From the NCBI RefSeq assembly GCF_000813985.1, contig NZ_JWLJ01000001.1, forward strand, positions 1,575,476 through 1,639,475: a DNA stretch of 64,000 nt, given 5' to 3'. The notes below the pieces were generated by a model, which worked only from the letters and a program-made list of their open reading frames with translations, was not told the origin of the DNA and did no database searches. Positions 1 to 64,000 of the stretch are shown here, piece after piece. The first letter of the stretch is position 1. Every line of letters begins with the position of its first letter. This stretch comes from Ruegeria sp. ANG-R. Its GTDB lineage: Bacteria > Pseudomonadota > Alphaproteobacteria > Rhodobacterales > Rhodobacteraceae. The position numbers and the translations under genes are program-made.

Positions 1-232
1 GAGTGGCGGGGGGGGTGTCAAACCGATAAGGCAGTGGACCATACTTGCCCGGGTCCAGTTCCAGATCTGCCTTAATCCGGATCTTTGCGGGTTCTTCCAG
101 TTCGTCCAGTTCCGCCTTGCGCCGCATGGCGGTGAACTCTTCGTACTGATCCCTCAACCGGGCTTTTTCAATCGTAAGATCAAAAGATCCAATAAAGTGT
201 GCAATCTTTTCGGTAACACTATCGAATGACAT
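1..232 (-). CDS. Hypothetical protein, N-terminal fragment (runs off the window)
   Basis: A minus-strand reading frame opens with ATG at 232 and stays open to the window edge, giving 77 residues that begin MSFDSVTEKIAHFIGSFD. The visible part is charged and probably helical, with runs of Glu, Arg and Lys, then a Pro-rich stretch. No signal peptide or membrane segment is seen. It lies 128 bases downstream of the repeat protein on the same strand, with a strong hairpin between them, so read-through expression is possible. I do not recognise the family. Confidence 0.6.
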   Translation of the reverse strand, partial: MSFDSVTEKIAHFIGSFDLTIEKARLRDQYEEFTAMRRKAELDELEEPAKIRIKADLELDPGKYGPLPYRFDTPPAT

Positions 233-326
233 TTCGATGATCCCTTACCCCCTTACCGGCGATAATTTCCGGTTCGGGCTTATCTGGGCCAAGGCCACAT
301 CGCGCGGCCCCGGCGTTTTCATTGAA

Positions 327-350
327 CGAGGGCCGGTAATGCGGCCCTCG
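327..350 (-). terminator. Hairpin after the repeat-protein gene
   Basis: A perfect 9-bp inverted repeat (CGAGGGCCG / CGGCCCTCG) with a 6-base loop lies just past the stop codon at 361-363 on the minus strand. No strong T-run follows, so it may be a weak terminator or an mRNA 3'-end protector that lowers expression of the next gene. Confidence 0.6.
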
Positions 351-360
351 CAAGTTGGTC

Positions 361-2802
361 TTAGACCTCAGTGTCGTCGCTCGAGTAAGTCGAGGTCATC
401 GAACCACCAACCATGGTCGTATCGACCGAGTTACCAAGCACGTTGGCACCCATGACGATCGATTGGTTGAAGGCCGACGTATCGACCACTGCGGCCGCCG
501 ATGCATAGGACTCACCGTTGACGATACCATCGCCACCGTTGTTCGAGCCCCAGGTCCCGGCATTTCCGCCCGCGCCGCCAGCACCGGAATACGCACCAGA
601 TGCTTCGCCACCAGTATTCATCGCACCCGTGGTATCGCCGCTGGTCGCAGTACCCGAGACCGCGCCGCTGGTTCCGCCTGCCGACGTTCCCGCACCTCCG
701 GCACCACCTGCACCCGAGTACGCAGTGCCAGTTGCACTACCTGTACCGGTCGAGGTTGCGTCGTTGTCCGAGTTGGCTGCGCCGCCGTAACCGGCAATCG
801 CTTCGGCCAAGCTATCAGCCGTTCCATCGGTATCAGCTGTTGACCAGACCTGACCCGCACCGCCGGCACCGGCTGTGTTGGTCGCGTCAGCCGAACCCGC
901 GCCGCTACCAGCGGAACTGGATGTCGGCGTGGTCGTGCCGCCAGCACCAGCGGTACCATCAGCGGTCGCCGCACCAGAACCCGAACCCGTGGACATGCCA
1001 TTGGTCGAGTTGCTGCCACCATCTCCACCCGAACCGTCTGGGGTCTGGGTATTGTTGGTCGTGCCATCGATCGGGCCAGGTGTCTGGTCGATGTCCGGGC
1101 TACCGGCCGTCTGATCACCAACGCCCTGTGCATTGGCATCGGTGTCAACGTAACCGCCACCAGCACCACCGGTACCTGTACCACCAGCACCAGGTCCACC
1201 AGTACCTGTACCACCAGTACCTGTACCACCAGTACCCGTACCACCGGTACCTGTACCACCAGTACCTGTACCACCAGTACCTGCACCGCCAGTACCACCG
1301 TCACCGCCAGTACCATTCGAGTTTCCAGCTGCCGCTTCTTCTTCAGCTTCCGGTTCTTCTTCCTCGACCACTTTCAGGAACGGGAAGGCTTCTTCGACTG
1401 TGCCAGAGTTACCACCGGTACCGTCGCCACCATTGGCATTACCCCCAGATCCGGCACCGCCAGAACCAGCACCACCGGAACCTGGGCCACCAGAGCCCGG
1501 GCCACCAGAACCTGCACCACCAGAGCCAGGACCACCTGAACCAGGACCGCCAGTACCGGCACCACCATCGGCATCATTGTAGCCGAGCGCGCCAGCACCC
1601 GCGAGACCCAGACCCAGGTTGCTACCTCCAGTAGCACCATTCGCCTGGTTGCTGCCAGAGCTGGCATTGTCTGCAGTGCCATTGGTTTGTGCGTTACCGT
1701 TTCCGGCATTTGAACCCTGTGCAGATGCGTCAGTGCCAGCAAGACCAAGGCCCGTGCCTATCGCACCCGAACCCTGATCACCGCCATTGGCGTTGCCGCT
1801 TGCAGACGAACCCGACAGACCAAGACCAAGACCAAGACCAAACGATCCTGCTTCGCCGCCTGCACCACCGGTACCCGTGCCACTAGAGGTCGAAGAACCG
1901 GTATTGTTTGCACTTGAGTTGCTGCTGGCGTTACCACCATTGCCACCAGTGCTCGCGCCATCGGCGTGCGCACCCGAAAGGCCAAGACCCAGGCTCGCAT
2001 TGTGTGCGCCACCCGAAGCTCCACCGTTTCCGCCGGTTGAATTGGCATCCGCATTTCCGGAATGCCCACCAAAGGCCAGCGCATTGCTACCGTGCGTACC
2101 GCCTGATGCGTTACCGCCATAGCTCATGCCGCCCTGACCCGACGCGCCACCATCTGCTTCGGCGTCGATGCCTTCTTCAGAGTAGGCAGATCCACCGCTT
2201 GCGTTTCCGCTCTGGGTGAACGTTCCGCCGTTCGATACGCTTGCGCTTGACAGCGTGTCATTATCGTTCAGCGTAGCAGCTTGGTTGTTGATGGATGAGA
2301 AGTCGTTGCCCGGCCCGTCCAGTGAGATATCAAGATTGATATCGTTGCCTGGATCGTAATCCAGATCATCGCCAGCCGTGATCACATCACGCGTCGAAGC
2401 GTAATCCGAAACGTCGACGTCGACTTTATCGTCGTCGCGCGGAATCCATTCACCGCCGCTGAAGTCGATATCTACCCGGGCATTACTGTTGTTGGTGTTG
2501 CTGTCATTACCGCCATTGGTCTGAGAATTAGAGTCATTACCACCGTTGGTATTGCTGTCATTACCACCGTTGGTGTTGCTGTCATTACCACCGTTGGTGT
2601 TGCTGTCATTACCACCATTGGTGTTGCTGTCATTACCACCGTTGGTATTGCTGTCGTCACCCTGCTGCTGCTGTTGCTGCTGCTGGACGTTGATATCTTC
2701 AACTTCGGCGATCTCTTCTTCTACCTGAGGCTCATCTACGACAGGATCTTGATCATCGATAACTTCTTGGACGTCAGTTATTGGAGTGTTTCTGCGTACC
2801 AT
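361..2802 (-). CDS. Large Gly/Asn/Ser-rich low-complexity repeat protein, probably secreted or structural
   Basis: This 813-residue protein is acidic at its N-terminus, with many Glu and Asp followed by a run of eight Gln. It then has about six NDSNTNGG units, a more ordinary segment at about 100-210 (VDVDVSDYAS, NDNDTLSSASV), and long Gly/Ala/Ser/Thr-rich tracts with GLGLGL blocks, GGPGSGG repeats and GGTGT repeats. The C-terminal 60 residues are less repetitive and end STYSSDDTEV. No signal peptide, lipobox, RTX nonapeptide or LPXTG is visible. I chose ATG 2802 (MVRRNTPITDV) because the frame further upstream, to 2889, has basic, unlike composition. A divergent LuxR-type regulator lies 613 bases away. 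Composition suggests a matrix, adhesin or surface-layer filament, but that is inference. Confidence 0.7.
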   Translation of the reverse strand: MVRRNTPITDVQEVIDDQDPVVDEPQVEEEIAEVEDINVQQQQQQQQGDDSNTNGGNDSNTNGGNDSNTNGGNDSNTNGGNDSNTNGGNDSNSQTNGGNDSNTNNSNARVDIDFSGGEWIPRDDDKVDVDVSDYASTRDVITAGDDLDYDPGNDINLDISLDGPGNDFSSINNQAATLNDNDTLSSASVSNGGTFTQSGNASGGSAYSEEGIDAEADGGASGQGGMSYGGNASGGTHGSNALAFGGHSGNADANSTGGNGGASGGAHNASLGLGLSGAHADGASTGGNGGNASSNSSANNTGSSTSSGTGTGGAGGEAGSFGLGLGLGLSGSSASGNANGGDQGSGAIGTGLGLAGTDASAQGSNAGNGNAQTNGTADNASSGSNQANGATGGSNLGLGLAGAGALGYNDADGGAGTGGPGSGGPGSGGAGSGGPGSGGPGSGGAGSGGAGSGGNANGGDGTGGNSGTVEEAFPFLKVVEEEEPEAEEEAAAGNSNGTGGDGGTGGAGTGGTGTGGTGTGGTGTGGTGTGGTGTGGPGAGGTGTGGAGGGYVDTDANAQGVGDQTAGSPDIDQTPGPIDGTTNNTQTPDGSGGDGGSNSTNGMSTGSGSGAATADGTAGAGGTTTPTSSSAGSGAGSADATNTAGAGGAGQVWSTADTDGTADSLAEAIAGYGGAANSDNDATSTGTGSATGTAYSGAGGAGGAGTSAGGTSGAVSGTATSGDTTGAMNTGGEASGAYSGAGGAGGNAGTWGSNNGGDGIVNGESYASAAAVVDTSAFNQSIVMGANVLGNSVDTTMVGGSMTSTYSSDDTEV
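1171..1290 (-). repeat. 15-bp tandem repeats coding GGTGT
   Basis: Eight consecutive 15-base units close to agtacctgtaccacc (plus strand) encode a Gly-Gly-Thr-Gly-Thr pentapeptide ladder. Most units differ by only one or two bases, which points to recent slippage or unequal crossing-over. Confidence 0.9.
1446..1560 (-). repeat. 15-bp tandem repeats coding GGPGS / GGAGS
   Basis: About seven 15-base units (ccagaaccagcacca and close variants) encode repeated Gly-Gly-Pro/Ala-Gly-Ser pentapeptides, a more diverged array than the GGTGT tract but with the same period. Confidence 0.85.
2491..2659 (-). repeat. 24-bp tandem repeats coding NDSNTNGG
   Basis: About seven units of 24 bases (gttggtgttgctgtcattac plus accacc on the plus strand) encode the octapeptide Asn-Asp-Ser-Asn-Thr-Asn-Gly-Gly. 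One unit carries an insertion giving NDSNSQTNGG. The near identity of the units suggests a length-variable tract. Confidence 0.92.
2662..2685 (-). repeat. Trinucleotide (CAG/CAA) tract coding eight Gln
   Basis: Eight consecutive codons (seven CAG, one CAA on the minus strand) make a poly-Gln stretch between the acidic N-terminus and the NDSNTNGG repeats. Confidence 0.9.
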
Positions 2803-3415
2803 AATAAATTCCACTTTTACTGAAGCACCGGACCGCCATTCATCTACAAAGCGGTTACTGGCGCGGTTGAAACAGATTTCGCGCACCAAGTGTCAAACTG
2901 GACACTCGCGCGGCAGCGATCATCATCTGTCTGGTTGCCCCCTCCTTTCTCGGCTAAGCCGATTCCATGACCACGGGTATTTCGCTGAAATAAGCGGTCC
3001 GCAGGCACGTCAGGTTCAAGTACGCTTCACAAATTGAAGCTTGGTCATGGTCGCAGCGATGGCAGGGTGTGAATAGCTGGCCGAAAGCATTAATTGATAT
3101 ATCTATTTGTAAGAAAACGATTTTTTCTGGCTTTAGCCTAAAATCGTATCAACAAGACCAGGAAACAATCTCACTCAAAAGAGCAACATTATAAACTCAG
3201 ACATATCATCAGGTTACGTGCAAATCGATAAGGTCATACCTGATCAAAGGTTCTAGTACCAAGCCCCCGAAACCGGGCTTCTGGTTGCTGAAACACGTAC
3301 TTTCCGCTATGATAAGGTAGTATTTGAACGAAAAAGTTAGTGTTTCGCGCCACCCAATTCTGTGCCCGATTTTTAGATTTCAGAGGGTGGCGTTTGTATT
3401 AGTGGGGGAAGATCA
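2803..3415. promoter_or_regulatory. Divergent intergenic region between repeat-protein and LuxR-regulator genes
   Basis: This 613-base region is AT-richer than its surroundings, especially 3070-3240. It contains an inverted repeat AGTGTC-N6-GACACT at 2889-2906 and a second imperfect hairpin around 3257-3285 (core AAGCCC...GGGCTT). Both are operator or leader candidates for the two divergent genes. No tRNA or convincing small ORF was seen. I cannot place promoters with confidence. Confidence 0.5.
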
Positions 3416-4177
3416 GTGAATATTTCATTGCAAGACGACGCCCGTGGCCAAATTGAATACCCCGAAGACCTGTCGATCGTATTTATCGGCAAAGAGTTGT
3501 TCTATTCGAACCAGACCCTGAGAAGTGTTCAAAACGAATTCGGCGTTCGTGCATCGCGATACGATAGTATCGATGAATTTCTGGCCGAGACCGAAAATCC
3601 AGGTCCGTCGGAACGTATTGTTGTCGTGGATCAGATGATGCTTGAGGATTTGCTGGCACGGCCTGCCGACTATTCCCGACTAGCCGAGGCGGGCTGTCTG
3701 GCCTTCGCATATCGCAAGAAAAGCCCGGCCCGGACGCTGTTCGAACGCTGGGACCGCATCCGTTTCGGAAACATAGGGTATTTACCGATGAATGTGGCTC
3801 CGGACGTATGGCGAGCCATACTGCGCCTGCTTATGCATGAAGAACTACATTTGCCCTGCTTTCTGGCCGATAGTATGCCAGCCACGCCAGCCGCACCGGG
3901 TATACCTGTGGAAAAACAGCCTGCGACCAGAACCCGGTCACCCGAGAAACTGCTGCAATACGCCAAACTGACGCGCCGGGAAAAGCAGGTTTTGCGGCTG
4001 GTTTCGCAGGGCCAAAGCAATAAGGCGATCGCGGCTAAGCTGGGCATCACCGAGCACACGGTCAAGCTGCATATGCACAACGTCTCGGGCAAGATCGATG
4101 TGAGCAACCGGACTGCGGCCGCTCATTTCTACTTCGAGGTCGCGCCCAACGAAGCGCGCAGCGCCCCCGTTGGATGA
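3416..4177 (+). CDS. LuxR/FixJ-type transcriptional regulator with receiver-like N-terminus (CsgD/VpsT-like layout)
   Basis: This 253-residue protein starts at GTG 3416 behind a purine-rich ribosome site (gggggaag). Residues 184-243 are a clear LuxR-type helix-turn-helix (LTRREKQVL, NKAIAAKLGITEHTVKLHM). The N-terminal 120 residues alternate hydrophobic strands and helices like a receiver domain (LSIVFIGKELF, ERIVVVDQMML). I do not see the full set of phosphorylation residues, so it may be a degenerate receiver as in CsgD/VpsT-type matrix regulators. It is divergent from the repeat-protein gene, which is its most likely target by position. The following gene overlaps its stop codon. Confidence 0.85.
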   Translation: MNISLQDDARGQIEYPEDLSIVFIGKELFYSNQTLRSVQNEFGVRASRYDSIDEFLAETENPGPSERIVVVDQMMLEDLLARPADYSRLAEAGCLAFAYRKKSPARTLFERWDRIRFGNIGYLPMNVAPDVWRAILRLLMHEELHLPCFLADSMPATPAAPGIPVEKQPATRTRSPEKLLQYAKLTRREKQVLRLVSQGQSNKAIAAKLGITEHTVKLHMHNVSGKIDVSNRTAAAHFYFEVAPNEARSAPVG

Positions 4178-4667
4178 GGCTTTCGAATCCCGGTTTGACC
4201 GGCTCATCCTTCTGGTGGGTCGGCTCAACTACATGTGGACGAACACCGAAAGCCTGCTGATCCATCTGATTGCCGGGCTGACCGGAGCCAACAAAGATGT
4301 GGCGGTGATAATATTCCTGACCTTGAACACGACGCGTGCGCGCATCGATCTGGTTGAACGCCTCGCCAAGATGGAGGGGCGCGCACCTGAAATCCGTGAT
4401 CCGATACTTGAACACACACAGCGGCTGTCGCGTTTGTCGTCCATTCGGAACAAGTACAACCACTGCATCTATTCCTTCGATCAGGAAAGCGGAAATCCAA
4501 AGACCATCCTGATGCGGATTGCCGACCGCAAGACCGACATCAAACTAGGCCGTGAAGACACAGTGGACGACAAGGCCATGAAAGAAATCGAGGACGTCGT
4601 CACCCAGCTTTCGGATGCCAACAAAGATATCTGGAAGCTGATTGCCCGTCTCGGTTTCCCGGTCTGA
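4170..4667 (+). CDS. Hypothetical HEPN-like helical protein
   Basis: The start is taken at TTG 4170, overlapping the end of the regulator gene by eight bases, which suggests translational coupling. The alternative is ATG 4233. The 165-residue product is helical and soluble. At residues 93-98 it reads RNKYNH, matching the R-X4-H signature of HEPN-superfamily proteins, preceded by a helix with several Arg residues. HEPN proteins include toxin RNases and nucleotidyltransferase partners, but no partner is visible here. It is probably a conserved roseobacter protein of unknown role, and the HEPN assignment rests on one short motif. Confidence 0.7.
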   Translation: MDEAFESRFDRLILLVGRLNYMWTNTESLLIHLIAGLTGANKDVAVIIFLTLNTTRARIDLVERLAKMEGRAPEIRDPILEHTQRLSRLSSIRNKYNHCIYSFDQESGNPKTILMRIADRKTDIKLGREDTVDDKAMKEIEDVVTQLSDANKDIWKLIARLGFPV

Positions 4668-4675
4668 GGCGACAC

Positions 4676-4761
4676 TGGTGCGGGCGGTGGGACTCGAACC
4701 CACACGGCACTAAGGCCTTCGGATTTTAAGTCCGATATGTCTACCATTCCATCACGCCCGC
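4676..4761 (-). tRNA. tRNA-Leu (anticodon UAA)
   Basis: An 86-base cloverleaf reads on the minus strand from GCGGGCG (5' at 4761) to CGCCCGC-A-CCA (3' at 4676), with CCA encoded. The anticodon loop CTTAAAA gives UAA. It has the long variable arm of class II tRNAs and a normal T-loop (GGTTCGAGTCC). Confidence 0.97.
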
Positions 4762-4907
4762 ACGTCACGGGACAGGTCCTTTCGGGCCACGCCGATGACG
4801 TTCGCAAACACTTACAACCAACCAAAACGATTGAAAAGATACTCATTCATCGAAGCCAGCGATGCGTAGGCAAAAAATGCGCACACCTCGGGCCCGGACT
4901 TGCAATA

Positions 4908-4926
4908 ACACTGAGCTTGACAGTGT
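4908..4926. promoter_or_regulatory. Inverted repeat, possible operator of the catabolic block
   Basis: ACACTG-N7-CAGTGT is a perfect 6-bp dyad about 50 bases ahead of the PLP-lyase start. It overlaps a TTGACA-like hexamer at 4918-4923. The position suits repressor control of the downstream operon. No cognate regulator is encoded nearby. Confidence 0.4.
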
Positions 4927-4974
4927 GCAGCCAAATCGGTCACGTCAGCGCACCAACAAATCACGGAGCGAGAG

Positions 4975-6018
4975 ATGAAAGTAGTCAGCAATCCGTTTCG
5001 AAATGGGTCGAAGCTTGCAGATTCAGTTCCCTATCCTTCGGTCGAGACGGGCCGGCTGGGGCAGCATCGCTCTTTTTGTCCCGATTTTGTTGAAACACCC
5101 CTGGCTGACGCATCAGCGCTTGCGCCCGTCGCTAAGCTCTGGGTCAAGGACGAACGGACCCGTATGGGTCTTGGGTCGTTCAAAGCACTGGGAGCCGCAT
5201 ATGTCATCGCGTGTCAGGCTAACGATATCGCCGCGACGCCGGATGGAAACACCCTCAATGGGCGTACCTACGTCACCGCCAGTGCCGGCAATCACGGGAT
5301 GAGCATGGCCGCCGGGGCACGCGTCTTCGGAGCCAATGCGGTTGTCTATATCGCCGAGACCGTTCCCGAAAGCTTTGCGGATCGTCTTCGCGCGCAAAAT
5401 GCGCAGGTGGTTCGGGCCGGTACGGATTACGCAGCCAGCATGGACGCCGCCAGTCAGGCGTCGCAGAAGAATGGCTGGACCCTACTCTCGGACAGTTCTT
5501 GGGAGGGATATACCGAGCTGCCTCACCTGCTGATGGAAGGCTATTTGCAAATGGCTGTCGAAGCGGCCGCGCAATGCCCTGAGGCGCCAACCCAAATCAT
5601 TCTGCAAGCCGGTGTTGGTGGTATGGCCGGGGCCGTTGCCGCCTATGCGCGCGAGGTTTGGGGCAACTCACCACAGATCATCGTTGTCGAACCTTCATCT
5701 GCCCCTGCCCTTCAGGCCAGCATCGAGGCCGGACGCTGCGTCTTTGCCGATGGTCCGGACAGCATCATGGGCCGGCTGGATTGCAAAGAGCCTTCGCTGA
5801 TTGCGCTGAATGGGCTTGCCAGAGACGCCGATCTGTTTCTGACGATGGACGACGCCGAGGTGGCGGCGCAGCTTCAGGTCATGGCCGAGGCAGGGTTAGA
5901 GACCAGCGCCTCGGGTGGTGCCGGTATAGCGGCCGTACTGGACGATGCCATCCGCACCAAACTGAGCATCGGCCCCAATGACAAAGTACTTTGCATGTTG
6001 ACTGAGCAACCTGCATGA
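4975..6018 (+). CDS. PLP-dependent lyase of the diaminopropionate ammonia-lyase-like group
   Basis: This 347-residue fold-type II PLP enzyme has the Schiff-base lysine at K70 (GSFKALGAAY), a phosphate/Asn loop SAGNHG at 103-108 and SDSSWEGY at 172-179. The last closely resembles the segment in E. coli YgeX that holds one of its two catalytic aspartates (here D173). The other aspartate, within TTDGNHG of YgeX, appears replaced by Ala (A104), so a strict 2,3-diaminopropionate activity on both isomers is doubtful. The alignment is from memory. The family does alpha,beta-elimination, usually giving a 2-oxo acid and ammonia. ATG 4975 follows ggagcgagag. It overlaps the next gene by four bases (ATGA), so the two are co-translated. 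It could also be a threonine-dehydratase or EutB-like enzyme. Confidence 0.8.
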   Translation: MKVVSNPFRNGSKLADSVPYPSVETGRLGQHRSFCPDFVETPLADASALAPVAKLWVKDERTRMGLGSFKALGAAYVIACQANDIAATPDGNTLNGRTYVTASAGNHGMSMAAGARVFGANAVVYIAETVPESFADRLRAQNAQVVRAGTDYAASMDAASQASQKNGWTLLSDSSWEGYTELPHLLMEGYLQMAVEAAAQCPEAPTQIILQAGVGGMAGAVAAYAREVWGNSPQIIVVEPSSAPALQASIEAGRCVFADGPDSIMGRLDCKEPSLIALNGLARDADLFLTMDDAEVAAQLQVMAEAGLETSASGGAGIAAVLDDAIRTKLSIGPNDKVLCMLTEQPA

Positions 6019-7160
6019 CCGGTTTCGCTCCAGAGGAATTCGCAGCACGGGTTAAACGCGCGCAGCACCGGATGGAGGCTACTGGCCTCTCGGCCCTGTT
6101 GCTGACCACCGAACCCGAATTGCGCTATTTCACCGGCTATCTCACCCGGTTCTGGGAAAGCCCGACCCGGCCCTGGTTTCTGATCGTACCGGCCAGGGGA
6201 AAGCCAGTCGCGGTGATCCCTTCGATCGGCGCAGCGCTGATGGCACAGACATGGATTGACGACATTCGGACCTGGAGCGCGCCCGACCTTGAAGATGACG
6301 GGGTGTCTCTGCTGGCCGATACGCTGAGCGAACTGACTCCGGATGGTGCCGATATCGGCTGCCCCGACGGGCATGAGACCCATGTAAGGATGCCGCTGGC
6401 CGACCTGAGACGCCTGCAGGCAGGTATCGGCACACGCCGCGTCACCGGTGATCATGGTATTCTGCGCGCTCTGCGCATGGTGAAGTCCGATGCTGAGATC
6501 GCCAAGATACGCGCCGCCTGCCAGATCGCCGCCCGCGCCTTTGCGCGTGTGCCCGAGATCGCCTCGGCCGGGACACCGCTGGATCAGGTGTTCCGGCGCT
6601 TTCAAATGCTCTGCCTCGAAGAAGGTGCCGACTGGGTACCCTATCTGGCCGGAGGAGCTGAACAAGGCGGATATACGGATGTGATCTCTCCTGCGAAGCA
6701 AGCACCGCTTCGTTCAGGCGATGTGCTGATGCTCGATACCGGTCTCGTGCGCGATGGTTATTTCTGCGACTATGATCGAAACTGGTCAATCGGCCCGGCC
6801 AGTACGCCGGTGCGAGATGCGCATACAAGGCTGATCGAGGCTTCGGATGCCGCGTTTGAACTGGCAAAGCCCGGTGCGACCGCATCGCAGCTTTTTCACG
6901 CAATGAACGCGGTTCTGACCGATGGCGGCGAAGGAACCGATGCCGGACGCCTTGGGCATGGGCTTGGCATGTCTCTGACCGAATGGCCTTCACTCATCCC
7001 CGATGACCACACCGAATTACAGGCCGGGATGGTGCTGACGCTGGAGCCCGGCATAGCGGTGAACGGCAAGATCCTTGTGCATGAGGAAAACATCCTGATC
7101 ACCGAGGGCGCACCTGAGTTCCTCAGCCCCCGTTTGGGATCGGAGATTGTCGAGCTATGA
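6015..7160 (+). CDS. M24-family metallohydrolase (Xaa-Pro dipeptidase / ectoine-hydrolase-like)
   Basis: This 381-residue protein has the creatinase-type N-terminal domain and a C-terminal pita-bread domain. All five metal ligands of a true M24 metalloenzyme can be read: D241 (MLDTG), D252 (CDYDRN), H315 (GHGLGM), E344 (LTLEPG) and a Glu at 357/358 (VHEEN). It should therefore be a two-metal amidohydrolase acting on an N-acyl or peptide-like bond. It overlaps its neighbours by four bases at both ends, forming a tight three-gene unit with the PLP lyase and the racemase-family enzyme. Ectoine hydrolase (DoeA/EutD) belongs here, but the deacetylase partner of that pathway is absent, so the substrate is open. 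Confidence 0.85.
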   Translation: MTGFAPEEFAARVKRAQHRMEATGLSALLLTTEPELRYFTGYLTRFWESPTRPWFLIVPARGKPVAVIPSIGAALMAQTWIDDIRTWSAPDLEDDGVSLLADTLSELTPDGADIGCPDGHETHVRMPLADLRRLQAGIGTRRVTGDHGILRALRMVKSDAEIAKIRAACQIAARAFARVPEIASAGTPLDQVFRRFQMLCLEEGADWVPYLAGGAEQGGYTDVISPAKQAPLRSGDVLMLDTGLVRDGYFCDYDRNWSIGPASTPVRDAHTRLIEASDAAFELAKPGATASQLFHAMNAVLTDGGEGTDAGRLGHGLGMSLTEWPSLIPDDHTELQAGMVLTLEPGIAVNGKILVHEENILITEGAPEFLSPRLGSEIVEL

Positions 7161-7870
7161 GTACGCTGCCCTACACGCTCGATCCCGACGACCCATCTGT
7201 CGCACCGATGGGGCTGATCGTGCTGCAGGCAGACGAAACCATCGAGCCCGAGTTCCGCACCCTGTTTTCCGAAGACCAAAGCCCGCTCTATGTCAGCCGC
7301 ATTCCCAGCGGGGCCGAGGTCAACACCGATACGCTGGCGCAGATGGAAACCGACCTGCCCGCTGCCGCTGACCTGCTGCCCAAGGCTCGGCCCTATCGGG
7401 TGGTGGGCTACGGCTGCACTTCGGCCAGCTCGGTGATCGGGTCCGAACGGGTCGAGCAGATGGTCAAACGGACATGCGATGTTCAGGTCGTGACAAATCC
7501 CCTGCGCGCTGCCGTTGCCTGCGCCGGACATCTGGGCGTGTCGAAATTTGCCCTGCTCTCTCCCTACATTGAAGAGGTCAACACCCCCTTGCGCCGCGCG
7601 TTTGACGAACAAGGTCTCTCGATGGATGTGTTCGGCACATTCGGCGAATCCGAGGAAGCCAAAGTCGTACGCATATCGACCGGCTCGGTGGTCGAGGCGG
7701 CGACACGGCTGGGCGCGGATTCAGCGGTCGATGCGGTGTTTCTGAGTTGCACGAACCTGCGCACTCTGGCCGCGATTCCCCAGATCGAGGCGCGGATCGG
7801 CAAACCGGTCCTGTCCAGCAATCAGAGTCTGGCTTGGCACATGCGACACCTGAACATGTCGCAAAATTAA
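7157..7870 (+). CDS. Asp/Glu racemase superfamily enzyme (maleate isomerase / arylmalonate decarboxylase / EutA-like)
   Basis: This 237-residue protein keeps both catalytic cysteines of the two-cysteine branch of the superfamily: C87 in YGCTSASS and C198 in LSCTNLRTL. This pair acts in maleate cis-trans isomerase and in racemases by proton transfer at an alpha carbon. The protein is cytoplasmic, with no signal peptide. It starts by ATGA overlap with the M24 gene. Homologues called EutA accompany a PLP dehydratase (EutB) in hydroxyectoine clusters, which makes a racemase role possible here. The rest of that pathway is missing, so I leave the substrate unassigned. Confidence 0.85.
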   Translation: MSTLPYTLDPDDPSVAPMGLIVLQADETIEPEFRTLFSEDQSPLYVSRIPSGAEVNTDTLAQMETDLPAAADLLPKARPYRVVGYGCTSASSVIGSERVEQMVKRTCDVQVVTNPLRAAVACAGHLGVSKFALLSPYIEEVNTPLRRAFDEQGLSMDVFGTFGESEEAKVVRISTGSVVEAATRLGADSAVDAVFLSCTNLRTLAAIPQIEARIGKPVLSSNQSLAWHMRHLNMSQN

Positions 7871-8002
7871 GCAAAAGTGACGCTACGGCCAGTCCAACCG
7901 CTTTACGGACTTGCAACCATTTGTTAGCCTCGGCTTCAATGCACGAGAAGATCAATGAAATCCGGACCAACCGGGTAATCATTCGACGCAACAGGGGGTC
8001 TT

Positions 8003-9103
8003 GTGACCGACATAGATACCGACGCCGCGTTTGTTGAATTTCAACGCGTTCAAAAGTCTTATGATGGCGAGAATCTCGTTGTCAAAGATCTCAACCTGGC
8101 AATGCCAAAGGGCGAATTCCTGACCATGCTCGGGCCGTCCGGATCAGGCAAAACGACCTGTCTGATGATGCTTGCCGGCTTCGAAACAGCCACTCATGGC
8201 GAGATTCTGTTGGATGGCAAACCCATCAACAACATTCCACCGCACAAGCGCGGCATCGGGATGGTGTTCCAGAATTACGCTCTGTTCCCGCATATGACCG
8301 TCGCGGAAAACCTGTCCTTCCCGCTGGAGGTCCGCAAACTGGACAAGTCCACGCGTGAAGAAAAGGTGAAACGCGCCCTGGACATGGTGCAGATGGGGGC
8401 CTTCGGCAACCGCCGCCCGGCGCAGCTTTCGGGCGGTCAGCAACAGCGGATCGCACTCGCCCGCGCGCTGGTGTTTGAACCGGAACTGGTTCTGATGGAC
8501 GAACCGCTGGGCGCGCTCGACAAACAGCTGCGTGAACATATGCAGTTCGAAATCACCCGCCTTGCGCATGAGCTGGGCATCACCACCGTCTACGTGACCC
8601 ACGACCAGACCGAAGCCCTGACCATGTCGGACCGGGTCGCGGTGTTCGACGATGGTCGCATTCAGCAGCTTGCGCCGCCGGATCAGCTGTATGAAGAACC
8701 CGAGAACAGCTTCGTCGCGCAATTCATTGGTGAAAACAACACGCTGGAAGGTGTGGTGAAATCCATCGATGGCGATACCTGCGTTGTACAATTGGACGAC
8801 GGCTCGGAAATCGATGCTGTGCCGATCAATGTGCACAACGCGGGCGAGCGGACCAAGGTCTCGATTCGGCCCGAGCGCGTGGAATTCAACAAGGACCGCC
8901 TGCACGCTGATGCGCATACGCTGAAAGCCACGGTCAAGGAATTCATCTATATGGGTGACGTGTTCCGCTTCCGCATGTCGGTGGCTGGCAACGACGAGTT
9001 CATCGTCAAAACACGAAACGCCCCCGACGCCATCCGCCTGCAACCCGGTCAGGAGATCGAGATCGGCTGGCTGGCACAGGATTGTCGTGCGCTTGACGCA
9101 TAG
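8003..9103 (+). CDS. ABC transporter ATP-binding protein (PotA/FbpC type)
   Basis: This 366-residue ATPase starts at GTG 8003 after agggggtctt. Walker A is GPSGSGKTT at 44-52, the signature is LSGGQQQR at about 142-149, and Walker B is LVLMDEP, followed by the H-loop VTHDQTEA. The C-terminal 120 residues form the TOBE domain typical of spermidine/putrescine, iron and sugar importers. It is the first of four transporter genes in the order ATPase, binding protein, permease, permease. It would power import of the ligand held by the next gene's product. Confidence 0.93.
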   Translation: MTDIDTDAAFVEFQRVQKSYDGENLVVKDLNLAMPKGEFLTMLGPSGSGKTTCLMMLAGFETATHGEILLDGKPINNIPPHKRGIGMVFQNYALFPHMTVAENLSFPLEVRKLDKSTREEKVKRALDMVQMGAFGNRRPAQLSGGQQQRIALARALVFEPELVLMDEPLGALDKQLREHMQFEITRLAHELGITTVYVTHDQTEALTMSDRVAVFDDGRIQQLAPPDQLYEEPENSFVAQFIGENNTLEGVVKSIDGDTCVVQLDDGSEIDAVPINVHNAGERTKVSIRPERVEFNKDRLHADAHTLKATVKEFIYMGDVFRFRMSVAGNDEFIVKTRNAPDAIRLQPGQEIEIGWLAQDCRALDA

Positions 9104-9106
9104 ACC

Positions 9107-9131
9107 AAACCGCGCGGCACAAGCGCGGTTT
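9107..9131 (+). promoter_or_regulatory. Intercistronic hairpin after the ATPase gene
   Basis: AAACCGCGC-N7-GCGCGGTTT is a perfect 9-bp stem just after the ATPase stop. It ends in TTT but has no long T-run. It may partly terminate transcription or set the boundary of a processed mRNA. Confidence 0.6.
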
Positions 9132-9205
9132 CACTGAGGGACCGGCTGGCGAGATCCCGTGCGTCAGCTGACCATACAACAAACGGGAAGTACTGGGAGT
9201 AACAC

Positions 9206-10297
9206 ATGAAACCAACAAAGACACTGCTGACCGCAGCAGCCATTGCGACGGCTGCTGGCGGCGTTTCGGCCGAAGAGATGACCATCGTCTCCTGGGGCGG
9301 CGCCTATTCCAAATCGCAGCTCAAGGCGTATCACGAGCCCTATTCGGAAAAGACCGGCGTCACCATTCTGAACGATGACAGCTCTGCCGAAGCGGTGGCC
9401 AAGCTGCGCGCGATGAACGAAGCGGGCAACATCACCTGGGACGTGGTTGACGTGGTCGCATCGGACGCGATCCGTCTGTGCGACGAAGGTCTGGCGATGG
9501 AGATCGATTTCGACACCCAGCTGGCCGCCGCGCCGGACGGAACGCCTGCTTCCGAGGATTTCGGCGACCTGCTGGTCAGCGACTGCTTTATCCCGCAGAT
9601 CGTGTATTCGACCACATTCGGCTATCGCACCGATCTGGTCGGCGACAATCCTCCGAGCGATATCTGCGCCATTTTCGATCTGGAGAACTACCCCGGCAAG
9701 CGCTCGCTGGAAAAGCGTCCGATCAACAACATGGAATGGGCGCTGCTGTGTGATGGCGTTGCCAAAGAAGACGTCTATGACGTTCTGGCCACACCGGAAG
9801 GACAGGAACAGGCGCTGAAAAAGCTGGATACCATCAAAGACAACGTTGTCTGGTGGTCAGCGGGTGCCGACACACCGCAACTGCTGGCGGATGGCGAAGT
9901 CGTCATGGGCTCGACCTATAACGGTCGCCTGTTCAGCGTGATCGAAGAGCAGAAGCAGCCCGTCGCCATGCTGTGGGATGCGCAGGTGTTCGATCTGGAC
10001 GGCTGGATCATCCCGGCTGGTCTGAGCGAAGAACGCAAACAGCGCGCGCTGGACTACATCATGTTCGCAACCGACACTCAGCGTCTGGCAGATCAGGCCA
10101 AGTACATCTCGTACGGCCCTGCCCGTGCGTCGTCGGCGCCGCTGGTAGGCCAGCACGCCGATCTGGGCATCGACATGGCGCCGCATATGCCGACCGATCC
10201 GGAAAACGCCAAGAACACGTTCCTGTATAACTACGAGTTCTGGGCGGACTACCGCGACGACATCGATGCCAAATTCCAGGCATGGCTGGCGCAATAA
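9206..10297 (+). CDS. Periplasmic substrate-binding protein (PotD/spermidine-putrescine family)
   Basis: This 363-residue protein has an N-terminal signal peptide ending VSA-EE near residue 23 and no lipobox, so it is a free periplasmic protein. The opening of the mature part (MTIVSWGGAYSKSQ) and the downstream segments (WDVVDVVASD, MGSTYNGRLF) match the PotD/extracellular solute-binding type 1 layout. Hairpins on both sides of the gene are typical of binding-protein cistrons that need more mRNA than the permeases. Given the creatinase at the end of the block, creatine or another small guanidino or amine compound is a plausible ligand. This is inference. Confidence 0.9.
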   Translation: MKPTKTLLTAAAIATAAGGVSAEEMTIVSWGGAYSKSQLKAYHEPYSEKTGVTILNDDSSAEAVAKLRAMNEAGNITWDVVDVVASDAIRLCDEGLAMEIDFDTQLAAAPDGTPASEDFGDLLVSDCFIPQIVYSTTFGYRTDLVGDNPPSDICAIFDLENYPGKRSLEKRPINNMEWALLCDGVAKEDVYDVLATPEGQEQALKKLDTIKDNVVWWSAGADTPQLLADGEVVMGSTYNGRLFSVIEEQKQPVAMLWDAQVFDLDGWIIPAGLSEERKQRALDYIMFATDTQRLADQAKYISYGPARASSAPLVGQHADLGIDMAPHMPTDPENAKNTFLYNYEFWADYRDDIDAKFQAWLAQ

Positions 10298-10316
10298 GCA
10301 CTTGATTTTTAAGATT

Positions 10317-10342
10317 GTCGGGGGCGATCGGTCGCCCCCGAC
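10317..10342 (+). promoter_or_regulatory. Intercistronic hairpin after the binding-protein gene
   Basis: GTCGGGGGCGA-TCGG-TCGCCCCCGAC is a perfect 11-bp, very GC-rich stem with a tetraloop, 20 bases past the binding-protein stop. With no T-run after it, a 3'-exonuclease block that stabilises the binding-protein mRNA is likelier than full termination. Confidence 0.75.
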
Positions 10343-10366
10343 CCCAAAAACACCCAAGGGGCACCG

Positions 10367-11641
10367 ATGACTGACGCAAGCCAAAACGCCGGACCCATGC
10401 TGGCCGCCGACGGAACGCCGCTCAAGCAATCGCTGGCGCGGTCGCTGCGACGCCAAAAGCTGCGGGCGCTGCTGCTGGTGGCCCCGTTGCTGCTGTTCGT
10501 CCTGTTCTCGTTTATCGTGCCGATTGCCTCGATGCTGTTCCGGTCGGTCGAAAACAGCATCGTGCAAGAGACCCTGCCCCTGACCGTCGAAGCCCTGCAA
10601 AGCTGGGATGAAAACAGTGGCGAGTTGCCTGACGAGGCCGTCTATGACGCTTTTGTACGCGACATGGTCGTGGCTGTTGACAACAAGACACATACCCGGC
10701 TGGGCTCACGCCTGAACTACGAAGAGACGGGCATGTCCTCCATGTTCCGCCGCTCGGGTCGGAAAATGGGCAAGCTGGACCCCGAAACTGATGGACCCTT
10801 CAAGGCTCAGGTGATCGAAATTCACGAGGGCTGGGGTGATCCCAAGACATGGGCCGTCATCAAGACACACTCGCCAGCAGTCACAAACGGTTACTTCCTG
10901 AACGCCGTCGATATGCGCCGCACCCCTGAGGGCGCGCAATCGCAGCCCGAGGACAAGCAGATCCTGATCAAGCTGTTCGGGCGCACGCTGTTCATGTCGC
11001 TGGTGATCACCGCGTCGTGTATCCTGTTGGCCTATCCGGTCAGCTACCTGTTGGCGACCTTGCCAATGCGGGTGTCGAACATGCTGATGATATTGGTCCT
11101 GCTGCCCTTCTGGACGTCCCTTCTGGTGCGGACCTCGGCCTGGAAGGTGATGCTGCAGCAACAAGGCGTGATCAACGAAACGCTTGTGTGGCTCGGGCTG
11201 GTGGCAGATGACGCAAGGCTTGTGATCATCAACAACCAGATCGGTACAATCATCGCGATGACGCATATCCTGCTGCCCTTCATGATCCTGCCGATGTATT
11301 CGGTGATGCAGACCATTCCGCCCTCCTACACCCGTGCCGCGAAATCCATGGGCGCAACCAACTGGACGACCTTCTGGCGCATCTATTTCCCACAATCCAT
11401 TCCGGGCATCGGCGCGGGCTCGATCCTCGTGTTCATTCTGGCGATCGGTTACTACATCACGCCCGAGATTGTCGGGGGCACCAAAGGTGTCTTCATCTCG
11501 AACCGGATCGCCTATCACATCTCGTCCTCGCTGAACTGGGGACTGGCGGCGGCATTGGGGACGATCCTTCTGGGCGTCGTGCTGTTGCTCTACTGGGTCT
11601 ACGACAAGATCGTGGGCATCGATAACGTCAAGCTGGGATAA
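10367..11641 (+). CDS. ABC transporter permease (PotB type) with large periplasmic insertion
   Basis: This 424-residue inner-membrane protein has a first membrane helix at about 33-55 (LLLVAPLLLFVLFSFIV). A hydrophilic segment of about 140 residues follows before the remaining helices, far longer than in E. coli PotB. The permease core has the EAA-type loop (AAKSMGATNWTTFWRIYFP) that docks on the ATPase. It lies 70 bases downstream of the binding protein and five bases upstream of the second permease. The extra periplasmic domain may contribute to docking or ligand choice. Confidence 0.9.
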   Translation: MTDASQNAGPMLAADGTPLKQSLARSLRRQKLRALLLVAPLLLFVLFSFIVPIASMLFRSVENSIVQETLPLTVEALQSWDENSGELPDEAVYDAFVRDMVVAVDNKTHTRLGSRLNYEETGMSSMFRRSGRKMGKLDPETDGPFKAQVIEIHEGWGDPKTWAVIKTHSPAVTNGYFLNAVDMRRTPEGAQSQPEDKQILIKLFGRTLFMSLVITASCILLAYPVSYLLATLPMRVSNMLMILVLLPFWTSLLVRTSAWKVMLQQQGVINETLVWLGLVADDARLVIINNQIGTIIAMTHILLPFMILPMYSVMQTIPPSYTRAAKSMGATNWTTFWRIYFPQSIPGIGAGSILVFILAIGYYITPEIVGGTKGVFISNRIAYHISSSLNWGLAAALGTILLGVVLLLYWVYDKIVGIDNVKLG

Positions 11642-11646
11642 TCGAC

Positions 11647-12858
11647 ATGGCCGCACTTACTCCGATATCCCGCAAACCTCTGTCCATGGTCCTGCCCAGC
11701 GTCGCGCTGGCAGGAGCGTTCGCTGGCATCTTCGTCGGCGCGGGCAATGGCTCGGTGTTCCTGGGCATCATCGCCGGAGCCGCGCTGATCGCCGCGCTGG
11801 CCTGGGTCTACATCACTGTCCTCAAGAACGAGAAACTGGCGCGCTGGATCAACATCGCGGGCTTCGGCATCGCGGGTTTTCTCCTCTCGGGTCCAATGGG
11901 CGGTGTTCTCGGGCTGCTGGGCGGCTGGTTCTTCGCCTGGTTCACCTACTGGCTGTACGAAGGCCGCTATCGCCGCAAACTGTTGCCGTATCTGACCGCG
12001 AAACAGGTGTTCTATCACTACCTGTTCCGCGTAATTTGCGGTGCGATCTTTGTCTTCCTGATCACGCCGATCCTTGTGGTCCTACCGCTGTCATTCAACG
12101 CACAGGACTTCTTTACCTTCACGCCCGAGATGCTGCGTCTCGACCCCGAGGGCTATTCGCTGAAGCACTACCGCGATTTCTTCACCAACAATGAGTGGCA
12201 GCGCAGCTTCAAGAACTCGCTCATCATCGCACCTATAGCGACCGTTATCTCGGTCTCGCTGGGTACGCTGGCGGCCATCGGCCTTAGCCAGAGCCATGTT
12301 CCCGGCCGTCGCGCCATCATGGGCATCCTGATCTCGCCCATGATCGTCCCACTCATCATCTCGGCCACTGGCATGTTCTTTTTCTACAGCGATATCGGTC
12401 GCTTTATGGAAAGCACGCTGGGCATGAACAAGAACTTCGTGGGCTACGTGAAGGTCATTCTGGCCCATGCCGTTCTGGGCATCCCCTTCGTCATCATCAC
12501 CGTGACCGCCACTTTGGTAGGCTTTGACCGCTCGCTGACGCGGGCGGCGGCGAATATGGGCGCGGGGCCGGTGCGGACGTTCTTCAAGATCCAGATGCCT
12601 TTGATCCTGCCGGGTGTGATCTCGGGTGGACTGTTCGCCTTTATCACTTCATTTGACGAGGTGGTTGTGGTGCTCTTTGTCGGCTCTGCCAGCCAAAAGA
12701 CGCTACCATGGCAGATGTTCACCGGCCTGCGCGAGCAAATCAGCCCGACCATTCTGGCGGTGGCCACGATCCTCGTGGTGATTTCCATCGCGCTGCTGAC
12801 CACGGTCGAGCTGCTGCGCCGCCGGTCCGAGCGTCTGCGGGGTCTCTCCCCCGCTTGA
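11647..12858 (+). CDS. ABC transporter permease (PotC type) with extra N-terminal helices
   Basis: This 403-residue inner-membrane protein begins with about four additional hydrophobic segments (residues 12-115, for example GFLLSGPMGGVLGLLGGWFF). The standard six-helix permease domain follows. The EAA loop reads RAAANMGAGPVRTFFKIQMP. It pairs with the preceding permease to form the channel. The added N-terminal membrane domain is not part of the E. coli PotC model. Confidence 0.9.
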   Translation: MAALTPISRKPLSMVLPSVALAGAFAGIFVGAGNGSVFLGIIAGAALIAALAWVYITVLKNEKLARWINIAGFGIAGFLLSGPMGGVLGLLGGWFFAWFTYWLYEGRYRRKLLPYLTAKQVFYHYLFRVICGAIFVFLITPILVVLPLSFNAQDFFTFTPEMLRLDPEGYSLKHYRDFFTNNEWQRSFKNSLIIAPIATVISVSLGTLAAIGLSQSHVPGRRAIMGILISPMIVPLIISATGMFFFYSDIGRFMESTLGMNKNFVGYVKVILAHAVLGIPFVIITVTATLVGFDRSLTRAAANMGAGPVRTFFKIQMPLILPGVISGGLFAFITSFDEVVVVLFVGSASQKTLPWQMFTGLREQISPTILAVATILVVISIALLTTVELLRRRSERLRGLSPA

Positions 12859-13018
12859 CGCAGGCCCGCGTGTGATCTAACGATTCACTCGTTCTTCCCA
12901 GCCGCGATGGCGTCGCGGACGCACTGGGATGATCGGCTCTCGGAACCCGAGACCGCCTGTCCTGAACGCCGGGACAAGTGGCCGGGTTTGCCGCCCGGCA
13001 AAGATGAGAGACCTTGTG

Positions 13019-14239
13019 ATGACAGACACACCAAAACGCCCTGAATTCTTCACTTGCCACAATGGCGACAAGGCCCCCTTGCCGTTCAGCAAAGGCGAGT
13101 ATGACCGCCGCCTTGGCGCCCTGCGCGCCATCATGGCCAAGCATGACATCCCGGCAGTCCTGCTGACCTCGATGCAGAACATCGCCTATTACTCCGGCTT
13201 TCTATATTGTTCCTTTGGTCGCCCTTACGGCTGCGTGGTGTCGCAAGACGCCTGCACCACCGTCTCGGCCAATATCGATGCGGGCCAGCCGTGGCGGCGC
13301 TCGGTCGAAGACAATGTCATCTATACCGACTGGAAGCGCGATAATTACTGGCGCGCCGTGGCCAACCTGATCGGCGGCGCGAAGCGGATTGGCGTCGAAG
13401 GCGACCACATGACCCTGGCGGCGCGTAACACGGCGCTTGAGATGCTGGGTCAGCCGGAACTGATCGACATCGCACCTGACACAATGTTCGCCCGCATGGT
13501 GAAATCCGCAGAAGAGATCGAGCTGATCAAAGGCGGCGCGCGTACCGCCGACGTGGGCGGGGCAGCCATCCATGCCGCCATCCGCGAAGGTGCCACCGAG
13601 ATCGAGATCGCCATGGCGGGTCGCGACGCGATGGAAGAAGAAATCGCCCGCGCCTACCCGGACGCCGAATACCGCGACACATGGGTTTGGTTCCAATCCG
13701 GTCTGAACACCGACGGTGCCCATAACCCGGTTACCAAACGCGCGCTGCAAAAGGGCGATATCCTGTCGCTGAACACCTTCCCGATGATCTCAGGCTACTA
13801 CACTGCGCTGGAACGCACCCTTTTCCTGGGTGAACCCGATGCAGACAGCCTGCGCCTGTGGAAAGCCAACGTCGCGGCACATGAGCTGGGCCTGAGCCTG
13901 ATCAAACCGGGTGCCACATGCTCGGGCATCACCGCTGAGATCAACCGTTTCTTTGCCGATGAAGGCCTGCTGCAATACCGCTCATTCGGATACGGCCATT
14001 CTTTCGGCATCCTCAGTCACTATTACGGACGTGAGGCCGGTCTGGAACTGCGCGAGGATATCGACACGGTGCTGGAGCCCGGCATGGTCGTCTCGATCGA
14101 GCCGATGCTTTGGATTCCCGAAGGCCAGCCCGGCGCGGGCGGGTATCGCGAACACGATATCCTTGTGGTGGGTGAAGACGGGGCCGAGAACATCACCGGT
14201 TTCCCCTATGGCCCCGGTCACAATATCATCGGCGCGTAA
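13019..14239 (+). CDS. Creatinase (creatine amidinohydrolase)
   Basis: This 406-residue protein is close over its whole length to Pseudomonas creatinase (about 403 residues) as I remember it. Matching stretches include YYSGFLYCSFGRPYG, NIDAGQPWRR, YTDWKRDNY and FGYGHSFG. The catalytic His is H235 (TDGAHNPVTK), with E265 (TALERTLF) and E361 (VSIEPM) in the places of P. putida H232, E262 and E358, a constant offset of three. Unlike the M24 enzyme upstream, it lacks the metal-ligand set, as expected for creatinase. It hydrolyses creatine to sarcosine and urea. ATG 13019 gives the family's normal length, and a frame open to 12929 precedes it. It follows the transporter by 160 bases and faces a ureohydrolase. 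Confidence 0.93.
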   Translation: MTDTPKRPEFFTCHNGDKAPLPFSKGEYDRRLGALRAIMAKHDIPAVLLTSMQNIAYYSGFLYCSFGRPYGCVVSQDACTTVSANIDAGQPWRRSVEDNVIYTDWKRDNYWRAVANLIGGAKRIGVEGDHMTLAARNTALEMLGQPELIDIAPDTMFARMVKSAEEIELIKGGARTADVGGAAIHAAIREGATEIEIAMAGRDAMEEEIARAYPDAEYRDTWVWFQSGLNTDGAHNPVTKRALQKGDILSLNTFPMISGYYTALERTLFLGEPDADSLRLWKANVAAHELGLSLIKPGATCSGITAEINRFFADEGLLQYRSFGYGHSFGILSHYYGREAGLELREDIDTVLEPGMVVSIEPMLWIPEGQPGAGGYREHDILVVGEDGAENITGFPYGPGHNIIGA

Positions 14240-14245
14240 GTCACA

Positions 14246-14267
14246 GGTGGGGCCGCCTGGCCCCACC
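14246..14267. terminator. Bidirectional terminator hairpin between convergent genes
   Basis: GGTGGGGCC-GCCT-GGCCCCACC is a perfect 9-bp stem with a 4-base loop, placed in the 30 bases between the creatinase and ureohydrolase stop codons. Confidence 0.8.
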
Positions 14268-14269
14268 CC

Positions 14270-15241
14270 CTAACGCTGGGCGCGTTCGTGAAAGATGAAG
14301 CCCAGAAAGTTCAGCAACAGTTGGGCGGCCAGAATCTGAGTACTCTCGGTCGGATCATAAGCCGGGGCGACCTCGACCAGATCGATGCCCACAATATTGC
14401 CGCGCTTGGCCAGGCCCTGCAGGATTTCCAGCACATCGTAGTAGAGAAACCCGCCATGGCTGGGCGTCCCTGTGCCCGAGGCAATCGACGGGCAGAAGGC
14501 ATCGATATCGATGGTCACATAGTACCGCGCCCCTTGCGGAATGCGTTCCAGAACCGCCTCGGCCCCCAGCTTGCGTACCTGCCGCACCGACAGGATATCC
14601 GAACCGCGCCTTCGGGCGTCTTCGTACCCTTCCTTCGCGGTGGATGAGACATTGCGAATGCCAAGCTGAGTCATGCCTGAGACATAGTCTTTCTCAATCG
14701 CCCGCCGCATCGGGTTGCCATGCCCTGCGGTCACTCCGTGGCGTTCGTCAACAAAATCCAGATGCGCGTCGATCTGGATCACATGGATCGGCCCGTTCTG
14801 TGCGCAATCCTCGGCAAAGGCGTTGATGCAGGGGATGTTGATCGAATGATCGCCCCCGATGGTCACCGGCAGAGCTCCCGCCTGCAGAATCTTGCCCACC
14901 CCCAGAGCGATATTCGCGTGACTTTCTTCGGTCTTGGTATGGATGATATCCGCATCCCCAAGATCAACCATCCGCACCGAGCCATCCAGATAGGTCGCGT
15001 CATCCTCATGATCATAGGCCCCGGCATGGCCGAAGCTGAACAGTGTCGAGGCCTCCCGCACCGCCCGCGGCCCGAAGCGTGCCCCGGGACGCCACTGAGT
15101 GCCGAAATCAAACGGCGCCCCCAAGATGGCTACGTCGGCATCGATTTCGTTCCAGTTCTCGACGTACGGAGATTTAGCGAAGGTTGAAATACCGACAAAT
15201 GGCAGATTCAACCGCCCGGATTCGTAGCCATGATCCTGCAT
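14270..15241 (-). CDS. Ureohydrolase (agmatinase/guanidinobutyrase/guanidino-acid hydrolase family)
   Basis: This 323-residue arginase-fold enzyme has all Mn ligands: H132 (GGDHS), D158, H160 and D162 (DAHLDF), and D245 and D247 (IDIDAF). It cleaves a guanidino group to urea plus an amine. The substrate loop reads CPSIASGTGTPSHGG rather than the LDPAFAPGTGTP of classical agmatinases, and HGGFLYYD resembles guanidino-acid hydrolases. With a creatinase next door, 4-guanidinobutyrate, 3-guanidinopropionate or guanidinoacetate are possible substrates. The start at 15241 is supported by GGAGAGGA upstream. I do not assign speB because the substrate is uncertain. Confidence 0.85.
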   Translation of the reverse strand: MQDHGYESGRLNLPFVGISTFAKSPYVENWNEIDADVAILGAPFDFGTQWRPGARFGPRAVREASTLFSFGHAGAYDHEDDATYLDGSVRMVDLGDADIIHTKTEESHANIALGVGKILQAGALPVTIGGDHSINIPCINAFAEDCAQNGPIHVIQIDAHLDFVDERHGVTAGHGNPMRRAIEKDYVSGMTQLGIRNVSSTAKEGYEDARRRGSDILSVRQVRKLGAEAVLERIPQGARYYVTIDIDAFCPSIASGTGTPSHGGFLYYDVLEILQGLAKRGNIVGIDLVEVAPAYDPTESTQILAAQLLLNFLGFIFHERAQR

Positions 15242-15600
15242 GGGAATTGTCCTCTCCGAATGATATCTCTGCGCCAGTCATCCCCCGCGTCCATACTGGT
15301 TCAAACCATCACATTCTTTCATAATGATCACCTCAAGCATCAATGTCGAGACACAGAACCGCGAAGACCACGCCCCGAAAACACCAAGCAGGAGTGCGTT
15401 AGTTACATAGCCACAAAAGCGCTTGCTCACGTGATCGAAAGTTGACCGTTCAATCTTGGCAACACCTGAGATACCCTTGGAAAACGAGCCACCAACCAGC
15501 GGTGTTTTGGCAACATCTGACATGATAGTTAGACACTGGGGAGCACAGCAATCTCGAGGCATGGCAGGTCTTTGAGCGTCAAGCAGGAATAAAGCACGTA
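15242..15600. other. Intergenic region ahead of the glycosyltransferase gene
   Basis: This 359-base stretch contains the ureohydrolase leader (ribosome site near 15250) and probably the promoter of the glycosyltransferase gene. Base composition falls towards AT from about 15300. No RNA gene, strong hairpin or convincing ORF was seen. Confidence 0.5.
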
Positions 15601-16425
15601 ATGAACAACAATGATACTTGGACACGATTTCGACCGGCAAGCTTGTGGTTGGGTCCTAGGTTGAGTTTCGTCGAGGTCTTGTGCCTGAATTCATTTGTCA
15701 AACATGGAATGCGACCGATTTTGTATTGCTACGAGGATGTGGCCAATATTCCGGTCGGAGTAGAAGTGCGGAACGGAAACGAGATCCTCTCGAGTGAGCG
15801 GCGGTTCGTAAATCTGGAGCGCAATTCCCCTGCCCCTTTTTCGGATGTGTTTCGTTATCACCTTCTAAAAAAGACCAACCTGTATTGGGTCGATACAGAT
15901 GTGTACGCACTAAAACCTTTTGAATTCAAAAATGATTGTATCTACGCACTAGATATCCCAATCATTAACAATGCTGTTTTGGGCCTGCCAAAAGACGCCG
16001 AAGCACTGCGGTATTTGCTGGATTGGACAGCGCAACCAAACATCAATCACCCCTATATCAAGCGCAATGCATTGACGGCATTGCGCCCCCATGCAGCAGC
16101 GGATGGCAGTCTTCCCATTGAACGCCTCCCCTACAAGGCGCTCGGGCCCCTCGCTCTTACGCGGGCGTTACAGATGACCGCATTGGACACTGCTGCATTG
16201 CCAGTCGAAACATTTTATCCCCTGAGACCGCGCCATGTGTATCGGTCCTTCAGAAATGTGTTCGGCAATTTCGATCTTAGCCGTTCCCTCTGCATCCACC
16301 TTACGACAGGGCAAATCTATGCAAGGGCAAGAAGCGACGATGGGCTTTCATTAACCCCCGACACGTTCCTTGGTGGGCTTCTAAAACAGGATGGGGTAGA
16401 CCCAAAAGCATATCCGATCATATGA
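15601..16425 (+). CDS. Putative glycosyltransferase with DXD motif (GT32-like)
   Basis: This 274-residue soluble protein has D98-T-D100 in NLYWVDTDVYAL, the DXD motif that binds the metal and nucleotide-sugar in GT-A enzymes. The preceding VFRYHLLKKTNLYW resembles the Lgt5/GT32 capsular-transferase layout. It ends without a membrane anchor. The gene is AT-richer than its neighbours and sits beside an oxygenase gene of similar composition, so the pair may have been acquired together. The acceptor is unknown; surface polysaccharide or protein are both possible. Confidence 0.72.
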   Translation: MNNNDTWTRFRPASLWLGPRLSFVEVLCLNSFVKHGMRPILYCYEDVANIPVGVEVRNGNEILSSERRFVNLERNSPAPFSDVFRYHLLKKTNLYWVDTDVYALKPFEFKNDCIYALDIPIINNAVLGLPKDAEALRYLLDWTAQPNINHPYIKRNALTALRPHAAADGSLPIERLPYKALGPLALTRALQMTALDTAALPVETFYPLRPRHVYRSFRNVFGNFDLSRSLCIHLTTGQIYARARSDDGLSLTPDTFLGGLLKQDGVDPKAYPII

Positions 16426-16482
16426 CAGTTGGCGTTAATCTGATTTTATTCCGTCACCACGCACAAAGAAAGTAACACCTGA

Positions 16483-17208
16483 ATGTTAAAAAGAAAATTC
16501 GCTGTACCCGAGCAGTCAGTATATTCGTCGGCGCGACCGTTTCCTCATGCGGTGATGAAAGATATCTGGTCCGAAGAAAAACTAGATGAAGTCCGTGACG
16601 CAGTTGAAAACAACACCAACTGGGACGGAGAAAAGAGTTTTTACGGCTCCGTCGGAAAACGCTGGTGTTCCACATGGTGGAAACTGCCACGGCCTGTTGT
16701 CGATATGATTCAAGTCGCCTCCCAACCCCCATTTTTACGTATGCTTGAGAAGATGACCGGCGAAACGGGCCTGATCCCCGATCCTTACCTCAAAGGTGGA
16801 GGGATTCATTCAACTGCAGGTGACGGCTTTCTTAAGATGCACGCAGATTTCAACTGGCATGGTGAAATGCAATTGTATCGTCGGCTAAACCTGCTGGTTT
16901 ATCTCAACCGGGACTGGGACGAAAACTGGGGTGGAAACCTGGATCTGGCACGGCGCGATGCATCCGGGAACCTAAATGTAGAAGCAAGTGTTTATCCCCA
17001 TTTCAACACGACGGTCGTTTTTACAACCGATGACACCTCGTTTCACGGACAGCCGGACCCGATGACGCTGCCCGAAGGCGTCGCAAGAAACTCGATCGCG
17101 CTCTATTATTACGTAGCTGAGAAACCTCAGTCATTGGGTGAAAGACGCTCTGGTACTGACTATCGCAATTTGGCCGGTTCAAAACTGAACCGTCGAAACC
17201 CCAACTAG
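16483..17208 (+). CDS. 2-oxoglutarate/Fe(II)-dependent oxygenase (prolyl-4-hydroxylase-like fold)
   Basis: This 241-residue protein has the facial triad H120, D122 (FLKMHADFNWH) and H188 (SFHGQPDP), plus R202 (ARNSIALYYY) to bind 2-oxoglutarate. This is the arrangement of the P4H-like 2OG-Fe(II) oxygenase superfamily. It would hydroxylate a protein, sugar or small molecule in the cytoplasm. It lies 57 bases after the glycosyltransferase on the same strand, suggesting a shared product such as a hydroxylated and glycosylated molecule. That link is inference. Confidence 0.82.
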   Translation: MLKRKFAVPEQSVYSSARPFPHAVMKDIWSEEKLDEVRDAVENNTNWDGEKSFYGSVGKRWCSTWWKLPRPVVDMIQVASQPPFLRMLEKMTGETGLIPDPYLKGGGIHSTAGDGFLKMHADFNWHGEMQLYRRLNLLVYLNRDWDENWGGNLDLARRDASGNLNVEASVYPHFNTTVVFTTDDTSFHGQPDPMTLPEGVARNSIALYYYVAEKPQSLGERRSGTDYRNLAGSKLNRRNPN

Positions 17209-17355
17209 GTCGGGTAGAAAAAACACAGGCAGTATAGGCAGCAGCAGCGACACCGCTCACAAAACAGGCACTTCCGCTTCTCTTGGAAGGTGGTCCTCCC
17301 GATCTAGGAAAATGCACTAACCGCTCTACGGCGCACGCCCGCGCTATCGAAGCCT

Positions 17356-17392
17356 GCTCACGCGAGTGTTGCGTGAACGTGAGCGGGTTTTT
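17356..17392 (+). terminator. Rho-independent terminator upstream of the DUF3179 gene
   Basis: GCTCACG-N15-CGTGAGC is followed by GGGTTTTT. The loop contains a further nested repeat (TCACGC/GCGTGA). It would end transcription of the glycosyltransferase/oxygenase unit before the DUF3179 gene. Confidence 0.6.
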
Positions 17393-17428
17393 CGGCAAAA
17401 TCGGACATGGACCCAATCGGAGGACACC

Positions 17429-18799
17429 ATGTCGATCACACGTCGCAGCTTTGCCAGCCTACTGGGGGCTGGAGCAATCGTGCCGACTGCACTTTGGGCG
17501 CAGGACGACCCTGTTTACAAAGCCGTGCGCTCTAGCCTGTATGGCGGGCGGACAGATTTTGAGGCCGGGATGACCTTCCTGACCCAACGCGGCAACCCTG
17601 ATGTTGTGCCTGCACTTCTGACCGCAATGCGGTATGGCAGGTCGCGAGAGCAGGACATCGCCCGGGTTATGGAAACGCTGACAGGCGCGCGTCATGGCAC
17701 CGATTGGTTCGAGTGGATGCTGTGGCAAGAGCAGAACCCCCAGATCATACCGCACCCATCCTTGGTACCGTTCAAGCGTGAGGTGCTTCTGGGGATTGAT
17801 CAGAACTTCGACATATTCCTACGCCCTGAATATCTGCGGAGGGACAGGATGAAGATCCGGCTGGAGGAGATCGCCTGGGGCGGCGTTGCCAAGGATGGAA
17901 TCCCATCGCTGGACAATCCAAAACTCATCCCGGCTGCGCACGCGGACTATCTGAAAAACGATGATCTTGTTTTTGGCGTCGCAATCAACGGCGATGCACG
18001 CGCCTATCCGCTGCGGATTATGGGTTGGCATGAGATGTTCAACGACGTGATTGGCGGCGTGCCGGTGGCGCTGGCCTATTGCACCTTGTGCGGGTCAGGA
18101 ATTCTGTTCGAAACACAGGTTGAGGGACGGAGGAAGCCGCTGATCTTCGGCTCGTCCGGATTTCTGTACCGTTCCAACAAGCTCATGTTTGATCGCGAGA
18201 CACATTCCTTGTGGAACCAGTATACCGGCAAGCCTGTGGTAGGGCCGCTGGTAGAGAGCGGGATTGCGTTGAAGCAACGTCCTGTGGTGATCACGCGGTG
18301 GGACAGTTGGAAGGCTTCGCATCCCGATAGTCAGGTTTTGTCACTTGAGACGGGACATCGGCGAAACTATGGATCGGGCGTAGTGTACCGCCAGTATTTC
18401 GCCTCACCCGAGTTGATGTTCCCGGCACTGGTGGATCAATCGACGCATCGGCAGAAAGACTACGTGTATGCCATACGTCAATTCGGGGCAGCGCGGGCAT
18501 GGCCGCTCGAGGCATTCAGGGGCAAGCCGGTGATAAACGACGCCATTGGCCAGCAGCCGCTTATGCTGATGGGCGACCCCGACAAACGCAGCGTCCGCGC
18601 CTACGAGCGTGGATCTCACCGTTTCAAGGCAACGACGGATGGTGGTCTGCTGGACGAGGCAGGCAACAGGTGGACCGTCACCGAGGAGGCCCTGGTGGCC
18701 CCGGACGGCAAGCGACTACCGCGTGTGGCCGGGCACATCTCCTACTGGTTTGCCTGGGATAACTATCTGGGCGACGCGGCCAGCGTGTATGGCGGATGA
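17429..18799 (+). CDS. DUF3179 domain-containing exported protein
   Basis: This 456-residue protein starts at ATG 17429 behind GGAGG. It opens with RRSFASLLGAGAIVP, a twin-arginine-like signal, with cleavage probably after ALWA. The mature protein shows DUF3179 features: AINGDARAYPLRIMGWHE, AYCTLCGSG with a C-x-x-C pair, and HISYWFAWDNYL near the end. The family's function is unknown. Tat export suggests it folds, perhaps with a cofactor, before export. Its stop codon directly abuts the convergent ClC gene. Confidence 0.88.
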   Translation: MSITRRSFASLLGAGAIVPTALWAQDDPVYKAVRSSLYGGRTDFEAGMTFLTQRGNPDVVPALLTAMRYGRSREQDIARVMETLTGARHGTDWFEWMLWQEQNPQIIPHPSLVPFKREVLLGIDQNFDIFLRPEYLRRDRMKIRLEEIAWGGVAKDGIPSLDNPKLIPAAHADYLKNDDLVFGVAINGDARAYPLRIMGWHEMFNDVIGGVPVALAYCTLCGSGILFETQVEGRRKPLIFGSSGFLYRSNKLMFDRETHSLWNQYTGKPVVGPLVESGIALKQRPVVITRWDSWKASHPDSQVLSLETGHRRNYGSGVVYRQYFASPELMFPALVDQSTHRQKDYVYAIRQFGAARAWPLEAFRGKPVINDAIGQQPLMLMGDPDKRSVRAYERGSHRFKATTDGGLLDEAGNRWTVTEEALVAPDGKRLPRVAGHISYWFAWDNYLGDAASVYGG

Positions 18800-20485
18800 T
18801 CAGGAGTGCTCTTCGGCCGCTGTCGCGGCAAGGGCGCGGTTGTAGGCTTTCAAAGCATCAATATGGTACAACGCGCCGACGGGGTTCTCACAGCCATCTT
18901 TGTCAATAACGACAACCGGAATGCAAGGGATATCGTCGCGGTCAAAATAGGGCATCGCGGCTTCTAGCGTGGCGCTGGCCTTGACGCAGAGCCCCTGATC
19001 AATCAGTTCCTGCGCCTCGTCCCTGGTGATCGAGCGCGGGTCGCCCAGCGGGCGCATCACAGCCCCGGCCCGCAGCATCGCCAGCAGATAAGCCTGAGGT
19101 CCTGCGGCGAGGTGGACATTGCGGCGTTCAAGCTGTGTCAAAAAGAACGACCGGTCCACAAGGCGCGAGGCCAGTGCGGTCGACATCGAGACCGAGGCCA
19201 TCACGGCAAGACCGATCTGCCAGTCGCCGGTCAGTTCGAATACGATCAGAGTGGTCGATATCGGCGCGCCAAGAACGGCCGCTGCAACAGCTCCCATCCC
19301 TGCAAACGCATAAAGCGTATAAGTGCCTGACACATCCGGCAGCAGCCCGGTGGCGATGAATCCAAAGGCAAGCCCGGTCAACGCACCGATCATCAGGGCC
19401 GGAGAAAACACACCACCACCCATACGTCCACCCATGGTGATGGCCACGGCAATGATTTTGACAATGGTCAGAACGATGGCGGTGCTCAGCAACATGTCTC
19501 CGGTCAAGGCACGTATCGTGGTCTCGTAGCCGACCCCGATGATGTGCGGAAACCAGATCGCAAGCAGGCCCAGCATGGCTCCGGATATGCCGGGGCGCAA
19601 CCAACGGGGAAGCGAGAGGCGACTCTGAACATGATTGCCAATATCTTCGGCAAAGAAGATCAAACGCATCAACACCAACGCCACCAGCCCACAGAGCAGG
19701 CCAAGGATCAGAAAGGCCGGAAGTTCGACGTAGAATTGCAGCGAACCCGGCGTGTCCAGCGTGAATTCGGTCACGTCGCCATAGGCAAGCCGGTTGATCA
19801 CCGTACCCGCGATCGACGCGATGACAATCGGTGCAAAGGCGTGGACGGCGAAGTGGCGCAGCACCACTTCAAGCGCGAACAATGCCCCGGCGATAGGCGC
19901 GTTGAAACTGGCCGAGACAGCGGCAGCGACACCGCAGCCCAACAAGTCGCGACCAGTAATACCATCGGCGTGGATACGGTCGCTTACCCAGGTCGAGATC
20001 ACGCCTGCCATATGCACGACCGGCCCTTCCCGGCCCGTAGACCCTCCGGAACTGAGTGTAATCAGCGAGGCAAACAGCGAGGCAACCCCCGCCCGTTTCT
20101 CGACCCGGCCATCGGTGAGCGCCGCACCCTCGATCACATCTGCAACCGAACGAACGCGACCATCATCGGTAAATTTGTGCAAGATCACACCGACAACCAG
20201 CCCTCCGATCACGGGGGTGATGAAAATCCAGAACCAGTGCAGCTTCTCGGCATGGCTGTGTAGAAACAGAATGTCTGCGGTGTTGTAGAGGTAGGCTTGC
20301 AGGGACGAGACCCCCATCCGGAACCCAAGCGCCATAAACCCGGCCGCAATTCCGATTATCAGAGCGATGAACCAGAACTGAATCTGGCTGGGTCCTCGGT
20401 GCCGCATCACCCGCCACGCATCCCGCAGCGCCGAGAGGGCCTGATTGAGCTGATTGCGCAGCACGGTGCGGGTCGATTGGGTCAT
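18800..20485 (-). CDS. ClC-family chloride channel with C-terminal CBS-like region
   Basis: This 561-residue membrane protein has the ClC signatures GSTGREGPV (gating Glu E153), FNAPIAGALFALE and GGGVFSPAL. In E. coli ClC-ec1 two glutamates sit in the helix after the FNAP segment, and the second (E203) is the internal proton acceptor. Here the sequence is E206-V207, so that acceptor appears to be Val, as in true chloride channels. A channel rather than a H+/Cl- exchanger is therefore predicted. The C-terminal 100 residues resemble a CBS-type regulatory module (IPVVVIDKDG). The ribosome site CGAGGGCAA precedes ATG 20485. Confidence 0.9.
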   Translation of the reverse strand: MTQSTRTVLRNQLNQALSALRDAWRVMRHRGPSQIQFWFIALIIGIAAGFMALGFRMGVSSLQAYLYNTADILFLHSHAEKLHWFWIFITPVIGGLVVGVILHKFTDDGRVRSVADVIEGAALTDGRVEKRAGVASLFASLITLSSGGSTGREGPVVHMAGVISTWVSDRIHADGITGRDLLGCGVAAAVSASFNAPIAGALFALEVVLRHFAVHAFAPIVIASIAGTVINRLAYGDVTEFTLDTPGSLQFYVELPAFLILGLLCGLVALVLMRLIFFAEDIGNHVQSRLSLPRWLRPGISGAMLGLLAIWFPHIIGVGYETTIRALTGDMLLSTAIVLTIVKIIAVAITMGGRMGGGVFSPALMIGALTGLAFGFIATGLLPDVSGTYTLYAFAGMGAVAAAVLGAPISTTLIVFELTGDWQIGLAVMASVSMSTALASRLVDRSFFLTQLERRNVHLAAGPQAYLLAMLRAGAVMRPLGDPRSITRDEAQELIDQGLCVKASATLEAAMPYFDRDDIPCIPVVVIDKDGCENPVGALYHIDALKAYNRALAATAAEEHS

Positions 20486-20542
20486 TTGCCCTCGTAGAGG
20501 TGATCGCTGATCCTTAGTAAGCTACACAGCGGGCATAGAAAA

Positions 20543-20578
20543 GTCGCTTCGCGACAAGACGCGCACAGAATGCGCGTC
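20543..20578 (-). terminator. Tandem hairpins at the recN 3' end
   Basis: GACGCGC-N7-GCGCGTC (20558-20578) overlaps the recN stop, and GTCGC-TTC-GCGAC (20543-20555) follows in the minus direction. They separate recN from the ClC gene. Confidence 0.6.
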
Positions 20579-22226
20579 AAGCCTGCAGCAGGGCACGGGC
20601 TGCAGCACGCGCCTCGTCGGTGATGGTGTCGCCCGCGACCATCCGGGCGATTTCATCAACCCGGTCTGGTTCGGCCAACGGGATAACGGTCGATAACGTC
20701 TGATCCCCCGTCACCTGTTTCTGCACCCGCCAGTGATGCGCCGCGCGGGCGGCGACCTGTGGGGAATGCGTTACTACCAGCACCTGTCCGCCTTGTGCCA
20801 ATGAGGCCAGACGGCGGCCAACCGCATCGGCCGTGGCTCCGCCCACGCCCCGGTCGATCTCGTCAAATATCATCGTCCGGGCACTGTCATCGCCAGTCAG
20901 GCAAACCTTGAGTGCCAGCAGGAAGCGGCTGAGCTCACCGCCCGAGGCGATCTTGTTCAGCGGGCCAGACGGCGCGCCGGGGTTGGTTGCGACAGTGAAG
21001 GCCACGGCGTCGATCCCTTCGGGGCCGGGATCGGACAAGGTGATCTCGGTCCGAAACACGGCGCGTTCCATTTTTAGGGGTGCGAGTTCGGCCATGACCG
21101 CAGTGTCCAGTGCGCTGGCAGCAGCCTGGCGTGCGGTGCTGAGTGCGCCAGCCGCCGCGTCATAGGCGAGCTGTGCCGCATCCACGGCGGCGCGTTTGTC
21201 CGAAAGATCGGCGTCGCCCGCTTCCAGCCGGTTCAGACGGTCACGCAGCGCGTCCGCAAAGCCGCCCAATTCGTCAGGGGCCACTTCGTGCTTTCGGGCC
21301 AAGGCGCGAATCGCAAAGAGGCGTTCTTCGGTCTGCTCAAGTTCCGCGGGATTGAAGTCCAGCGCCTGCAGGCAGGCATTCACGCCGTCTTGCGCCTCAC
21401 CCAGTTCGATCAGAGCGCGGCCCAGTGCGGCAATCGGTTCTTCCAACTGACCGCCCGCATTGTCCGACACGCCTTCAAGCCATCGTACGGCATCCGCCAT
21501 CGCACCTTCGGCGCCATCCCCACCCAGCAGGGCGAAGGCACGGGCCACATCGTCGCGGATGCGCTCGGCCCCCTGCATCATGCGGCGGCGGGCGTCGAGT
21601 TCGCCATCCTCGCCCGGCTGAGGGTCAAGCTGGTCCAACTCGCCGACCGAGTGGCGCAGGAATTCTTCCTCGGCGCGCATGGCAGCAAGCGCGGTTTCGG
21701 TTTCAGTCAGCGCCTTGCGCGCGCGGGACATATCGGACCAGGCGGCACGTACTGCCGCCAGGTGATCCCCTACCCCAGCATAAGCATCCAGCATCGCGCG
21801 GTGGCCGCGCGGGTTCAGCAGGCCGCGGTCATCGTGCTGGCCGTGCAATTCGATCAGGGTTTCCGACAACGCACGCAGCACTTCGCCCGAGCAGCGGCGA
21901 TCATTGACCCAAGCGGTCTTGCGCCCTTCGGCAGTGTTGACACGACGCAGGATCAGTTCCTCACCACCGGGCAAACCGGCCTCGGCCAGCACCGCATGGG
22001 CTGGATGATCGTCGGATAGTTCGAACTCGGCCACAACCTCGCCCTGCGCGGCCCCCTGACGGACCAGTTCGGCGCGCCCGCGCCAACCCAATACGAAACC
22101 CAGCGAATCCAGCAGGATGGACTTGCCCGCGCCGGTCTCACCCGTCAACGCGTTCAGTCCCGGCTGGAAGATCAGTTCCAGCCGGTCAATGATCAGCATG
22201 TCGCGGATATCAAGGGCGCGCAGCAT
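20577..22226 (-). CDS. recN: DNA repair protein RecN
   Basis: This 549-residue SMC-like ATPase has Walker A GETGAGKS near the N-terminus, a long coiled-coil middle, and the C-terminal Walker B (TMIFDEIDRGVGG) with the signature SGGELSRFLLALK. RecN acts on double-strand breaks with RecA. I start it at ATG 22226 (MLRALDIRDML), the family's usual N-terminus, although a frame from TTG 22253 exists. It follows bamD by 36 bases on the same strand, closing the dcw/envelope run. Confidence 0.95.
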   Translation of the reverse strand: MLRALDIRDMLIIDRLELIFQPGLNALTGETGAGKSILLDSLGFVLGWRGRAELVRQGAAQGEVVAEFELSDDHPAHAVLAEAGLPGGEELILRRVNTAEGRKTAWVNDRRCSGEVLRALSETLIELHGQHDDRGLLNPRGHRAMLDAYAGVGDHLAAVRAAWSDMSRARKALTETETALAAMRAEEEFLRHSVGELDQLDPQPGEDGELDARRRMMQGAERIRDDVARAFALLGGDGAEGAMADAVRWLEGVSDNAGGQLEEPIAALGRALIELGEAQDGVNACLQALDFNPAELEQTEERLFAIRALARKHEVAPDELGGFADALRDRLNRLEAGDADLSDKRAAVDAAQLAYDAAAGALSTARQAAASALDTAVMAELAPLKMERAVFRTEITLSDPGPEGIDAVAFTVATNPGAPSGPLNKIASGGELSRFLLALKVCLTGDDSARTMIFDEIDRGVGGATADAVGRRLASLAQGGQVLVVTHSPQVAARAAHHWRVQKQVTGDQTLSTVIPLAEPDRVDEIARMVAGDTITDEARAAARALLQA

Positions 22227-22262
22227 CGGGTCTTTAGCGTCCCACGCCTTCAATCATGGCCG

Positions 22263-23135
22263 TTACAACCACTCACCCTTGATGGTCTGGCGATAAATCG
22301 TGCTGAGCCAGTTGTTGCCGCGGCTCTTGAGATCAAGACCACGCGAGGTCAGCAGCGTATAGCCCGCGTCATACCATTCCGAGGACTGATAGTTATAACC
22401 CAGAATCGCACCGGCGGATTGCGCCTCATCTACCAGACCCAGCGCCAGATAGGCTTCGATCAGACGATAGAGCGCTTCTGCGGTGTGGGACGTGGTCTGA
22501 AAATCCTCGACAACAACGCGGAAACGATTGATGGCGGCGGTAAAGTGATCCTGACGCAGGTAGTAGCGCCCGATTTCCATCTCTTTGGCTGCAAGATGAT
22601 CAAAGGCCAGATCAAATTTCAGGACAGACGACGAGGCGTATTCGCTGTCCGGGTAAACTTCGATCACCGTACGCAGGGCCTGCAGCGCCTGAAAAGTCAA
22701 GCCCTGATCGCGGCCAACTTCGTCAATCTGATCATAGTAACTGAGTGCCAGAAGATACTGTGCATAAGCGGCATCTTCATCCGTGGGATAGAAATCAATG
22801 TACCGTTGCGCGGCTGCACGGCTTTCTTCGTAGTTCTGGTCGGCGTGAAACGAAAACGCCTGCATGATCAGCGCCCGTTTTGCCCAATCGGAATATGGGT
22901 ACAAACGCTCGACCTCAGAGAAATACCAAGCCGCGTCGTCCGAGCGATTCTGCGACAGTTCGTATTCGCCGCGGGTGTAAATCTGTTCGGGTGTAAAGCC
23001 TTCGAGGTTCTGGGTGCGGTCTGCACCCTTGTTCCCGAACAGGCCACCGGCATTGCCACATGCCGTCAAAGTTGCTGCCAGAAGAAACGCGCCTGCGATT
23101 CTGACTGCCGCTTTGGTGCCAACCATTCCGCCCAT
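22263..23135 (-). CDS. bamD: Outer membrane protein assembly factor BamD
   Basis: This 290-residue lipoprotein has an N-terminal signal and a lipobox LTAC, with C26 as the lipidated Cys. Five TPR-type helical repeats follow (YTRGEYELSQN, RALIMQAFSFHADQNY, YAQYLLALSYYDQ). BamD is the essential lipoprotein of the BAM complex that inserts beta-barrels in the outer membrane. A Gly-rich linker follows the Cys. It lies between lpxC and recN, an order common in alphaproteobacteria. Confidence 0.94.
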   Translation of the reverse strand: MGGMVGTKAAVRIAGAFLLAATLTACGNAGGLFGNKGADRTQNLEGFTPEQIYTRGEYELSQNRSDDAAWYFSEVERLYPYSDWAKRALIMQAFSFHADQNYEESRAAAQRYIDFYPTDEDAAYAQYLLALSYYDQIDEVGRDQGLTFQALQALRTVIEVYPDSEYASSSVLKFDLAFDHLAAKEMEIGRYYLRQDHFTAAINRFRVVVEDFQTTSHTAEALYRLIEAYLALGLVDEAQSAGAILGYNYQSSEWYDAGYTLLTSRGLDLKSRGNNWLSTIYRQTIKGEWL

Positions 23136-23254
23136 CCTTGTCGTTTTTACTTAGCGGGGTTTACCCCTGATCGGGCCTCGGTCTAGCACATAAAATTCCA
23201 GTGCAAAACGCCTTATCCGCCCTCATGGCGCAAATGTCGCCAGAGTTGATCGGA

Positions 23255-24175
23255 TCACGCAACCTGTGGGATTTCGCTGCGAACAAGGCCCTGTCCAGGC
23301 AACCGTGCGGCTTGTTCGGGGGTGCACAGTATCGGACGAACGGCACCGGGCGTCTCGAACAGCTTGCGCAACAAGGTGTTGGTCATCGAATGACCTGACT
23401 TTTCACCAACAAAGCGTCCCAGAATCGGGCCGCCTGCCAGATAGAGATCACCCAGAGCGTCCAGCATCTTGTGGCGCACAGCTTCATCCGCGTGACGGAA
23501 ACCACCCGGAGTAAGAACCTCATCGCCCTGTACAACGACCGCGTTATCCAGTGTACCGCCCAAGGCCAATCCGTTTTCGCGCATCGCTTCGACGTCGGTG
23601 CGACGACAAAACGTGCGGCTGTCACAGAGTTCGCGTGCGAATGAACCATTGCGCATGTCCAGAACTTTGGTCTGGCTACCGATGGCGTCATCCTCGAAAT
23701 CGATATGGAATTCGATCTCCAACCCTTCGGCAGGTGCAATCGAGGCTCTTGCGCCCTCACGTTCGACGGAAACAGGCTTGAGCACCTCATAGGCCAGAAC
23801 GGGACTGGCCTGACGACGTACACCTTTGGCCATAATGCCCTGAACGAATGCAACGGACGAGCCGTCCATGATCGGAACCTCAGGGCCATCAATCTCAATC
23901 AGCGCATTATGGATACCACAACCGGCAAGAGCAGCCATGATGTGTTCGACGGTCGAGACCGATACGTTCGCCTCATTCACCAAGCGGGTGCAAAGAGGTG
24001 TACGCTCGACAACATCGTAAATCGCAGGGATCAGTGCATTGCCCAACTCAATATCGGTCCGCTTGAACCAGATCCCGTGACCGGCAGCCGCCGGCTTCAG
24101 GACCATCGTCGCAGGCTTGCCGCTATGCAGCCCGGTGCCCTTGAACGTGACCGAAGATTTGAGCGTATGTTGCAA
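23255..24175 (-). CDS. lpxC: UDP-3-O-acyl-N-acetylglucosamine deacetylase LpxC
   Basis: This 306-residue enzyme makes the committed step of lipid A synthesis. Zn ligands are H78 (STVEHIMAA) and the His and Asp of RHKMLDALGDL. The substrate loop HSGKPATM is present. I choose TTG 24175 (reading MQHTLKSSVTF) because it gives the family's usual length and follows AGAGG. A TTG at 24229 would add 18 residues not seen in homologues. The weak start may help limit LpxC, which is commonly held down by proteolysis. Confidence 0.93.
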   Translation of the reverse strand: MQHTLKSSVTFKGTGLHSGKPATMVLKPAAAGHGIWFKRTDIELGNALIPAIYDVVERTPLCTRLVNEANVSVSTVEHIMAALAGCGIHNALIEIDGPEVPIMDGSSVAFVQGIMAKGVRRQASPVLAYEVLKPVSVEREGARASIAPAEGLEIEFHIDFEDDAIGSQTKVLDMRNGSFARELCDSRTFCRRTDVEAMRENGLALGGTLDNAVVVQGDEVLTPGGFRHADEAVRHKMLDALGDLYLAGGPILGRFVGEKSGHSMTNTLLRKLFETPGAVRPILCTPEQAARLPGQGLVRSEIPQVA

Positions 24176-24340
24176 TGTGAGCCTCTGCGAGTTGTGTCCA
24201 GCCTGCCGGGGGCTGTGTTGCACCCTCAACTAAGGAAGGGGGCGTCAAGGCTCAACTCACTCTTTGCAACCGAATGAAACATGAATGTGACACATCGGCA
24301 AATCCCTGCTTACCCACACCTAACGCTTTGCTATTCAACG

Positions 24341-24365
24341 AAAAAGGGCCGCGCGATGGCGGCCC
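24341..24365 (-). terminator. Rho-independent terminator of ftsZ
   Basis: On the minus strand GGGCCGC-N6-GCGGCCC is followed by TTTTT, 25 bases after the ftsZ stop codon. lpxC should therefore have its own promoter or rely on read-through. Confidence 0.85.
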
Positions 24366-24389
24366 ATTGGGATGATTTTGTTACCGCGA

Positions 24390-25994
<1,605 letters not shown>

Positions 25995-26345
25995 GCTCTG
26001 TCCGCCTGTTTTATATGTTGCCGCAAAATGCGGTTTTTTCTGACCTATCCACAGATTATTTTACTGTGTCGTTTCGGAAACGTCACCAGAAAAATCGCGA
26101 AAAACCACAAAATATGGAGGAAATAAGGCAGCAAACTGCGTCATTTCGCTGTGATCGCCATATGTTGCGGCACAAGCTTCGCACAGCACTACGCACCGAA
26201 TAAACCCACCCACCTGACGGAGGGTGTGAAAACCGGTGCATCACATGTTCTGGTCGCGGAAAACTGCTCAATGTCCTGCCGCTGGGCCTCTGCCGGGCCT
26301 TGTAGATATCTTGCGGGATTCCGGTGTGGGCTGCAAGCGATTTCT
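25995..26345. promoter_or_regulatory. ftsZ upstream region
   Basis: This 351-base AT-richer gap lies between the secreted-protein gene and ftsZ and probably carries the main ftsZ promoter. CTATCCACA at 26045-26053 is one base off the DnaA box TTATCCACA, which is interesting because Caulobacter ftsZ is cell-cycle controlled by DnaA and CtrA. The match is too weak to assert. No ORF is convincing. Confidence 0.45.
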
Positions 26346-26765
26346 TTAGCTTAAAGGAGCACTTGGGCAATTCAGGCTGTCATCCGAAATGCTGCGGACC
26401 TCCTGAGTTTCACTGTCGACGAACCGGGCCAGCCGCACCATCAGGCGATCGTTGTGCACAAACGGCCACCAGCAGACCGGCAAGCCATCAGGCGCATCAT
26501 CGTAGAGAAAGCAAATCTGGCCGTTGGGCGTGGTAATCTGGCCGTAGACGCAGCCCCGCCCCTCCATCCGCCAGACCGAGAGAGTCGAGCTAAGGAACTC
26601 CTCGGTTCCGACCAGCATTCCGCTGCGGATTTCGTGGAAAGTGATGGTTTTACCAACCACGGCGTCCAGAAACGCCTCGGGCGCGATCAGGGTTTGGGCC
26701 GGCGCCATGACAGGCCAGAGGGCGGTGCCAAGGACGATCCGGCGCAGAGCCTTACCAGTTGTCAC
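26346..26765 (-). CDS. Small exported protein of unknown function between ftsA and ftsZ
   Basis: This 139-residue protein starts at GTG 26765, inside the last codons of ftsA (14-base overlap), implying translational coupling. The N-terminus (GKALRRIVLGTALWPVMAPAQT) is a signal peptide with probable cleavage after APA. The mature protein is about 115 residues with several cysteines (GCVYG, ICFLYDD, VCWWPF, LNCPSAP) that could form disulfides. No known domain is recognised. Longer frames to 27002 overlap ftsA and look like a shadow. Its position suggests a periplasmic role near division, but this is inference. Confidence 0.68.
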   Translation of the reverse strand: MTTGKALRRIVLGTALWPVMAPAQTLIAPEAFLDAVVGKTITFHEIRSGMLVGTEEFLSSTLSVWRMEGRGCVYGQITTPNGQICFLYDDAPDGLPVCWWPFVHNDRLMVRLARFVDSETQEVRSISDDSLNCPSAPLS

Positions 26766-28089
26766 GGAACCAACGCACGGCACGCTTGAACGGGCGCGCG
26801 GCATAGGTGTCGACGGGAATTTCGAAGTCCCACCATTCGTCCTGAGGGTGCGCGGCAAACAGGCTGAGGCCGACAGCAGACGAGAACCCCGGCCCCGTCG
26901 CTGACTGCGGCAGGCCATGCACGCGCAACGGTCGGCCAAGGCGCACACGCTGACCCAGAATGCGGCTGGCCAGCCCATCCAGCCCCATGATCTGACTGCC
27001 ACCGCCGGTCAGAACGATCTGCTGGCTGGGCAGGTGATCAAACCCGGCAGCGTCCAGACGGGTACGGACCTCTTCCAGAATTTCTTCGACGCGGGGACGC
27101 ATGATTCCGATCAGCTCGGCCCGGCTGACGGTGCGGCGGTCGTGTTCCCAGTCGCCGGTATCACCACCGATATCGATCAAGTCACGATCATCCGCCCCGG
27201 TGGCGTGGACACCTCCGTTAAAGGTTTTGATCCGTTCAGCCACCGCTGCGGGTACACCGAGACCCATCGAGATATCGCTGGTCACATGATCGCCGCCCAT
27301 ACGCACGCAATCGGCATAGATCATGTGTTTCTTCATGAAGATCGAGATGCTGGTGGTACCGCCACCCATGTCGATACAAGCGGCACCCAGTTCCTGTTCA
27401 TCCTCGACCAGAGCCGAGATGCCGGACACATAGGCCGAATTCGCAATCCCGGCCAGTTCCAGATCGCAGCGTTTGATACAGCGCACGATGTTCTGGATCG
27501 CCACCGCATCGACGGTCAGCATATGCATATCCACCGCGAGGCTTTGCCCCAGTTGTCCGCGCGGATCGATCAGACCCGAGCGGTTATCCAGCGCGAAATT
27601 CACCGGCTGGGCGTGCAGCACTTCTCGCCCTTCCCCATAGTCGGGCACATCGCAGGCATTCAGAACGCGGCCGACCTCGGCCTCGGTGACCAATTGCCCT
27701 TCCAGATCGACCTGCGCGTCCAGCCCGTAGGAACGTGGATTAGCCCCCGAAAAGCTGGCAATAACGTGATCGACACGGATATCGGCCATCTTTTGCGCCG
27801 CCTGCAACGCGGTACGGATGGCGCGTTCGGTTTCCTGCATCGCGGTGACTTCGCCGAACTGCACCCCGCGCGAACGGGTGGTCGCGGCGCCGATGACACG
27901 GAACCCGGTCTGACCCGCCATCGAGCCGATCGAATTGTCCTCGGACAACCGCCCGGTCCCGTCAAAGCGCAGAACGAGGCAGGCGATTTTGGAACTGCCC
28001 ACGTCCAGAATGGCGACAACGCCGCGTTGCATCGCCTGCCGGCGCATCTGCCGCATGGCCCGTTGGGACTGATAAAGGTCGGTCATCAT
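26752..28089 (-). CDS. ftsA: Cell division protein FtsA
   Basis: This 445-residue actin-like ATPase starts MMTDLYQSQ and shows phosphate-1 VAILDVGSSK, the phosphate-2 region CIDMGGGTTS and the adenosine loop IVLTGGGSQIMGL. It anchors FtsZ to the membrane through its C-terminal amphipathic tail (PFKRAVRWFRDNW), which is strongly basic and aromatic. It follows ftsQ by five bases. The start could equally be the second ATG at 28086. Confidence 0.97.
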   Translation of the reverse strand: MMTDLYQSQRAMRQMRRQAMQRGVVAILDVGSSKIACLVLRFDGTGRLSEDNSIGSMAGQTGFRVIGAATTRSRGVQFGEVTAMQETERAIRTALQAAQKMADIRVDHVIASFSGANPRSYGLDAQVDLEGQLVTEAEVGRVLNACDVPDYGEGREVLHAQPVNFALDNRSGLIDPRGQLGQSLAVDMHMLTVDAVAIQNIVRCIKRCDLELAGIANSAYVSGISALVEDEQELGAACIDMGGGTTSISIFMKKHMIYADCVRMGGDHVTSDISMGLGVPAAVAERIKTFNGGVHATGADDRDLIDIGGDTGDWEHDRRTVSRAELIGIMRPRVEEILEEVRTRLDAAGFDHLPSQQIVLTGGGSQIMGLDGLASRILGQRVRLGRPLRVHGLPQSATGPGFSSAVGLSLFAAHPQDEWWDFEIPVDTYAARPFKRAVRWFRDNW

Positions 28090-28094
28090 GGTCG

Positions 28095-29099
28095 TTACTG
28101 CCCGCTACTCACATCTACTTTTGCGTTCCACCAGTCTTCGCTGGCTGTTTTGTTCATTCGGATGGTTGGCCGCTGTCCGAGGCGCATATCCACCGCCACC
28201 ACGTCGCGTTCCAGAAGGTCCTGCACCTCGTTCACCGCCAGCACGCGTTCCAGCGCACGCACAGGGCGTTCGGTTGGCAACATGATGCGTTGGTTGCGAT
28301 CCAGCACCAGATCCCAGCGGCGTTCGCCGACGCGCACCAGACCGCGCACCCGTTCGCCCAGACTGCGGGCGGTGGTCAGGATTTGCATTGCCTCGGGGAC
28401 ATGTTTGTCCGCACCCTTGCCTGCGATCAGCGGCAGGGTCGCGTGATCGGCACGCGCCGCAACCATGTCGACATGAGCACCGGTTTCGTCCAGCAACTCG
28501 ACCCCATTGCGGGTGCGCCAGACGATCACCGGCTGGCGTTCCACCACATCGACCTGCAGGATGCCTCCGGGCCGGATGCGCACGGTGGCTGATTTCACCG
28601 GGTCCAACCCGGTAATGGTGTCGCGGATTTGCTCGACATCCAGATCCCAGGAACTGAGCGGAAAGTCGAGCGGCACGACCTCGCGGATATCCTCGGACAA
28701 TGTGGTCCCTGCCCCATCGATGGCCATCAGGTTGACCATGAATTCGGGACGTTCCTGAATCGAGGTCTTGATGTCGGCGATATAGGTGCTGACGGCCTCG
28801 CGGCGGTCTTCCGATGCGAAATAGCCGCCCACTGCGCCGACTAGGGCCAGCACCGGCAGGCCAATCTTCAACCCGCGACGAATGCCGGGGGTGAGCATCC
28901 AGCGCTGAAAACGGTAGCTGAGGCGCGACGGCGCGGGGTCGGACAGTCGAGCACCGCCAAACAGCCGCCCACCACCTAGGCGCAGTTTGGGTTCGGCTTT
29001 GGGCTCTGACCGAGGCGCGGCGGCAAAATCCGCATCCGGTCCGGCAAGGGCTTTGGTCCGGTGGATCACCGGCGCGCGGGTGGCGGTCAGCGGTCGCAT
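28095..29099 (-). CDS. ftsQ: Cell division protein FtsQ
   Basis: This 334-residue bitopic protein has a long cytoplasmic N-terminus, one membrane helix (IGLPVLALVGAVGGYFA), then the POTRA and beta domains (AIDGAGTTLSEDIREVV, GILQVDVVERQPV). ATG 29099 follows a good ribosome site (GGTGGAGG) and lies inside the end of ddl, a 13-base overlap. FtsQ bridges early and late divisome proteins in the periplasm. Confidence 0.95.
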   Translation of the reverse strand: MRPLTATRAPVIHRTKALAGPDADFAAAPRSEPKAEPKLRLGGGRLFGGARLSDPAPSRLSYRFQRWMLTPGIRRGLKIGLPVLALVGAVGGYFASEDRREAVSTYIADIKTSIQERPEFMVNLMAIDGAGTTLSEDIREVVPLDFPLSSWDLDVEQIRDTITGLDPVKSATVRIRPGGILQVDVVERQPVIVWRTRNGVELLDETGAHVDMVAARADHATLPLIAGKGADKHVPEAMQILTTARSLGERVRGLVRVGERRWDLVLDRNQRIMLPTERPVRALERVLAVNEVQDLLERDVVAVDMRLGQRPTIRMNKTASEDWWNAKVDVSSGQ

Positions 29100-30004
29100 G
29101 AGGCGTCCTCCACCATCCAGGCGCAAAGCTGGCCGAAAGTCATGCCGATATGCGCTGCCTGTTCGGGCACCAACGAGGTCGGGGTCATACCGGGCTGCGT
29201 ATTGGTTTCCAGCAGGAACAGGCCATCGGCCCCCATGCTGTCATCCCAGCGGTAATCGGTACGAGATACGCCGCGACAGCCCAGAGCGTTGTGAGCTTTC
29301 AACGCATAGCTCATGCAGCGGTCAAAAATGTCCTGCGGGATGTCTGCGGGCAGCACATGCCACGAACCGCCCGGCTTGTATTTGGCATCGTAGTCGTACC
29401 AACCGCCATCGGTCATGATTTCGGTCACCGTCAGAGCACGGTCTCCCATCACGGTCACAGTCAGCTCCCGGCCCGCCACGTATTTCTCGACCATGATGTG
29501 TTCTGGCATATCGTCCGATAGCTGCGGAGGTCCGTTCGAGCCCTCATGCACGATATAGATGCCAACGCTGGAGCCTTCGTTGTTGGGCTTGGCCACGTAA
29601 GGTGGCTCCATCACGTGGACTTCGATCACCTCGATCTTGGGCACAATCATGCTTGGGACGACGGGCAACCCTTCGGCCTGATAAACCTCTTTGCTGCGCT
29701 GCTTGTCCATCGCCAGCGCCGAGGCCAGAACCCCGGAATGGGTATAGGGGATGCGCATCCACTCCAGCAGGCCCTGTACGCATCCGTCCTCGCCCCAGCG
29801 GCCATGCAGGGCGTTGAAAACCACATCCGGTTTGACCTCCAGAAGGCGCGCGTAAAGGTCGGGACCAGCGTCCAGTTCGACCACTTCAAAGCCTTCTCCC
29901 ACAAGGGCGGCCGCGCATTCGCGCCCAGAGCTGAGAGACACCTCGCGTTCCGCCGAGGGGCCGCCCATCAATACCGCCACTTTGGGGTTTGTCCTGCTCG
30001 ACAT
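29087..30004 (-). CDS. ddl: D-alanine--D-alanine ligase
   Basis: This 305-residue ATP-grasp enzyme joins two D-Ala for the peptidoglycan stem. Visible motifs are VLMGGPSAEREVSL, VFNALHGRWGEDG, KPNNEGSSVGI and LLETNTQPGMTP. ATG 30004 (MSSRTNPKVAVLMGG) gives the family's length, and an upstream TTG at 30022 would add six residues. Its end overlaps ftsQ. Confidence 0.96.
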   Translation of the reverse strand: MSSRTNPKVAVLMGGPSAEREVSLSSGRECAAALVGEGFEVVELDAGPDLYARLLEVKPDVVFNALHGRWGEDGCVQGLLEWMRIPYTHSGVLASALAMDKQRSKEVYQAEGLPVVPSMIVPKIEVIEVHVMEPPYVAKPNNEGSSVGIYIVHEGSNGPPQLSDDMPEHIMVEKYVAGRELTVTVMGDRALTVTEIMTDGGWYDYDAKYKPGGSWHVLPADIPQDIFDRCMSYALKAHNALGCRGVSRTDYRWDDSMGADGLFLLETNTQPGMTPTSLVPEQAAHIGMTFGQLCAWMVEDASCDR

Positions 30005-30112
30005 ACCCAATGTGCGCCTCAATGTCCCCGGACCTTATGTAGTGGTCCGTACTGCGTTTATGCCTTTGATCCGTCGCCTTAATTTGCCTGTTATGGTCTG
30101 ACGGTCGGGGCT

Positions 30113-31039
30113 TTATTCTTTCAGCGGATCACCGACCCGCATGATTTCCCACTCTAGCGTGATGCCGCTTGTTTCGTAAACCTTTTTTCGCACCTCTTCG
30201 CCCAGACCTTCGAGGTCGGCGGCGGTGGCGGTGCCGGTGTTGATCAGGAAATTCGGGTGCTTGGGGCTCATCTGTGCGCCACCCTTGGTCGCGCCACGCA
30301 TCCCCGCATCGTCGATCACCTTCCACGCCTTGAGATCATGCACGTCATCCGCCTTGCCGGTAGAGGAAAACCCGGCGGGGTTGCGGAAGGTCGACCCGGC
30401 ACTGCGTTCCTTGGTAGGCTGGGTCTCGTCGCGTTTCTTAAGCTGCGCTTCCATGCGGGCGTGCAACTCGGCGGGATCACCCAAGGGTGCTTGGAACGTG
30501 GCCGAGACCAGCACCGCGCCTTCGGGAAGGTCGGATTGTCGATAGCGGAAGTTGAGGTCTTGCGGAGCAAGGTCCACAAGCTCTCCTCTCCGCGTCACGA
30601 CGGTGGCCTTTTGCAGCACATCCGCCGTGTAGCTGCCATAGCAACCCGCATTCATTCGCACCGCCCCGCCGATGGAACCGGGGATCGTACGCAGAAAGGT
30701 CAGATCCACACCCGCATCCGCTGCTTTGCGCGCCACATGGGCGTCCAGCGCCGCCGCACCTGCGGTGACGGTGTTGCCAGCAACCGAGATGCCATTAAAT
30801 CCGCGGCCAAGCCGGATCACCACTGCCCTAAGACCTCCGTCGCGCACGATGAGGTTCGAGCCAACCCCCATGGGGAAGACCGGCGTTTCTTCGGGCAAGT
30901 CGCGCAGAAAATCCTGCAGATCCCGGGTATCGGCTGGCTGGAACAGATAATCTGCCGGGCCACCGACGCGCAGCCAGGTGAGGTCGTTCAGCGCGCGGGT
31001 CTGAGATATTCGGCCCCGAACGGCGGGCAAGCTGATCAT
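30113..31039 (-). CDS. murB: UDP-N-acetylenolpyruvoylglucosamine reductase
   Basis: This 308-residue FAD enzyme makes UDP-MurNAc. It shows [12 protein letters not shown], the FAD-binding [14 protein letters not shown] segment and the catalytic Ser region [10 protein letters not shown]. It starts with a 4-base ATGA overlap with the small membrane-protein gene upstream. Confidence 0.96.
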
Positions 31040-31329
31040 GCGGTCACTCGCGCGGCCAGGCTGCGGCCTATTACTCCGCCCATGATCGCGGCGAACAGGA
31101 AGGGCAGAACTCCGCCCGTCAGCCAGACGAAGGGGCCGAAGGCCCGTTCTTCCGCGCCGGTTTCAATACCGGCCAGCATAACGATCAGAACCAGCGCAAC
31201 CGCAGAGGTCAGGCCAATCAGCCAGAACAGCCCCCTGATACCGATCCAGCGACCGGCAACAAAGCCTGCAACGATACCGAAAACCAGCGTAATCAGCGGC
31301 AGATATGCGAATGTGGCGATGTCGACCAT
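31036..31329 (-). CDS. Small integral membrane protein in the mur cluster
   Basis: This 97-residue protein has three clear membrane helices ([49 protein letters not shown]). Its stop overlaps the murB start by four bases. I do not recognise a named family. Translational coupling with murB suggests a conserved position but not a mechanism. Confidence 0.75.
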
Positions 31330-31350
31330 GATGACCTCCTGAAATGGCCG

Positions 31351-31617
31351 TTACTTGTTGATCGCCTTCATGCCCTGCATTTTCGCCTTTGTCCAACGGG
31401 TCAGATAAATCACCGGCCAGCGCAACACAGACATGCCCGCCGCCAGCACGACCAGCCCGATCCACGGGCCGTTTTCGTAGGTCACATAGCCCAGGATGGG
31501 CACGCCCACGGCGATCAGGATATAGGCGCGGGTCCAGTGGTTGTCTTTGCTGGGGATCATCGCCAGAATATTGGCGACCAAACCCCAGAGACCAGCAAGC
31601 GCAATCGACCAGTTCAT
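31351..31617 (-). CDS. DUF2484 family membrane protein (copy 2)
   Basis: This 88-residue protein starts MNWSIALAGLWGLVANILAM and has about three membrane helices, ending in a basic tail. The layout matches DUF2484, a small Rhodobacterales-restricted family found between murC and murB. Its start overlaps the stop of the preceding paralogue by four bases. Confidence 0.78.
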   Translation of the reverse strand: MNWSIALAGLWGLVANILAMIPSKDNHWTRAYILIAVGVPILGYVTYENGPWIGLVVLAAGMSVLRWPVIYLTRWTKAKMQGMKAINK

Positions 31618-31862
31618 TCGTGGACCTCTTTACCCGTCCATTTACGCCAGTAATAGCGGATGGGATTGCGAAACATCGAGACGAAACCGGCAACGGCCAG
31701 CACTCCGATGAACCAGCCATAGTCTAAACTCAGCCACAAAATCAGTGCGGGCGCGCTGGCAAACAGTACCACACCCGGGGGGAATTGCAGGTGCATGGGC
31801 AACAGCGCCACGATTGTGGAGGCGAAGACCCAGCCGCAGGCGATTATGAGTGACAACGCCAC
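31614..31862 (-). CDS. DUF2484 family membrane protein (copy 1)
   Basis: This 82-residue protein (MALSLIIACGWVFASTIVAL) has three membrane helices and ends with a basic, aromatic tail (NPIRYYWRKW). It lies four bases after murC and overlaps the second DUF2484 gene, with which it shares the W-G/V-x(2)-ANI/ASTI-x-A-x-(I/L)P N-terminal pattern. The two look like an old tandem duplication. Confidence 0.78.
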   Translation of the reverse strand: MALSLIIACGWVFASTIVALLPMHLQFPPGVVLFASAPALILWLSLDYGWFIGVLAVAGFVSMFRNPIRYYWRKWTGKEVHE

Positions 31863-31866
31863 GGGG

Positions 31867-33273
31867 CTAGCTCGCTTTGGCGATCAACCGGTCGGGCAGC
31901 CCGTTGGCCCAAGTGCTGATCGTACCCGCGCCGAGGCAGACGACCATGTCGCCGGGGCGCGCCTGTTCGCGGACGAGGCGCGCAAGGTCTTCTTCGTTCA
32001 AGATCGCCCGCGCATGACGGTGGCCGTGCCGGATCAGGCCCTGTACCAGCGAGTCTCGATCAGCCCCTGCGATCGGGTCTTCTCCGGCAGCGAAGACCTC
32101 GGCGATTGCGACCACGTCGGCATCGTTGAAGCAGGTGCAGAAATCATCGAAAAGGTCGGACAGGCGCGAATAGCGGTGCGGTTGGTGCACGGCAATGACG
32201 CGGCCCTCGGTTGCCTGACGGGCGGCCTTCAGCACGGCGGTGATTTCCACCGGGTGGTGGCCGTAGTCATCGATTATGGTAACGCCGTCAACCTCGCCGA
32301 CTTTGGTGAAGCGGCGATTTACACCACCGAAATTGGCCAGTGCGTCCCGTATCTCGGCCGTCTTCATGCCAAGATGGCGCGCTACCGCCACTGCGCTGAG
32401 CGCGTTCGAGACGTTGTGATCGCCCGGCATGGGAAGGGTGCAGCCCTCGATCACCTTGTCTTCGTATTGCAGGTGGATGTCGAAATGGGCGACGCCGCCC
32501 TTATAGATCAGATTGTCCGCCCGCACATCGGCCTGCGCGTTAAAACCATAGGTGCGCACGCGGCGGTCGGTGATACGCCCGACCAGCGCCTGAACCTCGG
32601 CATGGTCGGTGCAGCAGACGGCGAGACCGTAGAAGGGCAGGTTCGAGAGGAACTCGTGGAACCCGTCGCGCAGTTGGTCGAAATCACCCCAATGCTCCAT
32701 ATGCTCGGGGTCGATATTGGTGACGATGGCGATGGTCGCAGGCAGGCGGTTGAACGAACCGTCGCTCTCATCCGCCTCAACCACCATCCATTCGCCCTGC
32801 CCCATGCGCGCGTTCGAGCCATAGGCGTGAATGATGCCACCATTGATGACGGTGGGGTCGAAGTCCCCGGCGACCATCAGCTCGGCCATCATCGTGGTCG
32901 TAGTAGTCTTGCCATGCGTCCCGGCGATGGCAATGTTGGATTTCAGCCGCATGAGCTCTGCCAGCATATCGGCGCGGCGGACAACGGGCAGGCCCTGGGC
33001 ACGTGCCTCGTCAAGTTCCGGGTTGCCCGGTTTGATCGCGGTCGATGTGACAACCACGGCGGCGTTCTGCAGGTTTTCAGCGCGCTGGCCTTCGAATATC
33101 TCGGCCCCCAGGGATGCCAGACGATCCGTGATCTTCGAGGTCTTCAGATCCGACCCCTGCACCCGATAGCCAAGGTTCAGCAGCACCTCGGCGATCCCCG
33201 ACATCCCGATCCCGCCGATACCGACGAAATGGATCGGTCCTACGTCCTGCGGCAGTTTGGTTGCTGGGGTCAT
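31867..33273 (-). CDS. murC: UDP-N-acetylmuramate--L-alanine ligase
   Basis: This 468-residue Mur ligase has the N-terminal [12 protein letters not shown] nucleotide fold, the ATP loop [19 protein letters not shown], the YGHHPVEI segment and the HQPHRYSR motif. It adds L-Ala to UDP-MurNAc. It lies 11 bases after murG. Confidence 0.97.
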
Positions 33274-33284
33274 GGGGTCTCCTT

Positions 33285-34367
33285 CTACGCCAATTGCTCG
33301 ACAAGGGCTGTCAGACGTTCGGTAGCGTCCGGCGCCCCGACGGATAGCGCGGCATGGGCCATTTGCTGTGCGGCTTCGGGGTTTGTCAGAACCGTGGTCA
33401 TTTGCTGTGTCAGCGCAGGAACGTCAAGAGCGTTTTCCGGGATCATGATCGCACCACCCGCCTGCACCAGCCCGCGCGCATTGGCGGTCTGATGATCGCC
33501 AGCGGCAGCGGCGAACGGGATCAGGATCGAGGGCCGCCCGATCACCGAAATATCGGCCACGCTAGAGGCCCCCGAGCGACTGATGACAAGCTGCGCGTCG
33601 GACATACGCCGGGGGACGTCGTCGAAGAACGGCTCAACATCGGCCCGGATGCCACGGTCGGCGTAGAAGGCTTTAACCCGCTCGCCGTCCTCATCCCGGG
33701 CCTGATGCGAGACGCGGACATGATCGCGCAGCCCCTCGGGCAGCGCCGCGATTGCATTGGGCACTACGTCGCTGAGGATGCGCGCACCCTGACTGCCACC
33801 CATCACCAGAACCGACATTGGATAGTCGCCGGGCGGAATAAAGGGCGCTCCGGCGCGCTCCAACACGGCAGCCCGGACCGGGTTGCCGGTGTGAACGCCT
33901 TTGGCTCCGTCGGGCAAATCCGTGGGCCAGACACCGCAGGCCACCTGCGCCACGCGAGTGGCAAACAGTCGATTGACGCGGCCCAGAACCCCGTTTTGTT
34001 CATGGATCATGCGGGGGATTTTCAACAGAGTCGCCGCGCCCAGAGCCGGGATCGAGGGGTAGCCGCCAAAACCCACCACCACGTCCGGCTTGTCACGCAG
34101 CATCTGAGCCGCCATGCTGGTGACACCTGCGGCGATCCGCGGGCCGACCAGCGCCTTGGCGGCCAGACCGCCACGGGCGAAAGTGGCCGACGAAGCCTCG
34201 ACAATTTCGGTTGCTTGCGGGAAAGCACCGGTATAGCGCGCACCTCGCGGGTCGGTGGACAGGCGCACGCGCCAGCCCTTGCTCAGCATGGCCTCGGCCA
34301 GCGCCTGTGCGGGAAACATATGGCCCCCGGTGCCGCCCGCCGCAATCAATAGGTAAGGTGTGTTCAT
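33285..34367 (-). CDS. murG: UDP-GlcNAc:lipid I N-acetylglucosaminyltransferase
   Basis: This 360-residue GT28 enzyme makes lipid II on the inner membrane face. It shows the N-terminal [10 protein letters not shown] loop, [12 protein letters not shown] and VMGGSQGAR. Its start codon overlaps the ftsW stop by one base (ATGA-type TGATG junction). Confidence 0.96.
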
Positions 34368-35530
34368 CAGCCTCGTCCGCGCAGAATATCGCCAAGCTCA
34401 CCCTGTGGGCGAGAACGGGTGAAGGCCAGCAACATGCCAACTGCAATGCCGCCCGCGATCAGCGATGAGCCGCCATAGCTGACAAACGGCAGCGTCATGC
34501 CCTTGGCAGGCAGCAGACGCACGGCGACGCCCATATTGATCATCGCCTGAACGCCGAACATGCAAGCCAGGCCGGTCCCGGCCAGACGGATGAACATGTC
34601 ACGTTCGCGCATCAGCCGCAGCAGCGAACGCACGACGATCAACGAATAGAGCGCGATGATGATGAGGACGAGGATCAAGCCATACTCCTCAGCGGCGACA
34701 GCGATGATAAAATCGGTATGCGCGTCGGGCAGAGACCACTTCACCTGCCCCTCTCCTACGCCAACGCCGAACAACCCGCCCTCGCGGATGGCATTGGTGG
34801 CATAGCCAAGCTGGGTGGTCGGGTCGAGTTCCTGATTTAGGAAACCGTCGATACGGCGCGCGAAGTGTTCCGAATTCGAGTAAGCGAACATACCGCCCAG
34901 AACCACGGCCCCGGCCATGCTGACCAACAACAGCATCGGCGCCCCGGCGACGAAATACATCACACCCCAGCCGAACAGAACCAGACAGGCTTGTCCGAAA
35001 TCGGGCTGCATCACCAGCATCGCGACGATCGCCATACACAGCGCAAAGGACCACAACCGCCCCGGGGGACCGTTGATCTCTTGTGAGGCGGCCAGCAGCC
35101 AGGCTGCAACAACGACGAAGCCGGGTTTCAGAAACTCGGAAGGTTGCAACGACGCGAAACCCAGCGAATACCAGCGTACCGCACCCTTGCCAAAATCGGT
35201 GCCGAAAATGGGCAGGAAAGCCAGTGCCACGAAGGCACCCAGAAATCCGAGCACTGCCAGTCGTCGCACCAAAGTGGGCGACATCATCGAGGTTAACAGC
35301 ATGGCGATCAGCGCCAACCCGCCAAACAGGGCTTGCCGTTCGACATAGTGAAACGGATCGAACCCGTTGCGTCCGGCAAGCGGTGGCGATGAGGCCAGAC
35401 CCAGCAAAAGCCCGATGACAAACAGGATCAGAACGCAGGACATCGTCCAGCGATCAATCGTCCGCCACCATTTTGGAAGAATCGGTTCGCCGCGCTGGTC
35501 CTGAACCGCGCCATACACCATCTCAGTCAT
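34367..35530 (-). CDS. ftsW: Septal peptidoglycan glycosyltransferase FtsW (SEDS)
   Basis: This 387-residue polytopic protein has about ten membrane helices and the SEDS signatures [18 protein letters not shown] and [11 protein letters not shown]. It polymerises lipid II at the septum with its partner FtsI. It opens the second half of the dcw cluster, and its upstream region (35531-35744) presumably carries a promoter because the genes beyond are on the other strand. Confidence 0.96.
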
Positions 35531-35744
35531 GAGATACCGCCACTATCTGCCTCGTTAACGTCCCGTTTTCGGGATCTGGTTGAGAGTCTACAGCGGTTTT
35601 GCCATTTGGGCTAGTAGGCAGTGGCAATCTCCTACGCATTAACTAGATCGCAGACCAACTTGCCGCGGCAAGCTTGATCCATTAGCCCTTGGTGGATGTT
35701 TGCCAACGCTTCAAGCTGCAGATCGAACCAACAAAGAAAGTGCC

Positions 35745-36143
35745 ATGAATATAGAACAAGAGCTTTATCACAACGCCACTGAGCTCATAGTAAACCGTTA
35801 CCCCAAAGGATGGGGTGGTGCGGCCGCCATTCGGCTGGTGAATGGAGACATCGTCACCAGCGTCGCCCCCGAAACGGACTTCGATGCACTATCTGTATGC
35901 ATGGAGCTCGGGGCATTTCTGGAGGCACATAAAAGAGACCAGAGAGTTACTCATAGCCTTTGCGTATTCCGTGACCACGAGACATCAGATTTCAGAATTC
36001 TAACCCCCTGCGGGATTTGCCAGGAAAGACTGCGATTTTGGGGGATGGACACACTCGTCGCGATTACAAACCCCGAAAACAAACTGATCTTCCTGCCGTT
36101 GCGCGATCTACTGCCCCATCACTGGCTTCCCGCTTATTCGTAA
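35745..36143 (+). CDS. Cytidine/blasticidin-S deaminase-family protein
   Basis: This 132-residue protein has the two zinc sites of the cytidine-deaminase fold: a C-x-E motif (SVCMELGAFLEA), with Cys as first ligand and Glu as proton shuttle, and PCGICQERL. The normal cytidine deaminase C/H-A-E has Met in the middle position here. Substrate could be cytidine-like, blasticidin-like or another aminated base. The start at 35745 is behind acaaagaaag. The gene is AT-richer than its neighbours and on the opposite strand to the dcw genes, suggesting insertion. Confidence 0.75.
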   Translation: MNIEQELYHNATELIVNRYPKGWGGAAAIRLVNGDIVTSVAPETDFDALSVCMELGAFLEAHKRDQRVTHSLCVFRDHETSDFRILTPCGICQERLRFWGMDTLVAITNPENKLIFLPLRDLLPHHWLPAYS

Positions 36144-36197
36144 AAAGATAGCAGGACGCCCCTTGCCATCACCGCCAATCCTCTTCATCCCCCGCTC

Positions 36198-37376
36198 ATG
36201 ACCTATGACACGATCATCCTTGGCGCCGGAGCTGCCGGTATGATGTGCGCGGCGCATTGCGGCGGGCGCGTGTTGGTGATTGATCACGCCAAGGTTCCGG
36301 GCGAAAAAATCCGAATCTCGGGCGGCGGGCGTTGTAACTTCACCAACATGTATGCGGGACCGAACAACTTTCTGTCGCAGAACCCGCATTTCTGCAAATC
36401 CGCTCTGGCGCGGTATACGCAGTGGGACTTTGTCGATCTGGTCGGTCGCCATGGCATCGCGTGGCACGAAAAAACACTGGGGCAACTGTTCTGCGACGGC
36501 TCCTCTAAGCAGATCATTCAAATGCTGCTGGATGAAATGGACCGCGCCGGGGCCGAGCTTTGGATCGGGACCGCTTTGAAAGATCTGCGCAAAACCGAGG
36601 GCGGATTTGCGCTGGAGATTGAACGTGAAGGGCAGCGTCTGGGTCCGACCTGCACCAACCTCGTGCTCGCCACAGGTGGCAAGTCGATCCCCAAAATGGG
36701 CGCGACCGGTCTGGCCTACGACATCGCGCAACAATTCGGACTGCGAATGACCGACACCCGCGCAGCATTGGTGCCGTTCACCTTTTCCGATGGCAAGTTC
36801 AAGGATTTGTCCGGGGTTTCAGTGCCGGCTCGTCTGTCAACTGGTCACACCAGCTTTGACGAGGCTCTGCTGTTCACCCATCGCGGGCTCAGCGGGCCGT
36901 CGGTCTTGCAGCTTTCTTCTTATTGGCGCGAGGGTCAGGAGATCGGCGTTAACCTGATCCCCGACCTGCCCCTGCTCGATCTGCTACGCCAGCAGCGGCA
37001 AAGTGGAGGTCGCAAAGCCCTGACCACCGAACTGGCGCGCCATCTGCCCGCGCGGCTGATCGATTACCTGAGCCTTTTCATGCCAATGCGGGGCAATCTG
37101 GCCGATCAGTCCGATACAAAACTCTCAGAGCTTACCTCGGCCCTTTCGGATTGGCGTCTGACACCGTCGGGCACCGAAGGATATCGCACCGCCGAAGTGA
37201 CTTTGGGCGGTATCGATACCGATGATCTGTCTTCAAAAACGATGGAGGCCAGGGATGTCCCCGGCCTCTATGCGATCGGCGAAGCGGTGGATGTCACCGG
37301 CTGGCTGGGCGGCTACAATTTCCAATGGGCGTGGTCGTCGGGCCACGCCGCAGGTTGTGCCATCGCAAGCCGTTAG
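36198..37376 (+). CDS. FAD-dependent oxidoreductase, HI0933/YhiN (BaiN-like) family
   Basis: This 392-residue flavoprotein has an N-terminal dinucleotide fold (IILGAGAAGMMCA), RISGGGRCNFTN, LATGGKSIPKMGATG and a C-terminal second FAD segment (GLYAIGEAVDVTGWLGGYN). This is the HI0933-like group of unknown physiological substrate. Its last four bases overlap the convergent lipoprotein gene. Confidence 0.9.
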   Translation: MTYDTIILGAGAAGMMCAAHCGGRVLVIDHAKVPGEKIRISGGGRCNFTNMYAGPNNFLSQNPHFCKSALARYTQWDFVDLVGRHGIAWHEKTLGQLFCDGSSKQIIQMLLDEMDRAGAELWIGTALKDLRKTEGGFALEIEREGQRLGPTCTNLVLATGGKSIPKMGATGLAYDIAQQFGLRMTDTRAALVPFTFSDGKFKDLSGVSVPARLSTGHTSFDEALLFTHRGLSGPSVLQLSSYWREGQEIGVNLIPDLPLLDLLRQQRQSGGRKALTTELARHLPARLIDYLSLFMPMRGNLADQSDTKLSELTSALSDWRLTPSGTEGYRTAEVTLGGIDTDDLSSKTMEARDVPGLYAIGEAVDVTGWLGGYNFQWAWSSGHAAGCAIASR

Positions 37377-37747
37377 CCAACGACGTTATACCCACGCCCG
37401 CGCATACAGTTGCGCACGATCACTTCTTTGTTCTGGTTCTTGTTGATCACGTCAGCGCCCGCGCCAACCAGAGCGCCGGCCACGGCTGCGCGTCCCAGAT
37501 TGTCGCTGCTGTCCTGAACGATCCCGGTGACGGCGGCGGCACCTGCGGCACCGATAGCCGCGTTACCGGCGGTAGACCCGTCCACGCTGGCTTGTGATGC
37601 GGCAAGTTGCTGACATTGTTGCAGATCGACGTTGTAGTTCGGGCCGACCGGGCCGTCGATCACTGGCTGATAGTTGGCGCCAGTGTTGGTGCAGGCACCG
37701 GCCACCAGAATGGCAGGAAGGATCAGAGAGAGTTTACGATTTGGCAT
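37373..37747 (-). CDS. Small lipoprotein with glycine-zipper segment
   Basis: This 124-residue protein has a signal peptide and lipobox VAGAC (Cys 19). It then has a Gly/Ala-rich zipper (NAAIGAAGAAAVTG, AAVAGALVGAGADV) of the type that associates with membranes, and a C-terminal CMRGRGYNVVG. It lies 3' to murD's strand-mates but convergent with the FAD gene. Role unknown; likely in the outer membrane. Confidence 0.82.
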   Translation of the reverse strand: MPNRKLSLILPAILVAGACTNTGANYQPVIDGPVGPNYNVDLQQCQQLAASQASVDGSTAGNAAIGAAGAAAVTGIVQDSSDNLGRAAVAGALVGAGADVINKNQNKEVIVRNCMRGRGYNVVG

Positions 37748-37850
37748 ATTCCATGACCTCGTTTTGAATTTTCCGAAAGCAAAACCAATAAGTATGGCGC
37801 GTCAAGCAGACAGGCGTACAGATTGGCCAAACCGGCGGTCAATTGCAAAC

Positions 37851-39254
37851 TCAGCTTTTTGAGAGCCGTGATTGCACCTCGGCAATGAAATCATCGCCAC
37901 GCTGTTCAAAGTTGTCGTACTGATCAAAACTGGCCGCTGCCGGGGCCAGCAAAACCGTCTCGCCGGGCTGCGCATCAGCCATGGCTTGTTCAACGGCCTC
38001 CGCCATAGTCGTACAAACCTGTGCATCCGCCGAAAGCCTCATGGCAAATCCAGCGGCCTCGCGCCCGATCACGTAGGCTCGGATCACCTGATCCGCCGCC
38101 CCGTTCAAAGCATCCAGACCACCCTCTTTCTCAAGCCCGCCACAAATCCAACGGATATTTTTGAATGCGCTCAGAGCTTTCAGGGCGCTGTCCACATTAG
38201 TGGCCTTGGAGTCGTTCACATAGGTCACGCCATCTGTCTCGGCTATGATCTGGCTGCGATGCGGCAGTCCCGGGAAACTGTGCAACGCGTCTTCGATTAT
38301 CCGAGGCGCAAGGCCAAGCGACCGACAGGCGGCATAGGCCGCACAGGCGTTCTGGTGGTTATGCGCGCCGGGCAGGCCCTTGATACCTCGCAGGTCGATC
38401 GAACCCGCCTGACGGCCTTTGCGGTATTCCGCGAGATATCCCTTCCGGGCAAAAACCTGCCAGCCCGGCCCGGTCAGTTTGCGCGCAACCGAGATTCGGA
38501 TCACCCGGTCGTCCGTCGGCCCTTCGGACATCTGTCCGGCCAGAAACGCCCCCTCAGCCTCGTCTACGCCGATCACCGCACGGTCCGGTCCACCCTCAGC
38601 AAAGAGGCGGCGCTTTGCGGCGAAATACCCGCCCATACCCCCATGCCGGTCCAGGTGATCGGGCGAGAGATTGGTGAACACCGCCACATCAGGGGTCAGT
38701 GCACGGGCCAATTCGGTCTGATAGCTGCTGAGTTCCAACACCACGACCGCGCCATCGCCGCCCGGATCGATATCCAACACGCCGCGCCCGATATTGCCTG
38801 CAAGCTGCGATTCACGGCCCGCTTCGGTCAGAATATGATGGATCAGTGCGGCGGTCGTCGATTTACCGTTCGATCCCGTCACTGCGATGACGCGCGGAGG
38901 GGTGTCGTAATTGTTCCACTCCGCCCCCGCGAAGGACCGGAAGAACAGTCCGATATCATTGTCGACAGGAACCCCCGCCTCCAGTGCAGCAGCAACCACC
39001 GGGTTCGGAGTAGGATAAAGATGCGGAATACCGGGCGAGACGATCAGCGACGCGATGTCATCAAATATGCCATGCCGGCGCAGATCGGCGCAGGTAAAGC
39101 CTTCGTTCTCAGCGGCCTCGCGCGCAGCGGGGTTATCGTCCCAGCATATCGGTTGCGCCCCGCCCGCCCGCAGGGCCCGCGCCGTGGTCAGACCGGACCG
39201 GCCCAGCCCTAGAACCGCGACCTTCTGCCCTGAAAACCCTTTGACCGGGATCAT
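37851..39254 (-). CDS. murD: UDP-N-acetylmuramoylalanine--D-glutamate ligase
   Basis: This 467-residue Mur ligase starts at ATG 39254 ([18 protein letters not shown]) behind AAGGTGGG. The ATP loop is [10 protein letters not shown], with [20 protein letters not shown] and VNDSKATN following. It adds D-Glu to the stem peptide. A frame upstream to 39323 is not used by homologues. It is separated from mraY by a GC-rich repeat. Confidence 0.96.
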
Positions 39255-39309
39255 GCCACCCACCTTCTTTGACTTGAAATTTGCGCCACACTGCACCGAA
39301 GGTTTTCCC

Positions 39310-39402
39310 AAAGGCAAGGGCACGTTCAGGCTCGCGCGGCAGCGCGAGCCGGGCCCAACGGGTGGCAGGGGGCCCGCAGGGCCTCCGAACCCGGCGGGAG
39401 CT
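39310..39402. repeat. GC-rich palindromic intergenic element between mraY and murD
   Basis: The mraY-murD gap holds a perfect 9-bp stem (GGCTCGCGC-GGCA-GCGCGAGCC, 39329-39350) beside two GGGCCC palindromes and a GGCCCTGCGGGCC-type dyad. The style is that of the dispersed REP-like elements common between Rhodobacteraceae genes. Only one clear copy is in this window, so its repeated nature is inference. Confidence 0.5.
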
Positions 39403-40485
39403 TTATCGGACCTTAAGCGTCGCCAGCCCGATCAGCGCCAGAATCAGCGAGATGATCCAGAACCGGATCACGATAGTGGGTTCGGCCCAGCCCTTTTTCT
39501 CGTAATGGTGATGAATCGGGGCCATCAGGAACACACGTTTGCCGGTGCGTTTGAAATACAGCACCTGGATGATCACGCTCAGCGCCTCGACGACGAACAG
39601 CCCTCCGACCACCGCCAACACCAGTTCGTGCTTGGTGGCAACGGCAATCGCGCCCAGCGCTCCACCCAGTGCCAGTGACCCGGTGTCGCCCATGAACACC
39701 GCCGCCGGAGGGGCGTTGTACCACAGGAATCCCAGCCCGCCGCCAAACAGCGCGGCCGTGAAGATCAGTATCTCTCCGGTTCCCGGCACATAATGCACAT
39801 CGAGATATTCCGTAAAGTCGACCCGCCCCACCGCGTAGGCAATCACACCAAGGGTCGATGCTGCGATCATGGCGGGCATGATGGCCAGCCCGTCCAGCCC
39901 GTCGGTCAGGTTCACTGCATTGGCCGCACCCACGATCACGATCACCGCAAAGGGGATATAGAACAGGCCCAGATTGACCAGCGTATCCTTGAACACCGGA
40001 AGCGCCAGCTGGTTCTGAAGATCCGCCGGGTGGTGCAACGTCGCCCAGAGCGAGGCCAACACGGCGATGATCACACCAAGCGCAAGCCGCATCTTGCTGG
40101 AAACGCCCTTTGTGTTCTGTTTCGAAACCTTGGCATAATCATCCGCAAACCCAATCGCCGCATAGGCCAGTGTCACGAACAGCACCATCCACACATAGGG
40201 GTTATCCCAGCGCGCCCAGATAAGGGTCGAAGTCACAAGCGCCCCAACGATCAGCAAGCCGCCCATGGTGGGTGTTCCGGCCTTGGACAGATGCGCCTCG
40301 GGTCCATCATCGCGGATCGGCTGGCCCTTGCCCTGCTTGCGGCGCAGCACGTTGATCAATGGTTTTCCAAACAGAAACCCGAAAATCAGCGCGGTCAAGA
40401 AGGCGCCCCCCGCCCGGAAGGTAATATAGCGGAAGAGGTTCCAGAAATCCCCTCCATCCGACAGGGCGGTCAACCAATAGAGCAT
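39403..40485 (-). CDS. mraY: Phospho-N-acetylmuramoyl-pentapeptide transferase
   Basis: This 360-residue polytopic enzyme transfers phospho-MurNAc-pentapeptide to undecaprenyl phosphate. It has about ten helices, the GTPTMGG loop, FADDYAK (catalytic Asp pair), [10 protein letters not shown] and the HHHYEKKGW segment near the C-terminus. Confidence 0.97.
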
Positions 40486-40524
40486 TCCAAAACCTTTCTC
40501 GCACGGGCATCCGCAGCGCGTATA

Positions 40525-41916
40525 TCACTCAAGCGCGCCCCCTTGCCCCATTTTCCGCAGACCGTCAACAATGCACGCCAGCGCCATGCTCAGCGAGCCC
40601 TTGGCCAGCACCGTATCGCCATCACGGATCAACTCGGGCAGCCGCGCAGCCACGTGCGCACTGGTCTCGGTCCAGAGCCCGCGCTTGTCTTCGGGCAGAG
40701 CGTCATGCAACGCCCGCATCAAAGGGCCGATGCAGTGCACCCGATCGATCTGCGCCATCGCGGTCACGTCCGCCATCGCAGCGTGCATCGCCTGCTCCTG
40801 CGCACCCAGTTCCTTCATATCGCCCAGAAAGGCGATTTTGCGTTTTCCAGCCGACGCAGCCAATACATCCAAAGCGGCCTCCATCGAGGTTGGGTTGGCG
40901 TTATAGCTGTCGTCCAGCAGTTCGATCTGACCTCCAGTCGACAAAGCGATCACTTCACGCACGCCGCGCCCCTTGACCGGCGACCAGCGACGCAGGCCAG
41001 CAATGGCCTGATCCAGATCGACGCCCATTTCGACGCAGGCGGCCAGAGCGCCCAACGCGTTCATTGCGAAATGGGTACCGGCAGACTGAACGTCAAATGA
41101 GATGACTTTGCCGTCGGCAACCCCGTGCGCCTGCACGCTGTTCGGCCCCTGCGCCACGTCTGTCAGAGTGTAATCCCGCGCATCGCGGCCAAAGTCCACG
41201 ACCTTCGCATCCCTGTCCCGGGCACAGGCGCGCAGGATGTCAGCATGTTCGATATCGGCATTCACGATGGCCGCGCCTCCCGGCGTCAGCCCGTCAAAGA
41301 TCGCGGCTTTTTCACGGGCAATGCCCGCGACGTTCTCGAACGCCTCCAGGTGGACAGCTGCCACTGTGGTCACCAATCCCACATGCGGCTGAGCCTGACG
41401 AGCCAGAGGGGCGATCTCGCCGGGATGGTTCATACCGATCTCGATCACGGCAAATTCGGTGTCGCGAGGCATCCGGGCCAGCGTCAGCGGCACACCCCAA
41501 TGGTTGTTATAGCTGGCGACGCTGGCATGGGTTTTCCCTTGCGTTTCCAGAATGCTGGCCAGCATTTCCTTGGTCGAGGTCTTGCCGACACTGCCGGTCA
41601 CCCCGACAACACGCGCGGCGCAGCGCTGCCGGGCGGCTTGCCCAAGCGCTTCCAGCCCGGCCTGCACGTCATCGACGATCAACAACGGCGCATCCTCGGA
41701 TACGCCTTCGGGAATATATGAGACCAGTGCCGCGCCCGCGCCTTTCTCCAGCGCTTGTGCCACGAAATCATGACCGTCGCGAGCGGCTTTGAGAGCCACG
41801 AACAGGTCTCCGGGTTGCAGGGTGCGGGTGTCGATGGAAACGCCCGTCGCCTCCCAATCAGCGGTGGTGCGCCCCTTGGTGGCCTCGGCGGCCTCGGCTG
41901 CGGTCCACAGTGTCAT
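40525..41916 (-). CDS. murF: UDP-MurNAc-tripeptide--D-Ala-D-Ala ligase
   Basis: This 463-residue Mur ligase adds the D-Ala-D-Ala made by Ddl. It shows the ATP loop VTGSVGKTSTKE, SYNNHWGVPLTLAR, EIGMNHPGEI and DDSYNANPTSM. Its start overlaps the murE stop by four bases. Confidence 0.96.
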   Translation of the reverse strand: MTLWTAAEAAEATKGRTTADWEATGVSIDTRTLQPGDLFVALKAARDGHDFVAQALEKGAGAALVSYIPEGVSEDAPLLIVDDVQAGLEALGQAARQRCAARVVGVTGSVGKTSTKEMLASILETQGKTHASVASYNNHWGVPLTLARMPRDTEFAVIEIGMNHPGEIAPLARQAQPHVGLVTTVAAVHLEAFENVAGIAREKAAIFDGLTPGGAAIVNADIEHADILRACARDRDAKVVDFGRDARDYTLTDVAQGPNSVQAHGVADGKVISFDVQSAGTHFAMNALGALAACVEMGVDLDQAIAGLRRWSPVKGRGVREVIALSTGGQIELLDDSYNANPTSMEAALDVLAASAGKRKIAFLGDMKELGAQEQAMHAAMADVTAMAQIDRVHCIGPLMRALHDALPEDKRGLWTETSAHVAARLPELIRDGDTVLAKGSLSMALACIVDGLRKMGQGGALE

Positions 41917-43394
41917 GCGACCCTCCCGTCCAAGGCGGCGACCGAAATGCTAGCCTGTTCCACGTCATCGAAGGGCAGAACCTGATCGCCGACGATCTGG
42001 CCGGTTTCGTGCCCCTTGCCCGCGATCAGCAGAGCATCGCCGGGTTGCAGGGCGTCGATGCCACGCAGGATGGCCTCGGCGCGGTCACCGACCTCGGTCG
42101 CCTCAGGTGCGCCCAGCATGACGGCAGCCCGGATGGTGGCCGGGTCCTCGCTGCGCGGGTTATCGTCGGTGACAAAGACCAGATCGGCGTTTTCTGCCGC
42201 AGCCCGCCCCATCAGCGGGCGCTTGGTGGCGTCGCGGTCACCGCCAGCGCCGACGATGGCGATCAGGCGGCCCATGACGTGCGGGCGCATCGCCTTCAGC
42301 GCGGTGGCGACGGCGTCGGGGGTATGCGCGTAATCGACAAACACCGCCGCGCCGTTTTCGCGCGTCGCGGCCAACTGCATCCGACCCCGGACGGTGGTTA
42401 GATGCGGCAGGGTTTCGAACACGCGGTCGGGGTCTTCTCCGGCGGCGATGACCAGGCCGCAGGCCAGCAGGACGTTTTCGGCCTGAAACCCGCCGATCAG
42501 GTTCAGGCGGGTTTGATGAACCTTGCCGCGCCATGAAAAGCGCAGGTCCTGTCCGGTTGCGTCAAAGCGTTGTTTCAGCAAGCAAAGGTCAGAGCCCTCA
42601 GGCCCCACTGTAATGACATTCTGACCGCGCGCTTCGGCGATCTTGCGCATCTCTGCGCCCTTCGGATCGCTGAGGTTAATCACCGCGACACCATCCTCGG
42701 GCAGCACCCGGTCAAACAGGCCCGCCTTGGCGGCGAAATAAGCCTCGAACGTGTCGTGATAATCCAGATGGTCTTGCGTGAAATTCGAGAACCCGGCAGC
42801 CGTCAGATGCACACCATCCAGACGGCGCTGTTCGAGGCCGTGGGACGAGGCCTCCATCGCCGCGTGGGTCACGCCGTTCTCGGCGGCTTCGGCGAGACAG
42901 CGGTGCAACGTGATCGGCTCGGGCGTGGTGTGGGCCAGCGGCGCGGTCCATGCGCCCTCGACCCCGGTGGTGCCGAGGTTGACGGCGGCCAGATCAAGCT
43001 CGGTCCAGATCTGACGGACGAAGCTGGCGATCGAGGTTTTGCCGTTTGTGCCGGTAACGGCCACGATGGTTTGCGGCTGCGTACCGAACCACAGAGCCGC
43101 AGCGCCGGCCAAGGCCTGACGGGGGTCCTCGGTCACGATCAGCGCCGCGTCAGAGGCGGCCAGTTCTCCGGCGGCAATTTCTGCCCCTTCTGCATCGGTC
43201 AGAATGGCGGTAGCGCCCATGCGCAGGGCGTATTGGATGAACTCTCCGCCATGAACGCGGGTGCCGGGCAGCGCTGCGAACAGGAAGCCTTCCCTGACCT
43301 CCCGGCTGTCAACCGCCAATCCGGTGACGTCAGGATTCGCCCCGCCCCGCGCGGTCAGGGCCAGTTCGCTGAGTTTCTTTGACCGATTGCCCAT
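41913..43394 (-). CDS. murE: UDP-MurNAc-L-Ala-D-Glu--meso-diaminopimelate ligase
   Basis: This 493-residue Mur ligase shows VTGTNGKTS, TTPEPITLHRCL, MEASSHGLEQ and the DNPRSEDP motif diagnostic of meso-diaminopimelate-adding enzymes. It starts behind CGAAAGGTGG, 22 bases after ftsI. Confidence 0.97.
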   Translation of the reverse strand: MGNRSKKLSELALTARGGANPDVTGLAVDSREVREGFLFAALPGTRVHGGEFIQYALRMGATAILTDAEGAEIAAGELAASDAALIVTEDPRQALAGAAALWFGTQPQTIVAVTGTNGKTSIASFVRQIWTELDLAAVNLGTTGVEGAWTAPLAHTTPEPITLHRCLAEAAENGVTHAAMEASSHGLEQRRLDGVHLTAAGFSNFTQDHLDYHDTFEAYFAAKAGLFDRVLPEDGVAVINLSDPKGAEMRKIAEARGQNVITVGPEGSDLCLLKQRFDATGQDLRFSWRGKVHQTRLNLIGGFQAENVLLACGLVIAAGEDPDRVFETLPHLTTVRGRMQLAATRENGAAVFVDYAHTPDAVATALKAMRPHVMGRLIAIVGAGGDRDATKRPLMGRAAAENADLVFVTDDNPRSEDPATIRAAVMLGAPEATEVGDRAEAILRGIDALQPGDALLIAGKGHETGQIVGDQVLPFDDVEQASISVAALDGRVA

Positions 43395-43416
43395 GACCCA
43401 CCTTTCGCCGGACAGC

Positions 43417-45204
43417 CTAATTTGAGGTCAGCGTTATAGCAGCGCGCGCCTCAGGCTCAAGCCGAGGTCTGAGGCCCAACAGCGGCGCGACGCGCGCGAT
43501 CAGTTCGGCGGCAACAGGCACGGCGGTCCAACCCGCTGTACGGCGCTTTTCGCCGTAGGCCACGATGGACGGCTCATCGAGCGTGACGATCAGCACATAT
43601 TTCGGGTCGTAGGCCGGGAAGATCGTCGCGAAGGTGGCGATGACCTTATCATCGTAATAGCCACCACGCGGCTTGGGTTTGTCGGCGGTGCCCGTCTTGC
43701 CAGCCACATCATAGCCTGCCACATCGCCAAAGCTGGCGGTGCCGTCGGTGACAACTTTACGCAGCATCTGTTGCGCCTGACTGGCCGTGTTTTCAGACAT
43801 CACGCGAGGACCGTATTGCGGGCCATTGCGGCGCAGGATGGTCGGGCTGACATAGTGCCCGCCATTGGCAATCGCGGCGTAACCGGCGGCCAGATGCATC
43901 GGGCTGGTCGACAGGCCATGGCCGTACGAAATGGTCACGGTGCTCAGTTCACCCCATTTCTTGGGCTTTAGTGGCTCGCCGCCCTTGGCCTCGACAATTT
44001 CGAACGGAGTCGGGTCGAACATCCCCAGAGACCGCAGGAACTCCTGCTGCCGCTTCCCGCCGATCTGCAGCGCCAGACGACCGGTGCCGCGGTTCGAGCT
44101 GTGTACGATCACATCCGCCACGCTGATTTCGCCGTAGTTCTTGCCGTTGAACTCACCAATCGGAAAGCGTCCGATTTTCATCGGGCCGGATGTGTCGATG
44201 ATGGTCTCAGAATTCACCAAACCAAGCTGAACTGCTTGCGCCGCCGTGAATATCTTGAACACCGATCCCAGCTCGTACACGCCCTGCACATACCGATTGA
44301 ACAGCGGGCTGTCCGAGGGATCGAAGCCCGAGGTCGGCGGGCGCGGTCGGTCGTTCGGGTCAAAGGATGGCAACGAGGCAGCCGAGACGACCTCGCCCGT
44401 ATGCGCATTCATCAAAACGGCCGAGGCCCCCTTGGCGTTCATGATCTTCATGCCACCATACAGCACCTGTTCGACCGCCGCCTGAACGGTCAAATCCAGT
44501 GACAGTTGCAGCGGCTTGTTGCCGTTAGCAGGGTCGCGCAGATAGTCGTCGAACTGTTTTTCGACGCCCGCCACTCCGATCACCTCGGCGGCGCTGACGC
44601 CTTCGCGACCAAAACCCGAGCCGCCCAGAATATGCGCCGCCAGCCGGCCGTTGGGATAAAGCCGCATTTCGCGCGGCCCGAACAGAATGCCCGGATCACC
44701 GATGTCATGGACGGCCTGCTTCTGCTCGGGCGATATCCGTTTCTTGATCCACAGGAACTTGCGCTTGCCGGTGAAGTCCTTGACCAGACGCTCTTTCTCC
44801 AGATCGGGGAAGATTGCGACCAGTTGATCGGCGGCAGCGATAGGGTCGATCATCAGGGGGGGCTGTGCGTAGACCGAATAGGTGTCCAGATTGGTCGCCA
44901 GAATGCGCCCCTCGCGGTCAACAATATTGGCGCGCTGCATCGCTATGGACGCCCCCGGCGCATTGGCCAGCGGTTCCTGCGCTTCGGAGGTGGCCAATGC
45001 GCCCATGCGGAAGCCCACGACCGAGAACGCACAGAAAAAGAACAGGCCCAGTACCAGCAGGCGACCTTCGGCACGCGCACGCGCGCGGTCCTTCATGTCT
45101 TCGTGACGCTGGCGGATATTCTCGCGCTCAATCGCCTTCGGGTTTTCACCACGGGCACGGGCGTCAAGAATTCGGGCAAGCGGACGGAGCGGTGTGCGGG
45201 TCAT
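43417..45204 (-). CDS. ftsI: Septal peptidoglycan transpeptidase FtsI (PBP3)
   Basis: This 595-residue bitopic class B penicillin-binding protein has an N-terminal cytoplasmic tail, one helix (LLVLGLFFFCAFSVVGFRMG), a dimerisation domain and the transpeptidase. Active-site motifs are S-x-x-K (GSVFKIF), SSN (HSSNRGTG) and KTG (GKTGTADK). It works with FtsW. ATGA overlap with ftsL. Confidence 0.96.
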   Translation of the reverse strand: MTRTPLRPLARILDARARGENPKAIERENIRQRHEDMKDRARARAEGRLLVLGLFFFCAFSVVGFRMGALATSEAQEPLANAPGASIAMQRANIVDREGRILATNLDTYSVYAQPPLMIDPIAAADQLVAIFPDLEKERLVKDFTGKRKFLWIKKRISPEQKQAVHDIGDPGILFGPREMRLYPNGRLAAHILGGSGFGREGVSAAEVIGVAGVEKQFDDYLRDPANGNKPLQLSLDLTVQAAVEQVLYGGMKIMNAKGASAVLMNAHTGEVVSAASLPSFDPNDRPRPPTSGFDPSDSPLFNRYVQGVYELGSVFKIFTAAQAVQLGLVNSETIIDTSGPMKIGRFPIGEFNGKNYGEISVADVIVHSSNRGTGRLALQIGGKRQQEFLRSLGMFDPTPFEIVEAKGGEPLKPKKWGELSTVTISYGHGLSTSPMHLAAGYAAIANGGHYVSPTILRRNGPQYGPRVMSENTASQAQQMLRKVVTDGTASFGDVAGYDVAGKTGTADKPKPRGGYYDDKVIATFATIFPAYDPKYVLIVTLDEPSIVAYGEKRRTAGWTAVPVAAELIARVAPLLGLRPRLEPEARAAITLTSN

Positions 45205-45569
45205 GGGAACTGCACCTCGCCCAGTGCTTGTGTCTCGGTGATCGCCTGCAGTTCAATCGGGTCAACGATGGGCAGGTCGGGGTCCTCGCCATAAGCGATT
45301 TGATCCGCGCGCCCGAACTGTTCGGCCCGCAACGGCAGCAACCCGAGGCGTTCGAAATTCAGGTCGGCCAATTCACGCAGGCGGTCGGGCCGGTTCAGAT
45401 AGGCCCATTCTGCATTCAGCACCGCCAGCCGCGCCTGCGCTACACCAATCTTTTGCTGCAGGGATTGCGTTTCCCTTACCACCTGCTGCGTGCGGTAGTT
45501 TTCCTGATACGCCCAAAGCGCCAATCCGAAAACGGACAGAGCAGTCAACACATACAAAATACTCTTCAT
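45201..45569 (-). CDS. ftsL: Cell division protein FtsL
   Basis: This 122-residue bitopic protein has a membrane helix at about 3-20 ([18 protein letters not shown]) followed by a periplasmic coiled coil ([21 protein letters not shown]). It overlaps rsmH at its start and ftsI at its stop, four bases each. The identification rests on topology and position as much as sequence, as usual for this fast-evolving protein. Confidence 0.88.
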
Positions 45570-46558
45570 CTTGCCCTTCCCCCCAGTTGCGGCATACCGA
45601 TAGCGCGGGCCTCGATTTCCCCCGCCGGAGCATCCGTACGCACCGCGACGCGCAGCTTGGCCGAGCGTGCGCGTGGGTTTTCCTGCAGTTCCTGTTCATC
45701 CGGGCCCACGGCCTTACGGGTTTTGAGCGTGAATTGCGGCTTCTCCTGCTCCATCTCAGGCGCATAGCGATTGGCGCGTCCGGTTTTACCAGCGCGAGAC
45801 TGGAAGAACCGTTTAACCATACGGTCCTCAATGGAGTGGAAGGTGACAACCGCCAATTGCCCGCCGTGCTTCAAGGCGCGCTCAGCCGCCATAAGCCCTT
45901 GAAACAGCTCTTCATATTCCGCATTCACCGCGATGCGCAGACCCTGAAAGCTGCGCGTCGCCGGGTGTGATTGGCCGGGTTTTGGCCGCGGCAGGCAGGA
46001 TTCGATAATCTCAACCAGCCGCAAAGTCGTTGTGATCGTTTCATCAGCCCGCGCTTTGACGATGGCTTTGGCAATGCGACGGCTGGCGCGTTCTTCGCCG
46101 AAATGAAACAGGATGTCGGCCAGTTGCGCCTCGGTTGCCGTATTGACCAGATCAGCGGCGCTCTCACCCTCCTGGCTCATGCGCATGTCCAGCGGGCCAT
46201 CTTTCATGAAGGAAAAGCCGCGTTCTGCTTGATCCAATTGCATTGAAGAAACGCCAAGGTCCAGCACGACGCCGTCCAAATTTTTCGCATACTCATCCAT
46301 GCGCGAAAACACGCCCTGCTGCATCACCAACCGATCACCGTATTCACCGGCCCAATCCGCAGCCATTGCAAAGGCCAGTGGATCGCGATCCACACCAATG
46401 ACCTTCTCGGCCCCGGCCTCCAGCAGGCCACGGGTATACCCGCCAGCGCCGAAGGTGCCGTCCAGCCAGACACCGGACACAGGCGCCACAGCGGCCAACA
46501 ATGGGCGCAGTAGAACAGGGATGTGAGGTTTATCCGATGAAGTCTGAGCGCCGGCCAT
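45566..46558 (-). CDS. rsmH: 16S rRNA (cytosine-1402-N4) methyltransferase RsmH
   Basis: This 330-residue SAM methyltransferase (formerly MraW) has [17 protein letters not shown] for SAM binding, [11 protein letters not shown] and [15 protein letters not shown] choose ATG 46558 ([12 protein letters not shown]). An ATG at 46570 would overlap mraZ and add four residues. Confidence 0.96.
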
Positions 46559-46562
46559 GCCG

Positions 46563-47066
46563 TCACCCATCCCCGATGCCGTCGAGATACTGCATAGGAT
46601 CGAAATCCTCTGGCAGATCGTCCAGCCATTCCTCGGTCGTGGCCAGTTCTTCGGCCTCGTATGTCTCGGGTTTCCAGATCTGGAAAGTGTCACCCGCGGC
46701 GATAAAGAAAGCCTCTTTCTCAAGATCGATCTTGTTACGCAACTTGGCAGGCAGAACCAGTCGGCCGGTTTCATCCACATTGGTCGGAAAAGATTGCCCG
46801 TGGAATAAGCGCTGCAACATACGGCGCTGCATCGAGCCACGCGGCAGCGCGTCGATCTTGGCGTCCACCTCGTCGATCGCTTCCATCGTATAGCACTCAA
46901 GGTATTTGCGGCGGTGGTCGCCATAGACAATCACCAGTTCAGGATTGTCACCGGGCTGCCAGTTGGGATCGGACGCTTCAAGCACACGGCGAAACGAGGC
47001 CGGGATCGAGACCCTGCCCTTCGTGTCCACCTTATGGTGGCTTTCACCTCTAAACCTGCGCGCCAA
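46563..47066 (-). CDS. mraZ: Transcriptional regulator MraZ
   Basis: This 167-residue protein has two AbrB-like halves, each with the DxxGR signature ([14 protein letters not shown] and [14 protein letters not shown]). MraZ binds the promoter region of its own operon and represses dcw transcription in E. coli. The start is TTG 47066 with AAGGGA nine bases upstream. It is longer at the C-terminus than E. coli MraZ, with an acidic tail. A terminator-bearing leader precedes it. Confidence 0.95.
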
Positions 47067-47120
47067 GACGACTGTCCCTTTCGCTTGCGCCCCACCTCAA
47101 AATTCACGTTCCCCCGGATG

Positions 47121-47161
47121 AAAAACGGCGGGTTGATCTGCTGCCACTGATCAACCCGCCG
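47121..47161 (-). terminator. Intrinsic terminator (attenuator) in the mraZ leader
   Basis: CGGCGGGTTGATC and GATCAACCCGCCG form a perfect 13-bp stem with a 10-base loop, followed on the minus strand by TTTTT. A small hairpin CCCGC-TGT-GCGGG at 47168-47180 lies just upstream in the transcript. Its CCCGC could instead pair with the GCGGG of the terminator's first arm, which would act as an antiterminator. Confidence 0.88.
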
Positions 47162-47330
47162 CATTGACCCGCTGTGCGGGATGTCCAGCTGCGCGCGCCA
47201 CCTGGGGGGATGTCTGCTCGCCCGCGCGCCGGATCTGTTGAGTGATGAAAGCGAGATGCCTGTATGAAACCTGTTTTTGTATTTTTGGTTCGGGGTCGTT
47301 TGGCGCCCCTTAACTGTCCTCGCCCTCATC
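47121..47330 (-). ncRNA. UpsM-like leader RNA upstream of mraZ
   Basis: The stretch between the AT-rich promoter zone and mraZ ends in a strong intrinsic terminator about 55 bases before the mraZ start. In Rhodobacter sphaeroides the dcw leader is likewise cut short to give an abundant sRNA of about 200 nt called UpsM ('upstream of mraZ'). The 3' end is set by the hairpin; the 5' end given here is only an estimate from the R. sphaeroides length. The assignment is by position and structure, not sequence alignment. Confidence 0.6.
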
Positions 47331-47966
47331 GGGTACACAAGGGATGCCATGGGAATTCATGGAAATCAATAGAATTTTTTTCCAAAAAGATCGCTGTACC
47401 CATCGAGGCAAGGACGGATCAATCAAATTCAAGAAGAAAAGCCCTACAAATTGATCCAATTGTAAAACAATACACCATATATATGCAAAATAGAGCCAAA
47501 GAACTTCTTCCCACGATTTCCCATTAATTTTTCATACCGGCAGCAAATTCACGAGAATACCCAACAGAACCCAGCCACAAAGGACGAATCACAGATGCAT
47601 GACAGGCCATTCCCACGCCTGACCCATACTTTCCCATATCATCGCTGTGTCACCGACCGGAGCAGAGACAAGAGATGCTCCCTCCTACTGAAAACCGACG
47701 AAACATGCCCAAACAAACGCCAGTCCCGCCTAAGGTATAGGCACCCTTAATCAAAGCCTCAAAACGGCCAAACCCCATCCGCACGCGAAAACCTATATTT
47801 TCAAGGCAATTATTAGGGCTGGCCGGAATATCCCGACAATCCATGCGCTTGCTGCATAGCAGCATTGACGACGCGAAGTATTGTGCAATCGCAGCATTTG
47901 CCTATTTTCACCGTCAAGCAAGCGCCGAACGATGTCGGTAGCAACAAGAACAAACGGATGACGAAG

Positions 47967-48191
47967 ATGGCAGTCGCAAGCACACAAACCGCGCTGAAAG
48001 GCGCCCCGGCGTTTGGTATCGCCGCACTGGTTGAAACCGTGAAAACCCGTTTCATACGGTATCGCCTGTACCGTCAGACGGTTAACGAACTGTCGGCCCT
48101 GTCGGATCGCGAACTCGCCGATCTGGGTCTGCACCGCTCGATGATCCGCAGACTGGCCCAGCAGGCCACGGAAGACCAGATCGCGCAATAA
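47967..48191 (+). CDS. DUF1127 small protein (YjiS/CcaF1-like)
   Basis: This 74-residue basic protein has the DUF1127 signature near its C-terminus (NELSALSDRELADLGLHRSM) after an Arg-rich helix (TRFIRYRLYRQ). I start at ATG 47967; ATG 47958 would add MTK. In Rhodobacter sphaeroides a DUF1127 gene (RSP_6037, CcaF1) is co-transcribed with the CcsR sRNAs and its product binds RNA. The same arrangement is seen here, with the hairpin array starting 22 bases after the stop codon, so a ccaF1 orthologue is likely. Confidence 0.88.
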   Translation: MAVASTQTALKGAPAFGIAALVETVKTRFIRYRLYRQTVNELSALSDRELADLGLHRSMIRRLAQQATEDQIAQ

Positions 48192-48248
48192 ACGCGCACG
48201 AAACATCGAGATCAGGTCCGTCCTCCTCCCTTTCGGACCTGTATTTCC

Positions 48249-48461
48249 GCGGCAACGTCCTTCCTCCTCCCTGACGTTGCCGCACCCTATACCGGCCCTG
48301 ACCGCCGGAACCTGATACATCGGGGCTCTCCTCCTCCCTGCCTCGATGTTGAAAGCGCGCGGCGACGTCCTCCTCCTCCCTGACGTCGCCGCGTCTTCCT
48401 CATACCGGGATCAGACCCGGGTTCGGATACATCGAGGCCTTCCTCCTCCCTGCCTTGATGT
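48249..48461 (+). repeat. Duplicated two-hairpin unit within the CcsR-like array
   Basis: Hairpins 2 and 4 share the stem GCGGC(A/G)ACGTC, and hairpins 3 and 5 share ACATCG(G/A)GGC, with a period of 110-112 bases. Stem changes are compensated or tolerated (for example A-T to G-C in hairpins 2 and 4, and G-T wobbles in 3 and 5). The array therefore grew by tandem duplication of a two-hairpin unit. Confidence 0.85.
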
Positions 48462-48468
48462 AGAAAAG

Positions 48469-48514
48469 AACGGCGGTTCCCCTTCCTCCCCCCTGGGAAC
48501 CGCCGTTTTTCTTT
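48469..48514 (+). terminator. Rho-independent terminator of the DUF1127/CcsR-like operon
   Basis: A 13-bp stem (AACGGCGGTTCCC / GGGAACCGCCGTT) with a C-rich loop is followed by TTTCTTT. It serves both as sixth array element and as transcription end. Confidence 0.93.
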
Positions 48515-48575
48515 GACCAAACCAAAAAAGGGCGCGAACGCCCCCTGCTTCACCTGGCCTTAAATATCCCGGAGC

Positions 48576-48592
48576 GCGAGGCAGAGCCTCGC
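48576..48592 (-). terminator. Hairpin downstream of uvrD
   Basis: GCGAGGC-AGA-GCCTCGC is a 7-bp stem six bases past the uvrD stop. On the minus strand it is followed by GCTCCGGGATATTTAAGG, a type of sequence I associate with dispersed elements of this bacterial family. No T-run follows. Confidence 0.5.
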
Positions 48593-48598
48593 AAAAAC

Positions 48599-51235
48599 TC
48601 AGAACGGCACGTCGTCCTTTGCGGTCAGAAAGCGCGAGACCACTTTCTTCACCCCCGCCTTGTCGAAGTCGACTTCGACCTTGTCGCCCTCAATCCCCGT
48701 CACCGCGCCGTAACCGAATTTCTGATGAAATACCCGCTCACCCACCGTGAAGCTGGCCACAGCGGTCGCATCAATCACCGTATTCCGGCTTTCTTTGGGT
48801 TGAGACATCCCGTATTGCCCCTGCCGCGCCTGCATCCGTTTCCAGCCCGGAGAATTATAAACATTCGCCTCGGCCGCGCGGGTTTCAATGCCAGTGGTCT
48901 GCTGACTACCACCATATAGCCCCGACGCCGTCAGCACCTCGACATGATCCTCGGGCAGTTCATCAATGAACCGCGACGGCATCGAATTCTGCCACTGCCC
49001 GAACACCCGCCGGTTGGCGGCAAAGGAAATGGTACAGACTTCTTCCGCCCGCGTGATGCCCACATAAGCCAGCCGCCGCTCCTCTTCGAGGCCCTTGATC
49101 CCCTGCTCGTCCATCGACCGCTGCGAGGGGAACAGCCCGTCCTCCCACCCCGGCAGGAACACGGCGGGAAACTCCAGCCCCTTGGCCGCGTGCAGGGTCA
49201 TGATCGAGACCTTGGCCCCGTCGCCGTCCTGCTCATTGTCCATGACGAGGCTGACATGTTCCAAAAACCCCTGCAGGTTCTCGAAATTATCCAGCTGGTT
49301 GACCAGTTCCTTGAGGTTTTCCAGTCGCCCCGGCGCTTCGGGCGTCTTTTCGTTCTGCCAGTGTGCGGTATAGCCGGATTCATCCAGCACGATCTGCGCC
49401 AGTTCGATATGCGTATGCTCGGGTTCGCCGTAGCGGATCGGCGAGACACCGTCATCGATCACCGTATCGTCATCCACCTCGATCCGAGGCCCTCGCGTCA
49501 TCGCGTTCCATCGCGCCAGCCCGTCGACCAACTCACGCAGCGCCTTGCCGCCCTTGCCCTTGATCAGACCATTCCGAACCGCGATCCGCGCACCCTCAAT
49601 CAGAGACACCCCGTGTTCACGCGCGGTCACCTGAATCGTCTGCTGTGCCTTGTCGCCGAGGCCGCGCTTGGGCGTGTTCACGATCCGCTCGAACGCCAGA
49701 TCATCCTCGGGGCTGACCACCAGCCGGAAATAGGCCATGGCATCGCGAATCTCCATTCGCTCATAGAACCGAGGGCCACCAATCACCTTATAAGGCAGTC
49801 CGATGGTCAGAAACCGATCCTCAAACGCGCGCATCTGGTGCGAGGCGCGGACGAGGATGGCGATTTCGTTGAGATCGAATCTTTGGAAAGGAGCTTCCAA
49901 GGAAAGCCCCTCTTGTTGCCTCATTGTTAACTCCCAGACGAGGTCTTGGTTACTTTCTTCCGCCCAAAAGCCCTCTTCCGCAAAGTAGCTCTTGTGCTCC
50001 TTCAAATGATCAAGAACTTGCTCTCTACTATTAAGCTCTCGTAGTGCGCCCAATTCGTCGAGACGCTCCACCTCTTTCATCATTTGTTCTGATCGAGAGT
50101 TTTGCCTTCGTTTAGCGAAAGGTGAACTACCGTTGGCAAGGTCCTCGATCTTCTCTCCAATCCAGCGAGCTTCCTCCTCACCATCCCAATGACCGATCAG
50201 GCTGACCTTTTCTCCACTCGTTGCAGCCGTCCAAAGCTCTTTGCCCAGTCGGCTCTCATTGCCACGAATGACATTGGACGCAGCCGCCAGAATATGTTGA
50301 GTCGAGCGATAGTTCTGCTCCAGCTTTACGACCTCTGCCCCAGGGAAATCCTTCTCAAATCGCAGAATGTTTCCGACCTCAGCCCCACGCCAACCGTATA
50401 TCGACTGATCGTCATCTCCTACGCAACAAATGTTCTTGTGCCCTCCGGCTAGCAGGCGCAGCCAGAGATACTGAGCGACGTTGGCATCCTGATACTCATC
50501 GACGAGGATGTACCGGAACCAGCGCTGGTATTGCTCCAACACGTCCGGGTGCGTCTGGAAAATCGTGACCATGTGCAGCAAAAGATCGCCGAAATCCGCT
50601 GCATTCAATTCACGCAGACGATTTTGGTACTGGGCGTAGAGCTCAATACCTCGGTTATTAAAGGCTCCGGCGTCCGCAGCGGGAACCTTGTCCGGTGTCA
50701 GTGCTCGATTCTTCCAATCATCGATGATTCCTGCCAGATGGCGCGGCGGCCAACGCTTCTCATCGATATTGTTGGCCTTAAGCAACTGCTTAAGCAAACG
50801 TAGCTGGTCGTCGGCATCCAGAATTGTGAAGTTCGATTTTAGATTGACCAGTTCCGCATGACGACGCAACAACTTTGCACTGAGGGAGTGGAAAGTGCCC
50901 ATCCATCTGATCGGGTGATCCAGTTCAAATGGGGTCTTCGCCAATCTTTCTGCCATCTCACGCGCAGCTTTATTGGTGAAAGTCACCGCAAGTATCTGAT
51001 GCGGAGATGCGTGATTATGTTTGATGAGCTGCGCCAATCGCGCCATCAGAGTTTTTGTTTTCCCCGTCCCTGCACCCGCAAGAATCAAAACCGGCCCAGT
51101 GATCTGTTTAGCGGCTTTCTCTTGCGCCGAGTTCAAGTCACTCAAATGACGGTCATCCGGTGGTGACCTGCGAACCATCGCCCGCGCCGACAGCGATGCG
51201 CCTTCGAAGGCGTCCATTTCGTCAAAACTGCTCAT
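48599..51235 (-). CDS. uvrD: ATP-dependent DNA helicase UvrD/PcrA
   Basis: This 878-residue SF1A helicase has motif I AGAGTGKTKT, Ia AVTFTNKAA, II LVDEYQD, III GDDDQSIYGWRGA, IV EQNYRST, V TLHAAKGLEF and VI YVGITRAEE. A C-terminal domain ends in GERVFHQKFGYG. Between domains, about residues 370-455, it carries an unusual charged insertion (SRSEQMMKEVERLDELG, KEHKSYFAEEGFW) not expected in family members. Bases from about 49865 to the start are near 50% GC by eye, against about 60% downstream, so the gene looks mosaic. It acts in nucleotide-excision and mismatch repair. Confidence 0.94.
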   Translation of the reverse strand: MSSFDEMDAFEGASLSARAMVRRSPPDDRHLSDLNSAQEKAAKQITGPVLILAGAGTGKTKTLMARLAQLIKHNHASPHQILAVTFTNKAAREMAERLAKTPFELDHPIRWMGTFHSLSAKLLRRHAELVNLKSNFTILDADDQLRLLKQLLKANNIDEKRWPPRHLAGIIDDWKNRALTPDKVPAADAGAFNNRGIELYAQYQNRLRELNAADFGDLLLHMVTIFQTHPDVLEQYQRWFRYILVDEYQDANVAQYLWLRLLAGGHKNICCVGDDDQSIYGWRGAEVGNILRFEKDFPGAEVVKLEQNYRSTQHILAAASNVIRGNESRLGKELWTAATSGEKVSLIGHWDGEEEARWIGEKIEDLANGSSPFAKRRQNSRSEQMMKEVERLDELGALRELNSREQVLDHLKEHKSYFAEEGFWAEESNQDLVWELTMRQQEGLSLEAPFQRFDLNEIAILVRASHQMRAFEDRFLTIGLPYKVIGGPRFYERMEIRDAMAYFRLVVSPEDDLAFERIVNTPKRGLGDKAQQTIQVTAREHGVSLIEGARIAVRNGLIKGKGGKALRELVDGLARWNAMTRGPRIEVDDDTVIDDGVSPIRYGEPEHTHIELAQIVLDESGYTAHWQNEKTPEAPGRLENLKELVNQLDNFENLQGFLEHVSLVMDNEQDGDGAKVSIMTLHAAKGLEFPAVFLPGWEDGLFPSQRSMDEQGIKGLEEERRLAYVGITRAEEVCTISFAANRRVFGQWQNSMPSRFIDELPEDHVEVLTASGLYGGSQQTTGIETRAAEANVYNSPGWKRMQARQGQYGMSQPKESRNTVIDATAVASFTVGERVFHQKFGYGAVTGIEGDKVEVDFDKAGVKKVVSRFLTAKDDVPF

Positions 51236-51402
51236 GACTTCAAACTACGCCGGATGGGCGCTAAGGGAAAGGGGTGTTCACGGCTTGTTCGCAGAGGATT
51301 TGTCGCGCGGTCCGCTCAATTCTAAACAAACGTCTCGGCGCCATTAACCCCCTGTCAAACCTTGCCAATGATGCTGACGCAAGAGCTGTGGGAGCACGGG
51401 AT

Positions 51403-53199
51403 ATGAAACAGAGTGACAATGTGGGCCGGACGTCAGGCCTGAAGATCGCAGGCATCTCGCTAATGCTCGTGGCACTGACAGCGCTGGCGGGTTGGGGAAT
51501 TTACGCGATCCCGGCCCCGGTGGTCGACCGGATGCTGGAATCGGATTTGCGACACCGCGCGGCGCAGTTGAATCAGCAGGTCGCGTCCCATCTGCACGAT
51601 GTCGAGGCGACCTTCAAACACGGCATTCTGGACGATCACGATCAGGAATTTCTGGAGCTTCTGCCCGAAACTTCGGACATTTACCGCTTTAAACTGTTCG
51701 ACAGCGAGGGCCGTGTTTTTTGGTCAACACGCGCCGCAGATATCGGATCAGTCAACGCGAAACCCTATTTCTCCGAAATCCTCGCCGCTGGCGGCTCGTA
51801 CTACAAACACGAGGAAAAACCGATTTCCGAAGTCAGCGGGCTGAATCACGAGGTGATGGCGGGCTCGGGCAAGAAGACCTGTCATGTGGCTGAGATTTAC
51901 ACGCCGGTCATCAAGGACGGACAGTTTCTGGGCGCGATCGAGTTCTATACCGACATCACGCCTCAGAGAGATTTGTTCATTACGCGCGTCCGATGGTCTC
52001 TGGCCGTTTTGTGCGGCGTGGCCCTGCTGGCGCTGACGGCGGTGATTCTGGTGATCTACCGCGCGAATCGCACGCAGGTGCGCGACCTGCGCATTCGCGC
52101 GGCCAAGGAACGAGAACTGATGGACGATCAGTTGCGGCTGGCGCGCGAAGTCCGCTTGTTGGGTGAGTTGAATGAATGGCTGCAATCCAGCCGATCTTTG
52201 GACGAATTGTTCGACATGGTGTCGCGCTTTATGACCCATATCCTGCCCGAAGCCGAGGGGAGCGTGTATGTCTATTCCAACTCGCGCGATGTTCTGGACG
52301 GGTGCGCCAGTTGGAACGGCGGATCGCACAAGGCGCATATCCACCCCGAGGGCTGCTGGGGCCTGAGGCGCGGGCGGACATATGAATTTGGTGCATCAGA
52401 GATCGATTTTGTCTGCGAACATGCCGAACCGCATGACGGACGGCCGTATTTCTGCTTTCCAATTCTTGCCCATGGCGAAACCGTTGGCCTGCTGCATCTG
52501 CGCGCTCATGAGGGCAGTGGAGAGGCGTTTCATGACAGCAAAAAACTGGCGCAGCTATGTGCGGAACAGATCAGCATGGCGATTGCCAACGTGCGAATGC
52601 GTGATCAGCTACATGACCAATCGGTGCGTGATCCGCTGACAGGGTTGTTCAATCGCCGCCATATGACCGAGACGTTGCGCAAATCCATCGGTCGGAGCCA
52701 GCAGACCGGTGCCCCGTTGAGTCTGATCGCGGTGGACGTGGATCATTTCAAAAAGTTCAACGACACCCATGGGCATGACGCCGGGGACATGGTGCTCCGC
52801 GCAGTTGGATCAGCCTTGGAACAGGGATGTGACCGGGATGAAATCGCCTGCCGAATTGGAGGTGAGGAATTCATGCTGATCTTGCCGGACAACACTCCGG
52901 ACGACGCCATGACCCGAGCCGAGCAGATACGGCAGGCGGTTGAGGCAGTCTCGGTCCGGTATGGTGAGAAATCTCTGCCGCGCATCACCATCTCGGTCGG
53001 GGTAGCGCACTATCCAGCGCATGGTGTGATGCCTCAGGACCTGATGCGTGCAGCGGATGACGCGCTATATGCCGCCAAGGACAAGGGGCGAAATCAGGTA
53101 CAGGTGGCGCGATCCGGGACAATCGTCGAACCTACGGCTAACAAGGGTCGTGAGAACGCGCAAACAGCTCAGCCCGCGCCCAAGTGCTCAGCAGCCTGA
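51403..53199 (+). CDS. Membrane-bound diguanylate cyclase with periplasmic sensor, GAF and GGDEF domains
   Basis: This 598-residue protein starts at ATG 51403 (MKQSDNVGRT) behind GTGGGAG. Two membrane helices (ISLMLVALTALAGWGIYAI and WSLAVLCGVALLALTAVILV) flank a periplasmic domain of about 160 residues (CACHE-like). A GAF-like cytosolic domain (SVYVYSNSRDVLDG, FPILAHGETVGLLHLRAH) follows, then a GGDEF domain with DPLTGLFNRR and active GGEEF at 486-490. The RxxD product-inhibition site expected before GGEEF is not present (sequence DRDEIACRI). It should make cyclic-di-GMP. It is divergent from uvrD. Confidence 0.9.
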   Translation: MKQSDNVGRTSGLKIAGISLMLVALTALAGWGIYAIPAPVVDRMLESDLRHRAAQLNQQVASHLHDVEATFKHGILDDHDQEFLELLPETSDIYRFKLFDSEGRVFWSTRAADIGSVNAKPYFSEILAAGGSYYKHEEKPISEVSGLNHEVMAGSGKKTCHVAEIYTPVIKDGQFLGAIEFYTDITPQRDLFITRVRWSLAVLCGVALLALTAVILVIYRANRTQVRDLRIRAAKERELMDDQLRLAREVRLLGELNEWLQSSRSLDELFDMVSRFMTHILPEAEGSVYVYSNSRDVLDGCASWNGGSHKAHIHPEGCWGLRRGRTYEFGASEIDFVCEHAEPHDGRPYFCFPILAHGETVGLLHLRAHEGSGEAFHDSKKLAQLCAEQISMAIANVRMRDQLHDQSVRDPLTGLFNRRHMTETLRKSIGRSQQTGAPLSLIAVDVDHFKKFNDTHGHDAGDMVLRAVGSALEQGCDRDEIACRIGGEEFMLILPDNTPDDAMTRAEQIRQAVEAVSVRYGEKSLPRITISVGVAHYPAHGVMPQDLMRAADDALYAAKDKGRNQVQVARSGTIVEPTANKGRENAQTAQPAPKCSAA

Positions 53200-53657
53200 T
53201 CGCGACCGGGGAAACCGCACCGGATTTGATCCGCATCGCATTCCTCACGGCATAAGGCATACGTTAGGTTTGCGGTCTTGATGGTCAATTGATGCGATCC
53301 CTGCAGGCCCCGATTCGTTTGACGGGGCGTGCGGTCTTCAAGTCGCTCATGGAATGCCCGGCGCTGACCGGTTCCATCCGAGATTCATATCAGCGATGTC
53401 AGTGCAGTGGTATATTCCAGGCGATTTTTTTGCGACTGTTCCTCAGGATGGCTCTGAATCCTGCAACATCCGAAACAGATCATTTGTGCCAACAAAAATA
53501 CAACATTTGATGCTGCGGCGCAGCATGTGTAAAAGAAAAGCGCCAAAAGGCGGCGTTTGCGAGCGATAACATGCCGGTTCTACCCAGAACTACAGATGTA
53601 CGTGGCCGTATTGTCCGCCTAATCACTAGGCCACACCTATAAAGACCGGGACCTGCC
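53200..53657. promoter_or_regulatory. Upstream region of pyruvate carboxylase gene
   Basis: This 458-base gap contains a hairpin GCCCCG-N10-CGGGGC (53307-53328), a possible end for the cyclase transcript. An odd dyad ATGCTGCG-G-CGCAGCAT (53510-53526), an operator-type palindrome, lies about 130 bases before pycA. AT-rich bases at 53420-53545 are likely promoter territory. Short frames here look like chance. Confidence 0.5.
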
Positions 53658-56600
53658 ATGACTGACTTCAACAAGATCCTCATCGCCAATCGCGGCGAGA
53701 TTGCCATACGCGTGATGCGTGCAGCCAACGAGATGGGCAAACGCACCGTCGCGGTCTTCGCCGAGGAAGATAAGTTGGGCCTGCACCGGTTCAAGGCGGA
53801 CGAGGCCTATCGCATCGGCGCGGATCTGGGCCCGGTCGCCGCCTACCTGTCGATCGATGAGATTATTCGTGTGGCCAAGGAATGCGGCGCCGACGCGATC
53901 CACCCGGGCTATGGCCTGTTGTCCGAGAACCCGGATTTCGTGGATGCCTGTGTTCAGAACGGGATCACCTTCATCGGCCCCAAGGCCGAGACCATGCGTG
54001 CGCTTGGTGACAAGGCCAGTGCGCGGAAGGTTGCGATTGCCGCCGACGTGCCGGTCATCCCCGCAACCGAAGTCCTGGGCGACGACATGGAGGCCATCAA
54101 GGCCGAAGCAGCCGAGATCGGATACCCGCTGATGCTGAAAGCCAGCTGGGGCGGCGGCGGACGCGGGATGCGCCCGATTCTGTCCGAGGATGAGTTGGAG
54201 GAAAAGGTGCTGGAAGGCCGCCGCGAGGCCGAGGCCGCCTTTGGCAATGGCGAGGGGTATCTGGAAAAGATGATCACCCGCGCCCGCCATGTCGAGGTGC
54301 AGATTCTGGGCGACAAACATGGCGAGATTTATCACCTCTATGAACGCGACTGTTCGGTTCAGCGCCGGAACCAAAAGGTCGTGGAACGCGCCCCTGCCCC
54401 TTACCTGACCGATGAACAGCGGGCCGAAATCTGTGAGCTGGGCCGCCGCATCTGCGCCCACGTGAACTATGAATGCGCGGGCACCGTCGAATTCCTGATG
54501 GATATGAACACCGGCAAATTCTACTTCATCGAAGTGAACCCACGCGTTCAGGTAGAGCACACCGTCACCGAAGAAGTCACCGGCATCGATATCGTGCAGG
54601 CTCAGATCCTGATCGCCGAAGGCAAGACACTGGCCGAGGCCACCGGCAAAGCCAACCAGGATGATATCCGCCTGAACGGCCATGCGCTGCAAACGCGCGT
54701 TACTACAGAAGACCCGCTGAACAACTTCATCCCGGATTATGGCCGTATCACCGCCTATCGCTCGGCCACGGGCATGGGTATCCGTCTGGATGGCGGCACC
54801 GCCTATGCGGGCGGTGTGATCACGCGCTACTACGACTCGCTGTTGACCAAGGTGACTGCCTGGGCACCGACCCCTGAAAAGGCCATTGCCCGAATGGACC
54901 GGGCGCTGCGCGAATTCCGTGTACGTGGTGTCTCGACCAACATCGCCTTTGTCGAAAACCTGCTGAAGCACCCGACGTTCCTGTCGAATGAATACACCAC
55001 CAAGTTCATTGACGAGACGCCCGACCTGTTCCTGTTCAAGAAGCGCCGCGACCGGGGCACCAAGGTTCTGAACTATATCGCAGACATCACCGTGAACGGG
55101 CACCCCGAAACCAAAGACCGCCCGACGCCGCGCCCCGACCTGAAAGAGGCACGCCCGCCCGCGCCGAAAGCTGATCCTCAGATGGGCACCCGCAACCTGC
55201 TGGAGCAAAAAGGCCCGCAGGCGGTGGCCGACTGGATGAAGGCACAGCGCCAGCTGCTGATCACCGACACCACCATGCGTGACGGGCACCAGTCGCTGCT
55301 GGCGACGCGGATGCGTTCGATCGACATGATCAAGGTAGCGCCAACCTATGCGGCCAACTTGCCGCAACTGTTTAGCGTTGAATGCTGGGGCGGCGCAACC
55401 TTCGACGTGGCCTATCGCTTCCTGCAGGAATGCCCGTGGCAGCGCCTGCGTGATCTGCGCGAGGCGATGCCGAACCTGATGACACAGATGCTGCTGCGCG
55501 GTGCGAACGGAGTTGGTTACACCAACTATCCCGACAACGTTGTGCAGGAGTTCGTGCGACAAGCTGCGCAGAACATCGATGTATTCCGCGTGTTCGACTC
55601 GCTCAACTGGGTTGAGAACATGCGTGTCGCCATGGATGCCGTCGTTGAAAACGGCAAAATCTGTGAAGGAACCGTGTGTTATACCGGCGATATCCTCGAC
55701 CCGGATCGTGCCAAGTACGACCTGAAGTACTATGTCGGCATGGCGAAAGAACTGCGCGACGCGGGCGCGCATGTTTTGGGCCTGAAAGACATGGCCGGCC
55801 TGCTGAAACCAAGCTCGGCCCGGGTTCTGATCCGCGCGCTGAAAGAAGAGGTTGGGCTGCCGATCCACTTCCACACCCACGACACGGCTGGTATCGCCAG
55901 CGCCACCATTCTGGCAGCCTCCGAGGCCGGCGTGGATGCGGTGGATTGCGCGATGGATGCGTTCTCGGGCAACACATCTCAGGCGACGCTGGGCACCGTG
56001 GTCGAGGCCCTGCGTCATACCGAGCGTGATACCGGGCTGGACATCAAGGCCATCCGCGAGATCAGCGATTATTTTGAGGCGGTGCGCGGCCAGTATGCGG
56101 CGTTTGAATCCGGGCTGCAGGCCCCCGCGTCCGAGGTTTATCTGCACGAAATGCCAGGCGGCCAGTTCACCAACCTCAAGGCGCAGGCGCGCAGCCTGGG
56201 GTTGGAAGAGCGCTGGCACGAGGTTGCCCAGATGTATGCCGACGTAAACCAGATGTTCGGCGATATAGTGAAGGTGACGCCCTCATCGAAGGTTGTTGGC
56301 GATATGGCTCTGATGATGGTCAGCCAAAACCTGACCCGGGCTGACGTGGAAAACCCCTCGACCGACGTGGCGTTTCCGGATTCGGTCATTGATATGATGC
56401 GCGGCAATCTTGGTCAGCCTCCGGGAGGGTTCCCGGATACGATCATCAACAAAGCCCTGAAAGGTGAAACACCAAACACCGAACGCCCCGGAAAGCATGT
56501 CGAAGCGGTTGATCTGGAAGCCGCCCGTGCCGATCTGTCAAAGCAGCTGGACGGCAAGGAAATCGATGATGAGGATCTGAACGGGTATCTGATGTACCCC

Positions 56601-57095
56601 AAGGTCTTCCTGGACTACATGGGGCGACACCGCAGCTATGGCCCGGTCCGCGCGCTGCCCACACGGACCTTCTTCTACGGCATGGAGCCCGGCGAAGAGA
56701 TCACTGCCGAGATCGACCCTGGCAAAACACTGGAAATCCGGTGTCAGGCGATCGGTGAAACCGACGAGAATGGCGAGGTACGCGTCTTCTTTGAACTCAA
56801 CGGCCAACCGCGCGTGGTCCGGGTGCCTAACCGTCTGGTCAAAGCAACAACCGCGCAGCGCCCCAAGGCCGAGATTGGCAACGCCAATCACATCGGTGCG
56901 CCGATGCCCGGTGTCGTTGCAACCATCGCCGTCTCCGCCGGTCAGGAGATCAAAGAGGGCGATCTGCTGCTGACCATCGAGGCCATGAAGATGGAAACCG
57001 GCATCCATGCCGAACGTGACGCGGTGGTCAAGGCTGTCCACGTCCAGCCCGGTGGCCAGATTGACGCCAAGGACCTGCTGGTCGAGCTGGAATAA
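53658..57095 (+). CDS. pyc: Pyruvate carboxylase
   Basis: This 1145-residue single-chain biotin enzyme makes oxaloacetate from pyruvate, ATP and bicarbonate. The biotin carboxylase domain covers about 1-450 (ILIANRGEIAIRV, SWGGGGRGMR, FIEVNPRVQVEHT). The carboxyltransferase domain starts near 530 (DTTMRDGHQSLLATR, FHTHDTAGI). The biotinyl domain at the end carries EAMKMETG with biotin-Lys 1111. Length matches the alpha-4 class. It supplies anaplerosis, which fits a roseobacter living on organic and amino acids. Confidence 0.98.
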   Translation: MTDFNKILIANRGEIAIRVMRAANEMGKRTVAVFAEEDKLGLHRFKADEAYRIGADLGPVAAYLSIDEIIRVAKECGADAIHPGYGLLSENPDFVDACVQNGITFIGPKAETMRALGDKASARKVAIAADVPVIPATEVLGDDMEAIKAEAAEIGYPLMLKASWGGGGRGMRPILSEDELEEKVLEGRREAEAAFGNGEGYLEKMITRARHVEVQILGDKHGEIYHLYERDCSVQRRNQKVVERAPAPYLTDEQRAEICELGRRICAHVNYECAGTVEFLMDMNTGKFYFIEVNPRVQVEHTVTEEVTGIDIVQAQILIAEGKTLAEATGKANQDDIRLNGHALQTRVTTEDPLNNFIPDYGRITAYRSATGMGIRLDGGTAYAGGVITRYYDSLLTKVTAWAPTPEKAIARMDRALREFRVRGVSTNIAFVENLLKHPTFLSNEYTTKFIDETPDLFLFKKRRDRGTKVLNYIADITVNGHPETKDRPTPRPDLKEARPPAPKADPQMGTRNLLEQKGPQAVADWMKAQRQLLITDTTMRDGHQSLLATRMRSIDMIKVAPTYAANLPQLFSVECWGGATFDVAYRFLQECPWQRLRDLREAMPNLMTQMLLRGANGVGYTNYPDNVVQEFVRQAAQNIDVFRVFDSLNWVENMRVAMDAVVENGKICEGTVCYTGDILDPDRAKYDLKYYVGMAKELRDAGAHVLGLKDMAGLLKPSSARVLIRALKEEVGLPIHFHTHDTAGIASATILAASEAGVDAVDCAMDAFSGNTSQATLGTVVEALRHTERDTGLDIKAIREISDYFEAVRGQYAAFESGLQAPASEVYLHEMPGGQFTNLKAQARSLGLEERWHEVAQMYADVNQMFGDIVKVTPSSKVVGDMALMMVSQNLTRADVENPSTDVAFPDSVIDMMRGNLGQPPGGFPDTIINKALKGETPNTERPGKHVEAVDLEAARADLSKQLDGKEIDDEDLNGYLMYPKVFLDYMGRHRSYGPVRALPTRTFFYGMEPGEEITAEIDPGKTLEIRCQAIGETDENGEVRVFFELNGQPRVVRVPNRLVKATTAQRPKAEIGNANHIGAPMPGVVATIAVSAGQEIKEGDLLLTIEAMKMETGIHAERDAVVKAVHVQPGGQIDAKDLLVELE

Positions 57096-57121
57096 GCCGG
57101 ATATCAATCTAGGATAAACAG

Positions 57122-57150
57122 GGCCGCGCGGATCTCTGCGCGGCCTTTTT
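57122..57150 (+). terminator. Rho-independent terminator of pyc
   Basis: GGCCGCGC-N8-GCGCGGCC followed by TTTTT, 27 bases past the pyc stop codon. Confidence 0.95.
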
Positions 57151-57172
57151 CATTTCCAAGCGGAGACCTCGG

Positions 57173-57556
57173 ATGCTGACCATTACCCCTATCTACGCTG
57201 CGCTGATCGCATTTTTATTCGTTGCGCTCAGTGTGAACGTGATCCTGCAACGTCGGAGGGGTAAGATCTCGGTCGGGGATCACGGGGACAAGGCCATGAT
57301 CAAGGCGATGCGGACGCAGGCGAACTGCGCGGAATATGCACCCTTTGCGCTGTTGCTGATCGCAATGACGGAACTGCAGGGCGCAGGCGGATGGCTTGTG
57401 AACCTGCTGGGGCTGATGCTGCTCGCAGGCCGGGTGTTGCACGCGTATGGTTTTGGCAAGACGCCGCAAACCATCATCCTACGACAAATCGGAATGGGTC
57501 TGACCTTCGTCGCGATTCTGGTCGCGGCCATCGCATGTCTTGTTCTCGCAGTTTGA
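57173..57556 (+). CDS. MAPEG-family membrane protein
   Basis: This 127-residue protein has four membrane helices and the MAPEG core (MIKAMRTQANCAEYAPFALLL), including the Arg/Asn/Glu-Tyr pattern of this glutathione-linked family. Bacterial members resemble YecN and may be membrane glutathione transferases. The start lies just past the pyc terminator. The stop codon sits inside a hairpin. Confidence 0.88.
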   Translation: MLTITPIYAALIAFLFVALSVNVILQRRRGKISVGDHGDKAMIKAMRTQANCAEYAPFALLLIAMTELQGAGGWLVNLLGLMLLAGRVLHAYGFGKTPQTIILRQIGMGLTFVAILVAAIACLVLAV

Positions 57557-57568
57557 CCCAACTGCGAG
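57545..57568. terminator. Bidirectional hairpin at the MAPEG gene 3' end
   Basis: CTCGCAGTT-N6-AACTGCGAG is a perfect 9-bp stem whose loop contains the MAPEG stop codon. It lies between the MAPEG gene and a convergent 50-codon ORF. Confidence 0.7.
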
Positions 57569-57571
57569 AGA

Positions 57572-57724
57572 TTATCCCAGTACCTGATGCAACCCCGCCC
57601 GATCGGCAGTTGCAAGATGAGGGCTGACACGCTCATCCTGGCCATCCTCGAATTTCGACACCACAATCGCCAGGATGATCATTAGGCCCAGGACCATGGC
57701 CTTGATATCTGAGACTCCGATCAT
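57572..57724 (-). CDS. Small single-pass membrane protein (50 residues)
   Basis: A 51-codon frame runs on the minus strand from ATG 57724 to TAA 57572. The product has a clear membrane helix (AMVLGLMIILAIVV) at about residues 9-22, then a charged cytosolic or periplasmic tail (SKFEDGQDERV). GGGCGGTGAAAC precedes the start, a fair ribosome site. The frame ends beside a hairpin. No homologue is recognised. Coding is supported by the signal-anchor pattern and ribosome site only. Confidence 0.5.
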   Translation of the reverse strand: MIGVSDIKAMVLGLMIILAIVVSKFEDGQDERVSPHLATADRAGLHQVLG

Positions 57725-57873
57725 TGTTTCACCGCCCTATTCAAGTTGTTTGCGTTCTAATTGCTGTTGAACGCTTCAGGCTCGGGTTTCCGTCGAAAGA
57801 AATTTGCCGACGGCCCGCATTTTCCTCTTGCAGCCCTGCGTGGGAGTTTATACATCCCTCCTCACTCAACGGC

Positions 57874-57948
57874 GCGGGCGTAGCTCAGGGGTAGAGCATA
57901 ACCTTGCCAAGGTTAGGGTCGGGCGTTCGAATCGCCTCGCCCGCTCCA
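57874..57948 (+). tRNA. tRNA-Gly (anticodon GCC), copy 1
   Basis: A 75-base cloverleaf runs from GCGGGCG to CGCCCGC-T-CCA with CCA encoded. The anticodon loop CTTGCCAAG gives GCC. Confidence 0.97.
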
Positions 57949-57982
57949 TTGAGAGGTCTTCGGACCAACATATGTATCTGAT

Positions 57983-58057
57983 GCGGGCGTAGCTCAGGGG
58001 TAGAGCATAACCTTGCCAAGGTTAGGGTCGGGCGTTCGAATCGCCTCGCCCGCTCCA
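57983..58057 (+). tRNA. tRNA-Gly (anticodon GCC), copy 2
   Basis: Identical to the copy 34 bases upstream over all 75 bases, a tandem duplication that probably shares one transcript. Confidence 0.97.
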
Positions 58058-58142
58058 GATACCAAACTTTCCGAACATGCTGGTCCTGTCGAATGCTTTG
58101 CGCCATTGTGGCCATGATTTCACTCATGCACGGAATTCGCCC

Positions 58143-59009
58143 ATGTCGGACTATGTCATTCGCCCCCTCACCGCTGCCGAGGTCCAGCACGCCGTGGATT
58201 GGGCCGGGCGCGAAGGATGGAACCCGGGAGTACATGATGCCGAATGCTTTCGCCCGACCGATCCGGACGGATTTCTGGGCGGGTTTCTGGGCGGCGAGAT
58301 GATCGCATCCGTATCAGCGGTGAACTACGACGACGCGTTCTCGTTCCTGGGTTTCTACATCGTAAAGCCCGAATTTCGCCACCACGGCCATGGTCTAGAG
58401 ATCGCCCAACAGGCAATAGCGCATTGCGAAGGGCGCAATATGGGTTTGGATGGCGTGGTCGAGCAACAGGACAATTACCGCAAGTCCGGCTTTACCTTTG
58501 CCTATAACAACTATCGCTTTGCCGGAACAAAGCGCCGGATGCTGAAAAAGCTGGAACACGGGCGCGACGATCAGATCACCGATCTGGCTCGCGCTTCCGA
58601 CGAGTTGAAGTCCTATGACCGCAAACTGTTTCCTGCACCACGCGATTTGTTTCTGGAAAGCTGGCTGAGCGCCTACAGCCATGTGTCTAAAGTCTATACC
58701 GAGAATGGCAGGGTCAGGGGCTACGCAACCCTGCGCCCCTGCCTCACGGGGTATAAGGTTGGCCCTTTGTTTGCAGATACGACCGATATCGCGCAAGCTT
58801 TGCTGGGCGCGATACTGACCGCAATCCCCGAAGACCACAACGAGCACGAAGTGTTCGTCGATATGCCCCAGCCCAACCGGTCGGCCTTTGCGCTGGCCGA
58901 CGAACTTGGACTGGACAAGGTCTTTGAAACGGCGCGGATGTATTCAGATCACGAACCGGACATCGATCTGGATCGCATCTTTGGCGTTACGACGTTTGAA
59001 CTGGGCTAA
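58143..59009 (+). CDS. GNAT-family N-acetyltransferase with C-terminal acetyltransferase-like domain
   Basis: This 288-residue protein starts at ATG 58143 (MSDYVIRPLTAAEV). The N-terminal 140 residues are a GNAT fold with a CoA-binding stretch (FYIVKPEFRHHGHGLEIAQ). The second half (YATLRPCLTGYKVGPLFAD, HEVFVDMPQPNRSAF) resembles the C-terminal domain that follows GNAT in the YitH/Acetyltransf_18 group. Substrate unknown. It lies just downstream of the tRNA-Gly pair. Confidence 0.85.
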   Translation: MSDYVIRPLTAAEVQHAVDWAGREGWNPGVHDAECFRPTDPDGFLGGFLGGEMIASVSAVNYDDAFSFLGFYIVKPEFRHHGHGLEIAQQAIAHCEGRNMGLDGVVEQQDNYRKSGFTFAYNNYRFAGTKRRMLKKLEHGRDDQITDLARASDELKSYDRKLFPAPRDLFLESWLSAYSHVSKVYTENGRVRGYATLRPCLTGYKVGPLFADTTDIAQALLGAILTAIPEDHNEHEVFVDMPQPNRSAFALADELGLDKVFETARMYSDHEPDIDLDRIFGVTTFELG

Positions 59010-59245
59010 AAAGCCTTGAACGTCATTGTGGTCAGCGAGCGTTCGATGTCGGGAATCACCAGCAGGTTTTCGTTTATGAAATGACCCACATCCTCGGTCT
59101 GAGGGATGTAGAGTTTCAGCAGCAGGTCGTATTCGCCGCTGGTGGAATACAGTTCCGAGTGGATTTCGCGCAGGGCAATATCTTCGGCCACCTTGTAAGT
59201 GGTGCCGGGTTTGCAACGGATCTGGATGAAAACGCAGGTGGACAT
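59006..59245 (-). CDS. Stand-alone Lrp/AsnC ligand-binding (RAM) domain protein
   Basis: This 79-residue protein (MSTCVFIQIRCKPGTTYKVAED) has the ferredoxin-like RAM fold seen at the C-terminus of Lrp/AsnC regulators (SGEYDLLLKLYI, IPDIERSLTTMTF) but no DNA-binding part. Such proteins bind amino acids or modulate full-length Lrp proteins. The frame continues upstream to 59413, but that stretch is antisense to the hisB leader and unlike the family, so I start at ATG 59245. Its stop overlaps the acetyltransferase gene by four bases. Confidence 0.85.
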   Translation of the reverse strand: MSTCVFIQIRCKPGTTYKVAEDIALREIHSELYSTSGEYDLLLKLYIPQTEDVGHFINENLLVIPDIERSLTTMTFKAF

Positions 59246-59400
59246 GGGCCGGGCCTTGTTGGTTCGTGTTGCCCGCAGGCTGGCACGGGCCGCCTCCGGG
59301 CGCAATCCCCTGCAACAGTTTGCATCGATAGCTTCAAGCAGTCTGGATATGCCTGCCTTTCCGCGTCTATAAGCGCCCCTGTAGCAAAAGGAATTCGCCC

Positions 59401-59988
59401 ATGCGCAGCGCAAAGATCAGCCGTCAGACCGCCGAGACCGAAATCTCGGTCGAGGTCAATCTGGACGGCACCGGCAGTTATGACAACCAGACCGGCGTTG
59501 GCTTCTTTGACCATATGCTGGACCAACTGGCGCGCCACTCGTTGATCGACATGACGATCCGTGCCAGCGGGGATTACCATATCGACGACCACCATACTGT
59601 CGAGGATACCGGCATTGCTCTGGGTCAGGCGCTGACGCAGGCGTTGGGCGACAAAAAAGGTATTCGCCGGTACGGAGAATGCCATCTGCCCATGGATGAT
59701 GCGCAGGTGCGCTGTGCGCTGGACCTGTCGGGCCGTCCGTTTCTGATCTGGAACGTCGAGCTGCCGACCGCAAAGATCGGCTCATTCGACACCGAGTTGG
59801 TGCGCGAGTTTTTTCAGGCGCTGGCCACCCATGGCGGGATCACCCTGCATATCGACCAGTTGCATGGTTTCAACAGCCACCACATTGCCGAGGCCGCCTT
59901 CAAAGCGGTCGCCCGTGCTTTGCGCGATGCGGTCGAGACCGATCCGCGCAAGGCGGACGCGATTCCGTCGACCAAGGGCGCGCTGTAG
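59401..59988 (+). CDS. hisB: Imidazoleglycerol-phosphate dehydratase
   Basis: This 195-residue enzyme of histidine synthesis has two Mn-binding half-sites, [11 protein letters not shown] with [10 protein letters not shown] and [12 protein letters not shown]. It is the stand-alone dehydratase, without the phosphatase domain of E. coli HisB. hisH starts on the very next base. Confidence 0.97.
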
Positions 59989-60627
59989 ATGCTGACCGCC
60001 ATCATCGACTACGAGAGCGGCAATCTGCACTCGGCGGAGAAAGCGTTCCAACGCATGGCGCGCGAGCTGGACGCGGGCGAAGTCGTCGTGACCTCGGATG
60101 CTGACGTTGTGGCGCGCGCAGATCGGCTTGTGCTGCCGGGTGATGGCGCCTTCCCGGCCTGCGCAACCGAATTGCGAGGCCACAAGGGCATCTATGACGC
60201 AATGGTAGAGGCGGTCGAGCACAAGGCCCGCCCGTTTTTGGGCATCTGCGTCGGAATGCAACTGATGGCGACCAAAGGCCACGAATACAGCGAAACCGAT
60301 GGGCTGAGCTGGGTGGCCGGAGATGTCGTGAAGATCGAGCCGTCGGACAGCGCGCTCAAGGTGCCCCATATGGGCTGGAACGATCTGGTTCTGGAAAGCG
60401 ACCACCCGGTCTTTAACGGCGTGAAATCAGGCGATCACACCTATTTCGTCCACTCCTACCACTTCCGGGTGACCAATCCGGCGCAACGATTGGCGTATGT
60501 GGATTATGGGCAAGAGGTCACGGCCGTGATTGGCCGCGACACCATGGTTGGGATGCAGTTCCACCCCGAAAAAAGCCAGGACGTCGGCCTGCGCATGATC
60601 GGGAACTTCCTCACCTGGACCCCGTGA
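59989..60627 (+). CDS. hisH: Imidazole glycerol phosphate synthase, glutamine amidotransferase subunit
   Basis: This 212-residue glutaminase has the nucleophile C87 in FLGICVGMQ and the His-Glu pair in MQFHPEKSQ. It supplies ammonia to HisF. It directly abuts hisB (TAG then ATG) and ends four bases before a convergent gene, so the his genes are split here. Confidence 0.96.
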   Translation: MLTAIIDYESGNLHSAEKAFQRMARELDAGEVVVTSDADVVARADRLVLPGDGAFPACATELRGHKGIYDAMVEAVEHKARPFLGICVGMQLMATKGHEYSETDGLSWVAGDVVKIEPSDSALKVPHMGWNDLVLESDHPVFNGVKSGDHTYFVHSYHFRVTNPAQRLAYVDYGQEVTAVIGRDTMVGMQFHPEKSQDVGLRMIGNFLTWTP

Positions 60628-60631
60628 CGGG

Positions 60632-61033
60632 TTATTGAACTCGGGTCCAATCCTGCCCGCGACAGATCAATCCGCCCGCAACGCAGCCCTTCACGGTCAG
60701 TTTGTTCTGCCCATTCAGGGACATCTTCGAGTTGTAGGTCTTATCGCGGTCCGGAGCCCAGATTTTGCCGCCGCTATAAGCGCCACCACCATCTGGCACC
60801 ATGTCCCAGATGATCTGCTTGCCGAGGTTTTCGTATTCCAACTGCTGATTGCCATCGGCATCGAACGCGCTGTCGATGGTGCCACAGACGGCGCTGCCGC
60901 ATTCGGAAATCGACACATGCAGATAGCCGCCTGTATCCCCCGGAGCGGTTTTCCACAGACCATCCACCGGATCGGCAGCAAAGGCAGTCGTGGCCATCGC
61001 AGCGAAAACTGCTGCTAGAGTATATGTCTTCAT
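60632..61033 (-). CDS. DUF2147 exported protein
   Basis: This 133-residue protein has a signal peptide with cleavage after AFA-ADP and the DUF2147 core (GLWKTAPGDTGGYLHV, GKIWAPDRDKTYNSKM, LTVKGCVAGGLICRGQDWTRV). It is predicted periplasmic, with four cysteines that could pair. The family's role is unknown. It lies inside the his cluster on the opposite strand. Confidence 0.9.
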   Translation of the reverse strand: MKTYTLAAVFAAMATTAFAADPVDGLWKTAPGDTGGYLHVSISECGSAVCGTIDSAFDADGNQQLEYENLGKQIIWDMVPDGGGAYSGGKIWAPDRDKTYNSKMSLNGQNKLTVKGCVAGGLICRGQDWTRVQ

Positions 61034-61167
61034 GGTTGTCTCCCTGTCTTTCCGGTCAGTCTGACCTGACGCCGGGCACCGGGCAAGATTGACTTTGCGT
61101 CGCGTTGCGCCCCTGCCCCGCCTGTGCGATATCCCGCGCGTGTAACAGAGATATAGGGCCGCCCGAC

Positions 61168-61887
61168 ATGATCCTCTACCCCGCCATCGACCTCAAAGAC
61201 GGCAATGCTGTGCGCCTGCTGCGCGGTGAAATGGACAAGGCAACGGTCTTTAACGAAGACCCGGCGGCGCAGGCGCGCGCTTTTGTCGAAGCGGGTTGTG
61301 AATGGCTGCATCTGGTCGACCTGAACGGCGCCTTCGCCGGAGAGCCCGTCAACGCCGCCCCCGTCGAGGCGATTCTGAAAGCCTGCGACGTGCCCGCGCA
61401 GCTGGGTGGTGGTATTCGCGACATGGCAACAATCGAGACATGGATCGAAAAGGGGCTGGCCCGCGTCATTCTGGGCACCGTTGCGGTCGAAGATCCGGAT
61501 CTGGTGCGCGAAGCGGCCAAAGCCTTTCCCGGCAAGGTCGCCGTCGGCATCGACGCCCGTAATGGCATGGTCGCCACCAAGGGCTGGGCCGAAGAGACCA
61601 ACGTGCAGGTCACCGATCTGGCCCGCAGCTTCGAGGACGCAGGCGTCGCCGCGATCATCTACACCGACATCAACCGGGATGGTGCGATGCAGGGCCCGAA
61701 TATCGAAGCCACGGCAGCCCTTGCGCAGGCGGTTTCCATTCCGGTGATTGCCTCGGGCGGCGTCAGTTCGCTGGACGACCTGATCGCCCTGCGCGATTGT
61801 GGTGTCGAATTGAACGGCGCGATCTCTGGCCGCGCGCTCTATGATGGCGCGATTGACCTGAAAGAGGCCATTCGCGCCCTGAACTGA
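61168..61887 (+). CDS. hisA: Phosphoribosylformimino-AICAR-phosphate isomerase HisA
   Basis: This 239-residue TIM barrel has catalytic D8 (YPAIDLKDG) and the second Asp in [12 protein letters not shown], with the phosphate sites GGGIRD and ASGGVSS. ATG 61168 fits family length, and a frame open to 61105 precedes it. Confidence 0.96.
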
Positions 61888-61888
61888 G

Positions 61889-62335
61889 TTACTGAGCTGC
61901 GGCAGCAGTCAACTTCGCCAAAGCACCGCGCATCTTTTCGATGACGGGGGATTTCTCGACCTCGTCAAGCTCATCCATCGTCTCTTTCGGATCTTCATAA
62001 GCCAGCCAGACCCGCCCGTTCGCATCCTCGTAGGCCTGTACCTTCAGCGGCAGGAACAGCCCGGCACGAGGGTCGATCTGCATTGCGGGCGTGCCCAGAG
62101 CCGGGTTGCCAAAGATCAGCACCTGATTGGGCGGGATGGGCGTACCGACCTTTTCGGCCCCCGCCGCGTGGTCCACACGTGCAAAAACCGTCGCGCCCGC
62201 GTTGCCCACAGCGGCTTCGAGTGCATCCAGTGCCTCGGCTACGGATTTGTCGGTTTCCACCTTGATGATATCGTCAGCCATGGCGGACAGGGTGCCTCCG
62301 AAAGTTAGTATTGAAGCCAGCAGAAGATGTCGCAT
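61889..62335 (-). CDS. DUF302 exported protein
   Basis: This 148-residue protein has a signal peptide with cleavage after SAMA and the DUF302 layout (VETDKSVAEALDALEAAV, VFARVDHAAGA, VLIFGNPALGTPAM, LPLKVQAYED). ATG 62335 is supported by AAGGAATTC. The function is unknown. It is convergent with hisA, the second opposite-strand insertion in the his cluster. Confidence 0.9.
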   Translation of the reverse strand: MRHLLLASILTFGGTLSAMADDIIKVETDKSVAEALDALEAAVGNAGATVFARVDHAAGAEKVGTPIPPNQVLIFGNPALGTPAMQIDPRAGLFLPLKVQAYEDANGRVWLAYEDPKETMDELDEVEKSPVIEKMRGALAKLTAAAAQ

Positions 62336-62455
62336 GTCAGAATTCCTTTTCGCGAATTTCATCCCTAATTTCCATGGCTTCGCGACAGATAACAATCACA
62401 AGTCTGGCATCGGCGGGGCTTTGCCGGTAGAGGTGCCCCGAGCAAAGGAAAACCC

Positions 62456-63217
62456 ATGCTGAAAACCCGCATCATTCCCTGTCTGGATGTCGCCGATGGC
62501 CGCGTCGTCAAAGGCGTGAACTTCGTCGGCCTGCGCGATGCCGGTGACCCGGTGGAATCGGCCAAGGCCTACGATGCCGCCGGAGCGGATGAAATCTGTT
62601 TTCTGGACATCCACGCCACACACGAAAATCGCGGCACCATGTTCGATGTGGTGCGACGCACCGCCGAGCAGTGCTTTGTCCCTCTGACCGTTGGCGGAGG
62701 TGTTCGCACCAAGGATGACGTGCGGGCGCTGCTGCTGGCGGGGGCTGACAAGGTCAGCTTCAACTCGGCTGCAGTGGCGAACCCGGATGTGATCGCCGAG
62801 GCTTCGGACCAGTTCGGTAGCCAGTGCATCGTCTGCGCCATCGACGCCAAGACGGTCAGCCCCGGCAAGTGGGAGATTTTCACCCATGGCGGGCGCAGAC
62901 CCACCGGAATCGACGCGGTTGAATTCGCTGAAACCGTCGTCGCCAGGGGCGCGGGCGAAATCCTGCTGACCTCAATGGACCGCGACGGGACCAAGGCCGG
63001 GTTCAACCTGGCTCTGACCCGTGCAATAAGTGACGCGGTTGACGTACCGGTGATTGCCTCTGGCGGTGTTGGCAATCTGGATCATCTGGTCGAGGGCGTG
63101 ACCGAAGGCAAAGCAAGCGCGGTGCTGGCGGCCTCAATCTTCCATTTCGGCGAGTACACGATTCGCGAGGCCAAGGAACACATGGCTGCCGCAGGAATTC
63201 CGATGAGGCTGACATGA
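62456..63217 (+). CDS. hisF: Imidazole glycerol phosphate synthase, cyclase subunit
   Basis: This 253-residue TIM barrel has catalytic D11 ([14 protein letters not shown]) and the Asp of TSMDRDGTK, with LTVGGGVRT and ASGGVGN phosphate sites. It forms the synthase with HisH. ATGA overlap with hisE. Confidence 0.97.
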
Positions 63218-63531
63218 GTATTCTGCACGATCTGGCCACAACCATTGAGGCCCGCAAAGGGACCGACCCGGAAAGCGGTTGGACTGCCAAGCTGCTGTCC
63301 AGGGGCCCTGAAAAATGTGCCGAGAAATTCGGCGAAGAGGCGATTGAAGCGGTTATCGAAGCCGTCAAGGGCGACAGGGCAAAACTGACCTCTGAGGCCG
63401 CTGATGTGCTGTATCATCTGCTGGTCATGCTGGCAGCGCGCGACGTTGCACTGGAGGATGTGCTGGCCGAGCTGGCCCGCCGTCAGGGCACCAGCGGGCT
63501 CGCGGAAAAGGCAGCACGACCGAAGGACTAG
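63214..63531 (+). CDS. hisE: Phosphoribosyl-ATP pyrophosphatase
   Basis: This 105-residue all-alpha hydrolase has the MazG-like metal site ([15 protein letters not shown] with Glu ladder, [12 protein letters not shown]). It is the stand-alone HisE form. No terminator is seen before the next gene, 73 bases on. Confidence 0.95.
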
Positions 63532-63604
63532 CCGCCCGACTTCCGTGCGCTGACACCACCCGCTATACTCCGGGTTCGGGTGCATTAAGGCGAAGGGCAC
63601 AGGC

Positions 63605-64000
63605 ATGATCAGAGCTTTGGTGTTTGCAGCAGCGCTTGCCGCCCTTACCGCCTGCGCCACGCCACCCCCATCCTCGGGGGATGAGGTGCAACGTCTGGCG
63701 GCGGAAATCCAAAGTCTCGGGTCGGATATCGACCCTGAGGAAGCCAATCGCGCCGCCCGCATCACTTACGCCTATACAGCGCAGTTGGTTACGGAATATC
63801 AGATCACCGACCCACCCCTGATCCACAATGCCAAGGTCAACAAGGGCCTGCGTCCGCGCGGCCTGTGCTGGCACTGGGCCGAGGATATCGAACGGCGTCT
63901 GGACCAGGAGCAGTTCAAAACGCTTGAAATGCACCGCGCCATTGCCAACGCGGACAACCCGTTCCGCATCGATCACAGCACCGCCATCATCAGCCGCAAG
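63605..64000 (+). CDS. Lipoprotein, N-terminal part (runs off the window)
   Basis: An ATG at 63605 opens a frame of 132 codons to the window edge. The first 17 residues form a lipoprotein signal ending in LTAC (Cys 17). The mature part is helical and charged (EVQRLAAEIQSLGSDIDPEEA) and includes KGLRPRGLCWHWAEDIERRL. No family name is assigned. Being 73 bases after hisE it may be co-transcribed. Confidence 0.8.
   Translation, partial: MIRALVFAAALAALTACATPPPSSGDEVQRLAAEIQSLGSDIDPEEANRAARITYAYTAQLVTEYQITDPPLIHNAKVNKGLRPRGLCWHWAEDIERRLDQEQFKTLEMHRAIANADNPFRIDHSTAIISRK

Follow-up and report, generated by a model that had tools for sequence, protein, structure and literature searches.

In the genome of Ruegeria sp. 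ANG-R (GCF_000813985.1), we analyzed a stretch of 64,000 nucleotides of contig NZ_JWLJ01000001.1 (positions 1,575,476 to 1,639,475; here called the window), which contains an array of hairpins directly downstream of a short DUF1127 gene. The encoded protein has its nearest named relatives in Ruegeria species. At the level of the DNA, the gene order, three units, conserved stems, a terminator and a conserved promoter block are apparent, and the features are compiled in the table below. Downstream, the array is followed by a helicase gene on the reverse strand. The divergent neighbor on the other side (46563-47066, minus strand) is presumably mraZ. In Rhodobacter sphaeroides, the mraZ leader is described to yield the sRNA UpsM (PMC7866481), and with the mraZ-like neighbor here, two sRNA loci may therefore adjoin.

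Features of the DUF1127 locus and its surroundings (positions in the window)
Feature	Position	Strand	Remarks
Upstream palindrome, proposed PhaR operator site 1	47850..47864	+	TGCTGCATAGCAGCA, contains CTGCATAGCAG (47852-47862)
Proposed RpoH-like promoter	47881..47908	+	TTGTGC 47881-47886, CCTATTTT 47901-47908; conserved core
Second palindrome, proposed operator site 2	47884..47893	+	TGC-AATC-GCA, between -35 and -10
DUF1127 gene, CcaF1-like, 74 aa	47967..48191	+	PF06568, E 4.5e-16
Unit 1, predicted CcsR-like RNA 1	48208..48288	+	Hairpins 48213-48241, 48249-48283; RF02791 1-83/83, 43.8 bits, E 2.8e-9
Motif-free spacer hairpin, units 1/2	48292..48308	+	CCGGC...GCCGG; MFE and centroid fold
Unit 2, predicted CcsR-like RNA 2	48314..48397	+	Hairpins 48317-48349, 48357-48394; RF02791 1-83/83, 34.5 bits, E 1.6e-6
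Motif-free spacer hairpin, units 2/3	48405..48420	+	CCGGG...CCCGG; MFE and centroid fold
Unit 3, predicted CcsR-like RNA 3	48425..48511	+	Hairpins 48428-48462, 48468-48508; RF02791 1-83/83, 31.3 bits, E 1.4e-5
Intrinsic terminator	48466..48514	+	Loop CCTTCCTCCCCCC (motif, one substitution), then T run; inverted repeat I1, sequence
UvrD-type helicase gene, downstream neighbor	48599-51235	reverse	
Proposed further PhaR site, pyruvate carboxylase leader	53511..53525	+	TGCTGCGGCGCAGCA; gene 53658-57095
Two tandem tRNA genes	57874-57945 and 57983-58054		Equal scores

Inspection of the letters, a repeat search, folding and a stem finder agree on six hairpins with C-rich loops at 48213-48508, so that all six stem-loops placed by a preliminary description of this DNA at 48213-48514 were recovered. 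Five of the loops expose the motif CCTCCTCCC, as that description had claimed (starts 48222, 48263, 48330, 48372 and 48442). The sixth hairpin had been described as a C-rich terminator; it is a terminator, but it is also a motif hairpin, which carries CCTCCCCCC with a single substitution in its loop. Searching both strands of the 64-kb window yielded five copies of CCTCCTCCC, all of them in array loops, and none of 100 shuffles of the window reached five copies (mean, 0.57). The array region folds at -146.9 kcal/mol compared with a mean of -94.1 for shuffles (n = 100; z = -11.6), and the fold contains eight stem-loops in total, the six motif hairpins plus two short motif-free hairpins in the spacers, which look alike in relatives (70 of 163 spacers inspected). 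Across the whole genome, CCTCCTCCC occurs in 15 places versus 18 in the reversed control. Since this 9-mer is not rare genome-wide, the signal lies in its clustering in paired hairpins, and the raw motif count was dropped as evidence.

The start-to-start distances of the motifs alternate (41, 67, 42, 70 and 43 nt), which indicates that the hairpins come in pairs. The Rfam model for CcsR1 (RF02791) describes two hairpins in 83 positions, and it fits the array end to end three times. As these end-to-end matches agree with the paired spacing, the array is predicted to encode three CcsR-type RNAs of two hairpins each, not six independent RNAs; the second hairpin of unit 3 serves as the terminator as well. 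All three scores fall below the gathering score of 65.3 bits (best, 43.8), which is why a default Rfam scan stays silent here, and the array is filed as a CcsR-type (cuckoo) RNA locus and not as a member of Rfam CcsR1. The units show the two hairpins with CCUCCUCCC loops expected of cuckoo RNAs, with five exact motifs and one carrying a single change. The three CcsR1 matches and the PF06568 gene upstream thus bear out the view that CcsR/cuckoo-type RNAs lie behind a DUF1127 gene. Membership in alpha-r14 (RF02344) was considered and rejected: the best match of 49.3 bits lies under the gathering score of 58.8, and the spacing is that of pairs, not triplets.

The genome contains seven DUF1127 genes, only two of which have CCTCCTCCC close by. 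Behind the second one (L040, contig C23) there is a single CCTCCTCCC hairpin followed by a motif-free terminator (motif at position 1663 of the reverse complement), and no Rfam match was found at this locus at E values up to 0.1.

The stems of related units are kept in structure and varied in sequence. In the second hairpin, compared over 68 of 89 extracted units, 98.1% of the pairs are standard, and 9 of 11 pairs have changed on both sides. Double-changed cells numbered 153 versus 44 in shuffles, and slid controls were 27 to 59% paired. The analysis is confined to the second hairpin, because the MAFFT whole-unit alignment shifted the motif of the first hairpin by three bases in many rows. Since the unit sequences are related, these pair changes should not be read as independent events.

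For R. sphaeroides, the literature describes a single transcript that carries ccaF1 and four CcsR RNAs (PMC10253847), in line with the co-transcription stated in the preliminary description; RNase E, together with CcaF1, produces CcsR1-4 from the ccaF1 3' UTR (PMC10253847, PMC8625941). The Ruegeria locus is very probably an operon of this CcaF1-CcsR (cuckoo) type, with a stress promoter, a DUF1127 RNA-binding protein and three tandem RNAs that would silence mRNAs. From this analogy, we infer its transcription, processing, targets and function. An RpoH-type stress promoter would drive one transcript encoding the DUF1127 RNA-binding protein and carrying in its 3' part the three two-hairpin RNAs up to the intrinsic terminator. 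As in R. sphaeroides, RNase E would cut the spacers with the assistance of the DUF1127 protein and release three mature RNAs. Their loops would expose an anti-Shine-Dalgarno sequence and pair with purine-rich ribosome-binding sites, leading to mRNA silencing. The RNA copies would be largely redundant, so that unit number would mainly set the dose.

Published work on related RNAs names several targets. The flhR mRNA is given as a target of CcsR (PMC8307010), and CcsR1-4, together with Pos19, are named as involved in down-regulation of the pyruvate dehydrogenase complex (PMC7074977). For NfeR1 (alpha-r14), CCUCCUCCC loops are reported to silence ntrB at the translation initiation region, with three redundant copies (PMC10746234). 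The terms "Rhodobacter," "Shine" and "ar14" do not occur in the available text of an R. pomeroyi sRNA survey (PMC4809877).

A candidate target in the present genome is prpE, encoding propionate-CoA ligase, which has GGGAGGAGG, the perfect complement of the loop motif, five bases before its start (L002, start codon at 1515). The screen covered 40 non-array sites among the matches listed plus nine other sites of the own genome, of which one, that of prpE, precedes a long reading frame; the same ribosome-binding site precedes prpE in four genomes (the own and three more of the genus). Another GGGAGGAGG site, recurring in five genomes, lies before a protein that we take to be a TRAP-transporter small subunit, and a further one precedes another conserved protein in three genomes. 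As strong ribosome-binding sites are expected in some genes, these sites are only a lead.

It is improbable that the only role of the hairpins is to stabilize and end the DUF1127 mRNA, or to titrate the DUF1127 protein as a sponge, without any effect in trans. They do form the 3' end of the DUF1127 transcript, and the spacers fold too, but the loop motif stays constant while the stem covaries, lone units on plasmids (see below) have no DUF1127 core in the stretches examined, and the loops of alpha-r14 RNAs act in trans (PMC10746234).

The preliminary description had also regarded the array as an expanded set, from which it derived a possible difference in target range or dosage. It had set six hairpins against the four RNAs of R. 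sphaeroides. The term was wrong, and the inferred difference in range or dosage falls with it, as the set is not larger. Two stem-loops are described for RS0680a, an R. sphaeroides RNA of the CcsR kind (PMC3927594). We take locus L200 to be of the R. sphaeroides type: it scores 103.8 bits to CcsR1, encodes a DUF1127 protein of 71 residues, the length given for CcaF1 (PMC10253847), and has eight motifs in four units plus a separate terminator. Hairpins were counted in 80 of 120 related loci of 1,250 nt each, with a counter that misses diverged hairpins; counts ranged from 2 to 14, and six was the commonest (30 of 80), with fewer in 27 loci and more in 23. In shuffled sequence, the counter found 0.12 motif hairpins per 1,250 nt. 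The idea that the CcsR set of this organism outnumbers that of R. sphaeroides deserves almost no credence: six hairpins outnumber "four RNAs" only if hairpins are mistaken for RNAs, and larger arrays do exist in other relatives, but the R. sphaeroides-type locus has four units and the present one three, six hairpins are the commonest number, and the genome yielded no further CcsR1 match at E < 0.03 among the 150 of 1,586 first-look candidates that were scored. The unit counts led us to reject an expansion; the array is of ordinary size for its known kind, a three-unit CcsR/cuckoo operon.

Within the genus, 36 of 37 genomes (own included) have close pairs of exact motifs; outside it, isolated pairs were found in 3 of 24. 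CcsR1 matches at E values up to 1e-4 occur in 116 of 149 genomes of the family (own included) and in none of 14 control genomes, 8 of which do have matches when E values up to 1 are allowed. The gathering score is reached in only 8 of the 149. Counted under stricter filters, and per genome and not per array, there was one match in 33 family genomes, two in 24, three in 26 and at least four in 33.

Upstream of the DUF1127 genes lies a conserved block in which TTGCTGCATAGC[AG]GCATTG, or a variant of it, is separated from ATTGTGCANNNGCAGCA by some 12 variable bases, and CCTAT[TC]TT often follows (32 of 81 upstream rows of the alignment inspected). Its core is present in 79 of 81 upstream regions. 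The array promoter resembles the form given for RpoH2 promoters of Sinorhizobium meliloti, CTTGCC-N15-16-CCTATCT (PMC4843759), and fits an alphaproteobacterial RpoH promoter. For the ccaF1-CcsR promoter of R. sphaeroides, RpoHI/RpoHII are named (PMC10253847), and the array promoter resembles this known form in sequence. A search of the own genome with the core TTGTGCNNNNGCAGCA, allowing at most one mismatch, gave 38 matches versus 32 in the reversed control and is thus uninformative beyond the array promoter.

The promoter region also contains two palindromes, which suggest a further layer of control. The PHB-granule-binding regulator PhaR may repress the operon through both of them, on top of stress sigma control; accumulation of PHB would titrate PhaR to the granules and derepress the operon, and the RNAs would then lower pyruvate dehydrogenase and acyl-CoA formation. 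We consider the chances of such a layer to be evenly balanced. It is added to the explanation as a stress operon and is not an alternative to it. Near the promoter, site 1 contains CTGCATAGCAG, an exact match to the PhaR site published for R. sphaeroides, CTGCNNNGCAG (PMC12542648). In 76 of 81 regions, the 45 nt preceding the core contain a relaxed form, C[TC]GCN3GC[AG]G, compared with 2.35% of 4,000 background stretches. The exact form CTGCN3GCAG was found in 39 of the 81 regions and in none of the 4,000 stretches; many regions have GCGG, and this partial conservation speaks against the PhaR layer. The centers of the two palindromes are 31.5 nt apart in 68 regions and 30.5 nt apart in 6 (74 of 81 measurable), and this distance is fixed although the intervening bases vary. 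Among 12 top CcsR1 loci from the bacterial family, the core is present in all, and the spacing is kept in 11, including the R. sphaeroides type, the exception being L202. The core and the exact palindrome are absent around the six other DUF1127 genes of the genome, which also argues for the PhaR layer. Against it stands that all these counts come from related sequences and are not independent, and that conservation of site 2, whose spacer is four bases long and which overlaps the -35 element, may reflect only that of the promoter.

The genome encodes PhaR (PF07879, 1.8e-27), and Pfam places PhaC, phasin and PhaR genes at the phaC-phasin gap. The sequence TTGCTGCANNGCA occurs 10 times in the genome (reversed control, 2): twice in the phaC-phasin gap, once in the array promoter and seven times inside reading frames. 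The stricter TGCTGCNNNGCAGCA is found in five places and never in the reversed control. The array promoter shares it with the phasin promoter region and the pyruvate carboxylase leader, which favors the PhaR layer, but the remaining two of the five sites are inside reading frames. Across 38 genomes of the genus, TGCTGCNNNGCAGCA occurs 106 times versus 7 in the control; this supports the PhaR layer as well, although only a minority of these sites have been placed. Paired sites of the CTGCNNNGCAG type are present in 32 of the 38 genomes (control, 0). Of 30 such loci examined, 24 are flanked by phaC and phaR signatures, again in favor of PhaR, while 2 show phaC only and 4 lie elsewhere.

A second class of palindromes (about 33 nt) was seen at what are presumably nitrate-assimilation leaders in three of four loci examined. 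In one Ruegeria genome, a leader hairpin (L301, near 1670-1700) carries CCTCCTCCC in its loop, and the gene behind it is one that we take to be for nitrate transport; since the loop is changed in two relatives, its occurrence is probably due to chance.

Precedents for PhaR action of this kind exist. In S. meliloti, PhaR is reported to repress pyc and favor pdh, and phasins are induced when PHB titrates PhaR (PMC12542648); this fits the site in the pyruvate carboxylase leader, just as the link of CcsR1-4 and Pos19 to lowered pyruvate dehydrogenase (PMC7074977) fits the proposed outcome. An sRNA gene, mmgR, is also repressed by AniA/PhaR, and its control depends on a dyad located in the -35/-10 boxes (PMC8401924). 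On the other side, PhaR is absent from the available description of the R. sphaeroides operon promoter, which names RpoHI/RpoHII (PMC10253847). Among the matches listed in a literature search, no paper joined PhaR with CcsR, DUF1127 or RSP_6037, which is weak as proof of absence. Overall, the site evidence is consistent with PhaR control, which is unproven.

Motif pairs also occur away from the array: the same extra pair was found in three Ruegeria genomes and a different-looking one in a fourth (G030). A blastn search with the shared pair hit 18 plasmid records from eight named genera plus one Paracoccaceae, 15 of them typed as mobilizable; the array itself had no match in the plasmid records. 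No protein genes lie under the matches in the 18 records, and as the gene table holds no RNA genes, it does not allow prior annotation of these units to be judged. All 12 plasmid units examined (of 18) have two exact motifs and an ATTGTG core 49 to 51 nt before the first motif. Each is preceded by a PhaR-like palindrome (exact CTGCN3GCAG in 8, loosened in 4), and no DUF1127 core was found in the 12 stretches. Their two stems consist of 97.3% standard pairs and covary little: double changes affect 3 of 19 pairs, each in a single one of the 12 sequences. A common gene block precedes the unit in 7 of the 12, followed in six of these by a strawberry-notch-like helicase gene after the unit; the remaining five have other locations. 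Seven of the 12 units were compared with Rfam, and all seven match both CcsR1 (E 2.2e-8 to 0.015) and ar14 below the gathering scores. Lone promoter-plus-hairpin units were found in none of 289 genomes across the class, a sample that says little, since it is thin per family and includes only four genomes of this one (own included). Among the papers listed by a literature search, none dealt with plasmid-borne CcsR-like units. The lone copies suggest that mobile elements also spread CcsR-like RNAs.

Taken further, and held with somewhat less confidence than PhaR repression at this one locus, these sequence comparisons lead us to a tentative proposal: the CcaF1-CcsR operon of Rhodobacterales may be a PhaR target, in which a two-site operator of fixed spacing would couple PHB storage to RNAs that block ribosome-binding sites and reduce pyruvate dehydrogenase, with coordinated control of pyruvate carboxylase and phasin. 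The one-unit copies on mobilizable plasmids, with the same promoter and operator and no DUF1127 gene nearby, would plug an RNA of their own into the stress and storage circuit of the host. CcsR RNAs have so far been studied as oxidative-stress RNAs, and the interest here may lie in their control and in the plasmid copies, not in the array. If a PhaR operator is indeed part of CcsR promoters, including loci of the R. sphaeroides type, it would provide a testable reason for the action of these RNAs on pyruvate dehydrogenase.

Compared with known systems, the locus is most readily set beside CcsR1-4/CcaF1 of R. sphaeroides (RF02791; judged via L200), with which it shares the DUF1127 gene, tandem two-hairpin units with CCUCCUCCC loops, a terminator and the promoter block. 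It differs in having three units instead of four and in its scores below the gathering threshold, and it uses the last motif hairpin as the terminator, whereas L200 has an extra hairpin for this. It likewise resembles the cuckoo/CIN1 loci of alphaproteobacteria, in which a short DUF1127 gene is combined with CcsR-like RNAs (Reinkensmeier and Giegerich 2015, as cited in PMC10253847). With alpha-r14/NfeR1 of rhizobia (RF02344), the array shares the loop motif and a match below the gathering score, but NfeR1 has three hairpins in one 123-nt RNA and an RpoD promoter (PMC10746234). MmgR (alpha-r8) of S. meliloti, unlike the array, is a single 77-nt RNA of another family, and it offers a precedent for a PHB-linked sRNA gene under AniA/PhaR (PMC8401924).
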